From Pedobacter sp. KBW06 (GTDB lineage: Bacteria > Bacteroidota > Bacteroidia > Sphingobacteriales > Sphingobacteriaceae), in contig NZ_QAJL01000004.1 in NCBI RefSeq assembly GCF_003852525.1, forward strand, positions 221,064 to 285,063: a DNA stretch of 64,000 nt, written 5' to 3'. Shown piece by piece: positions 1-64,000 of the stretch. The notes beneath the pieces are model-generated. The model had not been told where the DNA came from and made no database searches. It worked only from the letters and a program-made list of their open reading frames with translations. Every line of letters begins with the position of its first letter. Position 1 is the stretch's first letter. The position numbers and the translations under genes were made by a program.

Positions 1-62
1 CAACCCCTTACCAACCCCTCAGCAACACCAATGCCTATACAAACTGTCCTATACTAGGATAA

Positions 63-254
63 GTTTACATATAGAAAGTAAATTACTGATTAGTGTTTAC
101 GTTGTTTTTTTGTTATACTAATATGGGTTTACAATGATAAATTTTATCACTGACATTAGTTTACCTAAAATTGCTGATTTTCCTATTCTGAGTTTACATA
201 GGCTGTCTTATACTACGTAAGTTTACATATTGTCCGATCCTGAAAAGACTTTAC
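63..254. repeat. Phased GTTTAC repeat array
   Basis: The hexamer GTTTAC begins at 63, 95, 127, 159, 192 and 221, so successive copies are 32, 32, 32, 33 and 29 bp apart. A weaker copy (CTTTAC) begins at 249. Bases between the copies are mostly unrelated, except that CTGTC(C/T)TATACTA precedes the copies at 63 and 221. There is no convincing reading frame in 1-358. Regularly spaced short repeats of this sort can be transposase-binding sites at the end of an IS21-type element or a multi-site operator. The sequence does not decide, and no transposase gene is inside the window. Confidence 0.6.
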
Positions 255-319
255 CCCCGGGAATCCGCCTGCATCTTCATCCTATTTTAGACAATGACTC
301 CAATGCAAAAAGCTTAGAA

Positions 320-356
320 AAGCAAAAATCCCGCTCTACTTATCGTAAAGCGGGAT
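320..356 (-). terminator. Rho-independent terminator of the tRNA array
   Basis: The arms ATCCCGCT (328-335) and AGCGGGAT (349-356) form an 8-bp stem. Read on the minus strand it is followed by a run of five T. It lies directly downstream of the last tRNA of the minus-strand array. Confidence 0.8.
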
Positions 357-358
357 CG

Positions 359-430
359 TAGCCCGTAGGGGAATCGAACCCCTGTTTCCAGAATGAAAAT
401 CTGGCGTCCTCACCCCTAGACGAACGGGCC
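359..430 (-). tRNA. tRNA-Glu (TTC), copy 2
   Basis: The minus strand folds as a full cloverleaf: acceptor GGCCCGT/ACGGGCT, anticodon arm CCAGA-TTTTCAT-TCTGG giving anticodon TTC (Glu), and T-arm with GTTCGAT. The 3' CCA is not encoded here. The gene is identical to the copy at 593-664. It is the promoter-distal member of the Glu/fMet/Glu/fMet array. Confidence 0.97.
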
Positions 431-470
431 ATTTTAGATTGCCTTAACCTTTACAGGTTACGAACCTAAT

Positions 471-546
<76 letters not shown>

Positions 547-592
547 CTATTCCTTTTTAAAACTTCACTAAGCCTCTGCTTAATGATTACTG

Positions 593-664
593 TAGCCCGT
601 AGGGGAATCGAACCCCTGTTTCCAGAATGAAAATCTGGCGTCCTCACCCCTAGACGAACGGGCC
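593..664 (-). tRNA. tRNA-Glu (TTC), copy 1
   Basis: Same 72-nt sequence as 359-430, with anticodon TTC. About 12 bases of 5' flank (GGCC-proximal TCTAAAAT side) are shared between the two copies before the spacers diverge, which indicates tandem duplication of a Glu-fMet unit. Confidence 0.97.
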
Positions 665-705
665 ATTTTAGAAGCGCCTTAATCTTATTAAGATCACGGC
701 TTCTT

Positions 706-781
<76 letters not shown>

Positions 782-838
782 CTATATACAATTTCGTAGC
801 TTTCGTTATTTGTTTAACTCTTGTTCCGAATTGGAATG

Positions 839-870
839 CAAAGATATAATTCGTTTCTTTGTGGTGCAAA
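839..870 (-). promoter_or_regulatory. Bacteroidota-type promoter of the tRNA array
   Basis: On the minus strand there is TTTG (867-870), a 20-bp spacer and TATCTTTG (839-846). This matches the Bacteroidota sigma consensus TTTG-N19-21-TAnnTTTG exactly. It points at the tRNA array. Confidence 0.75.
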
Positions 871-891
871 TTTATTTTAAAAAATATTTTC

Positions 892-1770
892 ATGTCACAT
901 AAAGCAGGTTTTGTAAGTATAATTGGTAAGCCCAATGCGGGCAAATCAACGTTAATGAATGCCCTGGTGGGTGAAAAGCTTTCTATCATTACTCCGAAAG
1001 CTCAGACTACCCGTCACCGGATTCTGGGAATAGTCAATGAAGAAAACTATCAGATTGTATTTTCTGATACTCCGGGCATCATAAAACCGCGTTACGGTTT
1101 GCAAGATTCTATGATGAGTTCGGTTAAAGGAGCCCTCACCGATGCGGATCTGATTTTGTTCGTTACCGACATTAATGAACAGTATGATGAGAACGATGTA
1201 TTGGAAAAGATTATTGACACCACTATTCCAATGATTGTCCTGATCAATAAGATCGACAATGCCACACAAGAAGAGGTAGAAGAGAAAACTGCTTACTGGC
1301 AGGAAAAACTAAAACCGAAGCATATTTATGCCATTTCTGCACTACATCTATATAACCTGGATGGCATCATGGAGATGGTATTGGACCATTTACCGGAACA
1401 TGCCCCATTCTATGATAAAGAAGACCTGACCGATCGTACCCAAAGATTCTTTGTTTCAGAAATCATCAGAGAGAAGATCTTTAACAACTATCAAAAGGAA
1501 ATCCCATATAGCACAGAGGTCGTGATTACTTCTTTTAAAGAAGAAGAAAAAATCACCAGAATCAGTGCTGAGATCATTGTAGAACGCGATTCTCAGAAAA
1601 ACATCCTGATCGGTAAAGGTGGTGCCATGCTGAAGAAAGTGGGTACCGAAGCCCGTAAGGATATTGAGAAATTTCTGGATCAGAAAGTATTCCTGGAGAC
1701 CTTTGTAAAGGTGGTCCCAGACTGGAGAAGTAAAAAGAACTATTTAAAAAGTTTCGGGTACGAAAATTAA
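892..1770 (+). CDS. era: GTPase Era, 16S rRNA/30S assembly factor
   Basis: Era is a membrane-associated GTPase that binds the 3' end of 16S rRNA during 30S maturation. The 292-residue product has the G1 loop GKPNAGKST near residue 10, the switch sequence TPKAQTTRHR, G3 DTPG, G4 NKID and a C-terminal KH domain with the loop IGKGGAMLKK. The ATG at 892 was chosen because it gives the usual N-terminus (MSHKAGFVSI). The open frame does extend 33 bases upstream, but with an atypical start and no family similarity. der follows 49 bp downstream with its own likely promoter. Confidence 0.96.
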   Translation: MSHKAGFVSIIGKPNAGKSTLMNALVGEKLSIITPKAQTTRHRILGIVNEENYQIVFSDTPGIIKPRYGLQDSMMSSVKGALTDADLILFVTDINEQYDENDVLEKIIDTTIPMIVLINKIDNATQEEVEEKTAYWQEKLKPKHIYAISALHLYNLDGIMEMVLDHLPEHAPFYDKEDLTDRTQRFFVSEIIREKIFNNYQKEIPYSTEVVITSFKEEEKITRISAEIIVERDSQKNILIGKGGAMLKKVGTEARKDIEKFLDQKVFLETFVKVVPDWRSKKNYLKSFGYEN

Positions 1771-1781
1771 GCTTACCTTTG
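1752..1781 (+). promoter_or_regulatory. Probable der promoter inside the era 3' end
   Basis: TACCTTTG (1774-1781) is a perfect -7 element straddling the region just after the era stop. Upstream is only a partial -33 element (TTTC, 1752-1755; 18-bp spacer). The inferred start site leaves a leader of about 30 nt before der. Confidence 0.5.
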
Positions 1782-1819
1782 CAACCCCTTAATAACTAAT
1801 ACAATTCATACCAATACAC

Positions 1820-3121
1820 ATGAGCAACATTATCGCAATAGTCGGAAGACCAAACGTAGGCAAATCTACCCTATTTAACCGCTTAACAGAGAGTCGCAAA
1901 GCCATTGTTGATGATTTTAGCGGTGTAACCCGTGACCGTCATTACGGATCGGCAGAATGGACAAACAGACAATTTACAGTAATTGATACAGGAGGCTACG
2001 TAGCCAATTCTGAAGATGTTTTTGAAGCAGCCATCCGTGAACAGGTGGTGATCGCCATCGAAGAAGCAACAGTATTGTTGTTTATGGTAGATGTGGTAAC
2101 CGGTATTACCGACCTGGATGACGAAATCGCACAATTACTTAGACGCAGTAGCAAACCAGTATTTATCGTTGTAAATAAAGTAGACAATACTCAATTGCAA
2201 AATGATGCTTCCGTATTTTACGGGTTTGGTTTAGGTGAGATCTATCCGATCTCTTCTATGACTGGTTCCGGAACAGGTGATCTGTTAGACGATGTAATCA
2301 AACACTTCGAAGATGTGGTAGAAGAAGAAAATGCTTTACCTAAAATCACTATCGTTGGAAGACCTAACGTAGGTAAATCATCTTTGATCAATGCACTAAT
2401 CGGTAAAGAAAGAAATATTGTAACTCCGATTGCAGGTACAACGAGAGATTCTATCCACATTCACTACAATCAATTCGGACATGAATTTATGTTTATTGAT
2501 ACTGCCGGACTTCGTAAGAAGACCAAAGTAAAAGAGAACATTGAATTTTATTCTGTTATGCGTACCATTAAAGCGCTGGAAGAAGCTGACGTGGTTATCT
2601 TAATGATAGATGCCATGGAAGGACTAGAGTCTCAGGACGTCAATATTTTCCACCTTGCAGAGAAAAACAAAAAAGGAATTGTGATCCTGGTTAACAAATG
2701 GGATTTAGTAGAGAAAGACAGTAAAACTGTCAAAATATTTGAGGACCAAATTCGTCAGAAACTACAACCTTTCACTGATGTACCAATTGTTTTCACTTCT
2801 GTAGTCAATAAACAACGTATCTTCCAGGCTATCGAAACAGCATTAGAAGTATTCAAAAACAGAGGAAAGAAAGTTCCTACTTCTAAATTGAATGATGTCA
2901 TGCTGCCAATTATCGAGAACTATCCTCCACCAGCATTGAAAGGAAAATACATCAAGATTAAATATATTACCCAGATCAACGGAACATCACCGATGTTTGC
3001 TTTCTTCTGTAACCTCCCTCAGTACATAAAGGAACCATATAAACGTTTCATTGAGAACAAACTAAGGGAAAATTTCAACTTTAGCGGAGTACCAATTCAG
3101 ATTTATTTCAGACAGAAATAA
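1820..3121 (+). CDS. der: GTPase Der (EngA), 50S assembly factor
   Basis: Der is the double-GTPase needed for 50S ribosomal subunit biogenesis. The 433-residue protein carries two tandem G domains: GRPNVGKST (about residue 9) with DTGG and NKVD, then GRPNVGKSS (about 181) with DTAG and NKWD. A C-terminal KH-like domain ends the protein. Its length is typical of the family. It lies directly after era and converges on the S41 protease gene with 7 bp between the stop codons, with no obvious terminator in the gap. Confidence 0.97.
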
Positions 3122-3128
3122 AATACGA

Positions 3129-4709
3129 TTACTGCAAACTGGTTAATGCCTGTTTGACCATAGCGTCACTTAAATTAAGCGCCTTGTAATAACCGGCATC
3201 ACCCAGGTGGTATTTACACAACAACACTTTAATATCATTATAGATCAAAGGTCTGGCAGCCTGCAATAGCTTAGGCTCTATCACAATTCCCTTGGTCTGA
3301 ATATACTTCAACAGGTCCTTGTAATCCGCATCATTGATGTTAAAGGTTGCAAGGTTCTGTTCAATAAAAGAAGAAGTATAGCGGTTTGCAAGAACATCAT
3401 AGACAAAGTCAAATAATACTTTTTTCGCAATCAGCTTGGCATAGAACCGGTTAAATCCACTGGTATCCATTTTCACATAAACATCCGGCTGAATTCCACC
3501 ACCTAAGAATAACTTTCCTTTCTTAACGCTATCTTTTACACTTACATTTTTTGAAGTCAGCTCCCCATCATTAAAGCGATCCTCAATCTCATTCTGATAG
3601 GCATTGTAGCCCTTTTTATAAGATTTCTGGATGCTTCTGCCTGAAGGCGTATAATATCTTGCTATGGTCAGGTTTAGGGCAGAACCATCTACAAAAGGAA
3701 ACTGCTCCTGGACAAGTCCTTTTCCAAAAGAACGTCGGCCAATAATGATTCCCCTATCCAAATCCTGTACCGCACCGGCAAGAATTTCACTCGCAGAGGC
3801 AGAATTTTCATTGATCAGAATGGCCAGTTTCCCCTGTTCAAACTCTCCTCCACCAGTGGTAAAGTAATCCGTTCTCGGTTCGTGTTTGCCCTGGGTATAT
3901 ACAATTAATCTGTTTTCTGCTAAAATCTGATTCGCCAGCCCTGTCGCTGCAGTCAGGTAGCCTCCCCCATTGTCGCGAAGGTCAAGCACCAGTTTTTTCA
4001 TCCCTTTACCTTTAAGCGCCCGGACAGATTCTACAAAGTCCTGATCCGTATCTGCACCAAAATTACTGATGCGCACATATCCGGTTTCGGTATTGAGCAT
4101 ATAAGCTGCATCAATACTGCTTACTTTTACCCGTCCACGATTCACAGTAAAGAGTACCGGGCTTGGATTTCCCGGATGCAGGATACTTAATTTTACAGCA
4201 GTACCTTTCTTTCCTTTGATCTTACCGATCATTTTTTCTCTTGGCAATGCCCTTCCGCTTACAAAAGTAGTATCTATTTTAAGAATTTTATCTCCCTGAC
4301 GGATTCCTGAAAGAAAAGCAGGACCATCTTTGATCACATTGGTCACCAGCAAGGTATCATTAAGGATGTAATATTCAATTCCAATACCTTCAAAATTCCC
4401 CCCAAGGGCCTCAGCAAATTCATTCGCTTTTGCCGGAGGAAGATATACGCTATGCGGGTCCAGCTGATGTAACAAGCTATCTATAGGAAGGTGGTGTAAA
4501 CTATCTGCATTCACCTCATCAACATAGTTTTTATTAATAATATGGATGATTTCGTCTACCTTCTCTGTATTGTCGGCAAGATAACCGGCCTGCTTTTTAA
4601 CCTGAAATCCCTGATCTTTTAAGAACTTATACCCCACAAACATTCCACCTATCAGAACAACGGAATAAGTAAGGGCGATCAAAAGGTTATATCGGGTAGT
4701 CTTTTTCAT
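3129..4709 (-). CDS. S41 family C-terminal processing peptidase
   Basis: This is a periplasmic serine protease of the CtpA/Prc type (526 aa). The N-terminus has a single hydrophobic segment (LLIALTYSVVLIGGMFVGY) as signal anchor. A PDZ domain follows (GIGIEY...VTNVIKDGPAFLSGIRQGDKI). The TSPc catalytic core has the Ser of NSASASEIL and the Lys of SFGKGLVQ. Start at 4709 (MKKTTRYN) rather than 4748 places the hydrophobic segment correctly for export. It lies alone on the minus strand between der and murQ. The substrate cannot be told from sequence. Confidence 0.9.
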   Translation of the reverse strand: MKKTTRYNLLIALTYSVVLIGGMFVGYKFLKDQGFQVKKQAGYLADNTEKVDEIIHIINKNYVDEVNADSLHHLPIDSLLHQLDPHSVYLPPAKANEFAEALGGNFEGIGIEYYILNDTLLVTNVIKDGPAFLSGIRQGDKILKIDTTFVSGRALPREKMIGKIKGKKGTAVKLSILHPGNPSPVLFTVNRGRVKVSSIDAAYMLNTETGYVRISNFGADTDQDFVESVRALKGKGMKKLVLDLRDNGGGYLTAATGLANQILAENRLIVYTQGKHEPRTDYFTTGGGEFEQGKLAILINENSASASEILAGAVQDLDRGIIIGRRSFGKGLVQEQFPFVDGSALNLTIARYYTPSGRSIQKSYKKGYNAYQNEIEDRFNDGELTSKNVSVKDSVKKGKLFLGGGIQPDVYVKMDTSGFNRFYAKLIAKKVLFDFVYDVLANRYTSSFIEQNLATFNINDADYKDLLKYIQTKGIVIEPKLLQAARPLIYNDIKVLLCKYHLGDAGYYKALNLSDAMVKQALTSLQ

Positions 4710-4897
4710 GGTTAAATGCTGCGTAAAGTTATAAAATAACCCTGTCAATTAATAAATTAAGTCTTATTCATTTGTAATTGTTTTGATAAATTTCACGATT
4801 AACAGGAATGTTGCATAGTATCGTGTTATTTGAACTGATTTCCGGGAATATTTCCGGTTTAAAAAGAAAATCACGAATTTTATCAAAAAAACCATAT

Positions 4898-5704
4898 ATG
4901 ATAAGAGTAACTGAGCAGGAGTCAAAGTATAACAACATCGATCAGATGTCGGTACTTCAAATTCTTCAAGACATCAATAAGGAAGACCAGACAGTTCCTC
5001 AGGCGGTGGAAAATGCCATCCCACAAATAGAGAAATTGGCTGCCTCAGTTGCAGAACGTATGATCAGTGGAGGCCGTCTATTTTATATCGGCGCCGGAAC
5101 CAGTGGCCGCCTGGGTGTAGTAGATGCCTCAGAATGTCCTCCAACCTTCGGCGTTCCTTTTGATTGGGTAGTCGGTATCATTGCCGGTGGCGATACTGCA
5201 ATCAGAAAAGCGGTAGAAAATGCCGAAGACGATGTTGAACAGGCATGGATAGACCTTCAGGAATACAAAATTAATGAAAAAGATTGCCTGATTGGGCTGG
5301 CCGCATCAGGAACTACTCCTTATGTGGTCGGCGGACTAAATACCGCCCGTAAACACGGCATCTTAACCGGGTGTATCGTTTGTAATGAAGGTGGCCCTAT
5401 AGCTGCCGAGAGTGATTTCCCGGTAGAGGTAGTAGTTGGCCCGGAATTCCTGACCGGCTCTACCCGTATGAAATCAGGAACAGCACAAAAATTGGTTTTA
5501 AACATGCTTAGTACCACAGTAATGATAAAACTGGGTCGGGTAAAAGGAAATAAAATGGTAGACATGCAGCTGACCAACCATAAACTGGTTGATCGTGGCA
5601 CACAAATGGTAATGGAAGAACTACACATCGACCATGATCAGGCGGCAGATCTGCTCATCCGTTATGGAAGTGTACGTAAAGCTGTAGAAGCAGGTACTAA
5701 ATAA
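4898..5704 (+). CDS. murQ: N-acetylmuramic acid 6-phosphate etherase MurQ
   Basis: MurQ cleaves the D-lactyl ether of MurNAc-6-phosphate to GlcNAc-6-phosphate in cell-wall sugar recycling. The protein (268 aa from the ATG at 4898) has a SIS domain with GAGTSGRLG and the signature ASECPPTFG, whose Glu is catalytic in the family. GSTRMKSGTAQK follows further on. The frame is open back to 4808, but those 30 residues are atypical. No PTS or AnmK-like kinase for the substrate lies nearby. The next gene starts 11 bp downstream, so the two are probably co-transcribed. Confidence 0.94.
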   Translation: MIRVTEQESKYNNIDQMSVLQILQDINKEDQTVPQAVENAIPQIEKLAASVAERMISGGRLFYIGAGTSGRLGVVDASECPPTFGVPFDWVVGIIAGGDTAIRKAVENAEDDVEQAWIDLQEYKINEKDCLIGLAASGTTPYVVGGLNTARKHGILTGCIVCNEGGPIAAESDFPVEVVVGPEFLTGSTRMKSGTAQKLVLNMLSTTVMIKLGRVKGNKMVDMQLTNHKLVDRGTQMVMEELHIDHDQAADLLIRYGSVRKAVEAGTK

Positions 5705-5715
5705 TCTCATAAAAT

Positions 5716-6285
5716 ATGCACGAAATTGAGCCTTTCTATCTGTGGCGCGATGATTACATCGCTGCCGAAGATGAACGTTCGCCTTTTTACAATACGGAAT
5801 ACTCAGAGTTCTATTTCGACAAACAACTGTACAATTTCCTGATTCATCCACAATGGGATGACTTTGGATCCAATACACTATACCTTAAAGTTTTGTATAC
5901 GGATTACGACAGGAATTATGCCATCATCGAGTTTATCGGAGAATGGAATGATGCAATCGGCAACGACATTATGCTGTTGAAAAGAGAGATCCTGGAACTG
6001 ATGATCGATGAAGGAATTAATAAATTTATCCTTGTCGGAGAAAACATCCTGAACTTCCATTCTTCCGAAGATAGCTACTATGAAGAGTGGTTCCAGGATG
6101 TCGAAGATGGCTGGATCACCGGGATTAATTTTCAGCAACATGTAATCGATGAATTCAGAAGCGGCAATATTGACTACTACATAAACTTTGGCGGTCAGCT
6201 TGACGATTTGGCATGGAGAACATTAAAACCACTTCAATTATTTAAAAAAGTAGAAGAAATCCTGACAAAACGACTCGGGGCATAG
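5716..6285 (+). CDS. Conserved hypothetical protein, acidic, cytosolic
   Basis: This is a 189-residue soluble protein with no signal peptide, membrane segment or motif I can name. It is notably rich in Asp, Glu, Tyr and Phe (for example DDYIAAEDERSPFYNTEYS), with a central alternating hydrophobic stretch (YAIIEFIGEW). It starts 11 bp after murQ, suggesting one transcript. I think it belongs to an uncharacterised Bacteroidota family, but I cannot assign a function. Confidence 0.75.
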   Translation: MHEIEPFYLWRDDYIAAEDERSPFYNTEYSEFYFDKQLYNFLIHPQWDDFGSNTLYLKVLYTDYDRNYAIIEFIGEWNDAIGNDIMLLKREILELMIDEGINKFILVGENILNFHSSEDSYYEEWFQDVEDGWITGINFQQHVIDEFRSGNIDYYINFGGQLDDLAWRTLKPLQLFKKVEEILTKRLGA

Positions 6286-6287
6286 GT

Positions 6288-6318
6288 TTTGTAAGAAGAT
6301 AAACAATTAGTAACTTTA
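6288..6318 (+). promoter_or_regulatory. Promoter of the BI-1 family gene
   Basis: TTTG (6288-6291), a 19-bp spacer and TAACTTTA (6311-6318) match TTTG-N19-21-TAnnTTTG with one mismatch in the last base. The predicted leader is about 12 nt. Confidence 0.6.
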
Positions 6319-6336
6319 AACTAAAATTTAAATAAA

Positions 6337-7089
6337 ATGGATAACAACAATAATTACCAATGGGCACACAAATCTGTCATTGCAGAACAGCAAACCGGAA
6401 TGGTTGCCAAGAAGTTCTTCGCAAATGTGTTTCTATGGATGTTTGTAGCATTGAGTTTGTCAACAGTAGCAGCTTTGGTTATCTCTACTTCTCCAGCTGC
6501 ATTAAGCCAGTTGGTGAATTTTGAAACCGGACAAAGAACTGTATTAGGATATATAGCCATGTTTGCCCCTCTGGGTCTGGTATTATTAATGGGAGCTGGA
6601 TTTAGCCGCCTTTCTTATGGTGCATTATTAGGCGTTTTCGTCTTATTCTCTATCCTCTTAGGGGTGAGTTTGAGCTTTATCCTCTTAGTATACACCGCAG
6701 GATCTATTGTGGCTTGTTTTGCAGCAGCAGCAGGTATCTTTGGGATTATGGCCGTTCTTGGTTATACTACTGATGTAGATTTAAGTAAATTCGGACCAAT
6801 TTTAATGGTTGGTGTTGCGGGATTATTCATTGCCAGCATCATTAACATGTTCCTTGGAAGCCCTACTTTTAGCTATGTGATGAGCTTCTTTGGTGTAGCC
6901 ATCTTTACTGCCCTTACGGCTTATGATGTTCAAAAGCTGAAACGTATCGGTGCAGGTATTGAAGAAAATGGTGATCAGATGGTTGCTGCCGATGCTAAAA
7001 AATTAGCCATCATGGGCGCTTTATCACTGTATCTTGACTTTATCAACATCTTCCTGTTCCTATTAAGAATCTTCGGAAGCAGAAGATAA
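6337..7089 (+). CDS. Bax inhibitor-1/YccA family membrane protein
   Basis: This is a 250-residue inner-membrane protein with about seven hydrophobic segments, starting near residue 28 (FANVFLWMFVALSLSTVAAL). It has the family's C-terminal sequence FFGVAIFTALTAYDVQKLK followed by the last helix (LSLYLDFINIFLFLLRIFG). E. coli YccA modulates the FtsH protease and BsYetJ is a pH-gated calcium leak channel; which applies here is unknown. The gene has its own promoter and a hairpin terminator at 7116, so it is probably monocistronic. Confidence 0.93.
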   Translation: MDNNNNYQWAHKSVIAEQQTGMVAKKFFANVFLWMFVALSLSTVAALVISTSPAALSQLVNFETGQRTVLGYIAMFAPLGLVLLMGAGFSRLSYGALLGVFVLFSILLGVSLSFILLVYTAGSIVACFAAAAGIFGIMAVLGYTTDVDLSKFGPILMVGVAGLFIASIINMFLGSPTFSYVMSFFGVAIFTALTAYDVQKLKRIGAGIEENGDQMVAADAKKLAIMGALSLYLDFINIFLFLLRIFGSRR

Positions 7090-7115
7090 TCACAATTTTA
7101 CAGAATATTGTTCCG

Positions 7116-7150
7116 AAGGCCATGCAGATTTGCGTGGCCTTTGCAATTTT
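7116..7150 (+). terminator. Terminator of the BI-1 gene
   Basis: The arms 7116-7126 (AAGGCCATGCA) and 7131-7141 (TGCGTGGCCTT) form an 11-bp stem including one T-G pair around a GATT loop. A T-rich stretch follows. The position, 27 bp after the stop codon, fits termination. Confidence 0.7.
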
Positions 7151-7171
7151 ATATGCTTTAAGTGCTGTTTT

Positions 7172-7203
7172 TTTGGAAATCATTTTTCTTTGTTGCACTT
7201 TTG
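7172..7203 (+). promoter_or_regulatory. Promoter of the metH-metF operon
   Basis: TTTG (7172-7175), a 20-bp spacer and CACTTTTG (7196-7203; one mismatch to TAnnTTTG). Transcription would begin around 7208-7210, which is exactly the 5' base of the riboswitch P1 helix. The two predictions support each other. Confidence 0.65.
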
Positions 7204-7207
7204 CAGT

Positions 7208-7315
7208 GCTTATAGAGAAAGACGGAGGGATTAGACCCTGCGAAGTCTTAGCAACCTGTGCTTACAAGGTGCTACATTCTACTGGAACCGGACCATTGGC
7301 TCCCGAAAGATAAGT
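7208..7315 (+). promoter_or_regulatory. SAM-I (S-box) riboswitch upstream of metH
   Basis: The core is recognisable: P1 from CTTAT (7209-7213) with ATAAG (7310-7314), the conserved GGAGGGA followed by GACCCTG, then GAAGTCTTAGCAACC, and a 3' side ending CTCCCGAAAGATAAG. These match the SAM-I consensus, and the position before methionine-synthesis genes fits. SAM binding would lower metH-metF expression. The 116-nt expression platform offers competing pairings (AAAGTC 7317-7322 with GACTTT 7335-7340, or AGTCAA 7319-7324 with TTGACT 7353-7358). No T-run terminator is clear. Confidence 0.88.
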
Positions 7316-7431
7316 TAAAGTCAATCCTATACCGGACTTTTCAATAAGCTTTTTGACTGCGTATAAAATAGTAACCAGTATGATATTCATACCCGGAAGC
7401 TCTTTTCTTACGCGTTACCGGAGAAAACAAA

Positions 7432-10400
7432 ATGGACATTAGAGCAGAGTTAGAGAAACGCATATTGATTATTGATGGTGCCATGGGAACCATGATTCAG
7501 CGTTATATCCTGACAGAAGAAGATTTTAGAGGAGAGCGGTTTAAAGATCACCCATGTGATGTTAAAGGCAACAATGATTTGCTGAACCTCACACGCCCTG
7601 ACATCATTAAAGCAATACACACCGAATACCTTAAGGCCGGTGCAGATATTATTGAAACCAATACTTTTAGTACCCAGCGCATTTCACTGGCAGATTACCA
7701 GATGGAAGAGTTGGATTATGAAATGAGTTTTGCCGGTGCAAAGATTGCACGCGAAGCGGTAGACGAATTCATGGCCGAAAATCCGGACAGAAGGTCTTTC
7801 GTGGCTGGTGCCGTTGGTCCAACCAACAGGACACTTTCCATCTCACCGGATGTGAACGATCCCGGATATAGGGCATTAACTTTCGATGAACTCGTAGATG
7901 CCTACGACCAGCAGGTGCGCGGATTGGTTGATGGCGGTTCCGATCTTCTATTAATTGAAACCATCTTTGATACCTTAAATGCCAAAGCTGCCATATTTTC
8001 TATTAAAAAATATGAAAAAGAGATTGGCAGAACGATAGACATCATGATCTCCGGAACCATTACTGACGCTTCAGGAAGGACCCTATCCGGACAAACTGTG
8101 GAAGCTTTCTTAAATTCGGTGATCCATGCCAACCCGATCAGCATAGGCTTTAACTGTGCACTGGGTGCCAAAGACATGAGGCCACACATTGAAGAGCTTT
8201 CCGCCAAGGCGACTTGTTACGTATCCGCCTACCCCAATGCAGGTTTACCGAACGAGTTTGGTGCCTATGATGAGATGCCTCATGAAACAGCGCATTTAGT
8301 AGAAGATTTTATACAACACGGATTTGTGAATATCGTGGGTGGTTGTTGTGGCACTACGCCTGAGCATATCAGCTGTATTGCTGCCAAAGCCAAAAAAGTT
8401 AGCCCAAGAAAAATCGCTGAAGTAGCCCCATACTTGCGTCTAAGCGGTCTGGAACCCGTAACTATCACCCCGGAAAGCATTTTTGTCAACATTGGTGAAA
8501 GAACAAACATCACCGGATCCCCTAAATTTTCAAAACTTATTTTAGGTGGCGATTATGAAGCTGCCCTTACTGTTGCCCGTCAACAGGTAGAAGGCGGCGC
8601 CCAGGTAATCGACGTAAATATGGATGAAGGGATGTTGGACGGAGAAGCGGCAATGGTCAAGTTCTTAAACCTGATCGCTTCTGAACCGGATATTTCCAAA
8701 CTTCCAATCATGGTCGACTCTTCCAAATGGAGCGTAATTGAGGCCGGATTGAAATGTTTACAGGGAAAAGGAATCGTCAACTCCATCTCCCTGAAAGAAG
8801 GAGAAGAAAAATTTAAAGAAAGTGCCCTTAAAATCATGAATTATGGCGCCGCTGTAGTCGTGATGGCTTTTGATGAGCAAGGACAGGCAGATAACTTTGA
8901 AAGAAGAAAAGAAATCTGTAAGCGCTCTTATGATATTTTAGTGAATGAAGTCGGATTCCCTGCGGAAGACATCATATTTGATCCAAATATCCTGACCGTA
9001 GCAACCGGTTTGGAAGAACACAACAACTATGCAGTAGATTTTATTAATGCTACCCGATGGATCAAAGAAAACCTGCCTTACGCGAAAGTAAGTGGAGGAG
9101 TTTCCAATATATCTTTCTCTTTCAGGGGGAATAATACCGTGAGAGAGGCCATGCACTCTGCATTTCTGTACCATGCCATTAAAGCAGGTCTGGATATGGG
9201 GATTGTAAACGCCGGAATGCTGGAAGTTTACCAGGAAATACCACCGGAACTTCTGGAACGTGTGGAAGATGTATTGCTCAACCGCAGAGAAGATGCTACA
9301 GAAAGACTGGTAGAATTTGCAGATACCATTAAATCTAAGGGGAAAGAGATTGTCAGAGATGAGGAATGGAGAAAAGAAAGCGTAGAAAGCAGACTGTCCC
9401 ATTCCCTGGTAAAGGGAATTATAGAGTATTTAGATGCCGATGTAGAAGAAGCCAGACAGAAATACCCTAAACCAATACATGTGATTGAAGGTCCGTTAAT
9501 GGACGGAATGAACATCGTTGGAGATCTTTTTGGAGCAGGAAAAATGTTTCTTCCTCAGGTGGTGAAATCTGCCAGGGTAATGAAAAAAGCTGTAGCTTAT
9601 CTCCTTCCTTTCATTGAGCAGGAAAAACTGGACAACCCCGACGGAAAAGCAAGTTCATCTGCAGGAAGAGTATTGATGGCTACTGTAAAAGGGGATGTTC
9701 ATGACATCGGAAAAAATATTGTAGGCGTAGTATTAGCCTGTAATAACTTCGAGATCGTAGATCTTGGTGTCATGGTCCCTGCACAAACCATCATTCAGAA
9801 AGCCAAAGAAATTAATGCGGATATCATTGGATTAAGTGGTCTGATTACCCCATCACTTGACGAAATGGTACACTTTGCCAAAGAAATGGAACGCGAAGGC
9901 TTTACCATTCCCCTGATCATCGGCGGTGCCACCACCTCCAGAATTCATGCGGCAGTAAAAGTGGCTCCGAACTATTCAGGCCCTGCCATTCACGTATTGG
10001 ATGCTTCCAGAAGTGTAACGGTATGCAGTACGCTGATGAATGAAGAAACCAGAGGTCCTTATATTGAAGGCATCAAAAAAGAATACGATAAAGCAAGAGA
10101 AGCACACTTAAACAAGCGATCTGATAAACGTTTTAAGACTTTAGAAGAGGCCAGAAAAGATCAGTTTAAGATCGATCTTGACCTGGTTGCTCCGGCTCCT
10201 GCATTTACCGGAACAAAAGTATTTGAAGACTACCCACTGGCAGAACTGGTTCCGTATATCGACTGGACACCATTCTTCCATACCTGGGAGCTTCGCGGCA
10301 GCTATCCTAAAATATTCAACGATAAGTTGGTTGGTGATGAGGCAAAAAAACTATTTGATGATGCACAGACACTGCTAAAAAGAATTATCGATGAGAAACT

Positions 10401-11091
10401 ACTTACCGCAAAAGGTGTAATTGGCTTCTGGCCGGCAAATACAGTTGGCGACGATATCATCCTTGATGTGGAAGGACAGGAAGTAACCATTCATACTCTT
10501 CGCCAGCAGGCAGAAAAAGTAGCAGGCGAACCTTATTATGCCTTATCAGACTTCGTGGCGCCAAAAGAATCAGGCGTTGCTGATTATTTCGGCGGCTTTG
10601 CAGTCACCACAGGTATAGGATGTGATGAGCTTGTAGCCGAATTTGAAGCCAACTATGATGACTACAACAGCATCATGGCGAAAGCACTGGCCGACAGGCT
10701 TGCAGAAGCTTTCGCAGAAAGAATGCACGAACTGGTCCGTAAAGATTACTGGGGTTACGCAAAAGATGAACAACTAAGCAATGAGGCATTGATCAAAGAA
10801 GAATATGCCGGGATTCGGCCTGCACCGGGATATCCGGCCTGCCCGGAACATACCGAAAAAGGAACGCTCTTTGAATTGCTTGATGCAGAAAATAAGATAG
10901 GTCTACGATTAACGGAAAGCTACGCGATGTATCCAACCGCAGCAGTAAGTGGGTTTTATTTCGCTCACCCTCAGTCCAGGTATTTCGGTTTAGGAAAGAT
11001 CACCAAAGATCAGATCGAAGAATATGCCCTTAGAAAAGACATGCCGATAGAAGAAGTAGAAAGATGGTTAAGTCCTAACCTCGCTTATTAA
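7432..11091 (+). CDS. metH: Cobalamin-dependent methionine synthase MetH
   Basis: MetH transfers the methyl group of 5-methyl-THF to homocysteine through methylcobalamin. The 1219-residue protein contains all four modules in order: a homocysteine domain with zinc cysteines (GFNCALG about 240, GGCCGTT about 305); a pterin domain ([11 protein letters not shown] about 353); a cobalamin domain with the axial-His motif DVHDIGKN about 755; and a reactivation domain ([12 protein letters not shown] about 1130). It is complete, unlike the split MetH of some Bacteroidota. The gene is under the SAM-I riboswitch and is followed 31 bp later by metF, which supplies its methyl donor. Confidence 0.98.
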
Positions 11092-11122
11092 TTACAGAAA
11101 ACCAACCTAACAAAAAATATTA

Positions 11123-12079
11123 ATGAAGATCGTAGACCATATCAGTAACGCAAAAGGAAAGCCCCTTTTCTCCTTTGAACTCTTACCACCAATAAAAGGG
11201 CAAAGCATTAAAGGTATTTTTGATGCAATAGATCCTTTAATGGAATTCAATCCACCTTTTATTGATGTGACTTACCTCAGAGAGGATTATATCTACAAAC
11301 AACATCCAAACGGTTTGTTAGAAAAGATCGCTTACCGCAAACGTCCAAGTACAGTGGCTACCTGTGCAGCCATTATGAACAAATACAATGTGGATGCAGT
11401 ACCCCACCTGATTTGCGGAGGTTTTACAAAGGATGAAACTGAAAACGCGCTGATCGATCTCCAGTTTTTAGGAATCGACAATGTGCTGGTTTTACGCGGA
11501 GATGCCCGGAAAAGTGATAACTCTTTTGTTCCAACTCCAGATGGACATGCTTATGCTTCAGAATTGTTACAACATGTAGTAGACATGAACAATGGCCGTT
11601 ACCTTCATGATTATATGGAAGACGCCGCAAAGACTGATTTTTGTATCGGAGTAGCGGGTTATCCTGAAAAACATTACGAGTCGCCAAACCTGGATACCGA
11701 TTTTAAATACCTGAAACATAAAGTCGATACCGGAGCCGATTTCATCGTTACACAGATGTTTTTTGACAACAAAAAATATAAAGCTTTAGTGGATAAATGC
11801 CGTGCAAATGGCATTAACGTCCCGATTATCCCCGGACTAAAACCAATCACGAGTAGTAAACAACTGGTTAGCCTGCCAAAGATTTTCCACCTGGATATTC
11901 CAATGGAACTGACTGAAGCCATCCAGGCCTGCAAGTCCGAGAAGGATGTAAAAGAAGTAGGAATAGAATGGATGATCCACCAGTGCCAGGAGTTAAAAGA
12001 AATGGGTGCACCTGTCCTTCACTTCTATACGATGGGCAATCCGGAACCTACAAAGAAGATCGTACAGGCAGTATTCTAG
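11123..12079 (+). CDS. metF: 5,10-methylenetetrahydrofolate reductase MetF
   Basis: MetF is a flavin enzyme reducing 5,10-methylene-THF to 5-methyl-THF. The 318-residue product has the family's N-terminal FSFELLPP, the central LRGDAR, and FIVTQMFFDN with PIIPGLKPI in the C-terminal half. It is in the metH transcription unit and therefore probably under the same SAM-I control. A long inverted repeat follows 8 bp after the stop codon. Confidence 0.96.
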   Translation: MKIVDHISNAKGKPLFSFELLPPIKGQSIKGIFDAIDPLMEFNPPFIDVTYLREDYIYKQHPNGLLEKIAYRKRPSTVATCAAIMNKYNVDAVPHLICGGFTKDETENALIDLQFLGIDNVLVLRGDARKSDNSFVPTPDGHAYASELLQHVVDMNNGRYLHDYMEDAAKTDFCIGVAGYPEKHYESPNLDTDFKYLKHKVDTGADFIVTQMFFDNKKYKALVDKCRANGINVPIIPGLKPITSSKQLVSLPKIFHLDIPMELTEAIQACKSEKDVKEVGIEWMIHQCQELKEMGAPVLHFYTMGNPEPTKKIVQAVF

Positions 12080-12086
12080 CCTTTTC

Positions 12087-12139
12087 ATGATACCCGATAG
12101 GTATATTTTCGAATACTCTTTGTACCTTTCGGGTATCAT
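12087..12139. repeat. Long inverted repeat between metF and the META lipoprotein gene
   Basis: The arms 12087-12103 and 12123-12139 are complementary at 16 of 17 positions: 11 bp (ATGATACCCGA/TCGGGTATCAT), one mismatch, then 5 bp (AGGTA/TACCT). The loop is 19 nt. No T-run follows on the plus strand, so it is not a canonical terminator. It ends 15 bp before the next start codon, and TACCTTTC (12123-12130), a near -7 element, lies inside the right arm. It could be an operator or a structured leader. Confidence 0.7.
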
Positions 12140-12154
12140 TAAAACAATAAGGCT

Positions 12155-12586
12155 ATGAAAAGAATCATGTTACTGGCAATTGTAATGACCGGCACTTTTG
12201 CTGCCTGCACTACCCTGAAACCCGGAACGATAGGAAATGGCGGATTATCTCAACTGGGAGGAACCTGGGAACTGAACTACATCTCTGGTCCGAGAATAGC
12301 TTTTAATGGTCTATATCCTGCAACAAAACCAACTATTACCTTTGATGTCACAGGGAAGAAATTAAGCGGAAATACCAGCTGTAATTCTTTCTCAGGCACT
12401 TTAATTGCAGACGACACTACCGTCAATTTCACACATCCGCTAGCCATGACAAAAATGGCCTGCCCCGGTGAAGGAGAGGCCACTTTTCTGGAAATGTTAA
12501 AAAAAGCAAGTACTTATTCTGTAAGTGACAGCACGCTTAACTTTATGATGGGCGATATTGCCATCATGCGCTTTAGTAAAAAGTAG
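12155..12586 (+). CDS. META/HslJ-like domain lipoprotein
   Basis: This is a 143-residue lipoprotein: a signal peptide with lipobox TFAAC (Cys18), then one META domain. META signatures are the opening GTWELNYISG, GNTSCNSFSGT in the middle, and MTKMACPG...FLEMLKKASTYSV near the end. Relatives include E. coli HslJ, linked to heat and novobiocin resistance, but the molecular function is unclear. Expression may depend on the inverted repeat just upstream. Its last 14 bases overlap the 3' end of thrC on the other strand. Confidence 0.9.
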   Translation: MKRIMLLAIVMTGTFAACTTLKPGTIGNGGLSQLGGTWELNYISGPRIAFNGLYPATKPTITFDVTGKKLSGNTSCNSFSGTLIADDTTVNFTHPLAMTKMACPGEGEATFLEMLKKASTYSVSDSTLNFMMGDIAIMRFSKK

Positions 12587-13883
12587 TCAGATAGTTTTTA
12601 AAAGAACCATACTCCGTATCCATCTTTTCAGCATGTTTTAATTTAGCAGTCAGCTCCTGCACCTGTGCGGGGACTTGAATTTTGCTGCTCATCTCTTCCG
12701 AAAAGACATCTGGAAACTTACAGGCATGTGCCGTAGATAAAAACACCCCCGTGGCATTTTCCTGGGGGTTTTCCTTGTTATAATCTTCCAGCGCCAACCA
12801 GGCAATGGCAGTATGCGGACAAGCGATATATGCAAACCGATCATAGATCGAATGAATTCCTTCTAAGGTTTCTTCATCGGTATAACTATAACTTTTCAAT
12901 ACCTCCTGCAAAGCAGCTTTATCCTGATTAAAGAGGTCCATGATCCTTACCCAATTACTTGGGGCACCTACGTCCATGGCATTGGCATAAGTCTGCACAG
13001 AAGGTCTTGTTTCGTATATCCCTGTTTTCAAATACCTGGGAACAGTATCGTTTACATTCGTAGCAGCTATAAACTGTTTTACAGGAAGTCCCATCTTATA
13101 GGCCAGTAATCCGGCAGCAATGTTTCCAAAATTACCACTGGGCACGGAAAATATCACTTCTTTTTTTCCTGCCCTGCGGAGTTGCGCATAAGCATTGAAA
13201 TAATACAAAGTCTGAGGGATCAGCCTGGAAATATTGATAGAATTAGCAGAAGTCAGACGGAGTTTGCGATTCAATTCCTCATCCGCAAATGCCTGTTTCA
13301 CCAAATGCTGACAATCATCAAAAGTTCCCTCCACTTCTATGGCATGAATGTTCTGACCATTCGTGCACAATTGCAATTCCTGAATTTCACTCACTTTCCC
13401 TTTTGGATAAAGAATGGTTACCCTGGTATTCGGTACCCCAAGAAACCCTAATGCCACCGCTCCTCCTGTATCACCGGAAGTCGCAACCAGAACATCCAGT
13501 AATTGCTCTCCATCTTTCAGGAAATAAGCCATAATCCGGCTCATGAACCTGGCTCCAAAATCTTTAAAAGCGAGTGAAGGGCCATGAAATAGTTCCAATA
13601 CATAGGTCTCGGCTTCAAGTGGTACCACTGGTGCGTCGAAATTAAATGCCTCGTCAATGATCTTTTGCAAATCTTCGGCTGGAATAGCATGATCCAATAA
13701 TGCTGAAGCTACCTTGAAAGCAATCTGTGGTAAAGTATACTGATCGATTTGTTGAATAAACTCCTGATCCAATACCGGAATATTTACCGGCATGTACAAG
13801 CCTTTATCCAAAGGCATGCTGTTAAAAACAGCGGTAGGAAAGTCTACGTTTAAATCGTGATTATTAGTACTATATAGTTTCAT
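12573..13883 (-). CDS. thrC: Threonine synthase
   Basis: ThrC converts O-phosphohomoserine to threonine with PLP. The 436-residue protein has the PLP lysine in SLAFKDFGARFM (about residue 112), the phosphate-binding TSGDTGGAV and the later SVPSGNFGNIAAG. It is the last gene of thrA-thrB-thrC, 7 bp after the thrB stop codon. Its 3' end overlaps the convergent META lipoprotein gene by 14 bp, and I see no terminator there. Confidence 0.97.
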   Translation of the reverse strand: MKLYSTNNHDLNVDFPTAVFNSMPLDKGLYMPVNIPVLDQEFIQQIDQYTLPQIAFKVASALLDHAIPAEDLQKIIDEAFNFDAPVVPLEAETYVLELFHGPSLAFKDFGARFMSRIMAYFLKDGEQLLDVLVATSGDTGGAVALGFLGVPNTRVTILYPKGKVSEIQELQLCTNGQNIHAIEVEGTFDDCQHLVKQAFADEELNRKLRLTSANSINISRLIPQTLYYFNAYAQLRRAGKKEVIFSVPSGNFGNIAAGLLAYKMGLPVKQFIAATNVNDTVPRYLKTGIYETRPSVQTYANAMDVGAPSNWVRIMDLFNQDKAALQEVLKSYSYTDEETLEGIHSIYDRFAYIACPHTAIAWLALEDYNKENPQENATGVFLSTAHACKFPDVFSEEMSSKIQVPAQVQELTAKLKHAEKMDTEYGSFKNYLTTFY

Positions 13884-13890
13884 AATGGGG

Positions 13891-14826
13891 TTAATCTAAA
13901 ATAACAGGACCTTTTTTATTTACTTCGGATACAAAAGACAAGCTATTGATGCCAATGCCTTTTAAATGCTGCTGCAGCTTCTGAGTGATTGCCCTGGCTA
14001 TTGCCTCGTCTTTTGTTAAAGCAAAAACCGAAGGACCAGAACCGGAAATACCAAAACCCGTAGCTCCTGTTTTCATAGCCAGACTTCTTAGTTTATAGAA
14101 ATCAGGGATTAAAATAGAGCGCGTAGGCTCTACCAGAATATCGGTCATACTTCTGCCAATCAGGTCATGATCTTTCAGAAACAAACCACTTACCAGACCC
14201 GCAACATTTCCCCATTGGGTAACCGCATCTTTTAAAAACACTTTAGAACGAATCATCTGTCTGGCATCCTTAGTAGGCACATCGACTTCCGGGTATACAA
14301 TAGCTGCATACAGATCATCAGGATGTGGTAAACTGATAATGTCCAGCGGTTGATAGCTTCTGATCAATACAAAGCCTCCCAAAAGCGCCGGAGCCACATT
14401 ATCAGCATGTCCGTAACCGCAGGCCAGTTCCTCTCCTTTCATCGCAAAAGGAACAAGTTCTTTATTGGTCAACAAATTATCAAACAAGGTATTTACAGCA
14501 AATAAGCCGGCAACGGTACTGGCCGAACTTGATCCCAACCCACTGCCTATCGGCATCTTCTTATGCAATTCAATTTCTATTCCCGTATCCGGTTTCCCAA
14601 TATGGTTCAGGTAATGCTGGACACTGGCACTTACCGTGTTTTTCTTTGGATCCAGTGGCAACCGCCCATCATCACCAGTGATCTTTGTGATCTTGATGCC
14701 GGGAGTTTCCGTTAACTTCATAATAACTTCATCACCGGGTTCATTTACCGCAAAACCCAGAACATCATATCCACAAACTACATTGGCAACTGTCGCTGGG
14801 GCAAAAACTCTTATAGACTCTTTCAT
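13891..14826 (-). CDS. thrB: Homoserine kinase
   Basis: ThrB is a GHMP-family kinase phosphorylating L-homoserine. The 311-residue protein has the ATP loop MPIGSGLGSSSAST (about residue 90) and the C-terminal GHMP motif TGATGFGISGSGPS. Its ATG overlaps the thrA stop codon as ATGA, so translation is probably coupled to thrA. It is part of the attenuated thr operon. Confidence 0.97.
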   Translation of the reverse strand: MKESIRVFAPATVANVVCGYDVLGFAVNEPGDEVIMKLTETPGIKITKITGDDGRLPLDPKKNTVSASVQHYLNHIGKPDTGIEIELHKKMPIGSGLGSSSASTVAGLFAVNTLFDNLLTNKELVPFAMKGEELACGYGHADNVAPALLGGFVLIRSYQPLDIISLPHPDDLYAAIVYPEVDVPTKDARQMIRSKVFLKDAVTQWGNVAGLVSGLFLKDHDLIGRSMTDILVEPTRSILIPDFYKLRSLAMKTGATGFGISGSGPSVFALTKDEAIARAITQKLQQHLKGIGINSLSFVSEVNKKGPVILD

Positions 14827-17270
14827 CGTTTACCTACATTAATTATATCTGCAAAAACACCCGCAGCGGTTACTTCCGCACCAGCACCAGGCCCTTTAAC
14901 CACCAATGGACGGTCTCTATACCGGTCTGTGGTAAAAGAAATAATATTGTCACTTCCGGAAAGCATGTAGAAAGGATGACCATCATCTACCATTTGTAAG
15001 GTGATCATTACTTTTCCTGCTTCCAGCTTCCCGATGTATCTTAGCACTTTATTACTTGAGGCAGCTTCCTGCTTCAGTTTCTCAAAATAGTCTGTATTGT
15101 TTTCCAACTCCTGATAGAAATCTGCCACGGTAGCTGCAGCCAAACAAGCCGGTGGGAGCATACTTTCAATCTCAATATCACTTTCTTCCAATGGATAACC
15201 GGCGTCACGGGCCAGAATGAGCATCTTTCTCATAAAGTCTTTCCCGTTCAGATCATCTCTCGGATCTGGCTCCGTATATCCTTTATCCTGCGCTTCTTTC
15301 ACCACTTCATGAAACAATTTATCTCCTTTATAATTATTGAAGATATATGAGATCGTACCTGATAGAATGGCTTCAATCCGATCTATCCGGTCGCCACTCA
15401 TCATCAGGTCTTTTAAAGTCCGGATGATCGGCAAACCTGCACCCACATTTGTTTCATAGTAAAAATCGACTCCATATTTTCTCGCCGCCTGTTTAAAAGC
15501 AACGTATTGTTCATAGTCTGCAGAGTTCCCGATCTTATTACAAGTCACCACGGAAATACTGGATTGAAGCACATCCTGATAAAACTGAATCGGATTATGG
15601 CTGGCGGTATTGTCTACAAACACACAGTTCGGTAGATTCATCGCTTTCATCTGTTTGATAAATACCGCTAAATCTGCCGGTTCACCATGTGTTTCCAGAT
15701 CTTTCTCCCAGCTGCTTAAAGCAATGCCTTCTGCATTTTGGTACATTTTACGGGTATTACTTACGCCCATCACTTTTACCTGAAGGTCGTTGTTGGTCGC
15801 TAAAAAGTCCATCTGAGCCTCCAGCTGTGTGAATAACGTCTTTCCGATATTACCAGTCCCCAGACAAAATACGTGTAAAGTTCTTTTCAGATTAGCATAA
15901 AAAGCATCATGGACCGCGTTTACTGCCTTTGAAAGGTCAGGCTTGGAGATAATCACAGAAATATTATACTCTGAAGAACCTTGTGCGATTGCGCGTACAT
16001 TCACACCATTCCTTCCCAAAGCATTAAATAACTTCCCTGACATCCCCGGCGTCTTTTTCATATTCTCCCCTACAATCGCCAGGGCAGCCAGTCCGTTTTC
16101 CACTTCAGGATATTCCAGTTTGCGCGCCTGAAGCTCCAGTTCGAATTCCTTATTGATCAGGGCAAGTGCTTTCAGGGCATCGGCAGGTTTCACTGCAAAA
16201 GTAATGCTGTGCTCCGAAGAAGACTGGGTAATCAGGATGATATTGATTTGCTCCCGTGATAGTAAGGAGAATAACCTTCCGCTAAAACCGGCTTTTCCCA
16301 CCATTCCACTTCCTGTAAGGTTCAGCACACTGATCTCATCAATAGAAGAAATCCCTTTGATCGGCAATTTCGAAACACTGGTTCCATGTTTGATATAGGT
16401 TCCAGGAAAGTCTACATTGAACGTATTTTTAATCACAATAGGGATTCTCTTTAAAAATGCAGGGATCATTGTTGGAGGATAGATCACCTTTGCACCAAAA
16501 TAAGAAAGCTCCATCGCTTCGGTATAACTCAGCTCCGGCAAAGAGAACGCTTTTTTTACCATTCTCGGATCTGCAGTCAACATTCCGTCTACATCTGTCC
16601 AGATCTGAATCTCCGCTGCATTTAACGCAGAGCCCCAGATTGCAGCCGTGTAGTCACTTCCACCTCTCCCAAGAGTAGTGATTCTGCCCTCATCGTTGCT
16701 GGCAATAAAGCCGGTCACAAACAATAGCTTATCCGCATTACTCTCCTGGAAATCCCTGATCAGGGTCTCTGTGAGATAGGTATTCACTTTTGCCTGTCCG
16801 AAATTATGATCTGTTTTAATCAGCTCTGATCCGTCCACATAAAGGGCGTTCGGGAAAGTTTGCCTGGCAATATGACTGATCATCACCGTAGAACAACGTT
16901 CACCGTAACTTAAGATCAGGTCCTTCGTCTGCAGACTTAGCTCCCGAAGGTTATAAACCGACTGTAAGATTTCTTCCAGCTCATTAAAATAGATTTTAAG
17001 CTTGGTCAGTACCGGGTTCTGAGCGTTCGCAGGCAATAAAGCCCGGATCACATCAAAGTGTTTTTTCTCAATTGTTTTTAACTCCTCGCTATAATCCCTA
17101 GCCTGCCCTGCGTTTTCTGCCATCTCGACCAGGGCATTGGTTACCCCACTCATGGCCGATAAGACGACAATAGGATTTTCAGCGCCTTGCTGATCCTTAA
17201 GGATACTTAACAATGCACTGATGCTTTGCAAAGAACCGACTGATGTACCTCCAAATTTTAAAATATTCAT
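14823..17270 (-). CDS. thrA: Bifunctional aspartate kinase/homoserine dehydrogenase I
   Basis: ThrA catalyses the first and third steps from aspartate to threonine. The 815-residue fusion has an aspartokinase domain (MNILKFGGTSVGS at the N-terminus; TLGRGGSDYTA about 200), two ACT-type regulatory segments (about 315-460) and a homoserine dehydrogenase domain (CLGTGNIGKTL about 467; later GAGLPIIRTLKDL). Feedback control by threonine is typical of the family. Its start codon lies 11 bp downstream of the T-run of the attenuator terminator, so transcription into thrA depends on antitermination. Confidence 0.97.
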   Translation of the reverse strand: MNILKFGGTSVGSLQSISALLSILKDQQGAENPIVVLSAMSGVTNALVEMAENAGQARDYSEELKTIEKKHFDVIRALLPANAQNPVLTKLKIYFNELEEILQSVYNLRELSLQTKDLILSYGERCSTVMISHIARQTFPNALYVDGSELIKTDHNFGQAKVNTYLTETLIRDFQESNADKLLFVTGFIASNDEGRITTLGRGGSDYTAAIWGSALNAAEIQIWTDVDGMLTADPRMVKKAFSLPELSYTEAMELSYFGAKVIYPPTMIPAFLKRIPIVIKNTFNVDFPGTYIKHGTSVSKLPIKGISSIDEISVLNLTGSGMVGKAGFSGRLFSLLSREQINIILITQSSSEHSITFAVKPADALKALALINKEFELELQARKLEYPEVENGLAALAIVGENMKKTPGMSGKLFNALGRNGVNVRAIAQGSSEYNISVIISKPDLSKAVNAVHDAFYANLKRTLHVFCLGTGNIGKTLFTQLEAQMDFLATNNDLQVKVMGVSNTRKMYQNAEGIALSSWEKDLETHGEPADLAVFIKQMKAMNLPNCVFVDNTASHNPIQFYQDVLQSSISVVTCNKIGNSADYEQYVAFKQAARKYGVDFYYETNVGAGLPIIRTLKDLMMSGDRIDRIEAILSGTISYIFNNYKGDKLFHEVVKEAQDKGYTEPDPRDDLNGKDFMRKMLILARDAGYPLEESDIEIESMLPPACLAAATVADFYQELENNTDYFEKLKQEAASSNKVLRYIGKLEAGKVMITLQMVDDGHPFYMLSGSDNIISFTTDRYRDRPLVVKGPGAGAEVTAAGVFADIINVGKR

Positions 17271-17280
17271 AATTTACGGT

Positions 17281-17323
17281 TAAAAAAAAAGCGCCTTCCC
17301 CGATTAGAGGAAGGCGCTTTTTG
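17281..17323 (-). terminator. Attenuator terminator of the thr operon
   Basis: On the minus strand AAGCGCCTTCC pairs with GGAAGGCGCTT around an 8-9 nt loop, followed by a run of nine or more T. It sits between the leader peptide and thrA. The 5' arm GCCTTCCTC (17307-17315) can instead pair over nine positions (one G-U) with GAGGGAGGC in the leader reading frame (17358-17366), giving the competing antiterminator. Confidence 0.88.
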
Positions 17324-17350
17324 TGGTTTTTAGTTTTTTATTTTTACCCA

Positions 17351-17419
17351 TTAGCTAGCCTCCCTCCGAGATATCCCGGTGGTGGTAATAATGGAAATAA
17401 TGGTTGAATTATTAAACAT
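17351..17419 (-). CDS. thr operon leader peptide (22 aa, Thr/Ile-rich)
   Basis: The short frame encodes MFNNSTIISIITTTGIS followed by RREAS and TAA. Nine of 22 residues are Thr or Ile, the two amino acids made from the pathway; ACC-ACC-ACC and paired ATT codons sit in the middle. The antiterminator segment (17358-17366) covers codons 18-21. A ribosome reaching the stop codon would mask it and let the terminator form. A ribosome stalled at Thr or Ile codons would leave it free to pair with the terminator arm. This is the logic of E. coli thrL, but the peptide sequence is different. Confidence 0.85.
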   Translation of the reverse strand: MFNNSTIISIITTTGISRREAS

Positions 17420-17449
17420 TGTATTTTTTACACTTACTGTGCTCTGACG

Positions 17450-17481
17450 TAAAGTAAAGTTATATTTTTCTAATTAGCAAA
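17450..17481 (-). promoter_or_regulatory. Possible promoter of the thr operon
   Basis: On the minus strand TTTG (17478-17481) is followed by TAACTTTA (17455-17462, spacer only 15 bp) or TTACTTTA (17450-17457, spacer 20 bp). Neither combination is a perfect match to TTTG-N19-21-TAnnTTTG. The position, 30-40 bp before the leader ATG, is right. Confidence 0.35.
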
Positions 17482-17613
17482 TGATTAATAAAATATTTAT
17501 CTGATTTTTCAAAAGTTTGCGTTTGAAGCAGATTAAACCAAGTACTCAAAATGACAGCCCCCTAAGTCGCTCATTTTCAGCACCGGGTCAAAACAGGAAA
17601 ACAGCAGCTCATT

Positions 17614-17745
17614 TTATAAGCTGACCCAAATTTTGAATCCAGGAACTTTATTGTAGGAATGACCATTAGGAATACCACCAATGATTTTCATAACAGCATC
17701 AATCTGCAATACCTGTTCTGTCTGATCCTTTCCTGATAATCTGGT
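17614..17745 (-). pseudogene. Coding-like remnant after the SUKH gene
   Basis: Directly after the TAA of the SUKH-like gene, and in the same frame, there is a 43-codon open stretch containing RLSGKDQTEQVLQIDAVMKI and later PNGHSYNKVPGFKIWVSL before a stop at 17614-17616. It has no start codon near its beginning. The composition looks coding. It may be the 3' end of a lost neighbour gene or a former extension of the SUKH protein. Further left, 17521-17613 holds partially repeated GCTCATTTT and GGGTCA-type sequence that resembles insertion-sequence end debris. I do not recognise the peptide. Confidence 0.4.
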
Positions 17746-18267
17746 TTAATATTTGTAAGGATACAAATCAAAAATAACAGGATTTATAGCATCCAACCCT
17801 ACTTTTAACAATTGCGCTGTTGCTGCCTCCGGATAACCTTCATCAAGTAAAGATTCAAACTCCTGAAACAGGAAAGCGGCCTGAATAAATTCCGGAAAGT
17901 TTATTTGAAGACTCAAAAAATCTGACTTAGCATCATATTCCCCCTGATCATGGTCGTAAAATAAAACACAGCCCGAAGTTCGGTCAAGAAACCATCCATC
18001 TCCCTGACCTGAACTGCCAATCATCCACAGGGAGGAATATAAATCAGAATAGTTCTCTTCTATGTAACGATTCTCTTTTAAAGCTTTTTCATATCCAAAC
18101 AATTCAATATCAGGAGTAATTTCAAGCCCCTCATACGTCGAGATATAGCACAGATAATGAAGATCAGATATCGGAACTTCATCCGTGTTTTCAATTTTAG
18201 ATTTCCGTATTTTTAAGAAATGTAACAATTCTTCAATTCTTTTCTTCACAAATAATGTACTGCTCAT
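17746..18267 (-). CDS. SUKH (SMI1/KNR4)-like immunity protein
   Basis: The 173-residue soluble protein has features of the SUKH superfamily: an N-terminal helix, an LFGYEKAL segment, then WMIGSSGQGDGWFLDRTSG leading to VLFYDHDQGEY, the typical signature of the fold. A C-terminal helix (FLFQEFESLLDEG) follows. Bacterial SUKH proteins are usually immunity partners of polymorphic toxins. No toxin gene is present, so this would be an orphan. The ATG at 18267 follows a purine-rich AAAGAGAG; the frame extends to a TTG at 18315. It is isolated between housekeeping genes. Confidence 0.72.
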   Translation of the reverse strand: MSSTLFVKKRIEELLHFLKIRKSKIENTDEVPISDLHYLCYISTYEGLEITPDIELFGYEKALKENRYIEENYSDLYSSLWMIGSSGQGDGWFLDRTSGCVLFYDHDQGEYDAKSDFLSLQINFPEFIQAAFLFQEFESLLDEGYPEAATAQLLKVGLDAINPVIFDLYPYKY

Positions 18268-18405
18268 TCTCTCTTTATTGACATTAATATAATTCCTTTT
18301 TTCACTGCTCAACAACTATTCCAGCAACCGGTAAAAACGATAAATATGATCAATCCGTTCAAAAAATAATTACCCTAAAACAATTTCTTACCTTTACACC
18401 ATCAT

Positions 18406-19326
18406 ATGCAAGGATTAGTCATAAAATCAACAGGAAGCTGGTATCAGGTACACGCAGAAAATGGTGTCGATTACGACTGCCGTATTAAAGGGAAGTTTCG
18501 AATTCAGGGCATTCAAACGACTAACCCCATCGCTGTCGGCGATCAGGTCGAATTTGAACTTGAACCCAACTCAGACAATGGTGTTATCTATAAATTACAC
18601 GACCGGAAGAACTACATCATCCGTAAATCTATTAACCTGTCTAAGCAGGCGCAGATTATTGCAGCCAATATGGATCAGGCTTTTTTAGTTGTTACCCTCG
18701 CTTCACCACGGACTTCATTGGGTTTTATCGATCGCTTCCTCGCCACTGCGGAAGCTTATGATATTCCTGCGGTCCTGATCTTCAACAAGCTGGATTTATT
18801 TAATGAAGATGGATTGGCTATTCTGGAAGATTATAAGAGTATCTATGAAAACATTGGTTACCCATGCTATACGGTATCGGCATTGGAAGGAACCAACATC
18901 CCTCAGATCGAAAGTCTGTTAAAAGATAAAACGACCCTATTCTCCGGACACTCAGGAGTAGGAAAATCAAGCCTGATCAATGTGCTGCTTCCTGGCAGAA
19001 GTATCAAAACCGGTGAAATATCTGAAGCAAGTGACAAAGGACAGCATACCACTACTTTTGCAGAAATGCACACCCTTCCCTTCGGAGGATACCTGATCGA
19101 TACACCCGGCATCAGAGAATTGGGCATCTTTGACATCAGGCCCGAAGAACTGGGTCATTATTTCAGAGAAATGAGGGCCTTGCTTAATCAATGTCGGTTC
19201 AACAACTGCAGACATGTCAATGAACCCGGATGTGCGGTCATCACTGCTGTAGAAAACGGAGAAATCGAAATCAGCAGGTATGAAAGCTACCTCAGCATTT
19301 ACAATGGCAACGAAACCCGCGCTTAA
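18406..19326 (+). CDS. rsgA: Ribosome small-subunit GTPase RsgA
   Basis: RsgA is a circularly permuted GTPase that checks late 30S assembly. The 306-residue protein shows an N-terminal OB fold, then G motifs in permuted order: NKLD (about 125) before the P-loop [12 protein letters not shown] (about 183) and DTPGIRELG (about 232). The C-terminal zinc knuckle has CRFNNCRHVNEPGC. It is followed 6 bp later by dtd and then by a MazG-like gene in one short operon. Confidence 0.97.
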   Translation: MQGLVIKSTGSWYQVHAENGVDYDCRIKGKFRIQGIQTTNPIAVGDQVEFELEPNSDNGVIYKLHDRKNYIIRKSINLSKQAQIIAANMDQAFLVVTLASPRTSLGFIDRFLATAEAYDIPAVLIFNKLDLFNEDGLAILEDYKSIYENIGYPCYTVSALEGTNIPQIESLLKDKTTLFSGHSGVGKSSLINVLLPGRSIKTGEISEASDKGQHTTTFAEMHTLPFGGYLIDTPGIRELGIFDIRPEELGHYFREMRALLNQCRFNNCRHVNEPGCAVITAVENGEIEISRYESYLSIYNGNETRA

Positions 19327-19332
19327 ATCCCA

Positions 19333-19785
19333 ATGAGAGCAATTATACAAAGAGTTACTGAAGCAAGTTGTGTAGTCGAAGGAGCAATTACCGGCAGCAT
19401 CAAGACCGGCTTCCTGGTATTGTTAGGCATTGAAGATGCCGATACCGCCGAAGATCTGGATTGGCTGAGCCAAAAGATCGTCAACATGAGGATCTTTGGA
19501 GATGAAAATGACCTGATGAATAAATCGCTGGCAGATGTAGATGGGAATATTCTTCTGATCAGTCAGTTTACTTTATTTGCCGCAACAAAAAAAGGCAACA
19601 GACCTGGCTTCACCAGGGCTGCCCGGCCAGACAAGGCCATCCCACTTTACGAAGAAATGATCAAAAAACTATCCGCCCTTCTCCAAAAGGAGTTACAGAC
19701 CGGAATCTTCGGCGCAGATATGAAGATCAGCCTGGTGAACGATGGCCCGGTAACCATTATGATAGATACCAAAAACAAAGAATAA
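19333..19785 (+). CDS. dtd: D-aminoacyl-tRNA deacylase
   Basis: Dtd hydrolyses D-amino acids mischarged on tRNA. The 150-residue protein has both active-site signatures, SQFTLFA (about 78) and NDGPVTI (about 137). Start MRAIIQRV is canonical. It sits between rsgA and the MazG-like gene (1 bp to the latter), making a small translation-quality and nucleotide-hygiene operon. Confidence 0.96.
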   Translation: MRAIIQRVTEASCVVEGAITGSIKTGFLVLLGIEDADTAEDLDWLSQKIVNMRIFGDENDLMNKSLADVDGNILLISQFTLFAATKKGNRPGFTRAARPDKAIPLYEEMIKKLSALLQKELQTGIFGADMKISLVNDGPVTIMIDTKNKE

Positions 19786-19786
19786 T

Positions 19787-20113
19787 ATGACCATAGCAGA
19801 AGCACAGGAAACCGTAGATCAATGGATAAAAAATACAGGCATCCGTTATTTCAATGAGCTCACCAATACAGCAATCCTCATGGAGGAAGTAGGCGAAGTT
19901 GCCAGGATCATGTCCAGAAAATATGGAGAACAGTCTTTCAAGAAAAGCGATGAAGCAGTAGACCTTGCTGATGAAATGGCTGATGTCTTGTTTGTACTCA
20001 TCTGTCTGGCAAATCAAACGGGAATCAACCTGACCGAAGCCATGGAAAAAAACCTGGTTAAGAAATCCATCAGGGATGCAGACCGACACAAGAATAACGA
20101 AAAATTAAAGTAA
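19787..20113 (+). CDS. MazG-like nucleotide pyrophosphohydrolase
   Basis: The 108-residue all-alpha protein has the MazG/HisE motif: EEVGEVAR (about 29-36) and later DLADEMADVLFVL, whose Glu and Asp residues bind magnesium. Such single-domain enzymes hydrolyse NTPs or dNTPs to the monophosphate; the exact substrate cannot be read from sequence. It starts 1 bp after dtd. The Lrp gene converges on it with 3 bp between stop codons. Confidence 0.88.
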   Translation: MTIAEAQETVDQWIKNTGIRYFNELTNTAILMEEVGEVARIMSRKYGEQSFKKSDEAVDLADEMADVLFVLICLANQTGINLTEAMEKNLVKKSIRDADRHKNNEKLK

Positions 20114-20116
20114 CAG

Positions 20117-20584
20117 CTATTTTTCGATCACATAAGCAGTATTGTGCTTAATCTCCGTCATCACAAATAAGCTGTTCACATTGGCAATATTCTCAATAGC
20201 GGCCAGCTTATTGGTTAAAAAATCCTGATACCTGTTCATGTCATTGACCACTACTTTTAGCAGGTAATCATAGGTTCCGGCAACGTGATAACATTCCATC
20301 ACCTCATCGAGCTTGCTCATGGCGGCTTCAAACTTCTTTAACAGCGGAAGAGAGTGCACCTGCAAAGTAACATTACAAAATGCAGCCAGCGTCTTGCCTA
20401 TCTTTTCCCGGTCCAGTAAGGTCACATAATTTCTGATTACCCCAGACTTTTCGATCTTTTTCAGACGTTCATAGGTGGGTGTAACGGTTAAGCCCACCTT
20501 ATGCGCAATCTCCTTTGTATTCAACCTTGCATTGTGCTGTAAAGCGTTTAAAATGCGCTGATCCATCTTATCGAACTGTTCCAT
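20117..20584 (-). CDS. Lrp/AsnC family transcriptional regulator
   Basis: The 155-residue protein has an N-terminal winged helix (ILNALQHNARLNTKEIAHKV then PTYERLKKIEKSG) and a C-terminal RAM/ACT ligand-binding domain with GTYDYLLKV. These regulators form octamers and respond to amino acids. It is divergent from the histidine decarboxylase gene across a 158-bp AT-rich gap, so regulation of that gene, perhaps with histidine as effector, is a reasonable inference. Confidence 0.93.
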   Translation of the reverse strand: MEQFDKMDQRILNALQHNARLNTKEIAHKVGLTVTPTYERLKKIEKSGVIRNYVTLLDREKIGKTLAAFCNVTLQVHSLPLLKKFEAAMSKLDEVMECYHVAGTYDYLLKVVVNDMNRYQDFLTNKLAAIENIANVNSLFVMTEIKHNTAYVIEK

Positions 20585-20711
20585 CTAGTTTAGTTTTTCT
20601 GAATTTTAAAATAATTAAGCCCATTTTAGATTAAAAAGACTAATTAGACACCAAATTAAGTGTTTATTTTCTATTATAATCAAATTAAAAGATCAATTAA
20701 CTGGTTATATA

Positions 20712-20719
20712 TAAATTTG
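20712..20719 (+). promoter_or_regulatory. -7 element of the histidine decarboxylase promoter
   Basis: TAAATTTG is a perfect TAnnTTTG element 23 bp before the start codon. No TTTG lies at the expected -33 distance. That suggests a promoter needing an activator, plausibly the divergent Lrp-type protein; the gap contains several AT-rich ATTAA/TTAAT half-palindromes. Confidence 0.5.
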
Positions 20720-20742
20720 AAGTCTAAACAATCTGAATAACC

Positions 20743-21933
20743 ATGGAATTTAATCTTTCAACCGAAGACAATAAAAGACTTGCGGAGCTATATGAAAAGG
20801 TGCAATCGAAAACCCGTTTGTTCCTTGGCTACCCGGTATCTAAAGATTTTGACTATACCCCGCTCCTTCCCTTCCTGCAATATCCGATCAATAACCTTGG
20901 AGACCCTTTTACAGAATCTACTTATGCGGTAGATACCAGAGAGCTGGAAAGAGATGTAGTTCGTTTCTTTGCTGAACTCTTCCGCGCACAACAAGACAAT
21001 TGGTGGGGATATGTGACCAATGGAGGCTCAGAAGGAAACATGTATGGCCTGTACCTCGCCAGAGAACTTTATCCAAAGGCGATGGTCTATTATTCCGACT
21101 CAACGCATTACAGCGTTCAGAAGAACCTTTTGCTGCTGAACATGCCCAATATTGCCATCCGCTCCCAGGCCAACGGAGAAATGGATTATGAAGACCTGCA
21201 CAACAGCCTCCTCATGAACCGTCACCTGCCGGTAGTAATCTTCGCCAATATAGGAACAACCATGACAGAAGCAAGGGATGATGTGAAAAGGATTAAGGGA
21301 ATTCTGAAAAATCTGGCCATCAAAAACCATTATATCCATGCTGATGGTGCTTTATCAGGAAGTTACAGCGCATTTATTGAACCCCGTCCAGCCTTTGACT
21401 TTGCCGATGGCGTAGACAGCATTGCCATCAGCGGGCATAAATTTATGGGGACCCCTATGCCTTGCGGCCTGGTGATCGTTAAGAAAACAAACCGCGACAG
21501 GATCGCACGTTCTATAGATTATATTGGCAGCGTGGATACCACCATCACTGGTTCCAGAAATGGACATAGCCCATTGTTTCTTTGGTATACCCTGAAGAAA
21601 TTAGGAATGAAAGGTCTAAAAGAAAGGGCAATGCACAGTCTGGCCATCGCCACTTATGCAGAAGAACAGCTGAAAAGCCTGGGCATTGAGGCCTGGAGAA
21701 ATCAGAACGCCATCACTGTTGTTTTTCCTGCCCCTTCAAAATGGATTTGTCAGAAATGGCAGCTTGCTTCAGAAAGCGGCTTATCTCACATTATCTGTAT
21801 GCCAAATGTGGATAAAAACCAAATTGATGAACTGATCTGCGACATCATTTCCGATCCGGAACAGATCAATTACAGTTTCCAGAAAGGGACCTCGGAAATG
21901 GCAAAGGATATGTCCTTCTCAAATACATTTTAA
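20743..21933 (+). CDS. hdc: PLP-dependent histidine decarboxylase
   Basis: This is a group II PLP decarboxylase (396 aa). From memory the sequence runs closely parallel to the Gram-negative histidine decarboxylases (Morganella/Acinetobacter type): GYPVSKDFDYTPLLPFL near the N-terminus, WWGYVTNGGSEGNMYG, the Asp of IHADGALSG, the PLP lysine in SGHKFMGTPMPCG (about 232), TITGSRNGHSPL, and AWRNQNAITVVFPAPS. The reaction would be L-histidine to histamine plus CO2. Closely related enzymes act on serine or other amino acids, so the substrate is probable rather than proven. No histidine antiporter is adjacent. Confidence 0.83.
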   Translation: MEFNLSTEDNKRLAELYEKVQSKTRLFLGYPVSKDFDYTPLLPFLQYPINNLGDPFTESTYAVDTRELERDVVRFFAELFRAQQDNWWGYVTNGGSEGNMYGLYLARELYPKAMVYYSDSTHYSVQKNLLLLNMPNIAIRSQANGEMDYEDLHNSLLMNRHLPVVIFANIGTTMTEARDDVKRIKGILKNLAIKNHYIHADGALSGSYSAFIEPRPAFDFADGVDSIAISGHKFMGTPMPCGLVIVKKTNRDRIARSIDYIGSVDTTITGSRNGHSPLFLWYTLKKLGMKGLKERAMHSLAIATYAEEQLKSLGIEAWRNQNAITVVFPAPSKWICQKWQLASESGLSHIICMPNVDKNQIDELICDIISDPEQINYSFQKGTSEMAKDMSFSNTF

Positions 21934-21976
21934 TCATAGAAGGAAAGGCTCCCGGCCAAAAAATTTTAGCAATAAA

Positions 21977-22005
21977 AAAGCGGGTATCCACTGGATACCC
22001 GCTTT
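21977..22005 (+). terminator. Bidirectional terminator between hdc and the HIT gene
   Basis: AGCGGGTATCC and GGATACCCGCT form an 11-bp perfect stem with a 3-nt loop. It is flanked by A-runs on the left and T-runs on the right, so it can end transcription from both converging genes. Confidence 0.9.
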
Positions 22006-22035
22006 TTATACGATACAGACGAATATGTTCAGCCT

Positions 22036-22443
22036 TTAAGAAGTACTTTCACTCAGTGCTGCTTTGATCTTTATCGCAGCTTCCGCCAGTTCTTCAGAGG
22101 AAGGTTGTAGCTTTTCTTTACTAAAGTTCATATCGTTCACGGAATTCATAGGAATGAGGTGAATATGCACATGAGGCACTTCCAGGCCAATCACCGCAAC
22201 ACCTACTTTTTTACAGGGAAAGGCTTCCTTCAGACCCGTAGCTACAATTTTAGCAAACAAGGTCAGTCCGAAATAGCTTTCTTCATCCATGTCAAAAATG
22301 TAATCAATCTCCTTTTTAGGAATCACGAGGACATGGCCCATAGTAAGAGGATTTACATCTAAGAAAGCCAGGAACTCTGTGGTTTCCGCTACAACATGTG
22401 CAGGGATTTCACCATCTACTATTTTTGAAAATATGCTTGCCAT
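22036..22443 (-). CDS. HIT family (HinT-like) hydrolase
   Basis: The 135-residue protein has the histidine triad HVHIHLIP (about 93-100) and the N-terminal SIFSKIVDGEIP typical of HinT-type purine nucleoside phosphoramidases. Its physiological substrate is not known. It starts 19 bp after the greA stop codon and is probably co-transcribed with greA. Confidence 0.93.
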   Translation of the reverse strand: MASIFSKIVDGEIPAHVVAETTEFLAFLDVNPLTMGHVLVIPKKEIDYIFDMDEESYFGLTLFAKIVATGLKEAFPCKKVGVAVIGLEVPHVHIHLIPMNSVNDMNFSKEKLQPSSEELAEAAIKIKAALSESTS

Positions 22444-22462
22444 TGGATAAAATGTTAAAGGA

Positions 22463-22936
22463 TTATCGGGTGATCTCTAATATTTCGAATTCAATCTTTC
22501 CTGCAGGAACCTGGATCTCAGTTTTATCACCTACAGATTTACCCAATAAGCCCTGGGCAATCGGCGACTTTACGGAGATTTTACCGGTTTTAAGGTCGGC
22601 CTCACTCTCCGCTACCAATTGATAAGACATGGTAGCTCCGTTTTTAACGTTTTTGATCTTTACTATAGATAATGCCAATACCTTAGAGGTATCAAGCTTA
22701 GACTCATCAATTAATCTGGCTGTAGAGAGTGTTGTTGCCAGTTTTGCTATTTTAGCTTCATGCAAACCCTGCGCCTCCTTTGCTGCATCATATTCCGCGT
22801 TCTCAGAAAGATCACCTTTATCTCTGGCTTCGGCAATTGCCTTAGAGATCTGTTGTCTTCCGGTAGTCTTCATATGATGTAATTCTTCCTTTAGTCTGTC
22901 TAAACCATCTTGGGTATAATAGGTAACCTCTGTCAT
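22463..22936 (-). CDS. greA: Transcription elongation factor GreA
   Basis: GreA rescues backtracked RNA polymerase by stimulating transcript cleavage. The 157-residue protein has the coiled-coil N-terminal domain with acidic tip residues (ARDKGDLSENAEYDAAKEAQ region) and the FKBP-like C-terminal domain with SPIAQGLLGKSVGD. Length and architecture are standard. It heads the short greA-HIT unit. Confidence 0.97.
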   Translation of the reverse strand: MTEVTYYTQDGLDRLKEELHHMKTTGRQQISKAIAEARDKGDLSENAEYDAAKEAQGLHEAKIAKLATTLSTARLIDESKLDTSKVLALSIVKIKNVKNGATMSYQLVAESEADLKTGKISVKSPIAQGLLGKSVGDKTEIQVPAGKIEFEILEITR

Positions 22937-22963
22937 AGCTCAATTTATTTTATGTATTACTAT

Positions 22964-23008
22964 AAAAACAAACAAGACTACATCGGCTTTTAAACCTACA
23001 TAGTCTTG
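22964..23008 (-). terminator. Probable terminator of the 2-hydroxyacid dehydrogenase gene
   Basis: CAAGACTA (22973-22980) and TAGTCTTG (23001-23008) form an 8-bp stem with a 20-nt loop. Reading the minus strand, TTTGTTTTTATAG follows. It lies 86 bp past the stop codon of the gene at 23094. Confidence 0.6.
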
Positions 23009-23093
23009 CTTCAATAAAAACGAAGATAATGGGGTACAACCACAAAAACAAATTATTTAATTTGAATTTCGGGAGTTTAAGTAAAATGTATGT

Positions 23094-24023
23094 TTAAATG
23101 ACAGAAGAAAGCTTCTCTGCCAAAACTTCTGATATTTTACGGTAAGATTCAAAGGTCCAGCCTCCCACATGCGGGGTTAAAATCACTTTTCCGGTATCTT
23201 TAAGGCCAGAAAACCAGGACTGATCTGCCAGTGCAGGAAATTTCTCTACCTCCAGAACATCCAGTCCCGCAGCCAGAATTTTGCCGGATTTAATGGCGGC
23301 CAGGACTGCTGCTGTATTCACAATCTCTCCCCTTGCTGTATTGATAAAAAAGAAAGGCTTGCGGAAATGAAACAGGTACTCTTCATTGAGCATCTGACGG
23401 GTTTCTCCGGTCAACGGAATATGTAAACTTAACACATCACTCTGCCTTACGATCTCCTCCATGCTCACTTCTTTCGCATAAGCGTCAGTAAAGCCTGTTT
23501 TATACTTATCATATGCGATTACATTCACCTCAAAGCCGGAAAGCTTTCTTGCAAAACTCTGCCCCATAAAGCCATAGCCAATAATGCCAACCGTCTTTCC
23601 TTTTAACTCATAACCACGGTTTCCTTCTCTGTCCCAAATGCCATTGCGCACTTCCTGGTCTGCGTTTCGAAAGTTATTCATTAAAGACAACAGCAAACCG
23701 ATAGCGTGTTCACCTACGGCATCCATATTGCCCTCAGGCGCGTTTAGTAAAGTGATGTTACGACTTAAGGCATAAGCTTCATCAATATTATCCAAACCCG
23801 CTCCGGCTCTTGCTATAAATTTGAGTGAAGGCGCGGCGGCCATCAATTCCTGATCAATTCTGAACTTTGTCCTTACTGCAATCCCCTGATAAGCAGAAAT
23901 CGCAGCTAAAGTCTGAGCTCTGGTAAAAAGCGGCTCATCGTCCACTTCATAGCCTAAAGCAATAGCCCGCTCCTTAAAAACAGGATGTAGTTCATCAACA
24001 ATTAAAATTTTCCCTTTGCTCAT
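23094..24023 (-). CDS. D-isomer 2-hydroxyacid dehydrogenase
   Basis: This NAD-dependent dehydrogenase (309 aa) belongs to the SerA/GhrB superfamily. It has the Rossmann loop GIIGYGFMGQSFARK, the catalytic Arg in NTARGEIVN, a Glu in GLDVLEVEKFPAL and His in LTPHVGGWT. It lacks the C-terminal ACT domain of long SerA forms. It could be 3-phosphoglycerate dehydrogenase or a hydroxypyruvate/glyoxylate reductase; no serine genes lie near to help. It is 20 bp downstream of rsmA on the same strand. Confidence 0.88.
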   Translation of the reverse strand: MSKGKILIVDELHPVFKERAIALGYEVDDEPLFTRAQTLAAISAYQGIAVRTKFRIDQELMAAAPSLKFIARAGAGLDNIDEAYALSRNITLLNAPEGNMDAVGEHAIGLLLSLMNNFRNADQEVRNGIWDREGNRGYELKGKTVGIIGYGFMGQSFARKLSGFEVNVIAYDKYKTGFTDAYAKEVSMEEIVRQSDVLSLHIPLTGETRQMLNEEYLFHFRKPFFFINTARGEIVNTAAVLAAIKSGKILAAGLDVLEVEKFPALADQSWFSGLKDTGKVILTPHVGGWTFESYRKISEVLAEKLSSVI

Positions 24024-24043
24024 TGCAGTTAAAATGAAAGTTA

Positions 24044-24826
24044 TTATAGTGAAAGATGGGATAAGTGTTGTGTCAGTTCAATAAACTGTTCTACACTTAA
24101 CTGTTCTGCGCGTTTATCAAAGAAAATATGGTCGTCCATTTTATCTTTGGGAACGACCCCGGAAAGCGCATTTCTCAAAGTCTTTCTCCTTTGATTGAAT
24201 CCGGCTTTCACCGTTCTCCAAAATAGCTTTTCATCACATGGCAGACTTTCCACCTGATTACGGCTCAACCTGATCACACCAGAGTTGACCTTTGGCGGTG
24301 GGTTAAAGGTCCCCGGTTTCACGGTAAATAAATACTCTATATCATAGTATGCCTGAATCAGCACACTCAAAATTCCATAATCCTTGGTTCCAGACGTAGA
24401 AGCACAACGTTCTGCAACCTCCTTCTGAAACATACCAACCATCTCTACCACCTGCCCTCTGTTTTCCAGAATCTTGAAAAGAATCTGGGAAGAGATATTA
24501 TATGGGAAGTTCCCGATGATCGCATATTTTTCTTTAAATATCGAAGAGAGGTCTAAAGCTAAAAAATCACCATTGATCAGCCGGCTTCCCAACTGAGGAT
24601 ATTTTTCCTGAAGAAAATGATAAGACTCTACATCAATGTCAATCAGAAAAGTCTCTAGATCTTCCCGTTCCAATAAAATATCTGAAAGAATTCCCATTCC
24701 GGGACCTACTTCAAGCACTTGTCTGTACTGATCGGTATGTACCAGGCCGTTTACAATTTTTGCCGCAATCTTCTTATCGGTTAAAAAATGTTGTCCTAAA
24801 TGTTTCTTTGCCCTAACCAAACTCAT
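24044..24826 (-). CDS. rsmA: 16S rRNA dimethyladenosine methyltransferase RsmA (KsgA)
   Basis: RsmA dimethylates the two adjacent adenines in the 3'-terminal loop of 16S rRNA. The 260-residue protein has KKHLGQHFL at the N-terminus, SAM-binding EVGPGMGILSDIL, and the catalytic NFPYNISSQI (family NLPY). The ATG at 24826 is chosen over 24859 because it gives the canonical MSLVRAKKHLG. It is preceded by AGGAGGAG, a strong Shine-Dalgarno sequence and unusual among the genes here. Confidence 0.96.
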   Translation of the reverse strand: MSLVRAKKHLGQHFLTDKKIAAKIVNGLVHTDQYRQVLEVGPGMGILSDILLEREDLETFLIDIDVESYHFLQEKYPQLGSRLINGDFLALDLSSIFKEKYAIIGNFPYNISSQILFKILENRGQVVEMVGMFQKEVAERCASTSGTKDYGILSVLIQAYYDIEYLFTVKPGTFNPPPKVNSGVIRLSRNQVESLPCDEKLFWRTVKAGFNQRRKTLRNALSGVVPKDKMDDHIFFDKRAEQLSVEQFIELTQHLSHLSL

Positions 24827-25128
24827 ATATACTCCTCCTAAAAGCTGCAAAATAAGCAAAGTTTTGCGAGTATTGGACTAACATTCGGTTGAAAGCCTCC
24901 CAAAGACTTTAAAAAGGGGCTTTTCATTTTTAATGACAAATGCCATAAGATCTCCTGCATGGAATGTTGACTTCCAGACCGAAACGGGATTTAATGCTTT
25001 TCATCAATCACAAATAAAAAAATAACGGGGTCAATGGTAAATCCAGTGCTATAGACTGGCCTTCGACAGGAAAAATCCGGCCATTTTAAAATGAATTCTG
25101 TAATTTGCGCTAAATTTTTTCATGAAGC
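24827..25128. other. 302-bp gap with no assignable feature
   Basis: The gap lies between divergent rsmA and pdxA. It should hold both promoters, but I cannot place a clean TTTG/TAnnTTTG pair for either. A 30-codon plus-strand frame from 24933 has no recognisable product. No repeat or RNA family is recognisable. Confidence 0.5.
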
Positions 25129-26208
25129 ATGAGCAATAAAATAAAAATTGGAATAAGCATAGGTGATGTCAATGGTATTGGTTTAGAGGTCATCCTTAAA
25201 ACATTATCAGAAAACAGAATTCTTGATTACTGTACTCCCATCGTTTACGGACATACCAAGGTTGCTTCATACCACCGCAAGGCTTTAGGCCTGAGCGACT
25301 TCAACTTCAATGTAATTACAGAAGCGCAACTTGCCAATCCTAAAAAAGCAAATATCATCAACTGCTGGGAGGAAGATGTAAAGATAGACCTTGGCGTTGC
25401 CAACGAAATTGGTGGGAAATACGCCCTGATTTCTTTGGAGAAAGCGACAGAAGACTTAATAAAAGGCAATATTGATGCATTGGTCACCGCCCCAATCAAC
25501 AAACATAACATCCAGTCAGAAACCTTTAAATTCCCGGGACATACAGAATACCTGATGGAACGCAGCGGAAGTAATGACGTACTGATGTTCCTTTTAAGCG
25601 AAGACATCCGGGTTGGTGTGGTTACAGGCCATATTCCGATCACTGACGTTTCCAAAAGCATCACCACAGATGCCATCGTGAAGAAACTGGTACTGATGAA
25701 CGAAAGCTTAAAAAAGGATTTCTGGGTCGAAAAACCGAAAATTGCAGTGCTTGGATTAAATCCACACGCCGGCGACAACGGATTGCTAGGCAAAGAAGAG
25801 GCAGAAATCATTATGCCGGCGATCCAGCAAGCCTTCGATAAAGGTGTAATTTGCTTTGGTCCTTACCCTGCAGATGGATTTTTTGGAAAAGGTGGTTACA
25901 AACAATTTGATGCAGTTTTAGCGATGTACCATGACCAGGGTTTAATCCCTTTCAAGACCATCGCTTTTGGCACCGGAGTGAACTACTCAGCAGGCCTTAA
26001 AATCGTCCGTACCTCACCAGATCATGGCACAGGATACGACATTGCCGGAAAGAACCTCGCAGATCCGACTTCGTTTATAGAAGCCTTATTTGCAGCAACT
26101 CACATCGTGAGGAACAGAAAAGAACAGGAAGAATTATTGAAAAACCAGCTCAGAAGTGGCGGAAAAATTATAGAAACTGCAGCAGATACAAAAGATGATG
26201 CAAATTAG
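25129..26208 (+). CDS. pdxA: 4-hydroxythreonine-4-phosphate dehydrogenase
   Basis: PdxA oxidises 4-phosphohydroxy-L-threonine in the DXP-dependent route to pyridoxal phosphate. The 359-residue protein has the family signatures GISIGDVNGIGLEV, FPGHTEYL (metal-binding His), LGLNPHAGDNG, AMYHDQGLIPFK and RTSPDHGTGYDIAGK. It is alone, followed by the yceD promoter 36 bp later. The vitamin serves PLP enzymes elsewhere in the window (ThrC, Hdc), but there is no sign of shared regulation. Confidence 0.96.
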   Translation: MSNKIKIGISIGDVNGIGLEVILKTLSENRILDYCTPIVYGHTKVASYHRKALGLSDFNFNVITEAQLANPKKANIINCWEEDVKIDLGVANEIGGKYALISLEKATEDLIKGNIDALVTAPINKHNIQSETFKFPGHTEYLMERSGSNDVLMFLLSEDIRVGVVTGHIPITDVSKSITTDAIVKKLVLMNESLKKDFWVEKPKIAVLGLNPHAGDNGLLGKEEAEIIMPAIQQAFDKGVICFGPYPADGFFGKGGYKQFDAVLAMYHDQGLIPFKTIAFGTGVNYSAGLKIVRTSPDHGTGYDIAGKNLADPTSFIEALFAATHIVRNRKEQEELLKNQLRSGGKIIETAADTKDDAN

Positions 26209-26243
26209 AATTAAAAAACATTTTAATTCTATAAAATAATTCC

Positions 26244-26251
26244 TACATTTG
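26244..26251 (+). promoter_or_regulatory. -7 element of the yceD-rpmF promoter
   Basis: TACATTTG is a perfect TAnnTTTG. No good -33 TTTG is present; T-rich ATTTTAATTC lies there instead. The expected start site near 26257 rules out translation from frames opening at 26249. Confidence 0.55.
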
Positions 26252-26272
26252 CGGGCTAAAATTTTGTTACAA

Positions 26273-26806
26273 TTGAAACCACTAAAACAATTTTCAATCC
26301 CCTTTACCGGCTTAAAAATTGGCAAGCATCAGTTTGACTTTGACGTTGATAACAGCTTTTTTGACGCCTTTGAATACTCTTTAGTAAAAAAGGGAACTTT
26401 AAAAGTTGACATTGAACTGGATAAACAGGAAACAATGTTAATTTTGCAGTTCCACATCAAAGGAACAATCGTATTGGATTGTGATAAATGTTTATCAGAA
26501 TTTAATGCACCAATAGAAGTACAGGAAAGGCAGATCGTAAAGTTTGCTGAAGATGAACTGGAAAGTGATGATTTAGAAATCATTATCCTGAGTAAAAAAG
26601 AAAGTGAGCTCGATGTAGCTCTTCCGATTTACGAACTCATCAATGTTTCAGTACCTTATATTAAGATCTGTGAGCAGGACGGCGATGGCCAGAAATGCGA
26701 TCAGGAAATGATCGAGAGACTGGAACGTTTGTCGGCCGGAACACAGGAAGAAGAAGAAAACAACGATGATGACCCGCGTTGGGCAGCATTAAAAAAATTA
26801 AAATAA
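26273..26806 (+). CDS. YceD/DUF177 family protein
   Basis: The 177-residue acidic protein has the DUF177 layout: IVLDCDKCLSEF (CxxC pair with the later KICEQDGDGQKC) and a very acidic tail (EEEENNDDDP). YceD proteins are almost always encoded next to rpmF, as here (18 bp), and are implicated in 23S rRNA/ribosome-related processes. The start is inferred: no ATG is available, and a TTG at 26273 gives LKPLKQFSIPFTG, the usual beginning. Confidence 0.85.
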   Translation: MKPLKQFSIPFTGLKIGKHQFDFDVDNSFFDAFEYSLVKKGTLKVDIELDKQETMLILQFHIKGTIVLDCDKCLSEFNAPIEVQERQIVKFAEDELESDDLEIIILSKKESELDVALPIYELINVSVPYIKICEQDGDGQKCDQEMIERLERLSAGTQEEEENNDDDPRWAALKKLK

Positions 26807-26824
26807 TAATTAAACAAATCAGCA

Positions 26825-27016
26825 ATGGCACATCCAAAACGCAAGATTTCTAAAAGTAGAAGAGATAAAAGAAGAACTCACTATAAAGCAGTAGCTCCTT
26901 CTTTGGCTACTTGTCAAACCACTGGTGCAATTCACGTACCTCACCATGCATATAACGTTGATGGTAACCTATACTACAACGGTAAATTGGTTATTGAAAA
27001 CACTTCAATAGGTTAA
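26825..27016 (+). CDS. rpmF: 50S ribosomal protein L32
   Basis: The 63-residue protein begins [20 protein letters not shown] after Met, the basic L32 N-terminus. The zinc-finger cysteines of some L32 proteins are reduced to one (LATCQTTG), so this looks like a zinc-independent form. It sits in the classical yceD-rpmF-plsX-fabH order. Confidence 0.97.
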
Positions 27017-27031
27017 TTTTCTTGAAAAATA

Positions 27032-27106
27032 GTTTGTGTTTTAAGTCGGTTTAAGTTTACCTTTAGCGACTGGAAACAAAGGCAATTGTGCCTTCTAACA
27101 CAAACT
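27032..27106. repeat. Nested inverted repeats around the plsX promoter and leader
   Basis: A perfect 10-bp inverted repeat, AGTTTGTGTT (27032-27041) and AACACAAACT (27097-27106), brackets the promoter and leader. Between the arms lies a small hairpin AAGGCA-ATTG-TGCCTT. The left arm covers the -33 TTTG. It could be an operator for a fatty-acid regulator or mRNA structure; I know of no defined motif that matches. Confidence 0.5.
27033..27065 (+). promoter_or_regulatory. Promoter of plsX-fabH
   Basis: TTTG (27033-27036), a 21-bp spacer and TACCTTTA (27058-27065; last base mismatched). The spacer contains the direct repeat TTTAAGT-CGG-TTTAAGT, one helical turn apart. Confidence 0.6.
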
Positions 27107-27117
27107 GATTTTTTACT

Positions 27118-28056
27118 ATGAAAATAGGTCTCGATATAATGGGCGGAGACTATGCTCCTAAAGCGAACGTTTTAGGAGCAATAGCTGCCCATCAATTGTT
27201 ATCTCCCGGAGAGCACATAGTGCTGATTGGAGATACGCAGCAGATTAAGCCCCTTCTCACTGAAAACGGATTCAATCCGGATCACTTTGAATATGTTCAT
27301 ACCGAAGAAGTGATTGGTATGGGCGAACATCCCACTAAGGCTATTGTTCAAAAGCCAAATTCCAGTATTGCTGTTGGCTTTTCCTTACTTAAAGAAGGGA
27401 AACTCGATTCTTTTGCCAGCGCCGGTAACTCTGGTGCGATGCTTGTTGGTGCCGTATTTAGCGTAAAAACTATCCCCGGAATCATCAGGCCATGTCTCAC
27501 AACCTTTCTTCCTAAACTTAGCGGTGGCGTAGGCCTCATGCTTGATGTTGGCGCAAATGCCGATTGCAAGCCTGATACCTTGCTTCAGTTCGGTATATTG
27601 GGAAGTTTGTATGCGGAATATGTAATGCAAATTGTCAATCCTAAAGTGGCCCTGATGAATATTGGTGAAGAAGACGAGAAAGGCGATATGCTGAGCCTCG
27701 CAACCTTCCCTTTAATGAAGGATACCAATCTCTTTAACTTCGTGGGAAATGTAGAAGGAAGGGACTTATTCAACGATAAAGCCGACGTCATTGTATGCGA
27801 TGGATTTACAGGAAATGTAATGCTGAAACTGGCAGAATCATTTTACGTGCTGACCCTGAAAAGAGGATTAAAAGACGAGTTCTTTGACCGCTTTAATTAC
27901 GAGAACTATGGCGGAAGCCCGGTTCTGGGTGTCAATGCTCCTGTGATCATAGGTCATGGCATTTCAAGCCCGACGGCAGTCAAAAACATGATCCTGCAAT
28001 CCAGGGACATGATTACTACTGGCTTGGTAGGCAAAATTCAAGCTGCATTTAAATAA
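27118..28056 (+). CDS. plsX: Phosphate acyltransferase PlsX
   Basis: PlsX makes acyl-phosphate from acyl-ACP for phospholipid synthesis. The 312-residue protein has the N-terminal IGLDIMGGDYAPK, FASAGNSGAMLVGA, MLDVGANADCKP and VCDGFTGNVMLKL. It is followed 12 bp later by fabH, the standard pairing that links membrane and fatty-acid synthesis. Confidence 0.97.
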   Translation: MKIGLDIMGGDYAPKANVLGAIAAHQLLSPGEHIVLIGDTQQIKPLLTENGFNPDHFEYVHTEEVIGMGEHPTKAIVQKPNSSIAVGFSLLKEGKLDSFASAGNSGAMLVGAVFSVKTIPGIIRPCLTTFLPKLSGGVGLMLDVGANADCKPDTLLQFGILGSLYAEYVMQIVNPKVALMNIGEEDEKGDMLSLATFPLMKDTNLFNFVGNVEGRDLFNDKADVIVCDGFTGNVMLKLAESFYVLTLKRGLKDEFFDRFNYENYGGSPVLGVNAPVIIGHGISSPTAVKNMILQSRDMITTGLVGKIQAAFK

Positions 28057-28068
28057 GGAAAATTGAAA

Positions 28069-29058
28069 ATGAATAAAATTCACGCTGCGATTACGGCTGT
28101 TAATGGTTACGTACCAGATTACGTACTGACTAATAAAGAGCTTGAATCCATTGTAGACACTACGGATGAATGGATTACTTCCAGAACCGGTATCAAAGAG
28201 CGGAGAATATTAAAGGGTGAAGGATTAGGTACTTCACACATGGCTGTTGAGGCTGTGAACGGATTGCTTAAAAAACGTGGAATTTCTGCCGAAGAGATCG
28301 AATTGATCATCTTCTGTACCACCACACCCGATATGCCTTTTCCTGCATCAGCAAATATCTTAGCTGATAAGATTGGCGCCAAAAATGCCTGGGGATACGA
28401 CTTACAGGCAGCATGCTCGGGGTTCATTTATGGACTTTCTACCGCAGCACAGTTCATCGAATCGGGTAAACATAAAAAAGTATTGGTTGTTGGTGGCGAT
28501 AAAATGTCGTCTATCATCAATTACAACGACCGCACCACCTGCATCATTTTTGGTGATGGCTGCGGCGCTGTTCTTTTAGAGCCTAATGAAGAAGGAATGG
28601 GCATCCAGGACTCCATCCTGAAAAGCGATGGCGCCGGCCGGCAATTCCTTCATCAGAAAGCAGGAGGCTCTGCCAGACCTGCAAGCCATGAAACCGTAGA
28701 CAACAATGAGCACGTCGTGCATCAGGAAGGTCAGGCGGTATTTAAATTTGCTGTAACCAATATGGCGGATGTGGCTGCGGAGATCATGGAAAGAAATAAC
28801 CTGACTTCTGATGATGTCACCTGGTTGGTTCCTCATCAGGCCAATAAAAGGATCATCGATGCTACTGCTTCCAGAATGGGCCTTGGCACAGAAAAAGTAA
28901 TGATCAACATTCAACGTTACGGAAATACCACTAATGGTACAATCCCCCTATGCTTATGGGAATGGGAAAGCCAATTAAAAAAGGGCGATAACATTATCCT
29001 GGCGGCATTTGGAGGCGGTTTTACCTGGGGCTCCGTGTACTTAAAATGGGCTTATTAA
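28069..29058 (+). CDS. fabH: Beta-ketoacyl-ACP synthase III FabH
   Basis: FabH condenses acyl-CoA with malonyl-ACP to start fatty-acid chains; in Bacteroidota it often prefers branched primers. The 329-residue protein has the catalytic triad in order: Cys in [12 protein letters not shown], His in VPHQANKRI, and Asn in YGNTTNGTI. The ATG at 28069 gives MNKIHAAIT; a TTG six bases earlier is less likely. Confidence 0.96.
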
Positions 29059-29131
29059 ATTTTATTAAAATAATTAATCTTAACTTAGGTAATTGTTAAG
29101 ACATACTGTTTTCTCTAAATAACACCAAAAA

Positions 29132-29608
29132 ATGGATATCAAACAAATTCAGGAACTTATTAAATTTGTTTCTCGTTCGGGCGTAAATGAAGTCGCTATT
29201 GAGCAGGAAGACTTCAAAATTACTATCAAAACCAATCAGGCACCTACAGTTGTTCATGCAACCGTTCCAGCTCAGATTGCTCCGGCAGTAGTACCGGCTG
29301 CGGCTGCACCTCAACCGGTAGCACCAACAGAAACAAAAGCAAGCGTTGCTGCTGAAGACGATTCTAAATACATCACTATAAAATCACCAATGATCGGAAC
29401 ATTCTACCGTTCATCAAGCCCTGATAAACCTTCTTTCGCCAATGTAGGTGATGAAGTTGCGGTTGGTAAAGTGATCTGTATCATTGAAGCCATGAAATTG
29501 TTCAATGAAATCGAAAGTGAAGTTTCCGGAAGAATCGTTAAGGTTCTTGTAGAAAATGCTTCTCCAGTAGAATATGACCAACCGTTATTTTTAGTTGAAC
29601 CTATGTAA
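29132..29608 (+). CDS. accB: Biotin carboxyl carrier protein of acetyl-CoA carboxylase
   Basis: The 158-residue carrier has an N-terminal IKQIQELIKFVSRS helix region, an Ala/Pro-rich linker (about 45-80) and a biotinyl domain with CIIEAMKLFNEIE; the Lys in AMK is biotinylated. It supplies the carboxyl group used by AccAD. accC follows 62 bp later. The linker codons are GC-richer, as usual for such hinges. Confidence 0.97.
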   Translation: MDIKQIQELIKFVSRSGVNEVAIEQEDFKITIKTNQAPTVVHATVPAQIAPAVVPAAAAPQPVAPTETKASVAAEDDSKYITIKSPMIGTFYRSSSPDKPSFANVGDEVAVGKVICIIEAMKLFNEIESEVSGRIVKVLVENASPVEYDQPLFLVEPM

Positions 29609-29670
29609 TCCGTCTTGTTGATTCTTAACCTCACGCTAAAGATCAACAGCTCGTTACTTAATAGACATAT

Positions 29671-31011
29671 ATGTTTAAAAAGATACTAATTGCCAACAGG
29701 GGCGAGATTGCTTTACGCATCATCCGCACCTGTAAAGAAATGGGCATCAAAACCGTTGCGGTTTACTCTACTGCAGACAGAGAGAGTTTACACGTACGCT
29801 TTGCCGATGAAGCCGTTTGTATAGGACCTCCGCCAAGTAAGGATTCTTACCTGAGCATCCCAAATATCATCTCGGCTGCAGAATTAACCAATGCAGATGC
29901 CATACACCCAGGTTACGGTTTCCTATCTGAAAACGCTAAGTTTTCTTCAGTTTGCCGTGATTATGGAATTAAATTTATCGGAGCTACTCCGGAGCAGATC
30001 AACTCAATGGGTGATAAAGCTTCCGCAAAAGAAACGATGAAAAAAGCAGGTGTTCCAACCATTCCAGGTTCGGAAGGCTTACTTGACAACTTCAAAGACG
30101 GTATTAAAATCGCAAATGAAATGGGCTACCCTATCATTCTGAAAGCTACTGCCGGTGGTGGTGGCCGTGGAATGCGCGTAGTCTGGAAAGATGAAGACTT
30201 TGAAAATGCATGGGATAGCGCCAGGCAAGAATCAGGTGCAGCCTTTGGAAATGATGGTCTCTACCTAGAAAAATATATCGAAGATCCACGCCACATTGAA
30301 ATCCAGATCATCGGAGATCAGTATGGTAAAGCCTGTCACTTGTCGGAACGTGACTGCTCTATTCAACGCCGCCATCAAAAGCTGGTAGAAGAAGCACCAT
30401 CTCCTTTCATGACACCAGAGCTTAGAGAAAGAATGGGCGACGCAGCCATCAAAGGTGCCCTTGCGGTACAATATGAAGGTGCCGGAACCATCGAATTCCT
30501 TGTGGATAAACACCGCAACTTCTATTTCATGGAAATGAATACCCGTATCCAGGTAGAACACCCGGTTACAGAAGAGGTGATCAATTATGACCTGATCAAG
30601 GAACAAATTAAGGTAGCTTCAGGCGTTCCGATCTCCGGAAAAAATTATTTACCGGACATGCATGCCATCGAATGCAGGATCAACGCTGAAGATCCATTTA
30701 ATAACTTCAGACCTTCTCCTGGAAAAATTACCAACTTCCACTCTCCGGGTGGTCATGGGGTAAGGGTGGATACACATGTATATGCAGGTTATCAAATTCC
30801 TTCAAACTACGATTCAATGATTGCCAAACTGATCTGTGTTGCACAAACACGGGAAGAAGCCATCAGTACAATGGAACGTGCTTTAAGCGAATTTGTGATT
30901 GAAGGTGTAAAAACTACGATACCTTTCCACTTAAAACTGATGAAAGATCCTAACTTTAGGGCTGGTAATTTTACCACGAAGTTTATGGAAACCTTCGAAT
31001 TTTCAGAATAG
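29671..31011 (+). CDS. accC: Biotin carboxylase subunit of acetyl-CoA carboxylase
   Basis: AccC carboxylates biotin on AccB using ATP and bicarbonate. The 446-residue ATP-grasp enzyme has [15 protein letters not shown] at the N-terminus, [10 protein letters not shown], the glycine loop [12 protein letters not shown] and [15 protein letters not shown]. It closes the lipid block and is followed by a hairpin terminator. accA and accD are not in the window. Confidence 0.97.
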
Positions 31012-31038
31012 AAAAACTATTTAGTAGATTTAAAACGT

Positions 31039-31075
31039 AAATACCATTCTGAATACAATAGAATGGTATTTTTGT
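31039..31075 (+). terminator. Terminator after accC
   Basis: AAATACCATTCT (31039-31050) and AGAATGGTATTT (31060-31071) form a 12-bp perfect stem with a 9-nt loop, followed by TTTGTTTT. Confidence 0.85.
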
Positions 31076-31091
31076 TTTACAAATAACGTAC

Positions 31092-31982
31092 ATGAGTGAT
31101 ACTAAGAAAAGGGACCTTATTGGTGCTATAAAAGAAAAAGGAAAAACTTTAGAGGCAGAAATGTCTTTCTTTGACCACATTGATGTCCTAAGAAAACATC
31201 TTTTACGCGCATTAGCCGTGGTCCTTGTGCTAACCGCAGGAGCGTTCTATTACACTGACTTTATCTTTAACACCATTATTATGGGGCCCAAGAACCCCAA
31301 CTTCTGGACCTACAGAATGATGTGTAAACTGGTAGAAAAGTTTCCTTCCATAGGCTCCGACTTCTGTATCACTAAAATTGACGCAAAGATTATCAACACA
31401 GAAATGGCAGGACAATTTACCCTCCAGTTGAATTCCTGTGTGATGGTAGGGATCATTTTAGGTATCCCCTACCTGTTGTTCGAACTCTGGTTATTTGTTA
31501 AACCAGCCCTTCATGAAAATGAAAGAAAGTCGGCCAGTGGCTTCGTTGCTTTCGCATCGTTTCTTTTCTTCCTGGGGATCCTTTTCGGATATTACATGAT
31601 CTGCCCGCTGTCGATCAACTTCCTGACCAACTTTACCGTGAGTCCGGAAATTCAGAATACCTTTACCATAGATTCTTACCTTTCGTCTGTGATGACCTTA
31701 ACCCTGGGCTCAGGAGTCATCTTCCAGCTTCCGGTAATCATCTACATCTTATCAAAATTAGGCATCATGACACCGGCATTTATGCGTGCCAGCAGAAGGT
31801 ATTCCACAGTATTGATCCTGATCGTTGCAGCTATCGTGACGCCTACGGCCGATCCTTATACCATGTTGATTGTTGCCCTTCCTTTATTCCTGCTTTATGA
31901 ATTGAGTATTTACATCTCAGCAAACATCGAACGCAAGAAAAACAAAGAACTTTATGGCGTAGCCAAAATAAAAAAAGACTAA
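31092..31982 (+). CDS. tatC: Twin-arginine translocase subunit TatC
   Basis: TatC is the signal-binding core of the Tat translocon. The 296-residue protein has the characteristic FFDHIDVLRKHLLRA before the first membrane helix, then about six hydrophobic segments, with FELWLFVKPALHENERK between TM2 and TM3. The C-terminus is basic and cytosolic. An extra periplasmic loop (about 60-105) is longer than in E. coli. The TatA-type partners are encoded about 26 kb away at 57593-58208. It starts 20 bp past the accC terminator; its promoter was not identified. Confidence 0.96.
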   Translation: MSDTKKRDLIGAIKEKGKTLEAEMSFFDHIDVLRKHLLRALAVVLVLTAGAFYYTDFIFNTIIMGPKNPNFWTYRMMCKLVEKFPSIGSDFCITKIDAKIINTEMAGQFTLQLNSCVMVGIILGIPYLLFELWLFVKPALHENERKSASGFVAFASFLFFLGILFGYYMICPLSINFLTNFTVSPEIQNTFTIDSYLSSVMTLTLGSGVIFQLPVIIYILSKLGIMTPAFMRASRRYSTVLILIVAAIVTPTADPYTMLIVALPLFLLYELSIYISANIERKKNKELYGVAKIKKD

Positions 31983-32016
31983 CAAGAAGGTTACTCAGGT
32001 TTATTATTATTCTATA

Positions 32017-32024
32017 TATTTTTG
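32017..32024 (+). promoter_or_regulatory. -7 element immediately before rpiB (leaderless?)
   Basis: TATTTTTG is a perfect TAnnTTTG only 3 bp before the ATG at 32028. If it is used, the mRNA would start at or within a few bases of the start codon. The same arrangement (TTTGAAGATG) precedes lutB at 35042-35055. Confidence 0.4.
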
Positions 32025-32027
32025 AAG

Positions 32028-32468
32028 ATGTCAACAGAAACAAAAATTAAAATTGCAATTGGTGCAGACCATGCAGGTTTCGAATACAAGGAATTGTTAA
32101 AATCCTTTCTAACTGATTATGAGGTCAAAGACTTTGGAACGCATTCCAATCAGTCTGTTGATTATCCTGATTTCGCTCACCCTGTAGCATCGGCTGTAGA
32201 AAGCAAAGAATATACCTTTGGGATCCTGGTTTGTGGAAGTGCAAATGGTGTTGCAATTACTGCAAACAAACATCAGCAGATTCGTGCGGCCATTTGCTGG
32301 CTGAATGAAATCGCTGCCCTCGCGAGAATGCATAACAATGCTAATATTTTATGTATCCCTGCAAGATTTGTTTCTGAAGACCTGGCAAAAGAAATGACCA
32401 CAACTTTCTTAAATACCCCTTTCGAAGGTGGAAGGCATGAAGGTAGGGTTGATAAAATTTCCTGCTAA
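32028..32468 (+). CDS. rpiB: Ribose-5-phosphate isomerase B
   Basis: RpiB interconverts ribose-5-phosphate and ribulose-5-phosphate. The 146-residue LacAB-family protein has IAIGADHAGFEYKE at the N-terminus, the active-site Cys in LVCGSANGVAITANK and HNNANILCIPAR. The ATG at 32028 (MSTETKIK) is preferred to a TTG at 32022. It lies between tatC and the M28 peptidase without functional linkage. Confidence 0.95.
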   Translation: MSTETKIKIAIGADHAGFEYKELLKSFLTDYEVKDFGTHSNQSVDYPDFAHPVASAVESKEYTFGILVCGSANGVAITANKHQQIRAAICWLNEIAALARMHNNANILCIPARFVSEDLAKEMTTTFLNTPFEGGRHEGRVDKISC

Positions 32469-32515
32469 TTTCCAGACATACCAACTAAACCAACCGCTAA
32501 CCAAATTACTAACTC

Positions 32516-34105
32516 ATGAAAAAACATTTCTTGTACGCCAGTTTTGTGCTTACAATGGCCTGTTCTGCTTCCGCACAAAATAAGGATGCAGTCAGGTTCA
32601 GTAAAACCATTACTAAAGACAATGCCTACAAACACCTGTCTGTACTTGCTTCTGATGCCTACGAAGGCAGGGAAACGGGAACAAAGGGCGGATGGATGGC
32701 TGCTGATTACATCAAAAACTACTTTAAAAGCCTGGGCTTAAAAGGGCCGGTAAATGGTGATTATTTTCAGCCGATAGACATGGTCACTACCTCGCTTTCC
32801 CAGATCTTAACAGTGAACGGACAGCCGGCAGAAGCCCTGAAGGATTTTTATATCACCCCACAGACCGTATCTGCAGAAGGCTATGCCTTTAATGCCAATA
32901 ACATTGTATTTGTTGGCTATGGTCTGACTAAAGACGGTTACAATGACTTTGAAGGCTTAGACATCGCCGGAAAAGTGGTGATGCTATTCAAATCCGGAGA
33001 TCCAAGTGGCGCTGCTGCCTCAAATTCAAGAAACGCAGCCGCTGCAAAAATCAAATATTTAACAGAAAAAAAAGTTGCAGCGATATTGGTCATCGACCCT
33101 ACCGTTGACGCCATGCCTGAAAATCTGAAAGCCTACCTTCTTTCTTCACAATTGGTGATGAAGTCTAAAGAAGAACTGGAAAAAAGGAAAGCTCCGGCAG
33201 GACTTCCAACAATCATGATAGGAACCATACTGGCCAATCAGATTCTTGCTGCTGCAAAAACAAATATTGCCGACCTGAAAAAGAAAATCGCAGAAAGCGG
33301 TAAACCGGCATCACAGGAGATCACAATTCCGGTCTCTGTAAATGCCAAAAAACAGGAAACCAAAGTAAGAGCAGAAAACGTATTGGGATTCCTGGAAGGT
33401 TCTGACCCTAAACTTAAACATGAAGTTTTAGTCGTAACCGGCCATTATGACCATATCGGAATTACGCCGGAAGCAAAAGGGCCAGATAAAATCAATAATG
33501 GAGCGGATGATGATGGCTCAGGAACAACGGGTGTACTCCTGATGGCCGAAGCATTTTCTAAAGCAAAAAAAGCAGGTAAAGGTCCTAAAAGAAGTATCCT
33601 CTTTATGACGGTTACCGGTGAAGAGAAAGGACTGCTGGGTTCAGAATGGTATTCCGAAAATCCGGTTTTCCCATTGGAAAATACGATCACCAACCTGAAC
33701 ATCGACATGATTGGCAGAGGTGATAAAGACCATGCCTCCGACAATAACTTCGTCTATATCATCGGTTCAGATATGCTGAGCTCGGAACTGGACAAAATCG
33801 GTAAAAAAGCAAATAAAGATTATGTAAATATCAATCTGGACGAACGATATAATAACAGAACAGATCCAAACAGGTTCTACTACCGCTCTGATCATTATAA
33901 CTTTGCAAAGCACGGGATTCCCGTAATTTTCTACTTCAACGGTGTTCATGAAGATTACCATCAACCCGGAGATGAAGTCAGCAAAATAGATTTCCCTATG
34001 CTTGCTAAAAGAGCAAGATTGGTATACTATACGGCATGGGAGCTGGCCAATCGTGCCACCCGTCCTAAAGTAGACAAGAACGATGACGGAACACCAAAGA
34101 ATTAA
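32516..34105 (+). CDS. Exported M28 family zinc peptidase with PA domain
   Basis: This is a 529-residue secreted aminopeptidase-like protein: a signal peptide ending CSASA-QN, an N-terminal M28 segment (ASDAYEGRETGTKGG), a PA-type insert with IVFVGYGLTKDGYNDF, then the zinc core. Both zinc ions are fully provided for: His in TGHYDHIG, Asp in NGADDDGSGTTG, Glu-Glu in TGEEKGLLGSEWY, Asp in NLNIDMIGR and His in EDYHQPGD. It probably digests peptides in the periplasm or outside. A strong terminator follows. Confidence 0.94.
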   Translation: MKKHFLYASFVLTMACSASAQNKDAVRFSKTITKDNAYKHLSVLASDAYEGRETGTKGGWMAADYIKNYFKSLGLKGPVNGDYFQPIDMVTTSLSQILTVNGQPAEALKDFYITPQTVSAEGYAFNANNIVFVGYGLTKDGYNDFEGLDIAGKVVMLFKSGDPSGAAASNSRNAAAAKIKYLTEKKVAAILVIDPTVDAMPENLKAYLLSSQLVMKSKEELEKRKAPAGLPTIMIGTILANQILAAAKTNIADLKKKIAESGKPASQEITIPVSVNAKKQETKVRAENVLGFLEGSDPKLKHEVLVVTGHYDHIGITPEAKGPDKINNGADDDGSGTTGVLLMAEAFSKAKKAGKGPKRSILFMTVTGEEKGLLGSEWYSENPVFPLENTITNLNIDMIGRGDKDHASDNNFVYIIGSDMLSSELDKIGKKANKDYVNINLDERYNNRTDPNRFYYRSDHYNFAKHGIPVIFYFNGVHEDYHQPGDEVSKIDFPMLAKRARLVYYTAWELANRATRPKVDKNDDGTPKN

Positions 34106-34121
34106 AAATAGTTAACATCAG

Positions 34122-34148
34122 AAAAACCTGCCTCGCGCAGGTTTTTTT
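34122..34148 (+). terminator. Terminator of the M28 peptidase gene
   Basis: AAACCTGC (34124-34131) and GCAGGTTT (34137-34144) form an 8-bp stem with a 5-nt loop, followed by TTTTAT. Confidence 0.88.
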
Positions 34149-34154
34149 ATATAC

Positions 34155-34184
34155 AAAAAAACCGCAGATCGGATCAGCGGTTTC
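34155..34184 (-). terminator. Terminator of the GIN-domain gene
   Basis: AAACCGC (34159-34165) and GCGGTTT (34177-34183) form a stem that, on the minus strand, runs into a T tract. It ends transcription arriving from the gene at 34229. Confidence 0.8.
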
Positions 34185-34228
34185 TTGTAAAAGGAATCTC
34201 CTTTTCTTGTCTTTGGGTTACGGGCTTT

Positions 34229-34771
34229 TTATAGTTTGGCAATTACGAAATCATTCAGGTTCAATTTAGCAACATCATTTCTAACCAGGTTGTGTTCTGC
34301 TGATGAACCGCTCAATTTCAAATCTGACTGGTCTTTCATGTCGGTATAAAGGCTTCCTACTTTTGCATTTACATTCGCTTTAGCACCATCTTTTAAAAAG
34401 ATCTGAAGAACGGCAAGGTCAAAATTACCACGGGTTTTTACTTCAGCTGTATTGGCAGCATCAATTCTTTGCAGGTCTTTTACAGAGATGTAGATCGTTG
34501 CAGGGCTTTGCGCAGTAGAGTTAATGTACAAAGTATATCCTTTTTGTTGAACGGTAGTATTTGCAGTCAGCTCATCATTCGTAGTGATGCTTTCTGAATT
34601 GGACTGTACCAGTACTACTTTAGCATTTCCGGTTACCACTACTTTATTGAACTTTACGTTAGCAGATGCGCTTACAGGTGTGGTGTCTTTAGCGAAAGTA
34701 GTGAAGGCTGAAGAAGTTAAAACGATAGCAGTTAAAGCAGAAGCGAATAAGGTTTTGATCGAAGTTTTCAT
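34229..34771 (-). CDS. Exported GIN-domain (DUF2807) protein
   Basis: The 180-residue protein has a signal peptide (cleavage near AFTTFA-KD) followed by a single domain of short beta repeats: FNKVVVTGNAKVVLVQ, TLYINSTAQSPATIYISVKDL, RIDAANTAEVKTRGNF. This is the pattern of DUF2807/GIN head domains, a beta-helix-like module abundant in Bacteroidota and named after auto-transporter adhesin heads. Function is unknown; surface or periplasmic location is inferred. It has its own terminator and three direct repeats 90-145 bp upstream that may be regulator sites. Confidence 0.85.
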   Translation of the reverse strand: MKTSIKTLFASALTAIVLTSSAFTTFAKDTTPVSASANVKFNKVVVTGNAKVVLVQSNSESITTNDELTANTTVQQKGYTLYINSTAQSPATIYISVKDLQRIDAANTAEVKTRGNFDLAVLQIFLKDGAKANVNAKVGSLYTDMKDQSDLKLSGSSAEHNLVRNDVAKLNLNDFVIAKL

Positions 34772-34862
34772 GACTTTATATTTTAAGTTTTTAATTATTT
34801 AATTGTTGTTTTGTAGATAAGACACCATCTCAGGGGAAACGTTTCAGCGTTTTTTGGCGCAT

Positions 34863-34915
34863 TAGACCATGCCCATGTAACAGTCGACCAACTGCCATTA
34901 CTATTCGACCAACAG
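34863..34915 (-). promoter_or_regulatory. Three 21-bp-phased direct repeats, LytTR-like
   Basis: TAGACCATG (34863), TCGACCAAC (34884) and TCGACCAAC (34905) are exactly 21 bp apart. The minus-strand forms CAGTTGGTC and CTGTTGGTC resemble LytTR-family half-sites, which are 9-bp direct repeats with 12-bp spacers. They face the GIN-domain gene (start 34771). lutB starts 138 bp to the right. The target gene and the regulator are inferred. Confidence 0.5.
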
Positions 34916-35041
34916 ACACAAATATTTTTCGTCGAAACCCCGAAAAATGAGCTTCCAATTCCCGGATGCATTCCGGAAGTAATAAAAAACATTAGATTGG
35001 GAAATAAATCAGGCAGATCATTACCGAAGCCTAATTATTTT

Positions 35042-35049
35042 TATATTTG
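35042..35049 (+). promoter_or_regulatory. -7 element immediately before lutB (leaderless?)
   Basis: TATATTTG is a perfect TAnnTTTG ending 3 bp before the ATG at 35053 and 6 bp before a second ATG. Transcription would start on or beside the start codon. Confidence 0.45.
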
Positions 35050-35052
35050 AAG

Positions 35053-36444
35053 ATGATGAAGATATCTGATGAATTTTTGGTTAAGGCCGATGAAAAGGCC
35101 TTTGATTTAGGGCATCGCAAGACAATTAATCATAATATTGGCAAGTATAATGTTGCGGTAGAAAGGGGAACCTCGAGGTTTGAGAATTTAGAAAACTCAA
35201 AGAAGAAGGCTCATGTGATTAAATGGCGTGTGATGGAGAACCTGGATAAGTTTCTTCCTGAATTTGAATCCAATTTTCAGCGTAGGGGAGGAAAAGTGAT
35301 CTGGGCAAATGATGCGGAGGAGGCCCAAAAAGAAATCCTGAACATCATCCAGCGAAATGGCGGAAAGACGGTGATCAAATCAAAATCTATGACCACCGAG
35401 GAAATTCACCTGAATGATTTCCTGGAAAAGAACAATATTGAATCTCTGGAAAGCGACCTTGGTGAATACATCGTACAACTCCTGGGTCAGGCACCCTACC
35501 ATATTGTAACCCCGGCCATGCACCTGAGTAAGGAAGAGATTGCAAAGCTGTTTCATGATAAATTTGGAACACCCATTGATGCAACGCCGGAACAGCTCAC
35601 ACAAAAAGCAAGAGAGTTGCTTAGAGATAAATACCTGAAAGCGGATATCGGCATCTCCGGCGGAAACTTCTTAATCGCAGATACCGGAAGCATTGCATTG
35701 ACAGAAAATGAGGGAAACGCAAGGTTATGTACTACTTTCCCAAAAATACATATTGCCATTGTCGGAATTGAGAAGGTCATCCCTTCCATGGCCGATCTGG
35801 ACCTCTTCTGGCCCTTGCTGGCCAGTCATGGTACAGGGCAAAACCTAACTGTTTACAATACGATCCTAAGTGGTCCCAGACGTCCGGAAGAAACTGACGG
35901 TCCTGAAGAGATGTATGTCATCCTGCTGGATAACGGAAGAACCAATCTGCTCGCCGAGAAAGATCAGCGCCAGGGCCTGTATTGCATTAGGTGTGGTGCC
36001 TGTCTGAATGCCTGTCCGGTCTACAAAAATATCGGCGGACATACTTATAACACCACTTACAGCGGACCTATAGGTTCCATCATCACCCCTCATTTAAAGG
36101 GGATGAAAGACTTTAAACACCTCAGCTACGCTTCCAGCTTATGTGGCAAATGTTCGGAGGTATGTCCGGTAAAAATAGACATTCACAAAATGCTCCTGCT
36201 GAACAGAAGAGATGCTGCAGCAGATCATGAGAACAGCAAATCCGAAGAGCTTGGCTGGAAACTGTTCAATACAGGAATGCAAAAAAGATCAAGAATGGAT
36301 ATGGTAAGCGGAAAGATCAAAAACTTCTTTTTGAAGTTTCTTTTCAAGAAGACCTGGGGCAAGTACCGCAGCATGCCGGAAGTTGCACCGAAGTCTTTTG
36401 CCAAACTCTATCAGGAGAAAAATAAAGCAGACAAAAACATATAA
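35053..36444 (+). CDS. lutB: LutB-type iron-sulfur protein (lactate utilisation)
   Basis: The 463-residue protein combines a LUD domain (TVIKSKSMTTEEIHLN, ISGGNFLIADTGSIALTENE, HIAIVGIEKVIPS) with two 4Fe-4S motifs, CIRCGACLNACPVY and CGKCSEVCPVKI. In Bacillus LutABC together oxidise L-lactate to pyruvate. LutA and LutC are not next to it, so it either works with distant partners or has another electron-transfer role. The E1 dehydrogenase gene starts 2 bp after its stop codon, implying one transcript and possibly a shared pyruvate/2-oxoacid context. Confidence 0.9.
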   Translation: MMKISDEFLVKADEKAFDLGHRKTINHNIGKYNVAVERGTSRFENLENSKKKAHVIKWRVMENLDKFLPEFESNFQRRGGKVIWANDAEEAQKEILNIIQRNGGKTVIKSKSMTTEEIHLNDFLEKNNIESLESDLGEYIVQLLGQAPYHIVTPAMHLSKEEIAKLFHDKFGTPIDATPEQLTQKARELLRDKYLKADIGISGGNFLIADTGSIALTENEGNARLCTTFPKIHIAIVGIEKVIPSMADLDLFWPLLASHGTGQNLTVYNTILSGPRRPEETDGPEEMYVILLDNGRTNLLAEKDQRQGLYCIRCGACLNACPVYKNIGGHTYNTTYSGPIGSIITPHLKGMKDFKHLSYASSLCGKCSEVCPVKIDIHKMLLLNRRDAAADHENSKSEELGWKLFNTGMQKRSRMDMVSGKIKNFFLKFLFKKTWGKYRSMPEVAPKSFAKLYQEKNKADKNI

Positions 36445-36446
36445 CT

Positions 36447-38423
36447 ATGCAGTTTGACAGAAAAGATAAGAATGATGCTACCTTATTAGATTTATACACG
36501 CAGTTGCTTTACCCCCGGATGGTAGAGGAAAAAATGCTTATCTTATTACGTCAGGGCAGGATTGGCAAATGGTTTTCCGGAATCGGACAGGAAGCCATTG
36601 CCATAGGAAGTACTTTAGCGATGAAGGAAACTGAATACATCCTTCCAATGCATAGAAACCTTGGAGTATTTACCGCCCGGGATATTCCTTTGAAAAAGCT
36701 GATGGCCCAATGGCAGGGTAAGATTTCCGGCTTTACCAAAGGCCGGGACCGCTCCTTTCATTTCGGCACTCAGGAATATAAAATTATTGGAATGATTTCC
36801 CATCTGGGTCCTCAGATGGCACTTGCCGGTGGGATCGCCCTGGCAGATCTTATTGCCGATAAAAAACAGGCCACCCTGGTATTCACCGGAGAAGGGGCCA
36901 CAAGTGAGGGCGACTTTCATGAAGCCATTAATGTGGCTGCAGTGTGGAACTTACCTGTTATTTTTCTAATTGAAAACAACGGATATGGACTCTCCACCCC
37001 CATCAATGAGCAGTTTAAATGTAAAGACCTCGTAGACAGGGCCGCAGGATATGGAATCGAAGGTATCCAAATAGATGGCAATAACATCCTGGAGGTATAC
37101 GATACCCTCTCCGGCATTGCCGAAAAAATGAGAGAAAATCCTAAACCTGTACTCGTAGAATGCCTTACCTTTAGGATGAGGGGCCATGAGGAAGCTTCAG
37201 GAACAAAATATGTACCTCAGGAACTGTTTGACCTCTGGGCAAAAAAAGATCCGGTAAAATGCTTTGAAGAATACCTGCTGGAACAAAAAGTATTGACTCC
37301 GGAAAGTATAGCAGAGATTAAAGCGGATTTTAAAACCGGAATTGAGCAGGAAGTAGAAGCTGCTTTTCTCGAAGAAGAGCCGGTAGCAGATATCGCCACC
37401 GAAACGGCCGACATGTATGCAGCACACACTTACCAGCATATTGAACCGAATGAAGCATCCACAGAAATCAGGTATATTGATGCCATCACGGACGCATTGA
37501 AGATTGGCATGCAAAAGCATAGCAATCTGGTTTTGATGGGACAGGATATTGCAGAATACGGCGGAGCCTTTAAGATCACTGATGGTTTTGTAGACCTTTT
37601 TGGTAAGGCGAGAGTCCGCAATACCCCAATCTGCGAATCAGCGATCGTTGGCGCAGGACTAGGCCTTTCCATCAACGGCTATAAGGCAGTCGTGGAGATG
37701 CAGTTTGCTGATTTTGTAACCTGTGGATTCAACCAGATCGTAAACAACCTTGCAAAAACCCATTACCGGTGGGGAGAAAAGGCGGATGTAGTAGTCAGAA
37801 TGCCTACCGGGGCAGGAACAGGTGCAGGCCCTTTCCATTCCCAAAGCAATGAAGCCTGGTTCACAAAAACTCCTGGTTTAAAAATTGTATACCCGGCTTT
37901 TCCTTTCGATGCAAAAGGCTTACTCCTTTCTGCTATTGATGACCCGAATCCGGTCTTATTTTTTGAACATAAATATCTCTACCGCAGTCTAAGCGGACAA
38001 GTTCCTGAAGGGGAATATACACTGGAAATTGGTAAAGCCAACCTGATTAAAGAAGGTCATCAACTGAGCATCATTACTTACGGACTGGGTGTACACTGGA
38101 CACTCTCTTATATGGATGAACATCCGGAAATAAGCATCAACCTCCTGGATTTGCGCAGCTTACAACCCTGGGATAAGGAGGCAGTGGCTACAGCAGTCAG
38201 GAAAACAGGAAGGGTATTGATCTTACACGAAGATACCCTGAGTAACGGCTTTGGAGCAGAACTGGCAGCATGGATTGCCGAACATTGCTTTGAGCACCTG
38301 GATGCACCTGTAATGCGCTGTGCGAGCACGGATACCGCCATTCCTATGAGTAAAGTCCTGGAAGAAAGCTTTCTTGCCAAAAGCAGGTTAAAAGAAACCA
38401 TTCAGAAATTAATGGCTTACTAA
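36447..38423 (+). CDS. 2-oxoacid dehydrogenase E1, alpha-beta fusion
   Basis: This thiamine-diphosphate enzyme (658 aa) fuses E1-alpha and E1-beta, normally two proteins. The alpha half carries the ThDP motif GEGATSEGDFHEA...ENNGYG and MRGHEEASG. An acidic linker (about 315-340) joins the beta half, with MGQDIAEYGGAF, TPICESAIVGAG and MPTGAGTGAGPFHSQSNEAW. Fused forms like this are annotated as branched-chain 2-oxoacid (2-oxoisovalerate) dehydrogenase E1 in Bacteroidota, and this is the likely role, feeding branched fatty-acid primers. Pyruvate cannot be excluded. No E2 or E3 gene is adjacent. Confidence 0.9.
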   Translation: MQFDRKDKNDATLLDLYTQLLYPRMVEEKMLILLRQGRIGKWFSGIGQEAIAIGSTLAMKETEYILPMHRNLGVFTARDIPLKKLMAQWQGKISGFTKGRDRSFHFGTQEYKIIGMISHLGPQMALAGGIALADLIADKKQATLVFTGEGATSEGDFHEAINVAAVWNLPVIFLIENNGYGLSTPINEQFKCKDLVDRAAGYGIEGIQIDGNNILEVYDTLSGIAEKMRENPKPVLVECLTFRMRGHEEASGTKYVPQELFDLWAKKDPVKCFEEYLLEQKVLTPESIAEIKADFKTGIEQEVEAAFLEEEPVADIATETADMYAAHTYQHIEPNEASTEIRYIDAITDALKIGMQKHSNLVLMGQDIAEYGGAFKITDGFVDLFGKARVRNTPICESAIVGAGLGLSINGYKAVVEMQFADFVTCGFNQIVNNLAKTHYRWGEKADVVVRMPTGAGTGAGPFHSQSNEAWFTKTPGLKIVYPAFPFDAKGLLLSAIDDPNPVLFFEHKYLYRSLSGQVPEGEYTLEIGKANLIKEGHQLSIITYGLGVHWTLSYMDEHPEISINLLDLRSLQPWDKEAVATAVRKTGRVLILHEDTLSNGFGAELAAWIAEHCFEHLDAPVMRCASTDTAIPMSKVLEESFLAKSRLKETIQKLMAY

Positions 38424-38505
38424 TCAAAGCGATCAAATACCCGCTTTCTCTATAAGGCAATTCCTTTGGCATGATAATCGCCTCTTTAATATTTAAAGAA
38501 GCGCT

Positions 38506-39315
38506 ATGAAGACTGCATACCTGGTATTTTCCTTTTCCGCCCTGCTCGGTATATCCGGCTGTAACCAACAACCAAAACATCCCCAGGCAGACCTGATCAG
38601 CCAGTCTGCGGCGACTGCAATGACCGATAAGACCATAGCAGTTTTAGCAGATTCTATAGATGCAAACCTCGCCCACCTGGAAAAACAAAGCAGCCTCGTT
38701 TACCTTCAGGGAGAACAATCCATGTACGCAGAAAGGTACAGTTCGAATGGCAAAGCCATCCTGTATGTGGAACAGCGGGACAATGGGCTCATTAACAGCC
38801 AGACAAAAAAATACTATTTCAAAAACGACAGTTTAATCCTTGTTCAGGAAAATAAGAAAATCAATAACGACTATACAGACACCCGGATTTTTCTGAGAAA
38901 CAACATTGCCTTCAGTAAGGAACAACGCAAGGCAAACTCTGCCTCCGCCCTTCCTGCCAAGCCTTACCTGTCCTTAAAATCAATTAAAGACAACACGGTA
39001 AAGGAAGACAACTACCAGCAAAATATCAGGACCCTGGACGAAGCTATTGCAGGCAGCAACCAATATGAAATGTTGTTTGACCAGTTTATTGACATTCCGG
39101 GTGAAAACATCATTCAGCTGAAAAGCAAGGCACAGAACGGCTATACCGCCAGTATCCTGGTGCAGGAACCCGATGCATTCATCGACAGCTTAAAAAGCAA
39201 TCCACAAAGTTTCAGAAATGAAAAGCTTAATTTTAAATGGAAAGTGGAAGATAAAGAAGCAGTCTATGTACCTGTAGCCGCTAAAGTCACTTCTGCCAAA
39301 GGGTTAAACAAATAG
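38506..39315 (+). CDS. Hypothetical lipoprotein
   Basis: The 269-residue protein has a lipoprotein signal peptide (LLGISGC, Cys19), then a polar, Asn/Gln/Lys-rich body with no family I recognise. A middle part with strand-like segments (KAILYVEQRDNGLIN, TKKYYFKNDSLILVQ) suggests a beta-rich fold. It is an isolated gene after the E1 fusion. Its last 52 bases overlap, antisense, the 3' end of the SprT-like gene, and both frames appear genuinely coding. Confidence 0.72.
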   Translation: MKTAYLVFSFSALLGISGCNQQPKHPQADLISQSAATAMTDKTIAVLADSIDANLAHLEKQSSLVYLQGEQSMYAERYSSNGKAILYVEQRDNGLINSQTKKYYFKNDSLILVQENKKINNDYTDTRIFLRNNIAFSKEQRKANSASALPAKPYLSLKSIKDNTVKEDNYQQNIRTLDEAIAGSNQYEMLFDQFIDIPGENIIQLKSKAQNGYTASILVQEPDAFIDSLKSNPQSFRNEKLNFKWKVEDKEAVYVPVAAKVTSAKGLNK

Positions 39316-39878
39316 ACATTGCCATTGGTCAGGCAAAGGCAGCGGTATCTTTTCCGCAGCTTTTCTCCTTTTCTGAACTGACGTCCGTCTTTTATGGTAA
39401 ATACCGCATCTAAAGGCAGTTCCTCCAGTCTGGAAGCCTCTTTAGGCAGGTCGTGCTTCTTTAATGCACGGGAAAGTTTCAGGTCAGTACAGCTTGCTGC
39501 AGAAGGATTATTCAGGTAACTCACTATTGCCTGCTGAACATCCTGAGGAAAGACATTTTGCTCGATAAAGGGCGCCATCATCCTTTTAAAATTGTGCTTC
39601 CATTCCGCACCATGAGGCTTTACTTTATTCTTATGGTCATTCCAGGTCAGCAGATGAGCAAATTCATGTACCGTAGTGACTAAAAAAGCATAGGCATTCA
39701 GGTCATTGTTGACCGATATTTTATGTCCCAAATCTTTATAAGGATGACGGTAGTCACCAAGCTTCGTCGTTCTGTTTTTAGATATTTTAAACTCACATTG
39801 AAAATAATCTATCCACTTCGCGATAATCGGTGCCGCTCCCGGGGGCATATATTGCGCTAAGATCTCCTCCTTTTTCAC
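39264..39878 (-). CDS. SprT-like zinc metalloprotease-fold protein
   Basis: The 204-residue protein has the zinc motif HEFAHLLTW (HExxH, about residue 70) with GAEWKHNFK downstream supplying the third ligand region, as in SprT/Spartan domains. The C-terminal part (RKRYRCLCLTNGNVYLF) may be a degenerate zinc ribbon: only two cysteines are near one another. The start codon is GTG at 39878; an ATG at 39848 is an alternative. Bacterial SprT function is poorly known; eukaryotic relatives degrade DNA-protein crosslinks. Its 3' end overlaps the lipoprotein gene. Confidence 0.82.
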   Translation of the reverse strand: MKKEEILAQYMPPGAAPIIAKWIDYFQCEFKISKNRTTKLGDYRHPYKDLGHKISVNNDLNAYAFLVTTVHEFAHLLTWNDHKNKVKPHGAEWKHNFKRMMAPFIEQNVFPQDVQQAIVSYLNNPSAASCTDLKLSRALKKHDLPKEASRLEELPLDAVFTIKDGRQFRKGEKLRKRYRCLCLTNGNVYLFNPLAEVTLAATGT

Positions 39879-39913
39879 GCTTCCAAGATAAGGAAATTAA
39901 TTAAAAGCGATGC

Positions 39914-40426
39914 TTAGGCTGCGCCACCTGTGGCCGCGTTAAATGTTCTTTGGGCCAATTCAGTGTTCAGCAGATATAAGGCCGAAGAATTGTCCCCGAT
40001 CATCTTCAGCTTGCTGATGATCTGTGATACCGTCGCCTCTTCTTCTACCTGCTCTGTAACGAACCATTGCAAAAAGGTATGGGTAGCAAAATCACTTTCC
40101 TCAAAAGCCGCTTTGATCAGGTTTCCAATGCTCTTGGTAACGGCCTTCTCATGTGCCAGGGTGATTTCAAAAATTTCCAGTACAGAGCCAAAGTCAGATT
40201 CAGGTTGCTGAATTGCGCCTATAGTCACTTTACCGCCAACATCATGAATGTAGTTGAATTGCTTTTCCGCATGAAAAAGCTCTTCTTTCGCCTGAACTTT
40301 AAAATAATTAGCGAATCCATCCAAATCCTTGTCCGAAAACCAGGAACACATTGCCCAATAGGCATTGGCCGAATACATTTCTAAATTAACCTGCTCATTG
40401 AGCAATTTTTCCATTCTTTTATTCAT
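39914..40426 (-). CDS. ftnA: Ferritin (FtnA-like iron storage protein)
   Basis: The 170-residue four-helix protein has ferroxidase ligands in ANYFKVQAKEELFHAEK (Glu-x2-His) and FVTEQVEEEATV, with an N-terminal LLNEQVNLEMYSANAYW as in bacterial non-haem ferritins. It lies 30 bp downstream of feoB on the same strand, so ferrous-iron import and iron storage are probably expressed together. No Fur box was identified with confidence. Confidence 0.95.
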   Translation of the reverse strand: MNKRMEKLLNEQVNLEMYSANAYWAMCSWFSDKDLDGFANYFKVQAKEELFHAEKQFNYIHDVGGKVTIGAIQQPESDFGSVLEIFEITLAHEKAVTKSIGNLIKAAFEESDFATHTFLQWFVTEQVEEEATVSQIISKLKMIGDNSSALYLLNTELAQRTFNAATGGAA

Positions 40427-40456
40427 GACAGCATTGCGTTTGATTAAGTCAATATA

Positions 40457-42574
40457 TTATTTTAAAAACTGATAAGCAATTAAACTGGCCACGTAAGCCA
40501 TCACGGTCATATACACCAGTTGTATCATTGGCCACTTCCAGGATTTTGTTTCCCGGAACACCACCGCCACCGTACTCATACACTGCATCGCAAAGGCGTA
40601 AAACAACATCAATGAAAAGGCAGTGGCAAAAGTAAACACCGGCAATCCCGTTTCCGGATTTTTGGCCAGTCTCATACTATCCCGTATTTTCATCACATTC
40701 TCATCTCCGCCTTCCACACTGTAAATCGTGGCCATTGTTCCTACAAAGGCTTCCCTTGCAGCAAATGAAGTGATTAGTGCAATGCCGATCTTCCAGTCAA
40801 AACCTAAAGGTCTGATGGCTGGCTCTATGGCATGGCCCAGAATTCCCGCATACGAATTTTCAAGCCTTTCAGCCGACTTATCTCTTTCAAGAGTAGAAAT
40901 CTGTACACTATCTTTTTGAGCCTCTATAGCGGCGTATTTTTTATCAATTTCAGCAAAGCGCTCAGAAGGACCATAAGTAGCCATTACCCAAAGTACAATG
41001 GAAATGGCAATGATCACCTTACCCGCTTCAAAGACAAAAGTCTTAGACTTATCATACATCGTGAAAAGCACATTTCCCCATCTCGGCATTCTGTACACCG
41101 GCATCTCCATAATGAAATAAGATTTCTCTTTTGCTTTCAGGATGAATTTCATGACAAAAGCCACCAATACCGCCGCAACAATACTGATCAGGTACATTCC
41201 CATCAGGGTTAATCCCTGAAGGTTAATGAAGCCCCAAACCATTTTTTCGGGAACAACAAGGCTGATCAACAAAGTATATACAGGCAACCTTGCAGAACAA
41301 CTCACCAAAGGAGCCACCATAATGGTAATGATGCGGTCTTTCCAGTTTTCGATGTTTCTGGCACTCATTATGGAAGGAACGGCACAAGCCAGACTTCCGA
41401 TCATCGGCACCACAGACTTTCCACTCAAACCAAATTTTCTCATGATCCTGTCCATCATAAAAGTCACCCTGGCCATATAGCCGGTGTCTTCCAGAATCGA
41501 GATAAATGCAAAGAGAATTGCGATTTGCGGAATGAAAACCACAATCCCGCCTAAACCGGCAAGTACACCGTCCAGCAGTAAATCACTAAGCTGCCCTGCG
41601 GGTAAATATTCATGTCCCAGTTCCTGCAGTTTGGCAAAGATAAATTCAATCATCTCCATCGGATAAGCCGACCAGGAGAAAATGGCGTTGAACAGGAAGA
41701 ACAACAAGCCCATAAAAATGATCAGGCCCCAAAACCTATTGGTCAGGATGGAATCGATCTTATCACTAAAAGCAAACTTCTTTGCCGCCCCCGTATCTTC
41801 GATTACGCCAGTGAGGATCTTCCCAAGGTCACGATAACGCGCAACGGTTTCCTCTGTCTGCAATTTAGAAGTTTCAAAACCAGTCGCTTTTTTGATCTGA
41901 TCAAAGCCTGCATGATCTACTTCAGAAAAGTGATCCAGGTTATAATGCTGGTGCAAGACCTGCAATGCAAAATAATCGTTCTCTGTTCCGATCTTGGCTT
42001 TCACTTTCTGAATCGCTTCAGGCGCCAGCGCCAGTACATCAGTACCTTTCAACTGTGTCGCAATCTTTGTCGTATTGCTGATGGCTTGTTTTAGCTCGGT
42101 CAGCCCCTTATTGCTTCTCGCAGAGATCGCAACAATCTGAATGCCCAGTCTTTTCGAAAGCAAATCAACGTTGACATTGATCCCTTCTTTTTGTGCCAGA
42201 TCGGTCATATTGAGTGCCAGTACTACCGGCACCTGCAGGTCGGCAACCTGCGAATAAAGCAATAAATTTCTTCGGAGATTGGTCGCATCAGCCACCAATA
42301 CCACAATATCCGGATAACTGGAATTGCTCTTGTCGGCCAATACCTGGAAGACAATACTTTCATCCTTGCTTTTCGGGTATAAACTATAGGTTCCCGGTAA
42401 ATCGGTAATCTCTGCACTTCTGCCATCAGGAAGCTTGCAGTAACCTACTTTTTTATCAACGGTAATGCCCGGAAAATTTCCAATTTTTTGATTTAATCCT
42501 GTAAGCAGATTAAAAAGAGTAGACTTGCCTGTATTGGGATTCCCAACCAGAGCTATTTTCAAATCCTTTGCCAA
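40457..42574 (-). CDS. feoB: Ferrous iron transporter FeoB
   Basis: FeoB imports Fe2+ through the inner membrane. The 705-residue protein begins with a GTPase domain (GNPNTGKSTLFN, DLPGTYSL, LNMTD), then the membrane part with two Gate segments, including IAILFAFISILEDTGYMARV and CSARLPVYTLLI. The C-terminal half holds further helices. The start codon is an unusual TTG at 42574, 4 bp after the feoA stop codon; no ATG or GTG fits the family N-terminus (AKDLKIALVG). It is in the order feoA-feoB-ferritin. Confidence 0.96.
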   Translation of the reverse strand: MAKDLKIALVGNPNTGKSTLFNLLTGLNQKIGNFPGITVDKKVGYCKLPDGRSAEITDLPGTYSLYPKSKDESIVFQVLADKSNSSYPDIVVLVADATNLRRNLLLYSQVADLQVPVVLALNMTDLAQKEGINVNVDLLSKRLGIQIVAISARSNKGLTELKQAISNTTKIATQLKGTDVLALAPEAIQKVKAKIGTENDYFALQVLHQHYNLDHFSEVDHAGFDQIKKATGFETSKLQTEETVARYRDLGKILTGVIEDTGAAKKFAFSDKIDSILTNRFWGLIIFMGLLFFLFNAIFSWSAYPMEMIEFIFAKLQELGHEYLPAGQLSDLLLDGVLAGLGGIVVFIPQIAILFAFISILEDTGYMARVTFMMDRIMRKFGLSGKSVVPMIGSLACAVPSIMSARNIENWKDRIITIMVAPLVSCSARLPVYTLLISLVVPEKMVWGFINLQGLTLMGMYLISIVAAVLVAFVMKFILKAKEKSYFIMEMPVYRMPRWGNVLFTMYDKSKTFVFEAGKVIIAISIVLWVMATYGPSERFAEIDKKYAAIEAQKDSVQISTLERDKSAERLENSYAGILGHAIEPAIRPLGFDWKIGIALITSFAAREAFVGTMATIYSVEGGDENVMKIRDSMRLAKNPETGLPVFTFATAFSLMLFYAFAMQCMSTVAVVFRETKSWKWPMIQLVYMTVMAYVASLIAYQFLK

Positions 42575-42578
42575 ATTA

Positions 42579-42794
42579 CTACTGAATTATAATACTAGAT
42601 GCCTCGCTTTTACGTAAACAAAGTTGATACCCTGAGACCCGAATGGCAATCGGATCACCAAGCGGAGCAAACCGTTCCACTTCTACAACTTCTCCAGGCA
42701 AACAGCCCATCTCCATTAGTTTAACAGACATTTCTAAATCTGTAAATGCCACTATAGTGCCTCGTTCCCCCGGATTCAATTGTGAAAGTTTCAT
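42579..42794 (-). CDS. feoA: Ferrous iron transport protein FeoA
   Basis: The 71-residue SH3-like protein (MKLSQLNPGERGTI, then LMEMGCLPGEVVEVE, PIAIRVSGYQLCLRKSEA) is the standard small cytosolic partner of FeoB. It is the first gene of feoA-feoB-ferritin. The stop codon and the feoB start are 4 bp apart, so translation is likely coupled. Confidence 0.95.
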   Translation of the reverse strand: MKLSQLNPGERGTIVAFTDLEMSVKLMEMGCLPGEVVEVERFAPLGDPIAIRVSGYQLCLRKSEASSIIIQ

Positions 42795-42863
42795 CTTTAT
42801 TAATTTATTTTAATTTTCGAAGGACAATATTGACTCCTTCCCTAATCAAGGCGCAATTTAGGC

Positions 42864-42956
42864 TTAATTTATAATAGTTCCAAATAAACGGAATCCACCC
42901 TTACCTTCAGAAATAGCTTTCAGCGCAGCTAAAGGATCATTTATGCAATCAAAAAG
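42864..42956 (-). pseudogene. Short coding-like fragment upstream of feoA
   Basis: After a TGA on the minus strand, 30 codons read LFDCINDPLAALKAISEGKG then GFRLFGTIIN and a stop. There is no ATG, GTG or TTG to begin it. An overlapping frame does have an ATG just upstream, so a frameshifted small gene is possible. The composition looks protein-like, but I recognise no family. It could equally be chance. Confidence 0.25.
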
Positions 42957-42991
42957 TCACAACAAAGTAACATAATGAATACAGGTAACTT

Positions 42992-43114
42992 TTACCGCTG
43001 GGGATAGCTGTTGTAGCTTACCGGAGGACATTTACAGCCCGGCTTAAAAATACTGCAGCCGCTGGACGCAAGTACCAGCAAAAGCAGGAATAATCTACTG
43101 ATGTTCTTTTTCAT
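42992..43114 (-). CDS. Small lipoprotein (40 aa)
   Basis: The frame encodes MKKNISRLFLLLLVLASSGC as a complete lipoprotein signal with lipobox SSGC (Cys20), leaving a mature peptide of 21 residues with two further cysteines (SIFKPGCKCPPVSYNSYPQR). It begins inside the 3' end of the VanZ-like gene (20-bp overlap, different frame), so it belongs to gcvH-vanZ. Function unknown. The intact lipobox and the operon position make it credible despite its size. Confidence 0.72.
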   Translation of the reverse strand: MKKNISRLFLLLLVLASSGCSIFKPGCKCPPVSYNSYPQR

Positions 43115-43505
43115 TATAATGAGATTTATGCAAAAGTATAAAGCTGAAAACGCCCATAAATACACCAATCATATCGCAGGTAAAGTCCCACCACTCTGCA
43201 GACCTGTAAGTAAACACTTTCCATTGAAGCAATTCAATGCCACCGCCCAAAGCAGCAGTGATCAGGATGATCTTAAAAATCGTCAGCGAACGAAAACTAT
43301 AGTTATGGGTATAATTGATTCTTCCATAAAACAGTAATATGGTCAGGACAAAGAAAAACCCAAGATGCACCATTTTATCAAATCCTTCAAAAAAAAAGCC
43401 TGTCCCATTAGTGGAGACAGGCATTTCTATATTGCAAAGGATCAAAATAACCACCGTCCATACTATGGCCCAGATCTGATATTTTAACGCTTTAAATTTA
43501 TTCAT
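43095..43505 (-). CDS. VanZ-like membrane protein
   Basis: The 136-residue protein has four hydrophobic helices and the VanZ family's FDKMVHLGFFFVLTILL and GGGIELLQ...RSAEWWDFTCDMIGVFMG motifs. VanZ itself gives low-level teicoplanin resistance, but most family members have no known role. It starts 3 bp after the gcvH stop codon. A VanZ-like gene beside gcvH near sprA is, as I recall, a recurrent Bacteroidota arrangement. Confidence 0.88.
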   Translation of the reverse strand: MNKFKALKYQIWAIVWTVVILILCNIEMPVSTNGTGFFFEGFDKMVHLGFFFVLTILLFYGRINYTHNYSFRSLTIFKIILITAALGGGIELLQWKVFTYRSAEWWDFTCDMIGVFMGVFSFILLHKSHYNEKEHQ

Positions 43506-43508
43506 TGA

Positions 43509-43889
43509 TTAAGCTCCTACAAGGGCTTTGTAAGCATCAGCATCTAATAAACCATCCACTTGTGAAGCATCAGAGATCGCTACTTTAACCATCCAGCCTT
43601 TTCCATAAGGATCAGAGTTTACCAGTTCAGGATTGTCATTCAATTCCGGGTTGGTTTCCAATACGGTTGCAGTTACCGGCATAAACAAATCAGATACGGT
43701 TTTAACAGCTTCTACTGTTCCGAAAACATCATCCTTGCCTACTTCATCACCTACAGTGTTAATATCGATGTATACAATATCACCTAACTCACGTTGTGCG
43801 AAATCAGTAATACCGATATAGGCCTCGTTACCTTCAATCTTAACCCACTCGTGGTCTTTAGTGTACTTTAGTTCTGATGGAAAATTCAT
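43509..43889 (-). CDS. gcvH: Glycine cleavage system H protein
   Basis: The 126-residue lipoyl carrier has the lipoylated Lys in [15 protein letters not shown] (about residue 63) and the family sequence [10 protein letters not shown] at the N-terminus. Start at 43889 (MNFPSEL) rather than 43958 gives the normal length. gcvT and gcvP are not nearby, as usual in this phylum. It heads the gcvH-vanZ-small lipoprotein unit. Confidence 0.96.
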
Positions 43890-44089
43890 TTTATATAATA
43901 TTAATAATAAATTAGTTACGCACAAAAAACATGTGTTACTTAAACTAGGATTCAGCAAATAATACGCATTATCCTCTGCGAATTTACTATTATTTATAAG
44001 TATTCATATCTATTTGTGGCAACAAAATTTGAAGCCTGCTTTATGTCCCGATCATCTGTCGGAATAAACCGCACAAAAAGCAGCCGGTT

Positions 44090-44461
44090 TCATTTAATTT
44101 CTATATTCTCGTTCCCTTCGTCGTCCTCCTCGAGATAAAGTTTCCAATTCAGTTCTTCAGCGATTGCCAGAAAAGTCTTTAGGTAAACCTGCTGGTCTGT
44201 ATTTGCTGATTTTGTACAGACAACCGCAATCAAATTGGTATAAGGCAATTTCTTTTCAGAGGTAGCAAAACTTCCATCTTTTGTTTCAACCAATACAATT
44301 TCCACCCATGGAAAGCGATCCGCATTAACTAATGTCTGATGATCTTTCAGGAGGAAATTTCCGCTCTTCAAAAAGAGCTGAAGCACAATTTCCGTCTGCA
44401 CCTTCCCGGTGTAACTTTCATCACTTTGTATATTGTAATAATTATACCTGTCGCTCCACAT
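44090..44461 (-). CDS. Conserved hypothetical protein
   Basis: The 123-residue soluble protein begins MWSDRYNYYNIQSDESY and ends in a strongly acidic tail (EEDDEGNENIEIK). Predicted alternating strands and helices with no motif I can name (FPWVEIVLVETKDGSFATSEK is the most distinctive part). It lies between gcvH and sprA on the same strand, separated from sprA by that gene's terminator, so it is a separate unit. Confidence 0.68.
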   Translation of the reverse strand: MWSDRYNYYNIQSDESYTGKVQTEIVLQLFLKSGNFLLKDHQTLVNADRFPWVEIVLVETKDGSFATSEKKLPYTNLIAVVCTKSANTDQQVYLKTFLAIAEELNWKLYLEEDDEGNENIEIK

Positions 44462-44576
44462 AACTTATCATTATTCTATTCAGCAGATGCCCCCGCCCTT
44501 TTGCGGCATTGCGCCCTTTTGGAAATTAAATGTACAAAAGTTTTATCAGGACCAAAACAACCGGAAATATCAGCCG

Positions 44577-44622
44577 GTAAAAAAAACGCGCATCTATTTT
44601 TCTGAGAAAATACATGCGCGTT
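44577..44622 (-). terminator. Terminator of sprA
   Basis: On the minus strand AACGCGCAT pairs with ATGCGCGTT, and the stem continues through TATTTT/AAAATA around a short loop. A run of eight T follows. It lies 26 bp past the sprA stop codon. Confidence 0.88.
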
Positions 44623-44647
44623 AAATGGCGACAAAAGAAAAACGGGC

Positions 44648-47600
44648 CTAATTCAGCGTTACCCTCAAACTAAATCCAAAGTTGCTGAATGAGGTATTAA
44701 ATGTCTGTGATGTATAAGGTTTAGTGATATTCGAATCATAGAACACCCTTACGTTAAAACGCTGGTTCAAGATATAATCCACGCTCGGCCTTAAAGTAAT
44801 GTTCTTTGCTCCCGAAGAAACCTCCGCCTCTGCAACATCAGCGCGGTAGATCACCGTTTTGTTATCCCTCACCGCAACATCCAGTTTAAAGTCCATATTG
44901 TTGTCCATCTTCAATTGTTTAAACAATCCGAAAGGGAACCTGAACTTCGTGGTGCGGTAACCCAAACCAAAGACCAGGTTGTTTTCTGTTAACTGCGACA
45001 GCTGGCTGTTCGCCATACTCAGCCCCAACAAACGGGTCCTTCCAATCTCAAAGTTTGCCGTCAGGTTATTCTTTAACCGGGTGTCTATTCCAATCAGCGG
45101 AGAGAACTGCTCTGCAATTGTCACCCTGGCATATTGTAATTCCGGCAGGAAATTATTGTCTTTATCCCTGCTGCTAACCCCGCCATTACGCTCCTCGTAT
45201 TTCAATAAAGAGTTAAAGCTGTTGATGCTGTATACTGAGCGGTAAGAATGTCTTAAATCAATAGAGCTGAAGTGCTCGGCAAGGAAAGCAATCCGGGTTA
45301 GGCCCCTGTAATTCAAACGCCAGTTTGGCAATGGAATTTTAGGCATAGAGTTCAGGCTGACCGAAGATGCACTCTTTCCGGAATAGGCCGCAAGAAAAGC
45401 GGAGATCACCACATCCTGTGAGTTCTTGTCATAACCATCTGCATATCCTCCACCCCTGATTCCTGAGGAATTCGGGTTCAGTTCTCCCAGGCGCTGAGAG
45501 ATTACCTGTCTGTTCGCCATAAACTCGCCGAACAATTTGGATACCGCAGCTCCTGATTTTTCTGAAAATGCCGTTCCCAGACTAATGAAGGAAATGCTGT
45601 AATCACCCGTGGTAAAAGGACTGAAATTCTGGAATCCTTTGCTCAGGTCATCATACCTGAAATTCGTAGAATAATTCATCGTCTTATTTCTGTTCGCAGT
45701 CAGTGTAATGGTCAGGTCTTTGACCGGCTCAATTAAACTCGTTAAGCTCAGGTCTTCTCTCATCGTATTGATGTACAGCTGAGATTGCAAAGTATCCGTC
45801 GTAATCCAACCGTTCCTCAATGCCTCTTCCCTGATGTCCCGCTGACTTCCCAAAACAAATCCCAATCCCGGTGCACCTGTGGCATTGTCTATCCCGAAAA
45901 TATTTGTTTTCGGCAAATACCCTGGCAGGAAGATCCCTTTGGTTTGGGTATAAGCACCCACTACATTTTTAATACTGGTCAACAATCCGATCAATACCCC
46001 CGAACCCGTTTGTTTCGCATCCGCAGCAGTACTGCCCGATTTCCTTACGAAACCAAATTTATTGTAAAGTGAAGCCAGGTTAAAAGTCGGATTGACCTGT
46101 ATCGTTCTCGAGTTCTGAACCGTATTTCCAAGATTGATATTCGGATCTCTCAAAGTAGAAAGTGGTTCCGTTTGCCAGTTGAAGTTTGTACCATAACGGG
46201 TGGCCACATTGATCCAGTCCAAACCTGGAATCTTGTTAATTGGCAACGCATAGGTTACGTTCAGGTTATGGCTATAATCAGTAGTTCTGCCCAACCTCAT
46301 CATGTTCTGCCATAAAGTATCTCTTTTCAATCCTTCAATTCTTCCATAAGGCTCATCGATGATCGAATAGTTCGTGGCATCAATATCCAGTGTCAGCGAT
46401 TTACTCAGGTTCCAGGCAATTCCATACACCCTCGATACCAGGAAGTTTTTGTTAAACGTGGTATTCACCGGAATAGAATTCATCGGATCATTGTTTCTCA
46501 AACTGTTTTCCGAATAGAAGCGGTCTACATCAATCCTGAAATTAATGGCCGTTGGCATCAGGCTAAAGTTAAAATCTTTTAACAGCGCCAGTGTGTTCGA
46601 CTTGATCAGCTTCTTAAAAGGCTCATAGGTTTTTGCCGGTCCTGCATAATTATAAGCCAGGGAACCGCGGTAAGTTTTCTGGAAATTGTTTTCTACGATA
46701 AAGTCGCGGTGCGAATACTTGGTATACGCATAGCTGACGTTAAAGTTTTCTATATCCCAAATCTTTGGCTTCTGCTCCGGATTGGTTCTTTCCTTTCTTA
46801 CATTGGTAAAGTTGATGCTGCTTCTGGTGGTAAAGTCCTGTGCAAAGTTCAAAATAGAATCCCTCTGCGATTTGGTGGCAGCATCCAGTGCATTTTTCAA
46901 TTCAATATCCGGCATGCTCGGGTTGTATTGAGGGGTACTTACCTGGCTGGAATAGCTCACAAACATCGGCACCTTAATCCCTGCTTTCTTAGGGAAAAAT
47001 TTACCCAGCTCCATGCTCGAAGAAATGTCAAAGAAGACATTGTCTGCCCTGTTTCTTTCACTCACACGGGTTTCCAGAGAACCAAATCCGATCGTCGACT
47101 TGCTTCCTGAGACGTTCACGTCTGCAAAGTCAGCCAGTTTCGCACTTAGCCTGGCAGTAGCTGCCCAGCCTCCGCGCTCATCAAACTCTGTTAAGCGAAG
47201 CTCATTAAACCAGATGATCGCATTTTTATCCAGTCCGTCGTCATTTCCGGTTACGTTTTTATATGGGTTCTTTACCCCCAGCATATAAACCCTGACCTTA
47301 CTCATATCCGGCTGCCCTTTTACCACAATCACTTTACCATTTACTATATAGTTAAAGGGAATGTTAATTGGCCATGGTGCACCTGTAGCTGTCTTCGCAT
47401 TATTTCTCGCGAGTTTCGCTTTCTGGAAAAGCTCCAGCTGTATGTCCATTTTGTTATAGTCAGGCCAAATGTTGTTCGGATCATTCGTTCCCGGCTGCGT
47501 TACCTTTAAAGGCTGCGAATACTCATAGTAGTTGTCCTGATTGTCTGTACCAATACGTAAAAATGCACTCAGGTCATTGTCATTTAAGATGTTTGATCCT

Positions 47601-50600
47601 AAGGCCTCAGCATGGATGTACATTTCCAAATGTTTGTAAGACCTGAAATCATTAAAGGCAGTTTTAAATGCTGCACGGCCATAACCATCTTTCAGATCTT
47701 TGATCGTTACCGATAAAGACTGCTCATTCTGACGGGTATCGCCACGATAATTACTGAAATCACGTTCTCTTTCAATCCCCGGAGGAACCACATAAGGGAT
47801 CGGTGTCCGTTTACCATTTTCTTCAATATTCACTGTTGCCACTTCAATCTTCGACTGATCAGGACTGATCGTTCCCAAAGCAGGATCAACAATTGTTTTT
47901 GAAGCTTCATTACTGGCATTGTATTGTCTCCACTCACCCCTTACCAATTGGATCTTTCCAAACCTCAATACCGTAGTATCTGCGAAATTGGTCATGAACA
48001 TCCGGATGAAACGGATTGATTTAAAATCCTGAATTCCTCCAACAACATTTGTCGGCTGTGCCAATGGGATACGGATCTGATACCAGGTCACAGCTTGTGT
48101 TTGTCCGTTCGCAAGCTTCACCTGTGAAGTCACTTTATCGGTAATGTATTTTTGTCCCACGACCAGGTCAGCCGGACGCATCGAGACTTTGTATTCAAAG
48201 TACTCGTCAGACTGGGTCATGTTGTTATCCCTGTTGATGTCTTCGCCATCAGGTAAAGAAGTAGAAGCAGAATTTTCTACACCCAGGTCGGCCTGCGACT
48301 GCTGTGAGGTTTTAGAGTTTCCCTCTGTTCCGTTATATTTTTGATAACGTTTTAAGATCCCTGCATTTTCACGGTCAAGATCCGGCCCTCTGAAATAGGT
48401 ATAATCATCAGAAGAAGGGTCATTTTGGATTTTAGCTGCAGCATCCGGATTTAACTGCCCTTTGATCTGGTTGATTAAAGTCGCAAATTTTCGCTGTTCA
48501 TCCGCGTTACCCATTCCGTCAAGACCCACATCCTGTGCTTTTCTCGCATTCGGATCGTTGTCAAATGCCTGAACTACCGGCTGTAATTTTGGAACCCTTC
48601 CCCAATTCGTTTCATCAAATTTGGAAGGATCGCCATCTGCAGGTAAACCATTTTCCAATGATTTACGTCCATCTTTCAGGATATCCTCAGAGATGTTACC
48701 AATGTTAAAATATAGGTCACCACCCAAAGAATTCGGTTTATAAATATTGGGATCCATTACCCAAAGCTCTATAAACTCAATGTTCAAAGCTTCAAAGTCA
48801 TTGGTTTCAATTCTCCTGAACAAACCACCCCAACGGCTGCGTGGATTATTCAATGCACCTGTAGGATCAAAACCTGTTGGCGTATAATTGTACGGACCGC
48901 GGACCGTCGGATAGAAAGCAACGTCTAAAGTTGGCAAAGCAAATGGTTGCCCCGTTCCGATTTCTTTAAAAGGAAACACCTCCTGTTCGATCACCTGGCG
49001 CACATAGTGATTGGAAAGTTCGTTTTTGTTGTTCCTCAATGCCGAAGGAAGCGTCGCATCCGTCCGGTTGTAAAAGATAGGATCAATATTGTAAAAAGCA
49101 ATCAGTGCCCTGTTGAAACCATAGCTCAGGTCGTCCATCCTCGAAGATTCAGAGAACATCTGAGGTGTACCAGACAACTGCCATGCTACTGCACTTTTCA
49201 GGTCGATCACCGAGCGTGATGCCTCAAAATCGTCCAGGTAACTTACCCCACCTTTCTTGCCACCGAAGTTCAGCGCTGAAGGGTGTCCCGGAACCAGTTG
49301 TGCAAACTCTCCGGAGAAACTAAAGCTGGACGGTACTTTTGTAGAAATAAAAGGCAACTTATCCACCAGCTTTGTTAAGAACCTGGAAGGCGAGCTATAG
49401 TTCAGATCCAGTCCCCACATCGTGTTTGAGATGGGCTCTTCCCCAAGGTTTACCTTTGGGGTAAGTGGTTTTTCAGTGAGGTTCATAATCGTACCTCCCA
49501 AATTCAACTTATTGTTCACCTTGTAGTCCAGACGGGTTCCAAACAGGGAACGCTGCTGTAAACCAAAAAGCTCATTATTTTCTGTAGAGATCTTGATCGG
49601 CTGACCGGAAATCAGAACTGCGGTATTCAGGATTCTAACCCTTCCGCCCTGGTAATCCACGGTATAATCCACACCTTCCTGCAAGGGGATCGTTCCGGCA
49701 AATACTTTTACCGATCCTTCAGGAACGTTGATCGCATTTAAGCTAAACTCTGAGGCAACCTGACTTTGATAAGCTCCCTTAATGACATAGCGGTTTTGTC
49801 TCGTGAACAACTGCTGTGCAATAACCTTGGTCGAATCATATAAAGCGGTATAGGTGTATTTGTCGATCAGCGCTTGTTCTGCAGGACTAAACTGATCGGC
49901 AAGATCCTTACCAAAAGGTTCGATCAAAGGAAGGATAATCCTTCCGTTCAAAGGATCTATGGTCACATAACCATTACTGGTATTCGTAGAGAAATTACTC
50001 AGATTGGTATTGGAACCATTTGTGTTTCCACCAGTATTGTTATTGTTGTTAACAGGTGTATTGAAAGCAATGTTTTGGTTAGTTCCGAAAGGCTTATTTT
50101 CTGATTCAAAGTCAAAGATCCCGTCCGGGCTTCGCTCCTTCTGCTGATTTAAACGATCTAAACCAACAATCTGAATCCATTGTTTATTCTTCAGTGGCCT
50201 CCGGTCAGCATCCAGTTTCTCCCCCTCATCAATGTATGGTTTTTCTACCCCTGTCTTATCATCAATCCTGAAAATGTCCAGTTTAAAATTCATCGGACTG
50301 ATCTGGTAACCACCGATAGAATAGATGTTTTTCATCATCAGGTCCCAGGTAGGCAGTTTCACTTTTGTCGTTTCGTTCTTCAGTAATTTCGTAAACAAAA
50401 CCTTTGGTGATCCCTGATCAAAAGAGACATCTGTCGTGAATTCTCCCACCTGATATTCCAAACCACGATAGGTATAACGGTAAGCAACGGTAAGTACTTC
50501 ATCCGTATTCAATGCATTATTCAATGAGATGTATCCCAGTTGAGGATGGAAAGTATACTCCCTGTCGGCCAGCTTTCTGGCGTAAGTTAATTTCGCATAA

Positions 50601-51847
50601 TTGTCTGTCCCTCCGTTAGCGGCAAAGAAGCCAATCACGGCATTAGAATTGGTCTGCCTCGCGTCAGGTGGCAATTGGGAAAGCAAGGTATTGGATGCTC
50701 TTGGAAACTGCGGATTGTCAAAACCGGAAGGCAATACTGAGCCTCCTCCCGGGATCGCCGGGTTGTAAGGCGCATTTTCACCAAGATCGATAAAAGCGAG
50801 TACATCCCTGGAATCCTGGGTATTTCCTGTTTTATTGGTAATCCAGACTTCCACTTTGGTAATGAGCACACCCGAAGTAATTGTGGGTGGCGTAGCCAGT
50901 GTTTTATTGTAGTTATTTCTAAAGTATTGCGCTAAGAAATAGTGTTTATTTGCTTCGTAATTGTCTGCACTCAGTCTGAATTCATTTTGCTGTGCGCCAT
51001 TATTGATCCGGATTTCACGGGATTGGGACTTCTGCTGAGAGAAGACCGAGCTCACGCTCAGTTTTCCGAATTGCAATTGTGTTTTTACCCCGAATAAGGC
51101 CTGTGTTCCGTTGATCAGCGTCGTGTTCAGCGGTAAGCTTACATTTCCCGCTTCTATCTTCTGGATGATGTCGTCTTTTCCACCGGTATAATCCAGTTTC
51201 ACCTGGTTTTCAAAGTCAAACTGAGCTTCGGTATTGTAGTTCATATTGATCTTCATCCGCGTCCCGATATTTCCGATCACATCCATCTGGATCCGCTGGT
51301 TAAAATCAAAATTCGACTGCACACGCTGACGCTCATTGAAGAGCGGGTTTTCGTTTTTATTGATCCGGCCCAAAAAGGTCAGTTCGGCCTCTCCACGAGG
51401 CTGGATATCTATCGTTGTGCCACCAAAAATACGTTCAAAAGCCTTACTATTGATTTTAAGGCTGGGAATGAATCCATTTTTTCTGACTTCATTTAATTCT
51501 TCACTGGAGTACATCCGCCAGTTGTCTCTTTTCATCTCGCTGTTGACCAGGCGTTGATATTCTTCAATCGTCAGGTATTGTGGAGGCGCAAAAAGACGGT
51601 TACCGATCATTTGACGGATGATGTATCTTTTATTCTTCGCATCGTATTCGACTTCCCGCTTCACGTTATCCGGAAGGGGTTGAAAAGAATTGTTCAGGTT
51701 TCTAAGACCTAATCGTTGTTTTTCCTTTAGACTAAAGGAATTTCTGAGGGTGTCTGTTTTTTTTCCCGGTGTTCCCGTTTGAGAAAATGCTTGCTGTCCG
51801 CCAAGGCAGAGAAAAAAAAGAAGAAGGAGCGTTAATCTGGTTTTCAA
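44648..51847 (-). CDS. sprA: SprA, outer-membrane translocon of the type IX secretion system
   Basis: SprA forms the giant 36-strand barrel through which T9SS cargo leaves the cell. The product is 2399 residues, close to Flavobacterium SprA, with a signal peptide (LTLLLLFFLCLGGQQAFSQ) and repeated beta-strand-rich SprA_N modules (for example GTTIDIQPRGEAELTFLG and YLDDFEASRSVIDL). A final barrel ends NFGFSLRVTLN. The start codon is TTG at 51847, 8 bp after ruvA; no ATG fits the signal peptide. Its presence implies gliding or T9SS protein export, but no other T9SS gene is in the window. Confidence 0.96.
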   Translation of the reverse strand: MKTRLTLLLLFFLCLGGQQAFSQTGTPGKKTDTLRNSFSLKEKQRLGLRNLNNSFQPLPDNVKREVEYDAKNKRYIIRQMIGNRLFAPPQYLTIEEYQRLVNSEMKRDNWRMYSSEELNEVRKNGFIPSLKINSKAFERIFGGTTIDIQPRGEAELTFLGRINKNENPLFNERQRVQSNFDFNQRIQMDVIGNIGTRMKINMNYNTEAQFDFENQVKLDYTGGKDDIIQKIEAGNVSLPLNTTLINGTQALFGVKTQLQFGKLSVSSVFSQQKSQSREIRINNGAQQNEFRLSADNYEANKHYFLAQYFRNNYNKTLATPPTITSGVLITKVEVWITNKTGNTQDSRDVLAFIDLGENAPYNPAIPGGGSVLPSGFDNPQFPRASNTLLSQLPPDARQTNSNAVIGFFAANGGTDNYAKLTYARKLADREYTFHPQLGYISLNNALNTDEVLTVAYRYTYRGLEYQVGEFTTDVSFDQGSPKVLFTKLLKNETTKVKLPTWDLMMKNIYSIGGYQISPMNFKLDIFRIDDKTGVEKPYIDEGEKLDADRRPLKNKQWIQIVGLDRLNQQKERSPDGIFDFESENKPFGTNQNIAFNTPVNNNNNTGGNTNGSNTNLSNFSTNTSNGYVTIDPLNGRIILPLIEPFGKDLADQFSPAEQALIDKYTYTALYDSTKVIAQQLFTRQNRYVIKGAYQSQVASEFSLNAINVPEGSVKVFAGTIPLQEGVDYTVDYQGGRVRILNTAVLISGQPIKISTENNELFGLQQRSLFGTRLDYKVNNKLNLGGTIMNLTEKPLTPKVNLGEEPISNTMWGLDLNYSSPSRFLTKLVDKLPFISTKVPSSFSFSGEFAQLVPGHPSALNFGGKKGGVSYLDDFEASRSVIDLKSAVAWQLSGTPQMFSESSRMDDLSYGFNRALIAFYNIDPIFYNRTDATLPSALRNNKNELSNHYVRQVIEQEVFPFKEIGTGQPFALPTLDVAFYPTVRGPYNYTPTGFDPTGALNNPRSRWGGLFRRIETNDFEALNIEFIELWVMDPNIYKPNSLGGDLYFNIGNISEDILKDGRKSLENGLPADGDPSKFDETNWGRVPKLQPVVQAFDNDPNARKAQDVGLDGMGNADEQRKFATLINQIKGQLNPDAAAKIQNDPSSDDYTYFRGPDLDRENAGILKRYQKYNGTEGNSKTSQQSQADLGVENSASTSLPDGEDINRDNNMTQSDEYFEYKVSMRPADLVVGQKYITDKVTSQVKLANGQTQAVTWYQIRIPLAQPTNVVGGIQDFKSIRFIRMFMTNFADTTVLRFGKIQLVRGEWRQYNASNEASKTIVDPALGTISPDQSKIEVATVNIEENGKRTPIPYVVPPGIERERDFSNYRGDTRQNEQSLSVTIKDLKDGYGRAAFKTAFNDFRSYKHLEMYIHAEALGSNILNDNDLSAFLRIGTDNQDNYYEYSQPLKVTQPGTNDPNNIWPDYNKMDIQLELFQKAKLARNNAKTATGAPWPINIPFNYIVNGKVIVVKGQPDMSKVRVYMLGVKNPYKNVTGNDDGLDKNAIIWFNELRLTEFDERGGWAATARLSAKLADFADVNVSGSKSTIGFGSLETRVSERNRADNVFFDISSSMELGKFFPKKAGIKVPMFVSYSSQVSTPQYNPSMPDIELKNALDAATKSQRDSILNFAQDFTTRSSINFTNVRKERTNPEQKPKIWDIENFNVSYAYTKYSHRDFIVENNFQKTYRGSLAYNYAGPAKTYEPFKKLIKSNTLALLKDFNFSLMPTAINFRIDVDRFYSENSLRNNDPMNSIPVNTTFNKNFLVSRVYGIAWNLSKSLTLDIDATNYSIIDEPYGRIEGLKRDTLWQNMMRLGRTTDYSHNLNVTYALPINKIPGLDWINVATRYGTNFNWQTEPLSTLRDPNINLGNTVQNSRTIQVNPTFNLASLYNKFGFVRKSGSTAADAKQTGSGVLIGLLTSIKNVVGAYTQTKGIFLPGYLPKTNIFGIDNATGAPGLGFVLGSQRDIREEALRNGWITTDTLQSQLYINTMREDLSLTSLIEPVKDLTITLTANRNKTMNYSTNFRYDDLSKGFQNFSPFTTGDYSISFISLGTAFSEKSGAAVSKLFGEFMANRQVISQRLGELNPNSSGIRGGGYADGYDKNSQDVVISAFLAAYSGKSASSVSLNSMPKIPLPNWRLNYRGLTRIAFLAEHFSSIDLRHSYRSVYSINSFNSLLKYEERNGGVSSRDKDNNFLPELQYARVTIAEQFSPLIGIDTRLKNNLTANFEIGRTRLLGLSMANSQLSQLTENNLVFGLGYRTTKFRFPFGLFKQLKMDNNMDFKLDVAVRDNKTVIYRADVAEAEVSSGAKNITLRPSVDYILNQRFNVRVFYDSNITKPYTSQTFNTSFSNFGFSLRVTLN

Positions 51848-51855
51848 GGGGAAAG

Positions 51856-52440
51856 TTATAAGTTCTTCAAAGCTATTTTAATCATTTGTTCTACTGATAA
51901 GTCTACACCACCGTTTTTCACTGCATTATCAATTGATTTCTCTGCAGGTTGTTTTGCAAACCCCAGCATCATCAAGGCAGATAAAGCTTCTTCTCTAACA
52001 GTATTATTCAGAGGCGCCGCGATCAGAGACCCGGTTCCTTCTTTTTTCAATTTGTCCTGCAGTTCCAGCACTAAACGCTGTGCAGATTTTACACCAATTC
52101 CTTTAATCCGCTGGATTAAAGGTAAATCACCATTCACAATAGCCGTTTGAATTTCTGTAGGCGTGATAGAAGAAAGCATCATCCTTCCCGTATTGGGTCC
52201 GATTCCGGAAACAGAGATCAGATGAAGGAAGAGCCTGCGCTCTCCCTCATCTGCAAATCCGTATAAAGTATGTGCATCTTCTTTTACGTGGAGCCAGGTA
52301 TACACCTTGCAGCGTTCCACATCGGCCAGACTGCTATAAGTATTCAGTGAAATATTGATATGGTAACCAATTCCTCCGGCCTCCACAACAATATAAGCGG
52401 GGCATTTAAAGGTCAGCTTACCATCAATATATTCATACAT
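51856..52440 (-). CDS. ruvA: Holliday junction helicase subunit RuvA
   Basis: RuvA binds four-way junctions and loads RuvB. The 194-residue protein has the OB domain (MYEYIDGKLTFKCPAYIVVE), the helix-hairpin-helix pair (LISVSGIGPNTGRMML and IQRIKGIGVKSAQRLVLEL) and a C-terminal domain III after a linker. It is 5 bp after maeB and 8 bp before sprA, so DNA repair, carbon metabolism and secretion genes share one transcript without obvious functional reason. Confidence 0.97.
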   Translation of the reverse strand: MYEYIDGKLTFKCPAYIVVEAGGIGYHINISLNTYSSLADVERCKVYTWLHVKEDAHTLYGFADEGERRLFLHLISVSGIGPNTGRMMLSSITPTEIQTAIVNGDLPLIQRIKGIGVKSAQRLVLELQDKLKKEGTGSLIAAPLNNTVREEALSALMMLGFAKQPAEKSIDNAVKNGGVDLSVEQMIKIALKNL

Positions 52441-52445
52441 AATTC

Positions 52446-54761
52446 CTATTTCTTAGTTATTCTTTTTAATAAACCACCTTTTTTAGCGTTTGCCTCCTGT
52501 TCTTTCGACTGAACATCAAGAACTGCTAAAGTGACCATATTTACAATCTCACGAACCGAGCTGCCCAACTGAACAATGTGAACAGGTTTGTTCAATCCCA
52601 GTAGAATTGGACCTACCGCTTCAGCACCGCCTAATTCCTGCAACAATTTATAAGCGATATTTCCGGACTCCAGGTTCGGGAATACCAAAGTATTTGCAGG
52701 AGCATCTACTAAGCTACTAAAAGGAAAGTTATCTTTCAGCAAAGAATTGTTAATTGCAAAATTTCCCTGCATTTCGCCATCTACGATAATGTCAGGGTGC
52801 TTTTCATGAAGAATTTTCACTGCTTTTCTTACTTTTTCAGGGACTACACCTTCGTTTGAACCGAAGTTTGAGTAGGAAAGCAGGGCAATTCTTGGCTGAA
52901 TATTAAACTTACGTACCGCACGTTCCAGCAATAAAGTAATGTCTACCAATTCCTCTACTGTAGGGTCTACATTGACTGTCGTATCCCCAAAAAATACAGG
53001 TCCTTTCTTGGTCATCATCATGTACATTCCTGCAACCCGGTTTACACCTGGTTCCGTACCGATCACCTGTAATGCCGGCTTAATCGTAGACACATAATTC
53101 TTGGTCAGACCAGAGATCATCGCATCTACCTCACCAAATTCTACCATTGAAGCACCGAAGTAATTTCTGTCGCGCAAAAACTTATTCGCTTCAAACAAGG
53201 TCACCCCTCTTCTCTGTCTCTTCTGATACAAAGCTTCCGCATATTTTTTCATACGCTCAGGCTCTAAGAAAGGATCCATGATTTCCACGCCTTCCAGCTC
53301 CAAAGCATTCTCTTCAATAATTTTATTGATGATTTCTTTATTTCCCAACAGAACCGGAATGGCGATATTTTCGTCTTTCACAATCTGAGCTGCTTTCAGG
53401 ATCTTGTAATTATCAGCCTCTGTAAATACCACACGTTTAGGGTCAGACTTCGCTTTGTTGGTGATGGCACGCATGATGGCATCATCCATTCCCAAACGTT
53501 GTTTCAACTCTTCTGTATAGGCATCCCAGTCGGTGATGATTTTGCGGGCAACACCAGATTCGATTGCTGCTTTAGCTACTGCAGTAGATACATTCGTCAT
53601 CAGACGCAAATCCACTGGTTTTGGAATGATATAGTCTTTACCGAATTTAATATTCTTTTCGTTGTAAGCCATGTTTACAGCCTCAGGAACAGACTTCTTA
53701 GCCAGTTCAGCAATAGCTTTCACTGCAGCAATTTTCATCTCCTCATTGATGCTGGTAGCCCTTACATCCAATGCCCCTCTGAAAATGTACGGGAAGCCCA
53801 GTACATTGTTCACCTGGTTAGGATAATCAGAACGTCCGGTAGCCATGATCAGGTCTTTACGGGAACTGATGGCCAGTTCATAAGCAATCTCCGGGTTAGG
53901 GTTTGCCATCGCAAAGACGATCGGGTTTTTAGCCATCGATTTCAACATCTCTACCGTTACACAATCCGCAGAAGAAAGACCGATGAACACATCAGAATCT
54001 TTCATTGCATCTTCCAGGGTATTCAATTCCCTTGAAGTCGCGAATTCAGCTTTAATGGCATCCAGGTTAGCCCTGTTGTCACGGATCACGCCACTACGGT
54101 CGCACATCACAATATTTTCTTTTTTAGCACCTAAAGAAACATAAAGACGGGTACAGGAAATCGCGGCAGCACCGGCACCATTTACCACAATCTTAATCTT
54201 ATCCATTTTCTTTTTCTGCAATTCGCAGGCATTGATCAATGCTGCAGCAGAGATAATGGCAGTACCATGCTGGTCATCGTGCATTACAGGAATATTCATT
54301 TCCTCTTTTAAACGACGTTCAATCTCAAAGCACTCCGGTGCTTTAATATCTTCCAGGTTCACCCCGCCGAAAGTAGGCTCAAGGGCTTTTACTATTTTAA
54401 CAAAGTCATCAACGTTTTTAGTATCCAGCTCCAGGTCAAAAACATCGATATCGGCAAAAATCTTGAATAGAAGACCTTTACCTTCCATCACAGGTTTACC
54501 CGCTTCCGGACCAATATCACCAAGACCTAAAACCGCTGTTCCGTTACTAATTACCGCAACCAGGTTTCCCTTTGCGGTATATTTATAAACATCTTCTGTG
54601 TTTTCTGCTATTTTTAAACAAGGTTCAGCTACACCCGGTGAATACGCCAATGCCAGATCTCTCTGAGAGTTTGTTGGTTTTGTCGGTATTACCTGTATTT
54701 TCCCCGGTCGCCCTTGCGAGTGGTAGTCCAAAGCATCTTGCTTCCTGTTAATTTTACTCAT
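52446..54761 (-). CDS. maeB: NADP-dependent malic enzyme with phosphotransacetylase-like domain
   Basis: MaeB decarboxylates malate to pyruvate. The 771-residue protein has an N-terminal malic domain ([22 protein letters not shown] with metal-binding Asp), NAD(P)-binding [16 protein letters not shown], and from about residue 430 a PTA-like domain ([28 protein letters not shown]) that is regulatory in E. coli MaeB. It is first in maeB-ruvA-sprA, with a -7 element 24 bp upstream. Confidence 0.95.
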
Positions 54762-54784
54762 AAATCAGTTCATTTATAAAGGGC

Positions 54785-54792
54785 CAAAGTTA
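54785..54792 (-). promoter_or_regulatory. -7 element of the maeB-ruvA-sprA promoter
   Basis: The minus strand reads TAACTTTG, a perfect TAnnTTTG, about 24 bp before the maeB ATG. The -33 region has only a partial TTTCTGG. Confidence 0.55.
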
Positions 54793-54845
54793 CAATCTTT
54801 TAATTAGCCCAGAAATAAAAAAGGAATCCCACTCAAAGGCAATTA

Positions 54846-56069
54846 TTAGCCTTTTATAGCCATTTTTCGCTTTTTGGAAGGTTGAGGGTGATGAACTTTG
54901 AGTTTTTGACCAGGTACAATGGAAGAACCTTTGAGTCCGTTCCATACTTTTAGATCCTGAACTTCCACATGGTATTGATCCGCAATTGCACTCAGGGTCT
55001 GCCCCGGTCTGACCTTATGATAGGAAACTGCAGCCAAAGGGCGTTCTACCACCTTCTTCTTCCGCCTGCGGTCATCATTCGCTGCCAGGACCACATTCGG
55101 GTTCACATCCAGCTCCGTATTGTTCAACACTTCATAGATCTGTGCAAACTGGGCCATGTTCACCTTCGGGATAATGATCCGCTTGGGTTCCAGTTCTGTC
55201 CCGTTCACGATCTTCTTCTTATAAGAAGGGTTCAGACTACATAAAGCATCTTCATCGATACTCAGTGCTCCCGCCAATTGAGGAAGCGAAACGAAACGGT
55301 TCACATGAATCGTATCGGTATTTTTTACGAAAGGAGATTTCTGCGCGCGGATCTGATGCTGACCAGGGTAGTTCATCACGTAGATCGCCGCAATAAATGC
55401 AGGCACATAATTTCTGGTCTCCAGTGGAAGGTATCCCCTGATTTCCCAGAAATCCTGAGAATCTGCTTTAAGCATTGCTTTTTTCACATTTCCCATTCCA
55501 CAGTTATAGGCTGCAATCGCCAGAAGCCAGTCGCCCAGCTCCTCATAAGCATCTCTGAAATACGCTGCTGCTGCATAGCTGGCCTGAATCGGATCTTTCC
55601 TTTCATCCACAAAGTTATCCATGTTCAGTCCATAATCTTTTGCCGTAGCAAACATGAACTGCCACAGCCCTGTAGCACCAACCCTGGATACCGCATGTGC
55701 GTTCATAGAAGATTCTATGATCGGCAGGTATTTGATCTCCTCGGGAATGTTATAATATTTTAATGCTTTTTCAAAAACAGGGAAGTAATAGTCCGAAAGA
55801 CCTAACATCTTCCCCATCATATCTTTCCGTCCGCTATAGATGTCGATGTACTTCTGCACATGTTCATTATAACTGAGGGGCACCATTTTCTGAATTGAAT
55901 CCAGACGTGCCTTATAGCCGAAATTGTGGTTGTAAAAGCTTGGGGTTTCCGGTAAGACAGGGACCGGTATGGTATCGTTAATCTGTAAAGCCTGTTGCTG
56001 AGCAATTGCCGAAAAGCTGGTTAGTGCTAAAATACATGATGCAAAAAGTACATTTATTTTCATAGGCAT
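54846..56069 (-). CDS. MltD-like lytic transglycosylase with LysM domain
   Basis: This exported murein hydrolase (407 aa) has a signal peptide ending SFSAIA-QQ, an SLT domain with the catalytic Glu in PIIESSMNAHAVS (about 119) and GATGLWQFM, LLAIAAYNCGMGNVKKA, and one C-terminal LysM domain (HKVRPGQTLSAIADQY, about 352-395) for peptidoglycan binding. The tail is very basic. Translation may start at either ATG 56069 or 56063. It closes the envelope gene run, 66 bp after gatA. Confidence 0.92.
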   Translation of the reverse strand: MPMKINVLFASCILALTSFSAIAQQQALQINDTIPVPVLPETPSFYNHNFGYKARLDSIQKMVPLSYNEHVQKYIDIYSGRKDMMGKMLGLSDYYFPVFEKALKYYNIPEEIKYLPIIESSMNAHAVSRVGATGLWQFMFATAKDYGLNMDNFVDERKDPIQASYAAAAYFRDAYEELGDWLLAIAAYNCGMGNVKKAMLKADSQDFWEIRGYLPLETRNYVPAFIAAIYVMNYPGQHQIRAQKSPFVKNTDTIHVNRFVSLPQLAGALSIDEDALCSLNPSYKKKIVNGTELEPKRIIIPKVNMAQFAQIYEVLNNTELDVNPNVVLAANDDRRRKKKVVERPLAAVSYHKVRPGQTLSAIADQYHVEVQDLKVWNGLKGSSIVPGQKLKVHHPQPSKKRKMAIKG

Positions 56070-56135
56070 TTGTTTGTCTTCAATGTCTATAAAACTTGCA
56101 TGCAGGTTTCACAGACAATGACGGTTGACATGGGT

Positions 56136-57554
56136 CTAGGTTAAAAATGTATGGGACAGGGAAAGTAGTTCCTGTTCCTTAAAGTGCTTTGCCATAAGCT
56201 GTAAACTTAACGGTAATCCCTCTTTATTATTGCCCAAGGGAATTGCGATCGCCGGAATTCCCGTCAGAGAGGCCAGCACCGTAAAGATATCCGCCATGTA
56301 CATCACCAGTGGATCTTCGATATTATCTCCGATTTTAAAAGGTGGTGTTGGTGTTACCGGGCTCAGAATCACATCAAAATCTACCAGCAGCGCTTCCATC
56401 CTTTCACGGATCAATCTCCTCACCTGCTGTGCTTTCTGATAATAAGCATCATAATATCCGGCACTTAAAACGAAAGTACCTAAAAGAATCCGTCTTTTCA
56501 CCTCTTCTCCAAAACCTTCGGCCCTGGAGGTCTTATACAAATCGTTCAGATTGCCGGCTTCCGTATTGCGGTGACCATAATGGACGCCGTCATAACGGGA
56601 TAAGTTCGAAGAAGCTTCTGCCGTGGTCAGTACATAATAGGCAGGCACGAGGTAATCCAGCAGGTCAAAAGACACATACGTTACGGTATGTCCCTGACTT
56701 TTAAAACGTTCAATGGCTTCCAGGATCGCAGCTTTAATTTCAGGATCCAGCGCTTCACTTTCCAGTGTCTCCTTTAATACCGCAATCTTTTTTACACCAG
56801 CAGTTAATAAACCGGCCTTATAATCCGGTACTTCTTTTTGAGAGACGGTACTGTCATGATCATCCGCTCCAGCCAGCACTTCCAATAAAATGGCCGCATC
56901 GCTTACCGACGAAGTGATCGTTCCTACCTGATCGAATGAAGAAGCATAAGCAATGACACCATATCTGGAAATCCGCCCATAAGTAGGTTTCAATCCGATA
57001 CATCCGCAAAATGCGGCAGGCTGTCTGACAGAACCACCGGTATCGGTTCCCAATGCTGATAAGCAAAGGTCTGCCTGAACGGCTACTGCCGAGCCACCTG
57101 AAGATCCTCCGGCAACGCGTGAAGTGTCTGCTGCATTTTTAACCACGCCATAATAAGAAGTCTCATTAGATCCGCCCATCGCAAACTCGTCGCAATTCAA
57201 CCTTCCGATGATGATGGCATCTTCGGCAAGTAAACGTGCAACAACAGTAGCAGAATAAGGAGAAATAAAACCTTCCAGCATTTTGGAAGAGGCGGTTACC
57301 TCATGGTCTTTGTAAGAGATATTGTCTTTGATACCAATCACCATCCCTGCCAGCTTCCCGGCAGTGCCCTGATCTATTTTCTCCTGTACTGCCTGAGCCT
57401 GGGCTGCCGCAGAATAAAAAAACACCTCATTAAAAGCATTGAGGTGTTGATGACTTTCTATTTGCTTAAAATAGTGATCCAGAAGCTCAGGTAAACTTAA
57501 TTTTTTTTGAGCAATAAGGGACTGTATCTCTGATAAGGAGCTATACTTCTTCAA
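56136..57554 (-). CDS. gatA: Glutamyl-tRNA(Gln) amidotransferase subunit A
   Basis: GatA supplies ammonia from glutamine for transamidation of Glu-tRNA(Gln). The 472-residue amidase-signature protein has the catalytic Lys in GIKDNISY (about 76) and the Ser-cisSer pair in GGSSGGSAVAVQADL. The start is TTG at 57554: an in-frame TGA two codons earlier excludes a longer form, and the next Met would remove the N-terminal helix. gatB and gatC are elsewhere. Confidence 0.94.
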   Translation of the reverse strand: MKKYSSLSEIQSLIAQKKLSLPELLDHYFKQIESHQHLNAFNEVFFYSAAAQAQAVQEKIDQGTAGKLAGMVIGIKDNISYKDHEVTASSKMLEGFISPYSATVVARLLAEDAIIIGRLNCDEFAMGGSNETSYYGVVKNAADTSRVAGGSSGGSAVAVQADLCLSALGTDTGGSVRQPAAFCGCIGLKPTYGRISRYGVIAYASSFDQVGTITSSVSDAAILLEVLAGADDHDSTVSQKEVPDYKAGLLTAGVKKIAVLKETLESEALDPEIKAAILEAIERFKSQGHTVTYVSFDLLDYLVPAYYVLTTAEASSNLSRYDGVHYGHRNTEAGNLNDLYKTSRAEGFGEEVKRRILLGTFVLSAGYYDAYYQKAQQVRRLIRERMEALLVDFDVILSPVTPTPPFKIGDNIEDPLVMYMADIFTVLASLTGIPAIAIPLGNNKEGLPLSLQLMAKHFKEQELLSLSHTFLT

Positions 57555-57592
57555 ATTTCAAGAATAGGTTAAATTTAAAATTGGACTTAAAC

Positions 57593-57805
57593 CTATAAAG
57601 GTTTGTTGGTGCGGTTTTGTTCTACGACATCAGAACCATTACCATCCACACCTTCTTTTCCATCTTTAAATTCTTTAATACCTTTACCTAAACCACGCAT
57701 CAATTCAGGGATTTTTTTACCACCGAAAAGTAGTAAAACAATAACAAGAATAATGGCGATTTCTGCACCACCTAAGCCAGCGATTAATATGGTTGTGTTT
57801 AACAT
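57593..57805 (-). CDS. tatA: TatA/E family twin-arginine translocase protein
   Basis: The 70-residue protein has one N-terminal membrane helix ([21 protein letters not shown]) and the FGGKKxPEL hinge followed by an amphipathic helix ([13 protein letters not shown]) and a short polar tail. This is a canonical TatA. It follows a second TatA-like gene by 10 bp. TatC is encoded at 31092. Confidence 0.93.
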
Positions 57806-57815
57806 GATATTTTAG

Positions 57816-58208
57816 TTAAAGTTGTGTTTTATCTGTTTCTATTTTAGGATTCTCCGTGTTACTAGCAAGGGTTTCCTTTTTATCTAAGTCTATTCCTTCT
57901 TTAGCAGCTGTGCTGCCAGGATACATTTGTTCTTCCAGGCTAGTTTCTTTTGGGTGGTGACGGTCATTGCTGTTCGTGTCTTTAATGATCGAATCAATGT
58001 CGTCCACTATACCTACGGAATTAATGTTGCGGTGGATTTCTCTTTTTACACCTTCAGAAGCATCTTTAAAATCGCGGATTCCTTTTCCTAAGCCCCGCGC
58101 CAGTTCCGGTAATTTTTTACCACCAAATAACAAAAGCACTACAGCCAGGATGAGCATGATCTCTCCTCCGCCCATATTTAAGAATTCCAATACTGTCCCT
58201 GTATACAT
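57816..58208 (-). CDS. TatA-like protein with long C-terminal tail
   Basis: The 130-residue protein has the same membrane helix and hinge ([20 protein letters not shown], then [13 protein letters not shown]) but a polar tail of about 75 residues rich in Asp, Glu, Lys and Thr. The length is TatB-like, while the hinge sequence is TatA-like; most Bacteroidota have no clear TatB. It may act as the TatB-equivalent partner of the adjacent short TatA. Confidence 0.88.
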
Positions 58209-58264
58209 TTTACCCTATTTTTTTAAATCTATAATACAAATATAAACATTTATTGCTCAATCCT

Positions 58265-59590
58265 CTATTTTGCAGAAAGCCATCCTGCAGGATTTTGAGC
58301 TACTGCCCCTCTGTAGATCTGAAATTGCAGCTCCGGCATATCGCCCGATGAGGCTACTGTACCAATCGTCTGTTTTGTACTCACCTCGTCTCCCTGTCCT
58401 ACACTCACAGATTTCAGGTTCTGATAAACCGTAAAAAACTGTCCGTGTTTGATCAGCACGTAATACCTTCCAAGGGCATTTCCGACTTTGGTAACTTTTC
58501 CGTTAAACACCGATCTTACCGCAGCACCTTCACTGGTTTGAATGGTAATTCCGGCATTATCGTAACCCGCCTGCCCAACTTTATGCTTTCCAAAGCTTTC
58601 CGTCGTCGTTCCTGTAGCCACCGGCCAGGGTAAAGACCCGCGGTTGCTTTCAAATGCGGCAGATAACTTTGCAGCTTCCGGAGTTGCCGTAAGGTAGTTG
58701 TTACTGCTGTTCGCTGTTACTGTCTTTGGCTTGGCAACAACTGCTACCGGGGCTGGTTTATTTTCAGCCTTGGCTTTCGCTATTGCCGCGGCCCTTTCCG
58801 CAGCAGCTTTTGCCGCCGCAGCTCTTTCTGCAGCCCTCGCCGCCTCTTCGGCTTTCTTTCTGGCGATGGCAATCTCACGAACAATGGCTGCACGGATACT
58901 CCGGTCAATCTGTGCCTGTTGTTTTTTCCGGGTTACAATGTCCTGTTTGTATTGTTTTTCCTGCTTACTAATCTTGTTCAGCACCTGAGCCTGTTCGTTT
59001 TTATTCTTGCCCAGCTTATCTTTTTCATTCTCCTGTTCATGCAGAAGACTGCTTTTTTCCTTTAAATTTTTATCCAGGACCACGATCTTATAGTTCAGGT
59101 CTTTCTGTGTTCCCTGAATATATCCGGCCTGTTTTTTACGGTATTGACCAAATTGCTGAAGGTATTTAATCCGCTTATAAGCCTGGTTGAAATCACTGGA
59201 AGCAAAGACAAACATCATCTTTTCGTAAGCATTCCGGTTGCGCTGTGCAAAACGGATCATTCCTGCATATTCCTTTTTCAGCTGTGAAAGCTGTCCTTTC
59301 AGGTTAATTACGGTATTGGTATTCTCATGAATCTGATTGTCAAGGTTTTTGATCTCAGAATTGATGACCGTGATCTTGTTCTGCATTAAACTGATTTGTG
59401 TGTTTAATGCATTGATCTGGGCCTGAGTAAGTTTCTTGTTCTTTGCAGTCTTGGTAAGGTTTCTCTGCAAGAGTTCTATTTCGCGCTGAATAGCTTCCTT
59501 TTTTCTTTTAAGCTCTGAACTGTTTTGCGCAACGGCGATGGTTGCGGAGCATACAAATAATAGGAGTAAAAGTAATTTATTTAGCTTCAT
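58265..59590 (-). CDS. EnvC-like murein hydrolase activator (degenerate LytM domain)
   Basis: The 441-residue protein has a signal peptide (LLLLLLFVCSATIAVA-QN), two coiled-coil stretches (about 25-110 and 160-260), an Ala-rich basic segment, and a C-terminal M23/LytM domain. The zinc ligands of active M23 enzymes are missing: NAGITIQ stands where HxGxD is expected and LQFQI where LHFEI is expected. This is the situation in EnvC, which activates amidases instead of cutting murein. It probably regulates septal amidases in the periplasm. It sits 22 bp after the DUF4292 gene. Confidence 0.88.
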   Translation of the reverse strand: MKLNKLLLLLLFVCSATIAVAQNSSELKRKKEAIQREIELLQRNLTKTAKNKKLTQAQINALNTQISLMQNKITVINSEIKNLDNQIHENTNTVINLKGQLSQLKKEYAGMIRFAQRNRNAYEKMMFVFASSDFNQAYKRIKYLQQFGQYRKKQAGYIQGTQKDLNYKIVVLDKNLKEKSSLLHEQENEKDKLGKNKNEQAQVLNKISKQEKQYKQDIVTRKKQQAQIDRSIRAAIVREIAIARKKAEEAARAAERAAAAKAAAERAAAIAKAKAENKPAPVAVVAKPKTVTANSSNNYLTATPEAAKLSAAFESNRGSLPWPVATGTTTESFGKHKVGQAGYDNAGITIQTSEGAAVRSVFNGKVTKVGNALGRYYVLIKHGQFFTVYQNLKSVSVGQGDEVSTKQTIGTVASSGDMPELQFQIYRGAVAQNPAGWLSAK

Positions 59591-59612
59591 TGCGTCAAAA
59601 GTAGGAAAAAAA

Positions 59613-60407
59613 TCAGTTTATTACTTCATACTTACCTGGAACATTAAACGGAAATTCCAGGGGAACATTGCTTTCTACTTTTGAAAAATCCAGTTTAAGA
59701 TTTATCTTCTGTGTACCTGCCATCGAATTGATACTTAAAGTTGTAGGAAATAAAGCACCGTTCATATTTTGATAATCTCCATAAACAACCTTTAAAGCTT
59801 TCCAGGACTTCAGGTCGTTCAGGTTGTTCTCTGAAACCTTCATTAAGGTATTGAACAAAACACGGTAACCCAGCTCTGCCTGCTCACCCTCTAACACCCA
59901 AACCCCGTTTTCAAACTGCAGGTCGGAACTTTCCGTCATGAGCTCGCCAATGGTATTTCCCGATAAGATCGCCTGAAGCATTTTAAAGTTCACCTGCTTA
60001 TTCGAAAAGCGGTGTACATAATTAAAGGGCTTCTTGAGGTATACCCCTTGCAATTTATTCAGCACCTTGATGCTATCCGGGGTAATCAGCGCACGGGCAC
60101 CTTCAATTCCCATCAATCCGGTAACGCTTACCCAAATGCCCTCATCTTTCCTGATGCGAATGTTCATATTGACATTATTCGAAGTTCCGTTGATGTCCAG
60201 AATTGCTTTTCCTTTTAAAGATAAACTTGTAAAGGCCACATCTTTTTGCTGCAGCAGCTTTAATGTTTCCGACTTTTTACGATCGACTACTACGGAATCC
60301 GTTGCCGGAGGCACCACAACCACTACTTTCTTTTTTGTTTTACAGGCAGCCAACAGGCAAACCAGCAATGTCAGCAGCAGTACTTTATTTAATATATTTC
60401 TTTTCAT
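59613..60407 (-). CDS. DUF4292 lipoprotein
   Basis: The 264-residue lipoprotein has lipobox LLAAC (Cys22) and then a body with LolA/LolB-like strand pattern (FTSLSLKGKAILDINGTSNNVNMNIRI, GIWVSVTGLMGIEGARALITPDSIKVL). The Bacteroidota-specific family DUF4292 fits. A LolB-like lipoprotein-sorting role is a guess from fold and location. Its start overlaps the TPR gene by 23 bp, so translation is coupled. Confidence 0.82.
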   Translation of the reverse strand: MKRNILNKVLLLTLLVCLLAACKTKKKVVVVVPPATDSVVVDRKKSETLKLLQQKDVAFTSLSLKGKAILDINGTSNNVNMNIRIRKDEGIWVSVTGLMGIEGARALITPDSIKVLNKLQGVYLKKPFNYVHRFSNKQVNFKMLQAILSGNTIGELMTESSDLQFENGVWVLEGEQAELGYRVLFNTLMKVSENNLNDLKSWKALKVVYGDYQNMNGALFPTTLSINSMAGTQKINLKLDFSKVESNVPLEFPFNVPGKYEVIN

Positions 60408-62082
60408 TGATCTTTCGGTTTAATATTCCAGAGTCATTTCCCGCTTCCTTTGCTTTTTGCCATTGGACCAATGCAAGTTCCTTTTCTCCTTTTAAGAACA
60501 GAATATCGCCATAATGCTCCAGGTAAAGTCCATTTTTAGCGCTGTTATTTTGTAAAGCCTGTTCCGCCCATACTTTAGCCTGATCGTATTTTTCCAGTTT
60601 GAGTAATACCAGTGCATAAGTATCCGCCACAGAAGGGTTGCCCGGCATTGCGGCCGCCGCTTTAGCAATCAGGGATTCTGCTTTAGCCAGGTGCTGGTTT
60701 CGCAGGGCGAGGTAAAAAGCATAGTTATTCAGCAACAGGTAATTCGTTGGTGCAAGTGCTACCGCCTTATCAAAAGCAGTATTGGCTTCGGAAAACTTCT
60801 GTTCATCGATCAGGATTTCACCCTGTAACCCCAGAATCAATGCCTGAAGGTCTTTATTGTCGCCATCCAGCTGTAAAGCTGTTTTGATATTGCTCAGTGC
60901 TGCTGCGTTCTGATTGTCGCGGTGCAAGGCAAAAGCGGTATAGTAATAAATGATGGCTTGATTGGGATAGATTCCCAGGGCGGCATCTCCGGTTTTCACC
61001 GCCTCTTTATATAATCCAAGGCTCGTCTGGATATTTAAAACCTGTTCCCAGACCGCGTATACGTCTTCTGTCTTTTTTAACACAGACTGATACTGCTCCA
61101 GTGCGGCAGAAAGGTTTCCCTGTTGGTATAAGACATCCCCATATAAGGCCTGGGCCTTGGGATCCGAAGGGTTGGCCCCAACCATAATCTTTGCCAGTTC
61201 TCCTGCCTCCTGCATCCTGGCTTTATTTCTGGCCGCTCCTCCGGCCAGCATCATCACAATCTTGATCTTTCTTTCTGCCGGCATTCCCGAATTGGCAAAA
61301 GCCGTCCTCAATGACTGTCCTGCAGCGGTACTGTTTTTTGAATTCCGGTAATAATCGGCAAGGGCAAGGTCTACCTCATACTCTTCAGGAGCTACTGTTT
61401 TTGCCTTCTGAAGCAAGGGCAAAGCCGTTTCATACTGTCCTTTTTCCATCAGGGACTCACTCATTTCCAACAGCCCTTTAACATCGTCCTGCCCTTCCGC
61501 AAGCATCTTGTCGACTTCCTGTTTCGTTGCCGCTTTTCCTGTCCCCAGAGTGATCCTCTGACGGGCCTCGGTCAGCGCTTTTGAAGGCCCGAATTTCTGC
61601 TCCAGAACTTCATAACCTTTTAAGGCTTCTTCCGTCTTCCCCATCAAAAGGTAAGCATTGGACTTGTCAAAATAATAAGCATCATTCTCCGGCGACAACC
61701 GGATCATTTGCGTGAAGACCGTCACCAGTCCTTCCATATTCCCTTTGCGCTTATACAATTCGGCCAGGAGCTTCCAGTACCAAAGATTATTGGCATCCAG
61801 TGCGACCGACTTTTTAATCGAAACTTCTGCTTCTTCCAGCTTATTCTGCCGGTAGTTCAGGTTCGCAATTTCGTAATGCACGGCTGCATTATTCGGGTCT
61901 ATGGTTAATATTTTATTAAAGCTTTCACCGGCCTTGCTATAATTTTCATTCAGCTTTTCTCTCAGGCCGGCAAAAAAAAGGTTTTTTACTGCATTGCTAT
62001 CCAATACCGGATTCACAGGTTGCTGTGCAACAGCCGACAGGCCTGCAAAAAGTAATGGCAGTAAAAGAGACCTTTGCTTCAT
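60385..62082 (-). CDS. Exported tetratricopeptide-repeat protein
   Basis: The 565-residue protein has a signal peptide (LLLPLLFAGLSAVA-QQ) and at least ten TPR units across the mature part, for example DPNNAAVHYEIANLNYRQNK and PTNYLLLNNYAFYLALRN. TPR arrays are protein-interaction scaffolds; the neighbours (EnvC-like factor, DUF4292 lipoprotein) suggest a periplasmic assembly role. It starts 9 bp after dut and overlaps the next gene. Confidence 0.9.
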   Translation of the reverse strand: MKQRSLLLPLLFAGLSAVAQQPVNPVLDSNAVKNLFFAGLREKLNENYSKAGESFNKILTIDPNNAAVHYEIANLNYRQNKLEEAEVSIKKSVALDANNLWYWKLLAELYKRKGNMEGLVTVFTQMIRLSPENDAYYFDKSNAYLLMGKTEEALKGYEVLEQKFGPSKALTEARQRITLGTGKAATKQEVDKMLAEGQDDVKGLLEMSESLMEKGQYETALPLLQKAKTVAPEEYEVDLALADYYRNSKNSTAAGQSLRTAFANSGMPAERKIKIVMMLAGGAARNKARMQEAGELAKIMVGANPSDPKAQALYGDVLYQQGNLSAALEQYQSVLKKTEDVYAVWEQVLNIQTSLGLYKEAVKTGDAALGIYPNQAIIYYYTAFALHRDNQNAAALSNIKTALQLDGDNKDLQALILGLQGEILIDEQKFSEANTAFDKAVALAPTNYLLLNNYAFYLALRNQHLAKAESLIAKAAAAMPGNPSVADTYALVLLKLEKYDQAKVWAEQALQNNSAKNGLYLEHYGDILFLKGEKELALVQWQKAKEAGNDSGILNRKINEKKYIK

Positions 62083-62091
62083 TTTTATTTT

Positions 62092-62523
62092 TTATTTTCC
62101 GGTGTGTCCGTATCCACCTGCACCACGTGCAGTGTCGCTTAGCTCTTCCACCGCTTCCCATGAAATGGTTTCATGTTTAGCAATCACCATCTGTGCAATC
62201 CTGTCGCCGTTATTCACAACAAAATCAGTATCAGAAAGGTTCACCAACAATACTTTAATCTCTCCACGGTAATCGGCATCAATCGTTCCCGGAGAATTCA
62301 CAATACTGATGCCATGTTTATAAGCCAATCCACTGCGCGGACGGATCTGCGCTTCAAAGCCTACAGGCAGCTCAATATGTAAACCTGTTGGAATCAAAAC
62401 ACGTTGTAAAGGTTTAATGGTGATTTCAGTTTCTGTAAAAGCGCGCATGTCCATCCCCGCAGCATGAGCAGTTTCATATTGAGGCAAGGCATGTCCGGAA
62501 TTGTTAATGATATTAATCTTCAT
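62092..62523 (-). CDS. dut: dUTP diphosphatase
   Basis: Dut hydrolyses dUTP to dUMP. The 143-residue trimeric-type enzyme has all motifs: [19 protein letters not shown], the catalytic [21 protein letters not shown] and the C-terminal [10 protein letters not shown]. It lies between the flippase gene and the TPR gene in the minus-strand run, 26 bp after the former. Confidence 0.97.
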
Positions 62524-62549
62524 TGTTGTATATATTGTTGTTAATCTTT

Positions 62550-64000
62550 TTATTTTTTTAACAGGATCGCTTTCAACTCATCCTTTTCAAGATAAGCAAT
62601 GCCCGCTATGAAAACGAGCAGCATGGCGTTTCCGATATAAATGTTTCTGTTAAATACCCAGAAAGATAAAATCACCAGAATTACCGAGATGACCAGGTAA
62701 GCCAGAATCCTTTTCAGGTTATAAGGAATGGGGTAATATTTTTGTCCGAGAACATAGGAAATCACCATCATGACAAAATAAGCCAGCATAGACACCCATG
62801 CGGAGCCCATATAGCTGAATTTAGGAATCAGGATAAAATTCAACAGGATAGTGATCGATGCGCCTACGATGGAAATGTACAATCCAAAGCGGGTCTGGTC
62901 CGACAGGCGGTACCAGATGGAAAGGTTCATATAAATCCCAAGACAAACATAACCGAACAGCAAATAAGGAACTGCAGGCAATCCTACCCAGTACTCTTCC
63001 TTACGGATAAAGTGTTTCAACAGTTCAATGTTGGCAATGAGCCCTACAAATAATACCGCCAAAGCGATTACAAAATAATGTAAGATCGTTGCATAGGTCT
63101 TTTTAGCATTTGCATTTTTAGCATGACTAAAAAAGAAAGGCTCTGCCCCTAATCTGAAAGCAGTGATAAAGATGCTGATGAAAATAGCAATCTTGCAAAC
63201 AGCGCCATAAATTCCGACCTCATGATCCGCAATCGAATCCGGCAATAACCTGCTCAGGACAATTTTATCCAGGTTTTCATTCACGATAAAGGAAAGGTTA
63301 GCCACCAGGATCGGCCAGGAATAAGAGAACATCTTTCCAAACAATTCCTTATCAAATTTAAGCTGAATCTTTAAAAACTCCGGCAACAGCAAGACAAAAG
63401 TCACCAGACTTGCGATCAGATTGGCGATGAAGACATAACCCACCCAGACCCCTCTGTACCAGGACGCAAACCACTCTCCCATTGGCCATTGATGTTTAAT
63501 CATCAATGGGATCACATAAATAAACAAGAGGTTAAAGCCTACAAAAAAACCGATGTTCATGAACTTAATCAGGCTGTATTTAAAAGCTTTGTTATCGGCC
63601 CTTAACTTGGCAAAGGGGATCACACATATCGCATCGATAAATAAGATCCAGATGAAAAACTGAACATAACTTTTATAGTCGGCCAGCTGTTTTGGGTCGT
63701 CGGTCAGGTAATTCGCTATGGGATTGGAAAAGACCAGCCCGGTCACTAAAAATAAAACAGATATAAAAGCAATACACAGAAAGGAGTTGTTATATACCTC
63801 CTGCTTTTTATCCTCATGCTTATTCAGGTACCGGAAATAGGTACTTTCCATTCCGAAAGCCAGCACCGCATTGATCAATGAGGCATAAGCATACATGGTG
63901 GTAAAGATCCCATAAGTGCCCGCAGCAAATTTGCCGGTATAGATCGGCGTCAGGATAAAATTAAACAGCCTGGAAAATACAGTACTTAAACCATAAATTG
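62550..64000 (-). CDS. Polysaccharide/lipid flippase (Wzx/MATE-like), 5' end beyond the window
   Basis: This is a multi-pass membrane protein. The open frame continues unbroken from the Met at 63896 to the window edge, adding [20 protein letters not shown] and more, which is the typical N-terminal region of Wzx-type flippases. The gene is therefore cut by the window end and the Met at 63896 is not the start. At least 483 residues are visible, with about twelve helices and conserved [14 protein letters not shown]-like pore helices (here [20 protein letters not shown]). Substrate unknown; no glycosyltransferases are visible on this side. Confidence 0.9.

Follow-up and report, generated by a model that had tools for sequence, protein, structure and literature searches.

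Attenuation of transcription by a translated leader peptide is a textbook plan known from Escherichia coli, where the thrL leader controls the threonine operon thrABC. To our knowledge, there is little experimental work on attenuation in the Bacteroidota, a phylum that relies only weakly on Shine-Dalgarno signals. Vitreschak et al. in 2004 reportedly predicted attenuators of thr and other operons in a few members of the Bacteroidetes/Chlorobi, and Lopatovskaya et al. in 2010 are said to have made comparative attenuator predictions. Leader-like short frames have been noted in Bacteroides thetaiotaomicron (PMC7366714). For Flavobacterium psychrophilum, leader-peptide attenuation 5' of amino-acid operons has been proposed on the basis of RNA-seq and folding (PMC9723704); the species belongs to the phylum studied here, and the article's main text does not mention thrA. 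A literature search returned no description of a thr leader in the Sphingobacteriaceae, which is weak evidence of absence. What is found here is very probably the textbook plan itself, present throughout this family.

The window, that is, the whole stretch of 64,000 nucleotides that was analysed, comes from an 8.1 Mb genome. The element at 17282-17419 on its minus strand can be assigned with high confidence as a ribosome-mediated transcription attenuator of thrABC that is set by the supply of threonyl-tRNA and follows a three-helix plan like that of E. coli thrL. Computation established the parts of the attenuator and the alternative pairings open to them, as well as how far they are conserved and co-vary.

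The thrABC operon and its leader frame

The spacing of the three threonine genes, all on the minus strand, is operon-like, with thrA as the first gene. The thrA product is a bifunctional aspartate kinase/homoserine dehydrogenase (14823-17270; NCBIfam NF006959, 1034 bits with a cut-off of 726). The gene overlaps by 4 nt with thrB, encoding homoserine kinase (13891-14826; NCBIfam NF002288 and TIGR00191, above cut-off), which is followed by thrC, encoding threonine synthase (12573-13883; NCBIfam TIGR00260, above cut-off). The closest named thrA is that of Pedobacter sp. B4-66, with 83% identity, and the close named relatives by thrA belong to Pedobacter, Parapedobacter, and Mucilaginibacter; the family is called Sphingobacteriaceae here on the strength of these relatives.

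Upstream of thrA, the minus strand carries the leader frame MFNNSTIISIITTTGISRREAS at 17351-17419, stop codon included. Its letters agree with the preliminary description: 22 codons, among them four for Thr and five for Ile, with three ACC codons in tandem (Thr12-14, 17378-17386). The frame reaches nine Thr/Ile per 12 residues, the highest density among the 612 ATG frames of 12-40 amino acids in the window, where the runner-up has six. Together with the folding of the region 17270-17430 (z = -5.1 relative to shuffles), this density indicates that the leader element exceeds chance. A predicted promoter-like pair, TTTG-N21-TACTTTAC, lies at 17449-17481 on the same strand, 29 nt 5' of the leader ATG; this pattern match is similar to the -33/-7 type of the Bacteroidota, and the same kind of pattern occurs upstream of 38 of the 88 leaders in the family versus two in shuffled sequences. 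A search for the leader DNA among plasmids gave no match.

Other features of the window were recorded alongside. A 189-aa frame with a tentative TTG start and without an NCBIfam match precedes the leader (17746-18315, likewise minus strand). A SAM riboswitch (7207-7316, plus strand; Rfam RF00162, 61.9 bits) is located directly 5' of a metH-like gene at 7432, and four successive tRNA genes at 359-781 (minus strand) have two alternating scores and resemble a duplicated pair.

Competing helices and the position of the ribosome

The leader stop codon, which ends at 17351, is separated by 28 nt from the start of a terminator stem at 17322. This intrinsic terminator (17282-17322, minus strand; helix 3:4) consists of the stem AAAAAGCGCCTTCCTC-TAATC-GGGGAAGGCGCTTTTT at 17322-17286, with 16 pairs, a GC core from 17317, and an energy of -26.3 kcal/mol on its own, and of a nine-T run at 17290-17282. 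About 11-12 nt separate the T-run from the thrA ATG at 17270. The terminator is as strong as previously described, but the T-run, which had been said to abut thrA, stands 11 nt away from it. A simple sigma-70/terminator scan missed the hairpin at 17282-17322 altogether, and negatives from that scan therefore carry no weight here.

The 5' arm of the terminator contains segment 3, GCCTTCCTC (17315-17307), which is common to the terminator 3:4 and to an antiterminator, 2:3. In the latter, segment 3 pairs with segment 2, GAGGGAGGC (17366-17358), which coincides with leader codons 18-21. The nine-position complementarity claimed between these codons and the terminator arm is real and comprises eight Watson-Crick pairs and one G-U pair. 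For a transcript that ends at segment 3, the computed fold is the antiterminator, with an energy between about -20 and -23 kcal/mol. The preliminary description regarded this as a two-helix device, simpler than E. coli thrL; that simplicity does not hold, as a third helix is present in the minimum-energy fold. This protector hairpin, 1:2 (17347-17395, minus strand; -18.3 kcal/mol, z = -3.9), is made of the Ile and Thr codons and the surroundings of the stop codon, with Ile10-11 and Thr12-14 included in its 5' strand. The complete RNA has 1:2 together with 3:4 as its minimum-energy fold, and three mutually exclusive helices are computed in all.

Folds in which a ribosome with an assumed footprint of about 29 nt masks part of the leader, a check suggested in the preliminary description, relate these helices to translation. 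In a transcript that has only now completed segment 3, the antiterminator has a probability near 1 when the A-site is at any of codons 3-15; codons 16-17 are intermediate, and from codon 18 to the stop no antiterminator forms. The ACC codons 12-14 therefore sit where stalling helps and are the best-placed stall codons of the leader. Four of the five Ile codons are also well placed, whereas the last, codon 16, comes too late for a helpful stall.

From these structures we infer a course of events that runs from the transcript start through ribosome stalling to termination or read-through. RNA polymerase would make the leader RNA while a ribosome translates the leader. If charged tRNA-Thr is ample (the same may hold for tRNA-Ile), the ribosome would proceed to the stop codon and cover segment 2, so that the 3:4 terminator would form and transcription would stop before thrA. 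With scarce charged tRNA-Thr, the ribosome is predicted to stall at Thr12-14 and mask the 5' strand of the protector; segment 2 would then be left free to pair with segment 3, and the polymerase could enter thrABC. If the leader is not translated at all, 1:2 has time to fold ahead of the synthesis of segment 3, and the transcript would be expected to terminate.

Conservation in the Sphingobacteriaceae and the amino acid sensed

The regions 5' of thrA were surveyed in genomes of the same family and in named Pedobacter-type records, giving 89 distinct regions; three further loci (L057, L089, and L090) were left out because their thrA start motif was not recognised. A leader was defined as a frame with at least seven Thr/Ile in 12 residues and an ATG, GTG, or TTG start. 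By this definition, a Thr/Ile-rich leader is present in 88 of the 89 regions. Eleven regions appear leaderless if only ATG starts are admitted; ten of these are recovered with GTG or TTG, which leaves one true absence (L094). Three of the 88 leaders are of a terminator-less type considered below, and a terminator-like hairpin lies between leader and thrA in 84 of the 85 regions of the window's type. Relatives without the leader frame or the complementary segment had been named beforehand as the case that would speak against an attenuator, and this case did not occur in the family.

From lineage to lineage, segment 2 varies in step with the terminator arm. The window has GAGGGAGGC/GCCTTCCTC, and other lineages have CGGGAC/GTCCCG, CGGGGC/GCCCCG, ATCGGGAGC/GCTCCCGAT, or GAGGGGAG/CTTCCCTC. 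In a fixed MAFFT alignment, 71% of the cells for 2:3 are paired, but registers shift between lineages and blur such counts for 2:3 and 1:2 alike, and an alignment-free test of own versus cross pairing was therefore used. The duplex of segment 2 with its own arm has a mean energy of -12.8 kcal/mol versus -11.3 kcal/mol with the arms of other genomes; none of 20000 permutations is as good (z = -6.3, a value that overstates the independence of the evidence, since the genomes are kin). The terminator helix has changes on both sides at eight of 11 pairs among 78 relatives. The protector 1:2 has a mean z of -1.6 in relatives and is weak in some genera.

Two other features were tried and set aside. 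An inner 2:3 helix, in which TGGT pairs with ACCA 5' of the terminator, can be discerned by eye but is no better than slid registers. A translational role was considered for an SD-like GGAGG found in the 3' segment of the leader in 46 of 85 relatives, and no support for it was seen.

These data bear on how the element should be read. The terminator could simply end an upstream transcript, with the leader frame a coincidence; a strong terminator is indeed present, and 17746 marks the end of an unassigned minus-strand frame. That frame, however, ends more than 400 nt upstream, and a coincidental frame would hardly be kept in 88 of 89 relatives with a tail that co-varies with the terminator arm, which makes this reading very improbable. 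Direct sensing of a metabolite or a tRNA by the RNA, as in a riboswitch or T-box, would be compatible with the position and the terminator, but it deserves next to no credence: no such Rfam family matches at the locus, where the best match is Thr_leader, and what is conserved is an open reading frame with many Thr codons and with its stop next to segment 2. The locus has the features expected of an attenuator, namely a short frame rich in the amino acids of the pathway, a terminator before the first gene and, by folding, an antiterminator that depends on the position of the ribosome. The leader-peptide attenuator of the preliminary description, in which the ribosome chooses between antiterminator and terminator, is thus supported by folds, conservation, and co-variation alike.

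Which amino acid the attenuator senses is a separate question. Threonine and isoleucine had both been put forward as the signal. Every leader in the family has at least two Thr, with a mean of 6.0 (n = 88), whereas Ile, with a mean of 4.2, is found once or not at all in 12 of the 88. The Ile codons are therefore dispensable in relatives, and threonine emerges as the conserved signal; isoleucine would be a signal that depends on the lineage, plausible here and compatible with the sequence of the window. A bivalent attenuator, for which isoleucine starvation would signal as strongly as threonine starvation, as in the thr operon of E. coli, comes close to an even chance but falls a little short of it. 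The five Ile codons of MFNNSTIISIITTTGISRREAS, four of them positioned to give the antiterminator on a stall, and the mean of 4.2 Ile per leader in the family argue for it, as does the established fact that the products of ThrABC also supply isoleucine synthesis. On the other side stand the relatives that keep Thr with one Ile codon at most, the fifth Ile codon that comes too late, and a separate Ile/Leu/Val-rich leader at ilvE.

Sister leaders and described attenuators

Attenuation looks like a general habit of the organism from which the window derives. The ilvE leader, MNLISTALIIVIINVILLLIIQRDKAL, lies directly upstream of ilvE-ilvD (L245:982-1065). The region upstream of hisG (L202) has a His-rich frame, MNQILNHHLHLHHRLSAMYM, with a hairpin, CATCGCC-TGTC-GGCGATG, that overlaps the end of the frame. 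Upstream of pheA, which encodes a prephenate dehydratase domain (L204), an aromatic leader, MKNVTTYWFGYFYYFSKSRD, ends in AGCCGGGACT, which corresponds to the terminator arm AGTCCCGGCC 5' of a T-run; this is another attenuator built on the plan of the thr leader. With these analogous leaders at hisG, pheA, and ilvE, the thr attenuator stands out less.

Beyond the family, a Thr/Ile-rich leader without an intrinsic terminator precedes many thrA genes, at a distance of 70-115 nt and in a few cases more. These leaders have a GC-rich hairpin of 5-6 bp around the stop codon, in variants such as ACCCC/GGGGT, ACGGG/CCCGT, CAACCC/GGGTTG, and AACCCT/AGGGTT; no more than 24 nt beyond the hairpin comes [CT]ATAT, frequently as CATAT. 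The combination occurs in 36 of 127 regions, where shuffled sequences yield 1.1, and is absent from all 83 regions of the window's type. Examples are L157, L209, L138, L142, and some 30 more loci outside the family, together with L091-L093; in one of the 36, L217, the match lies outside the leader and looks like chance, and the usual element is found slightly further on. Eight terminator-less loci compared with Rfam up to E = 1 gave no match.

It is conceivable, though we lean somewhat against it, that the Bacteroidota share a phylum-wide threonine leader with two outputs: the terminator switch of the Sphingobacteriaceae and, in many Flavobacteriales, Cytophagales, and relatives, the stop-codon hairpin with CATAT, which would act by pausing, Rho, or translation. 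If so, the attenuator of the window would be one of two alternative outputs placed on one sensor before thrA. For specialists, the surprise may lie in the sister class that has no terminator.

The classic attenuation of the threonine operon is hereby placed in a large family of the Bacteroidota, where it is nearly universal in the sample. The result can be used for the annotation of thr leader peptides and for a Bacteroidota-aware threshold for the Rfam Thr_leader model, and the thr leader provides a ready system for testing the coupling of transcription and translation in this phylum.

Among described families, the closest is Rfam RF00506 (Thr_leader), which aligns end to end (model 1-118 of 118) with 17284-17412, directly 5' of thrA. 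The score of 41.1 bits does not reach the gathering score of 55 bits, and the element is thus not filed under RF00506, though it would work like a Thr_leader. End-to-end matches were also obtained at seven of the 12 other thrA loci scanned, at 32-49 bits and all below the cut-off. The leader peptide had been called unrelated to that of E. coli. It has no match in Pfam or to NCBIfam TIGR02077 (thr_lead_pep, cut-off 22.95 bits), which is in keeping with that claim, but the peptide of one relative matches thr_lead_pep weakly, at 11.9 bits and below the cut-off, and the RNA as a whole resembles Thr_leader as just described.

The comparison with E. coli thrL itself reveals mostly likeness. Both elements control thrABC, both have three helices, and the stall profiles of the masking folds are identical. 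The two leaders are Thr/Ile-rich, have 21-22 codons, and close with TTG followed by a few residues. The pairing of the leader tail with the terminator arm had been taken as part of a simpler layout here; in E. coli thrL, too, the final three codons (19-21, GGTGCGGGC) form a duplex with the terminator arm GCCCGCACC, and its energy of -18.7 kcal/mol is close to the -18.5 kcal/mol of the present element. The differences are the phylum and the peptide outside the Thr/Ile block. The likeness concerns 120 nt on which the same codons impose their form, and it may reflect either common descent or convergence.
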